Shown here: positions 1 to 23,709 of the stretch, one piece after another
Numbering within the stretch: the stretch's first letter is position 1
How the letters are laid out: each line of letters begins with the position of its first letter
Virus record (IMG/VR): IMGVR_UViG_3300009436_000114
Location: 1-23,709 of that record
Source: a virus
Length of the DNA stretch: 23,709 bases
Strand: one strand, 5' to 3'
Translations under genes and position numbers: made by a program
The notes under the pieces: model-generated
What the model was told of the DNA's origin: nothing
Databases searched by the model: none
What the model saw: the letters and a program-made list of their open reading frames with translations, nothing else

Positions 1-108
1 ACACCATTTAAAGCAAGACTTCTCCCATAATGATCTGTATGTTATTTTAGACGGATCTCCGACATACTTCTCTGGTTTTTTTATTTTGTATTTGCCTGAA
101 TAAGCCAT
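1..108 (-). CDS. 4: Head completion protein gp4 (N-terminal 36 codons, partial)
   Basis: The minus strand opens with ATG at 108-106 and runs out of the left edge without a stop. The peptide starts MAYSGKY and continues with GDPSKITYRSLWEK and a Trp-Cys. I recall T4 gp4 (150 residues) starting MAYSGKW and carrying GDPKKITYRSNWEK at the same place, so the match is close despite only 36 residues. In T4, gp4 is a head completion protein acting after DNA packaging, before the tail joins. No good ribosome binding site is visible before the ATG. The gene diverges from the baseplate operon, whereas in T4 gene 4 lies just before 53 on the same strand, so the order here is rearranged. A plus-strand frame open from 2 to 103 overlaps it completely and is taken as a shadow. 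Confidence 0.92.
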   Translation of the reverse strand, partial: MAYSGKYKIKKPEKYVGDPSKITYRSLWEKSCFKWC

Positions 109-115
109 ATAAATA
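108..115 (+). promoter_or_regulatory. Putative T4-type late promoter for the baseplate operon (TATAAATA)
   Basis: An exact TATAAATA box starts at the gene 4 start codon and points right. The predicted start is near 121, leaving a leader of about 37 bases before the gp48 ATG at 158. It is the natural promoter for the whole plus-strand train. It faces the minus-strand box at 140-147, so each transcript would read across the other promoter. Confidence 0.65.
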
Positions 116-139
116 AAGGTATAATTAATTAGTTTATTG

Positions 140-147
140 TATTTATA
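140..147 (-). promoter_or_regulatory. Putative T4-type late promoter for gene 4 (minus-strand TATAAATA)
   Basis: The plus strand reads TATTTATA, which is an exact TATAAATA late box on the minus strand. By T4 spacing (box at about -13 to -6) transcription would start near 134 and run left, giving a leader of about 26 bases before the gene 4 ATG at 108. In this AT-rich DNA an exact 8-mer is expected a few times per strand by chance. Its place just upstream of a late gene is the main support. Confidence 0.55.
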
Positions 148-157
148 GGACAAATAT

Positions 158-1006
158 ATGAGCATATACTGCTTTCCAGAATCGTTAAGAGCGAGCTCAG
201 ATTATGGTACATCGTTCGTTTCTTTTAATTTTATTAAACGCGCTTTACCAGAAAATGCTACGGTATTTTTATATCTGCCACCAGGCTTTTCGCTTAGTGA
301 TACCGCATCGTATGGTTCTGTTGATCTAGGTGTTATTGGTGGCCAAGGTGTCGGCTTCGATTCAGAATCTGGTAAAAACACTGGATTGAGTGAAGGCGAA
401 AGAAAGGATATCGCGACGTTTGCATTAGCAAAGGCTGCAGATAATTTTGGTGCTGAAGCGCTATTTGCCAAAGAGAAAATACAACAAGGTGTAGCATTAA
501 ATCCTAATACAACTCTACAGTTTAATAATGTTAATGTAAGAGAATTTAGCTTTTCGTTTAAGCTTGTCGCAGAATCTCAGGCAGAAGCAGAACAAGCATT
601 ACTTATTGAAAACTTATTTAGGGCAGCGGCTTACCCAGAATTAAAAACAAACAAAGGGTTATTCCTAGAATATCCTCCAACTTTTGATATTAAGTTTCAT
701 TACGGAGCTGGTGAAAATAAATTTATGCCTGTTATTCTCGAGTCATATTTGACGGGTGTTCAGGTAACATATAACGCTGGCACTAATATGTATCATGCTG
801 ATGGTTCACCTACTGAAATTGATTTAACACTTAACTTTAGTGAGACTCAGGCTATTACAAGAGAGAAGCTTTATGCAAACCAAACTCAAACTGATAATCC
901 TGATGCGTCGATTGATCAGTTAAAGGATAATATTGCTAGGCAGTTAAATGATAAATCAAACAGATCATTCTCTGTACCTAATAGAGTAAAAAGTCTTTTT
1001 CGTTAA
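158..1006 (+). CDS. 48: Baseplate tail-tube cap/junction protein, gp48-like
   Basis: 282 residues. In T4, gp48 sits on the central hub and, with gp54, starts polymerisation of the tail tube. The family signature is in the middle and C-terminal half. A segment with FSFSFKLV, an acidic helix and a FRAAAYPEL stretch (about 129-165) is followed by GLFLEYPPTFDIKF (about 170-185). A closing beta part ends in LTLNFSETQAITREKLY (about 225-240). The polar tail (about 241-282) looks disordered. It is shorter than T4 gp48 (364 residues), as I recall for marine relatives. The start at 158 is supported by AGGA at 147-150 with seven bases of spacing. It is the first gene of the plus-strand operon. Because gp48 and gp54 share a tube-like fold, gp54 remains an alternative; no second member is in the window. 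Confidence 0.78.
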   Translation: MSIYCFPESLRASSDYGTSFVSFNFIKRALPENATVFLYLPPGFSLSDTASYGSVDLGVIGGQGVGFDSESGKNTGLSEGERKDIATFALAKAADNFGAEALFAKEKIQQGVALNPNTTLQFNNVNVREFSFSFKLVAESQAEAEQALLIENLFRAAAYPELKTNKGLFLEYPPTFDIKFHYGAGENKFMPVILESYLTGVQVTYNAGTNMYHADGSPTEIDLTLNFSETQAITREKLYANQTQTDNPDASIDQLKDNIARQLNDKSNRSFSVPNRVKSLFR

Positions 1007-1022
1007 TTAATAGGAGTTACAA

Positions 1023-2102
1023 ATGTTTTTTAGCCAATTTCCAAAAGTAGGATATGATTTTAACCGTACTGGTACCGTACAGCAAATGGTTAATATCTTT
1101 CGTGCTATTAAGCCACAAGGAAATTTTATTGATGATGCACTATTATATAAGATGTATAATATAAAAAACGGTGCAAGGCCTGATATTATATCTCAAGAAT
1201 TATATGGTACACCGGATTTCTATTGGACATTTTTTGTCATTAACGACTTTTTACATGATGGTATGCAGGCATGGCCATTAAGCGAAGAATCATTATATAA
1301 TTTTATAGAAACTTCATATTCGGGTAAAGCTCTATGTTTTACTCCTGAGGTCTTAAGAGACGCAGATAATAGAGCTCAAGGAACTAAAAATTCAGTTGCA
1401 GGTATATTAAATTTAGGCGAGCTTGTATATGGATCAACATCAGGAGCAGTTGGTAGAATTGTAAGAAAAGATACAGATTTACAACAAATTATTTTACAGG
1501 ATATTATTCCTGGAGAAACAACATTAGACGCAAACAATAATCAGGTTGGTATTGATCCTAGAACTGGTGCGACTTCAGCTTCTATACATGGTGGTAATTT
1601 TCAAGTAGGAGAATTTTTATCAGCTTCACAAACTAAACTTGATAGTCAAACACTGTTTTCTTTGCAAGTAGGAGAAGTTTATGATTATGCAAATGCTCCT
1701 GCATATTATTATGAAACAAACGATGAGTCACGTAGGCCTCTCACTGCACCTAAGGTTATTCCATCATCGACTGTATACTCAGAGTTACAATGGAATAAGG
1801 ATTTACAGACGGAAGCTGGTTATACACCAACAGGTGATAGTGCAACAGATAAAGTTGCGAATGGAAGTATTCTAAGTAATGCGGTATTTAATACACCATT
1901 AGTATATAGCGGAGGTTATGATTCACATAATCAACAATTCGGAATTGTTCCTAACGTTACTGCTAGAGGCAATGATATAACTTATGTGTCAAACAAAGCA
2001 CGTTTAATAGAAATCAATGATGATCGATCAAACATTCGAATCATTGATCCTAATTATATGGAACAGTTCTTACAAGAATTTGAGGAAGCTATGAATGTCT
2101 AA
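1023..2102 (+). CDS. 53: Baseplate wedge subunit gp53 with large central insertion
   Basis: 359 residues; T4 gp53 has 196. gp53 joins the wedge late and helps wedges associate around the hub. The N-terminal 110 residues carry the family pattern: FFSQFPKVGYDF, a MYNIKNGARPDIISQELYG stretch, and a PDFYWTFFVINDF core like the T4 region NPQLYWVLLMCND. The C-terminal part (about 320-359, ARLIEINDDRSNIRIIDPNY then an acidic helix) resembles the end of T4 gp53. Between them, roughly residues 120-320, lies extra beta-rich sequence with a G-STSGAVGRIV pattern and a FQVGEFL motif, of a type also seen in the DUF4815-like protein downstream. AGGAG at 1012-1016 fixes the start. The last eight bases overlap the gp27 start. 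Confidence 0.9.
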   Translation: MFFSQFPKVGYDFNRTGTVQQMVNIFRAIKPQGNFIDDALLYKMYNIKNGARPDIISQELYGTPDFYWTFFVINDFLHDGMQAWPLSEESLYNFIETSYSGKALCFTPEVLRDADNRAQGTKNSVAGILNLGELVYGSTSGAVGRIVRKDTDLQQIILQDIIPGETTLDANNNQVGIDPRTGATSASIHGGNFQVGEFLSASQTKLDSQTLFSLQVGEVYDYANAPAYYYETNDESRRPLTAPKVIPSSTVYSELQWNKDLQTEAGYTPTGDSATDKVANGSILSNAVFNTPLVYSGGYDSHNQQFGIVPNVTARGNDITYVSNKARLIEINDDRSNIRIIDPNYMEQFLQEFEEAMNV

Positions 2103-3429
2103 TAACGCTTCGAAAACTTCAGGCGGTAGAGCAACATTACCAAATTCATATACTGTTGAAAGCTTTACAGTAACGTTGAATGATGGTACAAAGATTAACG
2201 CTAAGGATCTCTTAGTTTCTTTTGTTATACACGAAAGTTTGTTTTCTCCTACAATAAACGCAGAGTTTAGAATACTTGATGGCTTTGGTATGTTGGTTGA
2301 TGGTCACATCATAGGTGGAGAAGAGGTGGAACTAAAAGTTATTCGAATAGACAACTCTAAAGATACATATGCTAACTCGAGCAATAAAATACATCTCAAA
2401 TTAAACATAGCAAATATATTCGATCATACTACGCCTAAAGTAGGTCTACAGTCGTATACGTTAACATGCTTATCTAAGCATGCATTTATTAATATATCAA
2501 AAACATTGAATAGATCTTTTACTGGAGTTATTCATGATCTTATTGACAAAATATGTTCGAATGATTTAAAAACAAAAATTAATTCTACAGGCAATTCTTC
2601 TGATGAAATAGTTGGAATATATCCTGATTTAAAACCATTAGATGCAATTCAATGGTTATTAAGAAACATATCAGACGAAACAACGCCTTATTTCTTTTAT
2701 GATACTATACAAGACGGATTACAACTTAATTCGTATAAGCAATTAATTAATGAAGATTCGTATAGAAAATATAATAATAGTCCATTCTTTCAAACTACTG
2801 TTGGTACAAAAGAGTATTTTGAAGAATCAACTAGAAAGATAACTTCTTTAAATTCAGATTTAAATATGTCAATCTATAAATCAATTGATTCTGGTGTATA
2901 CGCATCAAGAACAGATTCATTAGATATATCGACAAAGTCATATAAGAGATCAGATTATTCTTATAAGAATAACGAAAAAATTAATAGTTCAGGAAAACCA
3001 TTTTCTGATAAGATTGAATTTGATAATAGAATTCTATCAGAAAATTATGATTCGAAGCAGTTTTGTATAACAAAAAATTCTTTATCATTTAATACAAAAA
3101 ATAACTATCATAATGTAATAGAAGAATCAATTGGAGATAAGAACAGTAAGTTTAACGCACTATCTTTTATAGGATTAGATATGACTACGTATGGTGACTT
3201 AAATATGACTGTTGGAAAAATCTTAGATTTAAATATTATGAAAAGTACTGATTCAAATGTCCAAGATAGAAACAGAAAAAATGGTATGGTAGATAAACTC
3301 TTATCTGGGAAATACATAATAACTGAATTAGCTCACGTATTTAATGGCACTGAATATATATGTGACATAGGTATACAAAAAGATAGTTTAACATATAACA
3401 TAGATTCTGATATAAAGATTGGTAAATAA
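2095..3429 (+). CDS. 27: Baseplate central hub protein, gp27-like
   Basis: 444 residues; T4 gp27 has 391. In T4 a gp27 trimer forms the torus that holds the gp5 spike and matches the tube above. Support comes from a beta-rich N-terminal domain (SYTVESFTVTLNDG, about 18-31; LFSPTINAEFRILD, about 50-63), a helical segment PLDAIQWLLRNISDE near 180-195, and its place directly before gp5. Residues 210-340 are polar and rich in Ser, Asn and Lys. A final beta part contains LIGLD/LDLNIMKSTD-type strands and GKYIITELAHVFNGTEYICD-like hub sequence near the C terminus. The start at 2095 overlaps the gp53 stop and uses GAGGA at 2082-2086 inside gp53, so the two are probably translationally coupled. The assignment rests on pattern and context more than on long identities. 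Confidence 0.78.
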   Translation: MSNNASKTSGGRATLPNSYTVESFTVTLNDGTKINAKDLLVSFVIHESLFSPTINAEFRILDGFGMLVDGHIIGGEEVELKVIRIDNSKDTYANSSNKIHLKLNIANIFDHTTPKVGLQSYTLTCLSKHAFINISKTLNRSFTGVIHDLIDKICSNDLKTKINSTGNSSDEIVGIYPDLKPLDAIQWLLRNISDETTPYFFYDTIQDGLQLNSYKQLINEDSYRKYNNSPFFQTTVGTKEYFEESTRKITSLNSDLNMSIYKSIDSGVYASRTDSLDISTKSYKRSDYSYKNNEKINSSGKPFSDKIEFDNRILSENYDSKQFCITKNSLSFNTKNNYHNVIEESIGDKNSKFNALSFIGLDMTTYGDLNMTVGKILDLNIMKSTDSNVQDRNRKNGMVDKLLSGKYIITELAHVFNGTEYICDIGIQKDSLTYNIDSDIKIGK

Positions 3430-3432
3430 ATT

Positions 3433-4386
3433 ATGAATAGAGAAAGCGATAGTTTTAAAAATGGCCACTTCACTTGGTTTACTGGAGTCGTCGAAGAAAT
3501 TAATGACCCAGATTATCTAGGGCGAGTTAAAGTAAGATGCTTTGGTTATCATACTAACATTTTAGCGAATATAGCAACGACATCGTTACCATGGGCTACA
3601 GTGATGGGACCAACAAACTCTGCTAATGTATCGGGTATTGGTACAACAACTCATGGGTTAGTGAATGGTACGTGGGTTGTGGGTTTCTTTCGTGATGGAC
3701 CTAGTGCACAAGATCCTATTATTATGGGAACAGTTGGATCTAGTTATGCAGAAAAGCCAAGTAGTACATTAGGTTTTTCTGATGCATCTGGAACATATCC
3801 AAAATTTCAACAAGATACTGATGGTACTGATTTAGAAGAGACTTACGTAGACACAAACTTGTTGGCACGTGGTACGAACACTATCATACGAGAACTTGAT
3901 ACCGTATCCAAAGAACCTGCTACTTTATATGCTGCAGTCTATCCTAATAATAAAGTAACACAAACGACGTCTGGCCATATTATTGAAATAGATGATACAC
4001 CTGGAGCAGAAAGAATTAATATACGACATATGTCTGGCACATTTGTTGAGATTCATCCGAATGGAGATGTCGTACAAAGTAACAGTAATAAATATCAAAT
4101 TACAACCGGTGACGATAATGTGCATATAACTGGTGTATGTAACTTAACAATTGATTCACATTGTAATACTACTATTGGTGGTGATTGGAATATTAATGTA
4201 ACAGGAAATAAAAACGAAACAATTGGTGGCAATGTAACAGAAGATATTACCGGTAATGTTAAAGAGTCTGTTGGTGGTTCTGTAACAGAATCATATAGTG
4301 GTAGTCAAAAAACATCTGCTGCTTCAATGGATATAAATGGTGGATCTGCTATCGATATGGATGCAGGAAGGATTGACTTAAACTAA
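3433..4386 (+). CDS. 5: Baseplate spike protein gp5, lacking the lysozyme domain
   Basis: 317 residues; T4 gp5 has 575. This is the trimeric membrane-puncturing spike. Residues about 12-110 are the OB-fold domain (FTWFTGVVEEINDPDYLGRV, then LPWATVMGPT and WVVGFFRDGPSAQDPIIMG). In T4 the lysozyme domain comes next. Here only a short linker (about 110-175) leads into the VgrG-like section SGHIIEIDDTPGAERINI and SGTFVEIHPNGDV. A beta-helix with eight-residue repeats follows (248-295). The C-terminal segment DINGGSAIDMDAGRIDLN would form the blunt end that receives the PAAR tip. No catalytic Glu-Asp-Thr lysozyme core is present, so cell-wall cutting must be done by another protein. The stop and the next start share TAATG. 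Confidence 0.92.
   Translation: MNRESDSFKNGHFTWFTGVVEEINDPDYLGRVKVRCFGYHTNILANIATTSLPWATVMGPTNSANVSGIGTTTHGLVNGTWVVGFFRDGPSAQDPIIMGTVGSSYAEKPSSTLGFSDASGTYPKFQQDTDGTDLEETYVDTNLLARGTNTIIRELDTVSKEPATLYAAVYPNNKVTQTTSGHIIEIDDTPGAERINIRHMSGTFVEIHPNGDVVQSNSNKYQITTGDDNVHITGVCNLTIDSHCNTTIGGDWNINVTGNKNETIGGNVTEDITGNVKESVGGSVTESYSGSQKTSAASMDINGGSAIDMDAGRIDLN
4174..4317 (+). repeat. Six octapeptide repeats of the gp5 beta-helix needle
   Basis: Residues 248-295 of gp5 read as consecutive octads: IGGDWNIN, VTGNKNET, IGGNVTED, ITGNVKES, VGGSVTES, YSGSQKTS. Each has an aliphatic or aromatic residue at position 1 and Gly at position 3, the pattern of the T4 gp5 C-terminal prism. This is fewer octads than in T4 gp5, which implies a shorter needle. 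Confidence 0.88.
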
Positions 4387-4832
4387 TGGCTATTGTATTA
4401 TCAACTTTGTCTGATGTTACAAGAGATACCACCTTTACGCAAACGATATCTGCTACTGGTGATGGAGCTCCTATTGCTGAAACAATTAATTCTGTTGTAA
4501 TAAGTGGAACTAATGTAGATTCTGGTATCACAATAAATGGTGCAACAATAAGTGGACAATATAATGCAGCGTTTAATGAGCAAGTGCACTATGTTACAAA
4601 AGGATCAAGTGATTTATTAGAGACACCAACAATTGTAAGTGGTACTGGAAATGTTCCACCAAACAAAGACATTATAAAATTTGTTACTGATAACAGCTCA
4701 TTTAAAACAAAATCATATACTGTAACAGTTACATATAATACCAATCAGACAGAAACGTTTACGGTGTCACAGAAAGTGAATAACGATATGGATGGTTTTG
4801 TAAGTTGGTTAACCGGTTATTTGAATGCATAA
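4386..4832 (+). CDS. Uncharacterised small beta-rich protein between spike and spike tip
   Basis: 148 residues, family not recognised. It is rich in Thr, Ser, Asn and Val with alternating hydrophobic residues, which suggests a beta-sandwich. Segments such as TINSVVISGTNVDSGITING and KSYTVTVTYNTNQTETFTVS look like Ig- or fibronectin-type strands. The C terminus (DMDGFVSWLTGYLNA) could be an amphipathic helix. No signal peptide or membrane segment is visible. The ATG overlaps the gp5 stop as TAATG, with AGGAAGGA at 4365-4372 upstream, so it is probably coupled to gp5. Its position between the spike and its PAAR tip suggests a virion or spike-assembly role, but that is inference from context. 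Confidence 0.8.
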   Translation: MAIVLSTLSDVTRDTTFTQTISATGDGAPIAETINSVVISGTNVDSGITINGATISGQYNAAFNEQVHYVTKGSSDLLETPTIVSGTGNVPPNKDIIKFVTDNSSFKTKSYTVTVTYNTNQTETFTVSQKVNNDMDGFVSWLTGYLNA

Positions 4833-5019
4833 ATTTGTTATTTTAAATAAAGGAATAATAGAAACATATAGTGACTTTGACGATATACCAAAGTCATTTG
4901 ATAATTTAATAGAGTTTAATCCAGATATTATACCGCCCCCTCATACAGAGGAGGAACATAGATTAAATGGTCAATGGGAAACTAAGCTAAAAGAGCTTAT
5001 GAAACGGGAGACAAAATAA
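4825..5019 (+). CDS. Uncharacterised 64-residue acidic/helical protein
   Basis: Small ORF overlapping the preceding stop by eight bases and sharing TAATG with the PAAR gene after it. This double coupling argues it is real. The N-terminal half is short strands (HKFVILNKGIIETYSDFDD) with an acidic DDIPKSFDNLIEFNPD stretch. A proline break (IIPPPHTEEE) precedes a charged helix (LNGQWETKLKELMKRETK). No family is recognised. The overall look, a small beta unit plus a charged C-terminal helix, is reminiscent of small phage assembly chaperones, but this is only a guess. Confidence 0.75.
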   Translation: MHKFVILNKGIIETYSDFDDIPKSFDNLIEFNPDIIPPPHTEEEHRLNGQWETKLKELMKRETK

Positions 5020-5303
5020 TGCCAGCAGTCGCAAGGATAGGAGATGCCAATGCAGCACATTGTTCTGGAATGGTACAAGCAGCAGGAAGTGGCAATGTAT
5101 TTGCTAATGGTATTGCAGTATCAAGAGTAGGTGATAGTAATACTGGTCATCTACTGCCAGGATCTCCTTGTCCTGGTCATGCAACTCCTATAGGCTCTGG
5201 TTCTGGAACTGTATTCGTAAATGGTATATCGTGTGGTAGAGTAGGTGATCCAACATGCACATCAGTCGCAGCTGGATCTGGAAATGTTTTTGCAGGAGGT
5301 TAG
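5019..5303 (+). CDS. 5.4: PAAR-motif spike-tip protein (T4 gp5.4-like)
   Basis: 94 residues, close to T4 gp5.4 (97). PAAR proteins form a sharp cone that caps the trimeric gp5/VgrG needle and hold a metal ion, usually zinc, near the tip through three His and one Cys. The sequence starts with PAVARIGDANAAH and has the repeated beta-hairpin units AAGSGNVFANGIAVSRVGD, GSGSGTVFVNGISCGRVGD and AAGSGNVFAGG. Candidate ligands are His14, His44 (or His54) and Cys80; Cys15, Cys51 and Cys72 are extra. GGGAG at 5006-5010 precedes the start, which overlaps the previous stop. The position downstream of gp5 matches T4 order. Confidence 0.95.
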   Translation: MPAVARIGDANAAHCSGMVQAAGSGNVFANGIAVSRVGDSNTGHLLPGSPCPGHATPIGSGSGTVFVNGISCGRVGDPTCTSVAAGSGNVFAGG

Positions 5304-5312
5304 AAAAATATA

Positions 5313-5942
5313 ATGACAATTAAATTTGAATTAATTACAAAAGAAAATTTTAGTGAAGAAGCATATATGCGATGCCTTGATGATAGCGCACATGCTGTTT
5401 TTAAAGATCGAACATATCTTCATCCTACATCAGGCACATCAATTGCACAAAAGAAAGCATGGTATTTAAGGCATGCTATAGATCTTATAGGACATGGTAA
5501 GTTCTTTGGTTATCAGGCCTATGAAGAATTTGACGGGCTAGCTGAACTAGGAATTGGTTTAAATGCTATTCCTGAGAATGCAATAATTCCAGAAGAAATG
5601 AGAGTCGGTAAGCAAATATTCTTAATGGTATTAGGCTTAAGTGAACCTGACAATACGTATTATGCAGATCTGTTTTTATTTGGAAAAAATAGAAAAGGAT
5701 CACGATCTTACATGTATGATTTAGAAATTGCTGAAATGGGTCGACAAATTATGAAAGAAAATGGATATTCATATATGTCATATTCTGCAGTAAAAGATAC
5801 TTCAATTGAAACTAAACTCCTTAATGATGAGTATCACCCATTATGGAAAGATGAAAAGCGAGGATTAAATGGTGCGCCTCAATCAACTGGAAGTGGGAGA
5901 AATGGCTTCGATACCGTCAATCGGTACCGTCATCCATTATAA
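5313..5942 (+). CDS. Uncharacterised protein, possible GNAT-fold acetyltransferase-like
   Basis: 209 residues, not firmly recognised. Unlike its neighbours it looks like a mixed alpha/beta cytoplasmic protein, not a beta-rich virion part. Features that recall GNAT enzymes are an N-terminal KFELITKENFSEE strand-helix, a central pair of strands (GKFFGYQAYEEFDGLAELGI), and a strand (YYADLFLFGKNRKGSRSY) followed by a helix (LEIAEMGRQIMKENG) and a strand (YSYMSYSAV). The NRKGSRS segment lies where GNATs keep their pyrophosphate-binding Q/RxxGxG/A loop but does not match it fully. The C-terminal 40 residues are polar. AGGAGG at 5294-5299 lies 13 bases before the ATG. The TATAAATA box of the next unit overlaps its stop codon. 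It could be a modifier of virion proteins or an assembly factor; both are inference. Confidence 0.55.
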   Translation: MTIKFELITKENFSEEAYMRCLDDSAHAVFKDRTYLHPTSGTSIAQKKAWYLRHAIDLIGHGKFFGYQAYEEFDGLAELGIGLNAIPENAIIPEEMRVGKQIFLMVLGLSEPDNTYYADLFLFGKNRKGSRSYMYDLEIAEMGRQIMKENGYSYMSYSAVKDTSIETKLLNDEYHPLWKDEKRGLNGAPQSTGSGRNGFDTVNRYRHPL

Positions 5943-5945
5943 ATA
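5938..5945 (+). promoter_or_regulatory. Putative T4-type late promoter before gp25 (TATAAATA)
   Basis: An exact late box overlaps the stop codon (5940-5942) of the preceding gene. T4 spacing puts the start near 5951, one base before the gp25 ATG at 5952, so a transcript from here would be essentially leaderless. It lies at a functional boundary between the hub/spike genes and the wedge genes. A chance match is possible in AT-rich DNA. Confidence 0.5.
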
Positions 5946-5951
5946 ACTATT

Positions 5952-6401
5952 ATGGCATATAATTCAATTACAACAACAGGTACTAATACAGCTGATGCTA
6001 GCTCACGCACAGCTACTGGATCTTCTCGATATAGTGATTTAAATCTGCAAATGATACCCCATCCTTTAAAGAGAGATATAATACCTTTAAAGAACGAAAA
6101 TGCTGTTAAGAATGCGGTTAGGAATCTAATTATTTCTAACTTCTTTGAAAGACCATTTGCTCCTACACTCGCAGCGAATTTAAGAGGTTTATTATTTGAG
6201 CCAGCTGACAATATTACAATAGCTGCAATTAAGAATAATATACTGAACGTGCTTAAAGAATATGAACCACGTATTGCGAACATTCATATCCTTGTAGAAC
6301 TTTCACCTAAAGAAACTCAATATAATGTAACAGTAGTCTTTAGTATAAAGGAAGATGATTCAATACAAGATATTGAAGTCAATTTAAAACGATTAAGGTA
6401 A
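5952..6401 (+). CDS. 25: Baseplate wedge subunit gp25 (GPW/gp25 family)
   Basis: 149 residues; T4 gp25 has 132. gp25 is the sheath-like core wedge component that anchors the first sheath disc and binds gp6; related proteins occur in type VI secretion systems. Family traits: YSDLNLQMIPHPLKRDI (about 27-43), a helix with AVKNAVRNLI, the FERPFAPTLAANLRGLLFEP stretch, and the diagnostic EPRI at about 105-108 followed by alternating strands. The first 26 residues are Ser/Thr-rich and probably flexible. I keep the ATG at 5952 because the conserved YSDL lies upstream of the next in-frame Met. No Shine-Dalgarno is visible before it (see the late box at 5938). gp6 follows after six bases. Confidence 0.94.
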   Translation: MAYNSITTTGTNTADASSRTATGSSRYSDLNLQMIPHPLKRDIIPLKNENAVKNAVRNLIISNFFERPFAPTLAANLRGLLFEPADNITIAAIKNNILNVLKEYEPRIANIHILVELSPKETQYNVTVVFSIKEDDSIQDIEVNLKRLR

Positions 6402-6407
6402 CCACTC

Positions 6408-8267
6408 ATGGCAACTAATTTAAATGTAACCGAACTAGATTTTGATCAAATCAAAGTCAATTTAAAAAACTTTATGAAATCTCAGTCGCAGTTTAAAGAC
6501 TATGATTTTGAAGGTTCAGGTTTAAGTGTATTAATGGATGTTCTTGCATATAATACACATTATAATGCTATGCTAGCACACTTTGCTCTTAATGAATCAT
6601 TCTTAGATTCTGCGCAAATACGAGGTAATGTCGTATCACGTGCAGGCTTATTAGGTTATATACCACGATCGGTCTTAGCACCTAGAGCTAAAATTAATTT
6701 AGTTATCGATGCAAGTAATGCACAAAATGCTAACCTTCCTACATCATTAGTATTAGAACGTGGTACTAAATTTTCTACTTCAGTTGATAATGTAACATAC
6801 ACATATTCTACACTTAATTCACGAACTGCTATTGTCGATTCGAATCAGAAGTTTACTTTTAGCGATGTTGAAATTGCACAAGGTGTTATTCGTTCATTGT
6901 CATACAGAGTTGATAATGATATTGAGAACCAAAAGTTTCAAATATCAGATACTGATGCAGACACCTCTACTCTTAGAGTACGTGTTCAGGCTAACCAAGA
7001 GTCACAATCATTTGATGCATATACTCAGTTTTCGACATTACAAGAAGTTGGTCCATCGAGCCAAGTATATCATTTACAAGAAAGCTCTAGTGGTTTTTAT
7101 CAGATATTTTTTGGTGATGGTATTATTGGTAAAAAGCCTTCTAACAACGAAGTTATAACATTAGATTATCTTATAACTGAAGGAGCTGCAGCAAATGGTG
7201 CATCAGAATTTCAGTTAATATCGGGTTTTAATATTAGTGATATGACCGAATATGAAACAATCGTTACAGGAGTGAGTGCTTCTTCCGGTGGTACTGCACC
7301 AGAAACAACTGAGTCGATTAGGTTTAATGCACCTATTACTTTCCAAGCACAGGATAGAGCTGTAACTTCTCAAGATTATGGTGCTATCATTCAGCGTAAC
7401 TTTGCAAATATTGAGAGTATCTCTACTTGGGGTGGAGAAGATCAAGTTATTCCTGATTTTGGAAAAGCCTATATAAGTGTCAAGCCTCTGATTGGTGTAG
7501 CACTTACAGATAACGAAAAAATTGAAGTTAAAAGTATACTTGCACAAAAGAACATTGTATCAGTTACTCCGGAAATTGTAGATCCAGAATTTACAGATGT
7601 CGAATTAGATATATTGTTTAAATATAATCCAGCATTAACAAGTCGTTCAAAGGAATCGATTGAATCATTAGTTAAAGATACAGTCTTAGATTATAACTTT
7701 AATCAGTTAAACAAGTTTGATGGTGTGTTTAGACACTCAGAATTATTAGGTCTTATCGATAATTCCGATCCTGCTATTACTAGTTCAACGATTCGACCTC
7801 ATATGTTTAAAACTATTACTCCTTCTGTTATAAGATCGAATAATAATTTTACTCTTACTTTTGTTGGAAACTTTTTTATTGAAGGAAATACTAGCTATAA
7901 TATCAGTAGTAATGAGATCTCTATCGGAGGAGTTTCTCATAGGTTTGGTGATTACGCTATTGAAAATAGCAGGAATCGTACTATTATGATTTATAAAGTC
8001 GTCGATGGTGTTGATACAATCGTTGAGCCTAATGTTGGTTTAATTAATGCTGCGACAGGTGTAGTAACATTAAATAATTTTGCTCCTGATAATTCTAATA
8101 TAATTCGAATTACTCTTATTCCAAATTCTTTAGATCTTGCACCAAAACGAAATCAGATCATTAATATTGAATCTTCACGTATCTTCGTAACAGGTTCTAT
8201 TGATAATATCGCATTCTCTGGCCCATCGGGTGCTATTGATTATACAACAACATCAAGGTTCAGATAA
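6408..8267 (+). CDS. 6: Baseplate wedge subunit gp6
   Basis: 619 residues; T4 gp6 has 660. gp6 dimers form the inner ring that links wedges and changes shape on sheath contraction; it belongs to the baseplate J/gp6 family. The N-terminal part has LDFDQIKVNLKNFMKSQSQF and then a conserved region VLAYNTHYNAMLAHFALNES with LGYIPRSVLAPRA (about 45-95). The J-like core (about 290-345) has APETTESIRFNAP, RAVTSQDYGAII and FANIESISTWGGED. It is followed by a ferredoxin-like part with PEIVDPEFTDVELDILFKYN. The C-terminal 180 residues are beta-rich. Its place between gp25 and the gp7-position gene matches the T4 order. The ribosome site is weak (AAGG about 10 bases upstream). Confidence 0.92.
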   Translation: MATNLNVTELDFDQIKVNLKNFMKSQSQFKDYDFEGSGLSVLMDVLAYNTHYNAMLAHFALNESFLDSAQIRGNVVSRAGLLGYIPRSVLAPRAKINLVIDASNAQNANLPTSLVLERGTKFSTSVDNVTYTYSTLNSRTAIVDSNQKFTFSDVEIAQGVIRSLSYRVDNDIENQKFQISDTDADTSTLRVRVQANQESQSFDAYTQFSTLQEVGPSSQVYHLQESSSGFYQIFFGDGIIGKKPSNNEVITLDYLITEGAAANGASEFQLISGFNISDMTEYETIVTGVSASSGGTAPETTESIRFNAPITFQAQDRAVTSQDYGAIIQRNFANIESISTWGGEDQVIPDFGKAYISVKPLIGVALTDNEKIEVKSILAQKNIVSVTPEIVDPEFTDVELDILFKYNPALTSRSKESIESLVKDTVLDYNFNQLNKFDGVFRHSELLGLIDNSDPAITSSTIRPHMFKTITPSVIRSNNNFTLTFVGNFFIEGNTSYNISSNEISIGGVSHRFGDYAIENSRNRTIMIYKVVDGVDTIVEPNVGLINAATGVVTLNNFAPDNSNIIRITLIPNSLDLAPKRNQIINIESSRIFVTGSIDNIAFSGPSGAIDYTTTSRFR

Positions 8268-8270
8268 TAT

Positions 8271-11200
8271 ATGGCAACTAAAAGTATAAAAAATCTAAAT
8301 TCGTTTTCTACTGGCTATTTAGAAAAAATAACAACAAAAGTTAATTTTGATACTACAATGCGTGGAGAAATTGCAGCCGCTATTGTTAACGATAATACTA
8401 TAGTTTTAAAAGAGGAAGCAGTTTCTCTATCGAGTACTGAATCGGTTTTCGAAACAACTGCTATTATTGATATACATATTGGTCAAGTGTTATCAGGAGC
8501 TGGAATAACTGGTGCACCAAAAATTAGTGCAATTAGTACAGATGGTCTTACGATTACAATCGATCAGCCTCAAACCATTGCAGCTAATACTATTATAACG
8601 TTTAATGATTCAAACTCTGGATTAGAACAATATGATTTAAGTGGATCAACTAAATCAAGATCTAAAGAAGATATACGTCTATCAGAAATTATTCCTTCGG
8701 AAATATTAAACTATTCAGAAGATGGAAATGATTCTGGTGGTATACGTAAGTTGCTTGAATCATATTATCAGTTTATGAACCTAGAGGAATTCTTATACAA
8801 AGATGAAGTTACTTTAGAAGATGTAGTAATCGATCAAACAGCGACATTCAGAATTCTAGATCCAGAAATAAAGAACAATAAATTCTTCGTAGGGGATCTA
8901 GTAAAAAACGCTAGGTTTTTTGATGAAGATGATGTTGAATTAAATGTTGGTACTGGAACAACTACAGCAATACCTTCTTTAGTTGACATTACATTAGCTG
9001 GCACGGCAGTATTAGTTATTGGTACAACATATACTATTACAAGTTTAGGTACTCAATCAGCTTCAGATATAAAGACTGATATTGATTTAATTATTGGTGA
9101 AGACTATGTTGAAACTGCGTATGACTTAGGATTTACATTCGTTGCAACAAATACCGGTATTGCAATAAGTGCTGGTGATATTGTTGTACAAGAGATGATC
9201 TCTCCTACTATTTCAATTGATATTAATGTTAGTGATATTTTGATCACTAATGGTAATAATTTGCCAGGACAGTTAGCTGATGATATCAATATTGGTAAAA
9301 CTGCAATTATTCGAAATCTTCCATCACGATTAAACAATAAAAAAATAAAAATGGTTACGCTTCTACAATATTACGTAGAAGGCAATCCCTCGTATCGTTT
9401 AAATACAATTGAAGATTCTTTAAATATAAACCTTGCGGATGAAGAATTCTTAGATCAGATGCAAAAAGAAATAGCTCCAGCTATCTCTAAGGACTTAAAC
9501 GTTGATAAGCGTGCACTATATCAAAAGATCGTAGATTTTTATAGAATTAGAGGATCAAATGATTCTATTAATACATTCTTTAAACTCTTTTTTGGTGATG
9601 AAGAAATTGAAGTTGAATTTCCATGGAATAATACATTAAAACCTTCTGAAGGAAAATGGGATACAACTTCAACTCGATTAGATAATTACAATGTAACAAA
9701 TACTATTAATGGAAGTGGTGGTAGTGCTGGTGACTGTTTCGGTCGGTCGATCGATGTAGATGGTGATACGATGATTGTTGGTGCACCATTCGAGGATACT
9801 GGTGCAAGTAATAACGGTAAGGCTTATGTATATACTACAACAGTTGGTAACACTTGGGTCGAACAAAAAGCCTTTGGTCCAAACGCCACTGCAGCAGTTA
9901 ATAACAGATTTGGTATAGCAACTAGAGTATCAAAGGATGTTGCTGCAATCTCTTGCTTATCGCCATCAAAAGCCACTAGCTTTGTTGAAGTGTGGGAAAG
10001 ATACGTTAAAAATGATGGTACACTTGATTGGGCCTTTATATCAAAATTAGAGAAAAATATTGGTGCTGATGATCAATCAGACTTTGGTCGACAGCTCGAA
10101 TTATACCATGATGCTAGTGGTGCAGCTTATATGGCTGTCGGCGCACCTGATGAAGCGAATAGCGAAACGGTATCAGGTAATACTTTACCGACAGGATCAG
10201 TATACATTTATAAGCAAACTGGATCTACTTGGCAATTACAACAAAAGCTACAAGCATCTCCAGTTATGTTTCCAAGTGGAGTTACAAGCAACTCAAGCAA
10301 ATTTGGCGGCCCTTGGGCTGGAGGAAAAACATTTGCTTTCTTAGATGAATACTTAGCAGTTGGATTTTCGTATTATGGTAATAACATATCAAAGTCTGGT
10401 GCAGTAGCATTATATAAAAAGCAAAGTGATGGCCAGTATGCTTTAGAAAAATTCATACTGCCGGAACAAGAAACTTTAGATCAATACTATGGTCATGCAG
10501 TTGATCTAACACGATCATCAATAAATGATGATATCGTACTGGCCGTGAGCAAGCTAAAGGGTTCATCTATTAGTGCAGAAGTTTGTTTATATAGAAGATC
10601 TGAATCTTTGGATAATCAAATTGATTGGATTAAAACAAATAATTTTACTCCGCCTACAGTAGCCAATCGAAATTCCGGACTGTATGGTTCCTTCTTGCAA
10701 ATCAACGATGATAATTTAATTATTTCAGATCCAGGTGTTGTGACAGCATCAGGTCAAATTGGTTTAATTTATCAGTATGAAAGAGTTGATGGTTTTTGGA
10801 ACGATAGACCTTCTGCAACAAACAAATCAGCATCATCTAATGTCGAAGATAAATTTGGTGAAACGTTTGCATTATCTAAGGATGATAAGTATTATCTAGT
10901 AGTTGGTCAACCTGATGTACTCGATGGGTCAGGTTCGAACAATGGTAAAGTTATAACTTTAAATAAGCCTCTACAAGATGGATCATACCTAGATCAAAAG
11001 GGTCACCTATCGGCTAATCAAAAAATACAAGATTCAGATTTTTATCAAAAATTCTCATACGTAATCAAAGCTCCAAGAAATATTTCTCAGTGGAAAGACA
11101 TTTATAACAAGTTAGTACACCCTGCAGGATTTAAATTCTTTGGTGAGATTCTAATTATTACTAAGTTAGTTCGTGATATATTAGGTGATAACCGTCGTGA

Positions 11201-12380
11201 AGTAACAGTAAATAACTTACCAATTACTGCATATAGTGCATCACCAGCGTTTCGAAAAACATTTTCTTCAATGCCAGGAATTCAGCCAGGATATATCGGT
11301 ATAGAAGACATTGGTTTATTGATTGAAGCAATTGCTTCTTTATTCGGTCCAGTTGGTATTGCCGTACCAAATAAAGATGCCAAGTTTGCAATAACCTCTG
11401 TTGATGATGATGGCACAATCACTGGTATATCTATTGCTGATGCAGGATCTGGTTATGATACGGCTGCTAATAATCCTCCAACGATCTCATTTACTGGAGG
11501 TGATTCAAATGCTGCAGCGACATGTACTGTAAATTCAAGAGGTGAAATCAATACTATAACAATCACTAATGGTGGTGAAGATTACAATATAACAACTGCT
11601 ACGATTGCTGTACAAACACTAGCACAGGCTGGAAATTCAGGAGCAGCTACTGCAATTGGTGCTGCTAATTCTACGTCGTTAGGATTAATATTCTCATCAT
11701 TTGGAACAAAGAAATACACAACGTTACCTGAGATTCTCATTGGAGCTCCTAACTCAAGAGATGCTCAAAATAATTTATCACCAACAAATGTTCAAGCAGC
11801 GGCCAACTTTACATATACAAGTATAACTGCCGGAAGCTTCGTTGTTGGCAATGAATATAGAATCACCGCAGCAGGTAATACCAATTGGTCATCGATTGGT
11901 GCACCTAATAGTACGGTTGGTACAATTTTCAATGCAACAGGTGTAGGATCTGGTAATGGTACTGCTACAGATATGCGTATTGCTGGATATATCATAACTG
12001 CACCTGGTCTTGGCTATATAAATAATCCTAGAGTAACAATTACGAGTAATCCTAATAAAGAAAAACGGGTTCCTCTGAGGATGCATAAGAAAATTATTCC
12101 ATCAAATGTTCTTGATAATACTGTTGTCGCAAATTCGAATTTACATATGACAAGAACACAAGAAAAGAATAATTATTTTTTCCGTAAGCAATATGGACAA
12201 AATCCGTTTTTACATGGACCTAAGAAGTTTAATGGTAATTATAACCTTAGAGATTTTAGTGACATTCAAATACAAAATATGCAAGGATTCACCAGTAACA
12301 CTGTTCCAACTAATATAAATAAACATAACATTCAAACAACAATAGATACTGATATAACAAATTCGACTCAGCCAATTTAG
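8271..12380 (+). CDS. 7: gp7-position baseplate wedge protein with an inserted seven-blade FG-GAP propeller
   Basis: 1369 residues, in the T4 slot of gp7 (1032 residues), the wedge initiator binding gp10, gp8 and gp6. The core resembles, as I recall, the marine-myovirus protein of this slot: LLESYYQFMNLEEFLYKDEV (about 160-180), NPSYRLNTIEDSLNINLADE and a helical segment ending FYRIRGSNDSINTFFKLFFG (about 375-445). It resumes at YLDQKGHLSANQKIQDSDF (about 906-924), KLVHPAGFKFFGEILIITK and MPGIQPGYIGIEDIGLLIEA. Inserts interrupt this core: a small beta module at 68-112, another near 243-310, a seven-blade FG-GAP propeller at about 470-900, Gly-Ser-Gly-Tyr repeats (about 1040-1130) and an IGA module at 1184-1234. 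The polar C-terminal 120 residues hold MHKKIIPSNV and NFF/RKQYGQNPFLHGPKKF-type sequence. The equivalence to T4 gp7 is by position; direct similarity is not obvious. Confidence 0.7.
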   Translation: MATKSIKNLNSFSTGYLEKITTKVNFDTTMRGEIAAAIVNDNTIVLKEEAVSLSSTESVFETTAIIDIHIGQVLSGAGITGAPKISAISTDGLTITIDQPQTIAANTIITFNDSNSGLEQYDLSGSTKSRSKEDIRLSEIIPSEILNYSEDGNDSGGIRKLLESYYQFMNLEEFLYKDEVTLEDVVIDQTATFRILDPEIKNNKFFVGDLVKNARFFDEDDVELNVGTGTTTAIPSLVDITLAGTAVLVIGTTYTITSLGTQSASDIKTDIDLIIGEDYVETAYDLGFTFVATNTGIAISAGDIVVQEMISPTISIDINVSDILITNGNNLPGQLADDINIGKTAIIRNLPSRLNNKKIKMVTLLQYYVEGNPSYRLNTIEDSLNINLADEEFLDQMQKEIAPAISKDLNVDKRALYQKIVDFYRIRGSNDSINTFFKLFFGDEEIEVEFPWNNTLKPSEGKWDTTSTRLDNYNVTNTINGSGGSAGDCFGRSIDVDGDTMIVGAPFEDTGASNNGKAYVYTTTVGNTWVEQKAFGPNATAAVNNRFGIATRVSKDVAAISCLSPSKATSFVEVWERYVKNDGTLDWAFISKLEKNIGADDQSDFGRQLELYHDASGAAYMAVGAPDEANSETVSGNTLPTGSVYIYKQTGSTWQLQQKLQASPVMFPSGVTSNSSKFGGPWAGGKTFAFLDEYLAVGFSYYGNNISKSGAVALYKKQSDGQYALEKFILPEQETLDQYYGHAVDLTRSSINDDIVLAVSKLKGSSISAEVCLYRRSESLDNQIDWIKTNNFTPPTVANRNSGLYGSFLQINDDNLIISDPGVVTASGQIGLIYQYERVDGFWNDRPSATNKSASSNVEDKFGETFALSKDDKYYLVVGQPDVLDGSGSNNGKVITLNKPLQDGSYLDQKGHLSANQKIQDSDFYQKFSYVIKAPRNISQWKDIYNKLVHPAGFKFFGEILIITKLVRDILGDNRREVTVNNLPITAYSASPAFRKTFSSMPGIQPGYIGIEDIGLLIEAIASLFGPVGIAVPNKDAKFAITSVDDDGTITGISIADAGSGYDTAANNPPTISFTGGDSNAAATCTVNSRGEINTITITNGGEDYNITTATIAVQTLAQAGNSGAATAIGAANSTSLGLIFSSFGTKKYTTLPEILIGAPNSRDAQNNLSPTNVQAAANFTYTSITAGSFVVGNEYRITAAGNTNWSSIGAPNSTVGTIFNATGVGSGNGTATDMRIAGYIITAPGLGYINNPRVTITSNPNKEKRVPLRMHKKIIPSNVLDNTVVANSNLHMTRTQEKNNYFFRKQYGQNPFLHGPKKFNGNYNLRDFSDIQIQNMQGFTSNTVPTNINKHNIQTTIDTDITNSTQPI
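8472..8606 (+). repeat. Shared small beta module, copy 1 (gp7-position protein residues 68-112)
   Basis: Pattern: I-x-I-G-Q-V-L-S-G-A-G-I, then P-K-I-S-A-I, then LTITIDQPQTI, ending N-T-I-I-T-F. The same order of motifs recurs in the next three large genes (13015-13176, 16557-16724, 22389-22526). Confidence 0.6.
9678..10970 (+). repeat. Seven FG-GAP repeats forming an integrin-alpha-like beta-propeller insert
   Basis: Residues about 470-900 of the gp7-position protein. Repeat cores start at residues 490 (FGRSIDVDGDTMIVGAP), 547 (FGIATRVSKDVAAISC), 605 (FGRQLEL, then YMAVGAP), 678 (FGGPWAGG, then YLAVGF), 740 (YGHAVDL, then IVLAVS), 805 (YGSFLQINDDNLIISDP) and 862 (FGETFALSKDDKYYLVVGQP). Spacing is 57-73 residues, and most cores are followed by a G-K/S-V/A-Y-V/I-Y strand. 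Seven repeats of about 60 residues is the number for a closed FG-GAP propeller. It sits between EGKWD (460-464) and GSYLDQKGHLS (about 904-914), a loop of the conserved core. Except for the DVDGD in repeat 1, the calcium-binding DxNxDG loops of integrins are mostly missing. Confidence 0.85.
11820..11972 (+). repeat. Small 'Y-x-I-x-x-x-G-x-T-x-W-x-x-I-G-A' beta module
   Basis: Residues 1184-1234 of the gp7-position protein: SITAGSFVVGNEYRITAAG, then NTNWSSIGAPNSTVGTIFNA and TGVGSGNGTA. A degenerate relative seems present at about residues 243-310 (VIGTTYTITSLGT and GFTFVATNTGI). From memory, units of this form are common in marine phage structural proteins. Function unknown. Confidence 0.55.
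12017..12024 (+). promoter_or_regulatory. TATAAATA inside the gp7-position gene (weak promoter candidate)
   Basis: Exact late box about 390 bases upstream of gp8, inside codons for Gly-Tyr-Ile-Asn-Asn-Pro. The coding constraint and AT-rich background make a chance match likely. A second box nearer gp8 (12314-12321) is the better candidate. Confidence 0.2.
12314..12321 (+). promoter_or_regulatory. Putative T4-type late promoter before gp8 (TATAAATA)
   Basis: Exact late box in the last 25 codons of the gp7-position gene, 96 bases before the gp8 ATG. The predicted start near 12327 would give a leader of about 90 bases. gp8 also has the longest gap before it in the plus-strand train (37 bases) and a clear AGGA, which fits a new transcription unit. 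It lies in a weakly constrained polar coding stretch. Confidence 0.4.
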
Positions 12381-12417
12381 TGCTAGCGAATATTCATCAA
12401 ATATATAGGATAAAATC

Positions 12418-14097
12418 ATGGCTGCAATCGTCTCATCAAATTTTCGTTCACTGAATGCACAAAATTTTAAAGAGGATGTTACATCACCTGGAAGTAACGT
12501 ATACTTAGGATTAGGAAAACCAAGTGCATGGAGTAATACTCTTACTAGTACAGTCGATGGCACTCCTGCTATTCCAACTGATACCATTGATGGTGTTAAC
12601 CAAGCTAGAGCAAACCTACTAGGTCTTAAGATAATTTCTAATAGTGATATATCACACGTTTGTCCTCGTTATAACTGGGCTGCACAGGAAACGTTTGTAG
12701 CTTGGGATTCGAACGATGTTGATATTTTCGAACGAGCATTCTATTGTCTTACTCCAGATTTTAAAGTTTATAAATGTTTATTTTCTCCTGGTACTGCCGT
12801 TTCTGATGTTCCAACAAAAACACAAACCGATCCATTTAAAACTGTTGATAATTATGTGTGGAAATACATGTATACTATCTTAGCTGCAGATTCGGAAAGA
12901 TTCTTAACTACTTCATATATGCCAGTTAAAAATTTACCTGAAAAGGTTCAAGTAACTGTACCATCTACTACAAGTGCAGCAACTACTATTTTTATATCAG
13001 AAGAAAATCCAGATCTATTGGTAGGAATGCAAGCATTAACAACTGATGCCTATCATGAAAATAATACCAATATTACATTAACTGGATCACCTAAAATTAC
13101 AGCAATTGATGGTACTAAAATAACTCTTTCTAGCAATATTGCTACAGCTACGACGAATGTTGTTGTTACTTTTAGTGATTTTGAAACAACAAACGTTTTA
13201 TACCCACAGCAGCAAGTGCAAAAAGCTTCAAGGGCTTCAGCTACTGCTGGTGGTATTGAAAGAATAGTTATTGGATCTGATTTAAAAGGTTCAACCGCAT
13301 CTTTCGGCAGTGGCTACACAAGCAGCCCAACTATTACTATTGCTGGCGACGGTACTGGAGCTACTTTTTCATCGACGATTACTCTTAACAGTGATGCAGT
13401 CTCAAATTTATCATACTATGTTAGAGATGATAGTGGTGTTGCTGGTGTTAATTATACTGTAGCTAACGTAAATGTTGTTGGTGGTGGTGGTAGTGGTGCG
13501 GTTGCTCGAGCTGTAATTGCGCCAGGTGCAGGGCATGGTACGAATCCTGTACAAGAACTTGGTGGTTTTTATATCGCAATTAATGCACAAATAAGTGGTG
13601 CTACTGATTCGGCCGATATCGTTAATACTCAGGATTTTCGTCAAATTTTATTACTTAAGAATCCATTAAGTAGTACAGGCCTTAAATTAGACTCTACAAC
13701 ATTGAATGGTACACCATACTTAAAAGCGTCAACTGGCTCAAGTGGCGGTTTAGATCTGCTTAATACCGCAGCGTTGACAGGAGATCCTATTATTACAGGG
13801 GCAGGTGGAGCTAAAGCTTATGTTGTTGCAGTTGATACTCAGAATGAATATATATACTATCATCAAAATGCAAATACTGGATATGGTACATTCGTAGCAA
13901 GTGAAGCTATAACAGCAGATGTTGGTACTACTGCTATCGACCTATCAGGCAATGCAATTGCCTTACTTGGTTCATCATTTAATATTGATGCAGAGTTTGA
14001 TACTGGTTCTGGTGAGATCTTATTCCTAGAAAACAGAGATCCAATTCAACGAAGTAGTTCACAGATTGAAGACGTTAAATTAATTATAGAATTTTAA
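12418..14097 (+). CDS. 8: Baseplate wedge subunit gp8, expanded by beta modules
   Basis: 559 residues; T4 gp8 has 334. gp8 dimers sit on the outer wedge and bind gp7 and gp10. Family pattern: IVSSNFRSLNAQNF start, VYLGLGKPSAWSN (T4 IFITFGRSEPWSS), VCPRYNWA, YKCLFSPG, and NYVWKYMYTI (T4 GYVWEYLFEI) at about 145-155. The C-terminal part has DFRQILLLKNPLSSTGLKLD (about 407-426) and ends FLENRDPIQRSSSQIEDVKL with terminal IIEF, matching the T4 ending MENRPPI...ILFTF. Residues about 180-400 hold inserted modules: the shared beta module (200-253) and a Gly-Ser-Gly-Tyr repeat (FGSGY at 296-300, then a GGGGSGAVARAVI stretch). AGGA at 12407-12410 lies seven bases before the ATG. Confidence 0.9.
   Translation: MAAIVSSNFRSLNAQNFKEDVTSPGSNVYLGLGKPSAWSNTLTSTVDGTPAIPTDTIDGVNQARANLLGLKIISNSDISHVCPRYNWAAQETFVAWDSNDVDIFERAFYCLTPDFKVYKCLFSPGTAVSDVPTKTQTDPFKTVDNYVWKYMYTILAADSERFLTTSYMPVKNLPEKVQVTVPSTTSAATTIFISEENPDLLVGMQALTTDAYHENNTNITLTGSPKITAIDGTKITLSSNIATATTNVVVTFSDFETTNVLYPQQQVQKASRASATAGGIERIVIGSDLKGSTASFGSGYTSSPTITIAGDGTGATFSSTITLNSDAVSNLSYYVRDDSGVAGVNYTVANVNVVGGGGSGAVARAVIAPGAGHGTNPVQELGGFYIAINAQISGATDSADIVNTQDFRQILLLKNPLSSTGLKLDSTTLNGTPYLKASTGSSGGLDLLNTAALTGDPIITGAGGAKAYVVAVDTQNEYIYYHQNANTGYGTFVASEAITADVGTTAIDLSGNAIALLGSSFNIDAEFDTGSGEILFLENRDPIQRSSSQIEDVKLIIEF
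13015..13176 (+). repeat. Shared small beta module, copy 2 (gp8 residues 200-253)
   Basis: LLVGMQAL, then a short loop, LTGSPKITAIDGTKITLSS, and closing V-V-V-T-F-S. Same motif order as copies at 8472, 16557 and 22389. Confidence 0.6.
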
Positions 14098-14111
14098 AAG
14101 AGAAATAAAAT

Positions 14112-17100
14112 ATGGCACTTTCAAGAATAACCAATACATTTTCTGAATACGCGTTTGACGATTTTGATGAAACTAAAAATTATCATAGAGTATTGTATAA
14201 GCCAGGCGTCTCAGTACAAGCCCGTGAGCTTACTCAGATGCAAACGAATTTACAAAGACAAATTGACTATCAAGGTCAGTATTCTTTTGTAGACGGTGCA
14301 CGAGTTACTGGAGCCAATCTTAGCATTGATATTGATTACGATTATATTAAAGTTGAAGATGTATTCGTTAGCGCTGGAACGGCTTATACTACGTCTTCAT
14401 ACCTAGCAGATTTAAAAGGTTGCACAATTGTAAGTTCAACTGGTCACGAAGCACGAGTTGTACAAGTTATAACATCAGCTGGTGTTGATGCAAATGACAC
14501 TACTAAAACTGGTATTTTAGATAACAATTCAGGCGATGCAATTACTTTATACGTTAAGTATACTAAGAGTTCAGCTACGGTAGATGCTGATGTAGCTGGT
14601 ACTACTAAGTTTGCTGCTGGTGAAGTTCTTACAACTACAACGGCTCCGGCCGGCACTGGATCTACTACTCGTAAAGTTCGAGTTGGCGGTTTAACTGCAG
14701 GTAACGCAACTAGTGCAGAATATGTTGGATCTACTCCAGGTGGGAATAACGCAGATGGTGCATCAGCAATTACTGAAATGATTGGTAAAGGTTCGATTGC
14801 TTATATTGAAGAAGGTTCATATTTTATATCTGGAACATTCGTATATGTTGCTGAGCAGTCATTAATATTAGAAAAGTATTCTGGAACTCCTACAACTCTT
14901 ATTGGATTAAATGTTGTAGAAAGTGTTGTAGGTTCGATTAGTGATAATACATTATTAGATAATGCTACAGGATATCCAAACGCATCTGCTCCTGGTGCAG
15001 ATCGATACAAAATATCTGTTACTCTAGTTAAAACAGCATCATCGAATAGTATATATGCTAACTTTATTCAATTGTCTGGTCTCACACTCGGTATTCCACA
15101 ATCAAATAGTGAATCGATTGTACAAAAAACTAGTACAGAATTTGATAATAAGTTGGCTCGAAGAACATTTGAAGAATCTGGAAACTATACTTTACGACCG
15201 TTTAGCTTTGATATACGAGAGCATCTAGATAACGGAGAAGGTAATGGTGGAATATATCCAGCTTCTGGTGGTCGTATTGATGGCTCAGCTGGTCATATCG
15301 CATTTGGTATACAACCAAATATTGCATACTTACAAGGTAGACGATTTGAACATATCGCCCCTGAATACATTAAAATTATAAAAACGCGTGATGCTGCTCA
15401 CCAAGAATCTACAGAACAGTTAAACATAAATCTACCCTTAGGTAATTATTTTAAAGCTGCACTTTCTTCTGTCGACGGAATGCCTAATGTAAATACCCAC
15501 ACTGTTGCAACACTACAGCATGCAGCAGGCGACGATGGAATTTGTCATTTTGGTGCTATGACAAACCCTACTGTTTCTGGTCGTACTGAAAGAAGTATAT
15601 TGGTTACTGAAGGTGTAACAGCTGGTGTAACAGTAACTGCTGGAACTAACGGTAGTGGATTAGAATTAAGACTTACGACAGATGCTGCCGGATCAACTAC
15701 TGTCGAAGTGACAAAGGCTGGTACAGGTTACGCTGCTGATACAGTAATAACTATTACAAATAATGCTGCAGCTTTAGGTGGTAATACTGCTACGTCTATG
15801 GTATTAAGTGGTGCCGTACTTGGTATGGGTACATGTCGTATAAGAGATTTAGCATTCCATGATTCATCAAACGTTCGACTATATGCATACGATATAAAAA
15901 TTAATGGTACTGGGACTAACGAAACACTATTAAGTGACGTTACACTTATCAATCAAGTAGATGCAGGTGGTGGTACTACTGCTGAAAATGCTTTCAAAGC
16001 AACAGTAGACGGAAACTTATATGATACTGGTAATAACCAATTGGTATATCCATTACCAGTATCAGGTGTTAAAGACGTAGCAGCAGGATCAGTAAAACCA
16101 GAATATTTAGTTCGTAAAAAGTTCTCGGGTGATAAGACTGGTACTGAAATAACTTTTGATATTGAAGATGATGAGAAGTTTATCTTCGATGGACATTGCT
16201 ATATCTCTCGAGCTGGTGCTGCACCTATATTAGCATCGGCTGTAGAAGCTGTATATGATGCTGACAACAATCATATTAAAGTAACTTTATCTAGTGCATC
16301 AGAAAACATACAGCTTATTGCAACAATAGAACGTTCTGGAACATCAAGTGTACGTAAAAATAAAGCACACGTTTTTCAAACAGAAAAGACTATAGCATAT
16401 GATGGTTCAAATAATGTTCTCTTAGGTAAAGCTGATATTAAAAAGGTATTATCAATATATGATGGTGCAAAACGTGTATCTCTTGCCGCACATGCTTCAG
16501 CAGTAGGAACAGTTGGTGCATATACAATACAAATGGCAGCTGTTGATACTACAGCTATTCGTGCTGGTATGGTTGTAAGTTTAGCTGATGCAAGCCTAGC
16601 TTCTGCTGGAGCGTCTGCTCCTAAAATATTCGGATTAGTAGAATCAGTAAATACAACTACTGATGTTATCACGTTACAAGAAGCTCTCACCGAAGTTCCT
16701 GCGAATGGTGCTACGTTAACATTTGATACTAATATCGCTTCTCAGTTTTCTTTAGATAATGGTCAAAGGCCAAACTTTTACCAAGAAGGTGCACTTGTAC
16801 CATTAAGCAGTTTACCAGCGGGTTCTATAATTGTCAAATACACATATTATAATCACTCTGCTGGAGATTACTTTGTAGCTGATTCATATCCTTCTGCATA
16901 TTATGACGAAATTGGTGTATTCCAATCGTTTGCTGGTACTCTTGAGCTTAGAGATTCTATTGATTTTAGACCAATAAAAGCATCAAGTGGTGATGTATTA
17001 TTAGGTAATGAATTTTTTACTGGTGATGCTCCATCTTCAGAACTACCTACTATGATAAAACCAAATTCGAATATTATACTCGATTTGAATTATTACTTAG

Positions 17101-20100
17101 GTCGTGTTGATAAAATTATCTTAGATAAAGGTGGTAATTATAAAGTAGTTTCTGGTTTACCTGCTACAGTTCCTGTTGCTCCTGATGATATAGCAGACAG
17201 TATGACAATTGCTACATTAGAGTTAGGTCCGTATATGCCAACGTTAGCTGGCTTTTTCGATGTAGAAGCTTTTAATTTTAAACGCTATACGATGGAAGAT
17301 ATTGGATCTATTGAAAGTAGAGTCGACTCTTTAGAATACTATACTTCATTAAACTTATTAGAGAACCAAACTTCAAACGAACACATGGAAGATTCTGGTT
17401 CACAAAGATTTAAAAATGGTATGTTTGTTGATACATTTTCAGGTCACCAAAATGGTGATGTAAATCATCCTGATTACTTGATTGCAGTTGATAAAGAAGC
17501 TGGTAAAATCAGACCACATACTGCAGTAGAAAGTGTTGAAATGGGTCGAGCTACCAATGATGCTCCAACTGGCGGAGTTGGTACTGCTGTCTCAAGCGAT
17601 GGCAACTTCGGTTCTAGAATCGTAAATACAAATGGCATTTACACATTACCATATACATATGAATCGTTAATTAAACAATCGTATGCATCAACAATTATAC
17701 CTGTTAATCCATATAATATATTTTCATGGGCAGGTACATTAGAATTATCTCCTTCATCGGATTTTTGGAGAGAAACTCGCCAGCGCCCAGACATAGTACG
17801 CGACAACGAAGGTGTATACAATACGTTACTATCAAAAATTCATGCAGAAAATACTATAGGTACTGTTTGGAATAATTGGGAAACTGATTGGGTTGGAGCT
17901 CGAAAGGGCGGTACAGGTAACGTGTTTAAACGACATGTGAAAGGTATAATTCACGCGAAACAAAGTCAGGCCTGGGTAAATATGGGATCGACTAGACAGC
18001 GTCAAACACGAGCGCAGCTAACGGCAGCAGGCCGACAATGGGGCCAATTAGAACATACTACTTGGCGACGTGCTACTGACATACGTCAAGGTCAATCTAG
18101 AACTGGTATTAATAAGACAATTAGAATAAGTACTCGACGTGAGGTTATTAGCAATAAGGTAGTTTCAACTTCGTTTATCCCGTTTATGCGATCTAGAATC
18201 GTTGCATTTAATGCGCAATTAATGAAGCCAAACACCAAAGTATATCCATTCTTTGATGACATTAACGTATCAGCGTATTGTCGAAAAGCCGGTGGCAGTG
18301 GGTTTGTTAGATGGTCAAGTAGAACTGATCGTGCTCGTATTTTTGGTCGTCGACGAAGTCTTTGGTATACCTTTCCATCTACTGGAGTTTTTAGTAATCA
18401 GGCTGCTGGTGATTTAGTTACTAATGCTGCAGGACAATTATCTGGCTATTTTTTAATTCCAAACAATAGTAAGTTACGATTTAAGACTGGTACACATACG
18501 TTTAGACTTTCAGATAGTGCTAAAAACGATGAAGATACTGAAACAACGTTCTCTCAGGCTAATTATACAGCAACTGGTGTTATAGATCATAAACAAAGGA
18601 ATATATTAAGTACACGTATTCCTAGTGTAGTGACACGTGAGGTTAGTAATAATAGAATAACAGAACGTAGAATAATCGAAACAAGGACTACTACTAAATG
18701 GGTTGATCCATTAGCTCAAACTTTCTTAATTGACCAACCAGGTGGAGTATTCTTAGGGCAAATTAAAATATATGTCGCAAACGAAGATTCAACTATTCCA
18801 CTTAACGTTTCAATTCGTGAAGTTGAAAATGGTATACCAACTCAGAAAGTAGTTCCTGGAACAGATTTAGTAGTTTATCCTGGAAGCATTGCTACGAGTA
18901 ATAATGGTAGTTTAGCTACTACTTTGAATTTTGATTATCCGGTATATCTAAGCGAAGATACTGAGTACGCTATCGTATTAATATCTCAGTCTGATGCATA
19001 CAGTGTATGGATTGCAGAACAAGGGCAAAAGGATGTATTAAATCCTACTCACAGAATTAATAAACAACCATATAACGGTGTGTTCTTTACATCGCAAAAT
19101 GCTTCTACTTGGAGTCCTGAACAAAATAAAGATCTCAAGTTTGAACTTTTAAGATGTAAATTTGCTATTAATGGCGAAACTAATATGGATGATGCAGCAT
19201 GTACTGCTAATTTTGTAAACCTTGATATGCCATATGATGAGTTACCTGAAAATCCATTCACATATTTAACAGCAAATATTATTCGAGTAAATCATCCTAA
19301 TCACGGTATGCAATGTGGACCTCAAACCGGAGCTACTCAAAGTGGTTTAATGAATAAAGTTGTATTCACTGGATATCCATCTGGAGAAAACGGTTTAACT
19401 TCTTCAGTAGTAAACGCACCAGCTGGCTTTTATGTTCATGATATTGAACATGATTCATATTGCTTTACTCATACTGGTACTGCTACAACTCATGGTGGAT
19501 CAGTCGGTGGTGGTTCAGATATTACAGCCTTAGATCAACTACAATATAATTCTATATATGTCAAAAATGAAGTACTTGAAATTCCTGATACATCGCTGTC
19601 AGCTGTACTTGAAGGAAGAACTGGTAAATCAATTGATGGCGCTGATGTAATTGCTGGCCAAAATATGAATTATTCTAAAGTAACTAATATGCCAGTAATG
19701 ATTAATAGTACAAATGAAATTGGTGTACCTATGGTTGTGGCTAATGCTACAAATGAAGCTGCTATGCAGAATACTTCTAATCAAATTCCAAATGGTAGTG
19801 CGTCTACATTTGGATCAAAGTCATTAGCGGTATCAGTTAAGTTTACAAGTAGTAGTAACTTCTTAAGTCCGATTATTGATGATGATCGATCTGGAATATT
19901 CGCTATTTCAAATAGAACGAATGATGCCTCTGCATATCAGCAATATAAACCTGATGGTTCTACTGCTAATTTCTACTATAATAATAGCGGAAATAAGATT
20001 ACTAGTACTTCATCTACTCAGGATAGTTACTATAATAATACAACTGATGGAAGAAACTTTAAAGCAAATACAGGTACCGGTGGAACATCTGATATAAATA

Positions 20101-20432
20101 GTTATATTACAAAAACTGTAACATTAAATGATCCAGCCTCAGTACTACGGGTTATGGCCAATGTTTCAAAACCTACAGATTCTGATATCTATTTGTATTA
20201 TAAAGCTCTATCTAATGATCAATCTGATTTAGATTTTGATACTATTGATTGGACTTATGCTACGCCAGATGGTGGTCAAATTGAAGAAGATGATCTAGGT
20301 CCAGTTGATGTGGAATGGAATATTACTCCAACACAATCGTTTACGTTTTTTGTATTTAAAATCGTTCTTGTTTCTAAGAACTCATCTAATGTACCAGAAG
20401 TAGGAGCCTTTAGGGCCATAGCAGCGACATAA
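14112..20432 (+). CDS. Giant baseplate-associated structural protein, DUF4815-like
   Basis: 2106 residues. The N-terminal third matches, from memory, the DUF4815 proteins of marine T4-like phages: SEYAFDDFDETKNYHRVLYK, GVSVQARELTQMQTNLQRQI, IEEGSYFISGTFVYVAEQSL, then DNATGYPNASAPGADRYKIS. A central part holds GTGY (537-540) and a shared beta module (816-871). Around 1280-1420 is an Arg-rich region followed by FNAQLMKPNTKVYPFFDDIN. Residues about 1530-1680 (WVDPLAQTFLIDQPGGVFLG, then SIREVENGIPTQKVVPG) look like a carbohydrate-module-type beta sandwich. A last beta domain ends VPEVGAFRAIAAT. It occupies the slot of T4 gp9/gp10 and may connect wedges to fibres; that role is inferred. The start has an AAGAGA-type site. 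Confidence 0.8.
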   Translation: MALSRITNTFSEYAFDDFDETKNYHRVLYKPGVSVQARELTQMQTNLQRQIDYQGQYSFVDGARVTGANLSIDIDYDYIKVEDVFVSAGTAYTTSSYLADLKGCTIVSSTGHEARVVQVITSAGVDANDTTKTGILDNNSGDAITLYVKYTKSSATVDADVAGTTKFAAGEVLTTTTAPAGTGSTTRKVRVGGLTAGNATSAEYVGSTPGGNNADGASAITEMIGKGSIAYIEEGSYFISGTFVYVAEQSLILEKYSGTPTTLIGLNVVESVVGSISDNTLLDNATGYPNASAPGADRYKISVTLVKTASSNSIYANFIQLSGLTLGIPQSNSESIVQKTSTEFDNKLARRTFEESGNYTLRPFSFDIREHLDNGEGNGGIYPASGGRIDGSAGHIAFGIQPNIAYLQGRRFEHIAPEYIKIIKTRDAAHQESTEQLNINLPLGNYFKAALSSVDGMPNVNTHTVATLQHAAGDDGICHFGAMTNPTVSGRTERSILVTEGVTAGVTVTAGTNGSGLELRLTTDAAGSTTVEVTKAGTGYAADTVITITNNAAALGGNTATSMVLSGAVLGMGTCRIRDLAFHDSSNVRLYAYDIKINGTGTNETLLSDVTLINQVDAGGGTTAENAFKATVDGNLYDTGNNQLVYPLPVSGVKDVAAGSVKPEYLVRKKFSGDKTGTEITFDIEDDEKFIFDGHCYISRAGAAPILASAVEAVYDADNNHIKVTLSSASENIQLIATIERSGTSSVRKNKAHVFQTEKTIAYDGSNNVLLGKADIKKVLSIYDGAKRVSLAAHASAVGTVGAYTIQMAAVDTTAIRAGMVVSLADASLASAGASAPKIFGLVESVNTTTDVITLQEALTEVPANGATLTFDTNIASQFSLDNGQRPNFYQEGALVPLSSLPAGSIIVKYTYYNHSAGDYFVADSYPSAYYDEIGVFQSFAGTLELRDSIDFRPIKASSGDVLLGNEFFTGDAPSSELPTMIKPNSNIILDLNYYLGRVDKIILDKGGNYKVVSGLPATVPVAPDDIADSMTIATLELGPYMPTLAGFFDVEAFNFKRYTMEDIGSIESRVDSLEYYTSLNLLENQTSNEHMEDSGSQRFKNGMFVDTFSGHQNGDVNHPDYLIAVDKEAGKIRPHTAVESVEMGRATNDAPTGGVGTAVSSDGNFGSRIVNTNGIYTLPYTYESLIKQSYASTIIPVNPYNIFSWAGTLELSPSSDFWRETRQRPDIVRDNEGVYNTLLSKIHAENTIGTVWNNWETDWVGARKGGTGNVFKRHVKGIIHAKQSQAWVNMGSTRQRQTRAQLTAAGRQWGQLEHTTWRRATDIRQGQSRTGINKTIRISTRREVISNKVVSTSFIPFMRSRIVAFNAQLMKPNTKVYPFFDDINVSAYCRKAGGSGFVRWSSRTDRARIFGRRRSLWYTFPSTGVFSNQAAGDLVTNAAGQLSGYFLIPNNSKLRFKTGTHTFRLSDSAKNDEDTETTFSQANYTATGVIDHKQRNILSTRIPSVVTREVSNNRITERRIIETRTTTKWVDPLAQTFLIDQPGGVFLGQIKIYVANEDSTIPLNVSIREVENGIPTQKVVPGTDLVVYPGSIATSNNGSLATTLNFDYPVYLSEDTEYAIVLISQSDAYSVWIAEQGQKDVLNPTHRINKQPYNGVFFTSQNASTWSPEQNKDLKFELLRCKFAINGETNMDDAACTANFVNLDMPYDELPENPFTYLTANIIRVNHPNHGMQCGPQTGATQSGLMNKVVFTGYPSGENGLTSSVVNAPAGFYVHDIEHDSYCFTHTGTATTHGGSVGGGSDITALDQLQYNSIYVKNEVLEIPDTSLSAVLEGRTGKSIDGADVIAGQNMNYSKVTNMPVMINSTNEIGVPMVVANATNEAAMQNTSNQIPNGSASTFGSKSLAVSVKFTSSSNFLSPIIDDDRSGIFAISNRTNDASAYQQYKPDGSTANFYYNNSGNKITSTSSTQDSYYNNTTDGRNFKANTGTGGTSDINSYITKTVTLNDPASVLRVMANVSKPTDSDIYLYYKALSNDQSDLDFDTIDWTYATPDGGQIEEDDLGPVDVEWNITPTQSFTFFVFKIVLVSKNSSNVPEVGAFRAIAAT
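16557..16724 (+). repeat. Shared small beta module, copy 3 (DUF4815-like protein residues 816-871)
   Basis: IRAGMVVSLADASLASAG, then PKIFGLVESV, DVITLQEAL and G-A-T-L-T-F. It keeps the G-M-x-V start, the P-K-I core and the terminal T-L-T-F. Confidence 0.55.
20093..20100 (+). promoter_or_regulatory. TATAAATA inside the DUF4815-like gene (weak promoter candidate)
   Basis: Exact late box 336 bases before the small gene at 20437, in codons for Asp-Ile-Asn-Ser. It could supply the fibre-side genes but is inside a coding region, and chance is a fair explanation. Confidence 0.2.
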
Positions 20433-20436
20433 AATT

Positions 20437-20676
20437 ATGCCTAGAAAAAAGAAACAAACAGACAATATCGATATTTTGCAGGTTGATACTCAGCCGGATC
20501 TTGTTCGTGATACTAACTCTAATGCTATTATAAATACTAATGAAAGTGCATATATGGCACGCCTTGCGCAAATAGAAAAAAACAAATTAGATGCTCAACA
20601 ATCTTTAAAGATTAATAAACTTGAAAGTGATGTTGAGGAAATTAAAAACTTATTAAAACAACTGGTGAGTAAATAA
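20437..20676 (+). CDS. Small coiled-coil protein
   Basis: 79 residues, family not recognised. A basic start (PRKKKQ) and an acidic/polar segment lead into a long charged helix from about residue 38 to 79 (ARLAQIEKNKLDAQQSLKIN, then KLESDVEEIKNLLKQLVSK). Ile and Leu fall at heptad positions near the C terminus, so it should form a short coiled coil. It lies four bases after the giant DUF4815-like gene, and its stop overlaps the next ATG as TAATG. That placement suggests a small connector, trimerisation partner or assembly factor for the large proteins on either side. No good ribosome site is visible; coupling to the upstream gene is likely. Confidence 0.75.
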   Translation: MPRKKKQTDNIDILQVDTQPDLVRDTNSNAIINTNESAYMARLAQIEKNKLDAQQSLKINKLESDVEEIKNLLKQLVSK

Positions 20677-23600
20677 TGGCAAAAAATACAGAAACACGAG
20701 TAGAAAAGAGCGCAACGTTCGAACAATGGAGAAAATCTACAAATAAAACTTCATTTGATACAGGTCCAATTGCTAGTAATAATAAAGCTAATGCATTGTC
20801 TGTTGAACGAGCACTTGATATTGATGGAAGATTCGGTGATCAGATAAAAACTTTTACTGCAGCAGCAGGCGATTATTTATATCGTGACTTAAGTCTACGC
20901 TTAGAATATCTTCCAGGAGAATCGATTGATAACACTGGTGGTTATATTATCTTTCGAAACTTGACTGCTATCCCTGCAACAATTGTTCCAGGTGCATTTT
21001 TAACTCAGCAAGACGGACAAAGTAATATAACATTTAGTTGTTTAGTCGTGTCGATATCCACTACTAAAGCATTAGTGTCTAGTACTAAAGGAACGTTTGA
21101 TCCTAGTATTGCTATTGCTTTATCTTCTAGTGTTAGTACTAATATAGCTGCAAGTAATCTTGCAAGATTAATTATAGGTTCAAGTAGCTTTACTAGCGCT
21201 AGAATTTATAGACAAGCATCTAATAATACATATCTTAATGGTGGATCTTCATTACCACAAAATTATACTAGTGCGCTAGGTTATCATATTCCAAACATCA
21301 CCACACAATTAAACTTTATAAGTAGTGCTCCCGCCATACCAATTTCATATACTGAAGGCGAAACAATATATCAAACAGCTAATGAGGCTGTTACTTCAGC
21401 TTCTAATGCTACTACTTTTTCTGCTAAAATTAGATTTATTTCAGCGAGTCAAGTTCAAGGTTTAGGCACTTATGGTGGTATTTTATTATATGATGTTGTA
21501 GGTACATTAAACGCAAGTTTAAAGCTGATCTCTACAACTGATGGTGTTGCAGCTACTGGAACGATTGCCGCAACGCATATACCAGCAAATGGAGCTTTAA
21601 TAGCAGCAACTAATAATGAATTTGGAACAATTGTTGAATTTAATCAACCGTTAACGGTAGGTGATATTGTAAGTATTCAATATACAAACTTAGTAGATGC
21701 TGCATTAGAATTACAAGATGATATTGGTACAATTGAAGATCTTGGAACAAATACTGTTCAAGCAGGTTTTGGTTCAACTACAAGAAAAAGTCTTACGACA
21801 ACTGATTTAGTTACCACATTAAATACATTACAAGATATGATTGGTGATGCTACATTACCAACCATTACAAATAATACTCATTTAGTTCCAGCCAATGTTA
21901 TAACGATTAGTAATGCAACTAAAAGTATAATGGACTTTATTGGTGATAGCGATTTATCTGATGCTGCATTAGGTGCAACTGCAGATGCTCAATCTACTCT
22001 TACTGCAGCAATCACTTCTATAAAGGGTTTTATTGGTAGTACTGATATATCTGGCGTTACTTCTGGTGAAAAAATAACTGATTCAATTGCACGCCTTCAT
22101 ACTGAGATTGGTGATGTCACTGAGGCTAATCTTGGAACAGATGTTGGATCTCATGCAGATATTACTTCAAAGATTCTTGCAATTGATACACACTTAGGTA
22201 ACTCTACACTAACTTCAAATGATAACGTAACACTGCTAGGAAGTCAAACAGTATCAGATACTCTTCAAAAGTTAATGACTGTAATTGGTGAAACTGTACA
22301 ATGGAAAACTATTCCAAACACAACACAATCAACTGATGGTAATGCCCATGCTGATACAACTATCACGCTATCTGCAGCTAATCCTGCCATTAAAGCTGGT
22401 CAACTTGTTAGTGGTACCAACGTTGGTAGTGCTAGAACTGTAGTATCTATTAATGGTACAGCTCTAGTATTAAGTAGTAATCCTAGCGGCACAATTGGAG
22501 CAGATACAGTACTTACATTTTCAAATATAGTTGCTCCAACCCTAGTTGATGTCCTTGACTTTATTCATGATGAAATGGGTGATGTTAAAGCTTTAAGTGC
22601 AGCTAATCTCGGTAATGTTGCGGATAAGCCACGAGATATATCAACTGCAATTAATGCAATTAAATCTTTTATTGGTGTTGCAGATATTAGTGATATTGAT
22701 AACGGAACTGATAATACAATCACATCAGCTCTTGATCAAATATACACAGACATTGGTGACGTAGGTGCATCAGGTGCAAACTTAACAGGTAGTGTATTTA
22801 ATGCTAGTACTGATGATTTACAGAAAGCTATATTAGCACTTGGCGTTGCAGCTACAGGTGCTGTTGAATTAGATACTGCCTTTCATGCAAGTAATAGCGG
22901 TAGTTTAGCACATGCTGCTGGATATAGCGCAACAAACTTACACCAAGGTATCACAGAAATTCAAGGTGTCTTAGGTGATGTAACTGGTTTAAGTACTGAC
23001 GCATTTGCACCTATCACATCAGTAAATCATCTAACAACTGCAGCGAGTGCTGCTAGTGCATCAATCACAGTAAATATTACTCCAGTCGCAAATTCTGCTG
23101 TTAATAGTGGAACATATAGCAAAGTTGATGTTGGTTATGTTGTTACTTTAATTACAGATGCTGCTGGTGGAGATGCTGTTGTTCCTGCTGATACTGTAGT
23201 CATTAAGAAAAATGCGAATGGTAATTTAATATTAAACAATGCAGTAACTCTTTCAATTGGTGATACACTTAAACTTTCAGAACCTGCAAATAGTTATGGC
23301 TTTAATGATGACAATATAGTTTCTGCTTTATTAGAACTTAAAGCAGCTTTGGTTGGTGGTACTGCGGATTTATCAGATAAGATTGCAACTCTTGATGATT
23401 CAGATGGCGCAGCTACAGACTTTGATTCAGGTAATATTGTAGATGCAATTCGTGAACTTCAAGATGATCTTGGACAACGAAGCTTAATTAGTTCTTCTAT
23501 TAATGCTGCTAACGCAGGAACATTTAATAGTGATACATACACAGATGCAATTAATAGTATACTAACTGTTATTGGTTCAGAAAATATTAGTGGTATTCAT

Positions 23601-23709
23601 GGAACTACTCATACACTAAGTCATACTATCAAGAAATTACATGATGAGCTTGGTGATGTAACAGCTAATGCAATGGGTACAACTGCATCTACTGTTGTGA
23701 CAGCAATTA
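20676..23709 (+). CDS. Large repetitive tail-fibre-like structural protein (3' end outside the window)
   Basis: I translated this frame from the ATG at 20676 to the right edge: 1011 codons with no stop, so the gene continues outside. The N terminus (ETRVEKSATFEQWRKSTNKT, then SFDTG) resembles, from memory, large structural proteins of marine T4-like phages that start with FEQWRQKTN. Residues about 40-340 are a mixed beta region (AGDYLYRDLSLRLEYLPGES and GGYIIFRNL). From about 345 onward come repeated helix-turn units ending in I/L-G-D (see repeat entry), interrupted by a shared beta module (572-617) and another beta insert (about 795-870). The protein is rich in Thr, Ser, Ala and Asn and has no signal peptide or membrane segment. 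The architecture fits a long trimeric fibre or whisker shaft; the receptor-binding end would lie beyond the window. Confidence 0.75.
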   Translation, partial: MAKNTETRVEKSATFEQWRKSTNKTSFDTGPIASNNKANALSVERALDIDGRFGDQIKTFTAAAGDYLYRDLSLRLEYLPGESIDNTGGYIIFRNLTAIPATIVPGAFLTQQDGQSNITFSCLVVSISTTKALVSSTKGTFDPSIAIALSSSVSTNIAASNLARLIIGSSSFTSARIYRQASNNTYLNGGSSLPQNYTSALGYHIPNITTQLNFISSAPAIPISYTEGETIYQTANEAVTSASNATTFSAKIRFISASQVQGLGTYGGILLYDVVGTLNASLKLISTTDGVAATGTIAATHIPANGALIAATNNEFGTIVEFNQPLTVGDIVSIQYTNLVDAALELQDDIGTIEDLGTNTVQAGFGSTTRKSLTTTDLVTTLNTLQDMIGDATLPTITNNTHLVPANVITISNATKSIMDFIGDSDLSDAALGATADAQSTLTAAITSIKGFIGSTDISGVTSGEKITDSIARLHTEIGDVTEANLGTDVGSHADITSKILAIDTHLGNSTLTSNDNVTLLGSQTVSDTLQKLMTVIGETVQWKTIPNTTQSTDGNAHADTTITLSAANPAIKAGQLVSGTNVGSARTVVSINGTALVLSSNPSGTIGADTVLTFSNIVAPTLVDVLDFIHDEMGDVKALSAANLGNVADKPRDISTAINAIKSFIGVADISDIDNGTDNTITSALDQIYTDIGDVGASGANLTGSVFNASTDDLQKAILALGVAATGAVELDTAFHASNSGSLAHAAGYSATNLHQGITEIQGVLGDVTGLSTDAFAPITSVNHLTTAASAASASITVNITPVANSAVNSGTYSKVDVGYVVTLITDAAGGDAVVPADTVVIKKNANGNLILNNAVTLSIGDTLKLSEPANSYGFNDDNIVSALLELKAALVGGTADLSDKIATLDDSDGAATDFDSGNIVDAIRELQDDLGQRSLISSSINAANAGTFNSDTYTDAINSILTVIGSENISGIHGTTHTLSHTIKKLHDELGDVTANAMGTTASTVVTAI
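21703..23709 (+). repeat. Degenerate 'helix + I-G-D' repeats of the fibre-like protein
   Basis: About sixteen units share the form A-x-x-x-L/I-x-x-x-I/L-G-D/x, for example LELQDDIGTIEDLG, TLQDMIGDATL, SIMDFIGDSDLSD, SIKGFIGSTDISG, RLHTEIGDVTEANLG, VLDFIHDEMGDVKAL, AIKSFIGVADISD, LDQIYTDIGDVGA, IRELQDDLGQRSL and KLHDELGDVTANAMG. Starts are mostly 26-40 residues apart. The Gly falls at positions such as 21721, 21840, 22029, 22107, 22750, 22968 and 23647. Two longer gaps contain beta inserts. The DNA copies are diverged, so these are old duplications. Confidence 0.75.
22389..22526 (+). repeat. Shared small beta module, copy 4 (fibre-like protein residues 572-617)
   Basis: IKAGQLVSGTNVGSARTVVS, then INGTALVLSSNPSGTI and closing T-V-L-T-F-S. 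Same motif order as the copies in the three preceding large genes. It sits between two I-G-D repeats. Confidence 0.6.

Follow-up and report, generated by a model that had tools for sequence, protein, structure and literature searches.

A predicted seven-blade FG-GAP propeller within the gp7 homologue of uncultured T4-like phages

What an integrin-type repeat domain is doing inside a baseplate wedge protein is the question raised by a single open reading frame of an uncultured virus. The DNA studied here, which we call the window, is an entire IMG/VR record of 23,709 bases, a metagenomic fragment carrying a T4-like baseplate module made up of a tail-tube cap, a hub/lysozyme, PAAR, gp25, gp6, the ORF of interest (the slot ORF), gp8 and a DUF4815 protein of 2106 aa. 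The gene for gp6 (positions 6408..8267; PF21379, phrog_219) is the upstream neighbour and was used as the anchor of the slot survey, the 1369-aa slot ORF occupies 8271..12380, and the gene for gp8 (12418..14097; PF09215, phrog_438) is the downstream neighbour, all of them, like the parts of the slot ORF given below, on the plus strand. The order is gp25, gp6, slot ORF, gp8, and the core order of T4 is likewise gp6, gp7, gp8. The carriers of the propeller described here are apparently a group of uncultured aquatic T4-like phages.

The slot ORF matched the Pfam family Baseplate_wedge (PF23786) with 46.8 bits (cut-off 27), and the whole protein gave no match in the PDB by phmmer. A profile of the core (A6), built on 40 compact relatives, was searched against all PDB sequences, and its sole significant matches were two T4-type gp7 chains (3.8e-5 and 4e-5), each in two collinear segments, at about 731-764 and 845/861-900. 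When the slot core was aligned to T4 gp7 by hhalign, the left half matched at 6e-5 and the right half at 1.6e-4. Because of these collinear core matches, what the sequence-only reading had called a protein in the gp7 position can be raised to a homologue of T4 gp7, and, judged on its sequence and the gene order, the slot ORF is the gp7 of this phage. The left half of the conserved core (residues 376-464; 9396..9662) runs to the GKWD junction and is collinear with T4 gp7 731-761; it also showed a weak match, under the cut-off, to the phage tail domain TIGR02242. The right half (YLDQKGHLS...LVHPAGFKFFGEIL; 10983..11195) covers positions 209-280 of PF23786 and residues 862-896 of T4 gp7. Further upstream, a helical segment at residues 129-170 (SRSKEDIRL...ESYYQFMN; 8655..8780) is kept in all compact slot proteins and is probably a helix-turn-helix of the core bundle, by analogy with XM1 gp17 (PMC10457771). 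The structure prediction of the compact core (L112 in our numbering of relatives, 32 sequences) reached a pLDDT of 39 and was left out of the fold search. The C-terminal part holds beta repeats of the GGxGY type (11391..11624, within residues 1041-1199), with matches to phrog_460 and phrog_438; since the latter is the gp8 family, these repeats may be common to gp7 and gp8. The repeat type matches the solved phage depolymerase tailspike Dpo31 (E 0.0052), and, besides the C-terminus of the window gp7, it also fills the insert junction in distant relatives (L119-L145).

Between the two core halves, the GKWD motif (461-464) and YLDQKGHLS (906-914) are separated in the window by about 440 residues, and this insert (residues 465-904; 9663..10982) contains the whole FG-GAP propeller. 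To place it, 135 gp7-slot matches were gathered around gp6 and gp8, in most of which both flanks could be positioned. The junction measured 4 residues in 43 relatives and 9 in 33, and 75, 169 or 408-816 residues in the others; thus, in 76 relatives G(K/N)WD is followed almost directly by YLDxKGxLS, as the sequence-only reading had stated for homologues. All three states of the site (present, absent and replaced) were encountered, and the segment is missing from most of the slot homologues, so that it is not a universal part of this protein. In the named phages Melnitz-3, S-CAM1 and pf16, the slot proteins share the gene position and the junction with the window, which in these is filled with other sequence (379, 1793 and 233 residues, respectively) unrelated to the propeller. 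In T4 gp7, the wedge initiator occupying the same slot, about 100 residues lie between the halves, also unrelated and with no blade HMM matches, in agreement with the earlier expectation that T4 gp7 has no such domain. The blade HMM likewise found no FG-GAP blades in the junction inserts of distant relatives, which are GGxGY-type arrays. As the junction loop is empty in close relatives and carries other inserts in distant ones, it appears to be a place at which new binding modules can naturally dock.

The sequence-only reading had described seven repeats starting with FG or YG at residues 490, 547, 605, 678, 740, 805 and 862, and all seven are present in the ORF; its further statement that most of them end in VGAP-like strands holds for blades 1, 3 and 7, which end in a recognisable VGAP or VGQP, and not for the others. 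The Pfam family FG-GAP_2 (PF14312) matched the window with 48.4 bits (cut-off 23), hitting one blade clearly and two stretches when the insert was scanned alone, and it matched 17/17 scanned inserts, the best at 9.7e-32. A blade HMM built only from L008, L022, L015 and L011, leaving out the subclade of the window, gave exactly 7 tandem matches in the window (E 3.9e-44, 136 bits) and 7 also in L003 and L004, whereas shuffled inserts (n = 600) scored 12 bits at best; the reverse blade test returned 5-7 blades per insert. The folded propeller spans residues about 474-898 (nt 9690-10964). By the blade HMM and the AlphaFold2 model, blade 1 (FG490, VGAP; also detected by FG-GAP_2) lies at 9747..9875, blade 2 (FG547) at 9921..10052, blade 3 (FG605, VGAP) at 10095..10253, blade 4 at 10332..10457, blade 5 (YG740) at 10488..10646 with the weakest HMM match (i-E 0.011), blade 6 (YG805) at 10695..10817 and blade 7, with three strands (FG862, VGQP), at 10863..10964. 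Blade 4 is irregular, because FG678 is located about 10 residues ahead of its first strand.

AlphaFold2, run on residues 391-985 with 21 sequences, gave a pLDDT of about 80-90 for the greater part of the insert, and most flank residues stayed below 50. The insert was modelled as 28 strands, namely a single strand at the N-terminus, followed by six blades of four strands and a final blade of three; from the strand count and the fold match, we infer that the N-terminal strand (residues 474-480; 9690..9710, taken from the AlphaFold2 secondary structure) completes blade 7 and would close the ring into seven four-stranded blades. The closed seven-blade propeller proposed from the letters is predicted with good confidence. 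In a fold search of the PDB, the top 42 matches were integrin alpha chains, with E down to 7e-14 and TM up to 0.65 when normalised by the integrin chain, and the insert profile, by sequence alone, matched integrin alpha-4 (6.8e-5) and alpha-M. The integrin alpha propeller (PF01839/PF14312) and the phage domain have seven FG-GAP blades in common, at an identity of about 15%. The calcium motif D.[DN].[DN]G was not found in the window or in most relatives, and occurs sporadically in four; the missing DxDxDG excludes metal sites of the kind found in integrin blades 4-7, not the FG-GAP fold. Moreover, the integrin alpha subunit has a partner beta subunit, a transmembrane chain and thigh and calf domains, whereas the window domain sits within a phage baseplate ORF without these; the likeness is in fold and repeat. 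Rank 43 of the same search was a seven-blade rhamnose-glucuronate lyase (7esl, E 2.3e-8), a match in favour of an enzymatic role, for instance that of a polysaccharide lyase that would soften the surface of the host. We reject this explanation as very improbable, since the integrins stand far above 7esl in the ranking and the invariant columns of the insert are Gly, Trp, Phe, Asp and a few strand residues, without the invariant His/Lys/Tyr cluster typical of lyases.

The record being a metagenomic fragment of 23.7 kb, an adhesin fragment might have been misjoined into gp7 during assembly. This was refuted by the relatives, to the point that we give it practically no credence: a second contig is identical across residues 1-903, the inserts of 17/17 aligned relatives agree in architecture, in flanks and in matching FG-GAP_2 and yet have diverged in sequence, and FG-GAP_2 matches were found in 16/16 clade records searched, with open-frame lengths in agreement with the slot ORF. 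No FG-GAP_2 match was obtained in four relatives that lie outside the clade and whose contigs measure 49-130 kb. A gp6 tree comprised 88 rows, 21 of them with FG-GAP; these 21 grouped together in a single clade (support 100) that branches from among lineages with an empty site. In this tree six truncated or broken rows had their state labelled by hand, two of them (L013 and L016) by flank similarity only and the others (L012, L014, L021 and L025) not by flank similarity only, L012 and L014 being assigned by FG-GAP matches. Subject to rooting, a single gain of the propeller in the clade is the simplest history that these sequences suggest. A GTDB genome scan using one short pattern did not find a bacterial relative of the insert.

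The insert has diverged more than its surroundings: between the window and L003 its identity is 41%, against 74-77% in the flanks, and the same gap was observed in every identity band. Loop lengths also differ, as the B-C loops measure 4-15 residues (up to 88) and the D-A loops 10-30, against a nearly constant 2-8 in the A-B and C-D loops. In propellers, B-C and D-A loops lie on one shared face, so the length variation is confined to that face. Per-residue entropy (B-C 1.41 and D-A 1.60 on top, A-B 1.48 and C-D 1.69 at the bottom) does not separate the two faces, and one-face variability is therefore a matter of length. Since strand D7 is the point of entry of the chain, which exits after C7, both termini would be on the face opposite the variable loops, next to the wedge. 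These data bear on the reading of the propeller as a ligand-free element that would only space or stabilise adjacent wedges or layers of the baseplate: other phages fill the site with large GGxGY arrays (400-1800 aa) that are maybe just bulk, but stabilising contacts are expected to be conserved, and here the insert evolves much faster than the core and varies in length on one face. We consider a spacer improbable.

Five relatives (L030, L156, L158, L179 and L019) carry a module of about 79 residues in the B-C loop of blade 1. Across subclades these modules retain 88-93% DNA identity, while the surrounding propellers have strongly diverged, and a central tail fibre of lambda-J-like type, on the contig of another phage, also contains the module, at 82% aa identity. 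Module loci are L030:3188-3424, L019:3568-3804, L156:6965-7201, L179:2407-2637 and L180:2962-3195. The module has been shuffled between tail proteins of different phages, and its uptake, together with the one-face length variation, fits an exposed, host-facing surface. Residues 30-118 of the window protein had been considered by eye to resemble the same module, and the candidate was dropped as BLAST gave it no support. In L014:4886-9351, on a contig shared with L181, the gp7-slot gene consists of two ORFs of 568 and 539 aa with the frame break inside the nested module, and this split gene is either a pseudogene or an assembly error.

Taking these observations together, we propose that the ORF encodes the gp7 of the phage, a baseplate protein present once per wedge, and that a loop of its conserved core has received, once in the clade, a self-contained seven-blade propeller of the integrin-alpha type. 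The chain would join the propeller at its bottom face by short linkers, and, because it enters and leaves there, the top face, which bears the long variable loops, would point away from the wedge. The T4 tail contains six gp7 (PMC3004832), and, if this stoichiometry holds, six propellers would ring the baseplate. At adsorption they may bind a molecule of the host surface, either a glycan or a protein, and so hold or trigger the baseplate. Exposure at the baseplate rim, orientation, copy number and ligand are what we infer here, and the loop geometry and the published gp7-like proteins fit both rim exposure and host or fibre binding. Precedents for fibre binding come from solved machines, in which gp7-like proteins mostly hold the spikes or fibres of the phage itself (PMC10457771, PMC8894135), and this counts against host binding. 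XM1 gp17, an orthologue of T4 gp7, holds six spikes via the core-domain loop 80-106 and six via its C-terminus (PMC10457771), the gp7-like part of AlgoCIS Alg12 is a second precedent (PMC8894135), and T4 gp7 itself touches gp9, gp10 and gp8 (PMC3004832). By analogy, the propeller could be a docking platform for the tail fibres or spikes of the phage, its top face holding the fibre base in place of the T4 gp10/gp9 attachments. However, the relatives with an empty site presumably have fibres too, without a propeller, and the top-loop module is common to the tail-tip J protein of another phage, where it points outward; docking is a possible explanation, which we hold to be less probable than host binding. 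We prefer, with confidence evenly divided for and against, an outward-facing binding domain on gp7 that binds the host cell surface. In its support, other viral proteins repeatedly show folds of the FG-GAP type, and some of these proteins are of the surface type and have collagen or F5/8C domains; against it stand the top-loop entropy, not clearly above that of the bottom loops, and the window's lack of a calcium-site motif. A broader reading, which we advance tentatively and at rather less than even confidence, is that the gp7-core junction serves the whole T4 superfamily as a plug-in site, where unrelated binding modules (a propeller, GGxGY arrays, small modules of beta structure, or nothing) replace one another and so retool rim binding, with the propeller acting as a direct receptor-binding domain of the baseplate beside or instead of fibres.

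Both FG-GAP proteins, from giant viruses and some phages, and the role of gp7-like proteins as a hotspot of re-engineering are already known. The attachments of XM1 gp17 and of the Alg12 gp7-like part are peripheral spikes or fibres and no propeller has been reported in either (PMC10457771, PMC8894135); XM1 gp17 attaches via a loop inside its core domain, and the general layout of its domain I (helices, loop, helix) agrees with that of the window. The giant-virus proteins, from Mantoniella tinhauana virus 1, where they were proposed for attachment (PMC11467894), and from BFVD entries, are strong fold matches but belong to eukaryotic viruses and are free-standing. By the same HMM, tandem blades were detected in Vibrio phage nt-1 ORF127, the S-TIM5 virion protein, S-SCSM2R_111, UFOVP1367_22 and Sinorhizobium phage Phosso gp108, which are separate proteins, none of them within a baseplate wedge protein. 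In Phosso gp108 (L169:12844-23922, 3692 aa) the FG-GAP blades number about 40, which corresponds to roughly six propellers in series. No open-access paper was found that pairs FG-GAP or beta-propeller with the phage baseplate (wedge), and the placement of an FG-GAP propeller inside gp7 appears unreported. It would mean that the central wedge of a contractile-tail baseplate has acquired an adhesion fold of the integrin class, and the site has a clear before/after record: near relatives are empty, one clade is occupied, and other sequence is found elsewhere. Because of this record, the gain of new binding functions by a baseplate becomes testable, and the junction offers a natural site for tolerated insertions.

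These results bear on the report that T4 gp7 is lacking in pelagimyophages and cyanomyophages, with VrlC taking its place (PMC7029224). In the cyanomyophage S-CAM1, the gp7 core is present in a 'structural protein' of 3032 aa encoded between gp6 and gp8, and the VrlC-type gene ('virulence associated protein') comes after gp8; in Melnitz-3 the same core directly follows gp6. As both phages carry the gp7 core, that statement needs revision. Two further ORFs of the window were recorded: one at 20676-23709, of at least 1011 aa and with no family match, is made of repeated helical-looking IGDV/NLGT units and is possibly a fibre, and a 148-aa ORF at 4386-4832, adjoining the hub gene, matches a PHROG named toxin (phrog_23903, 1.5e-10).
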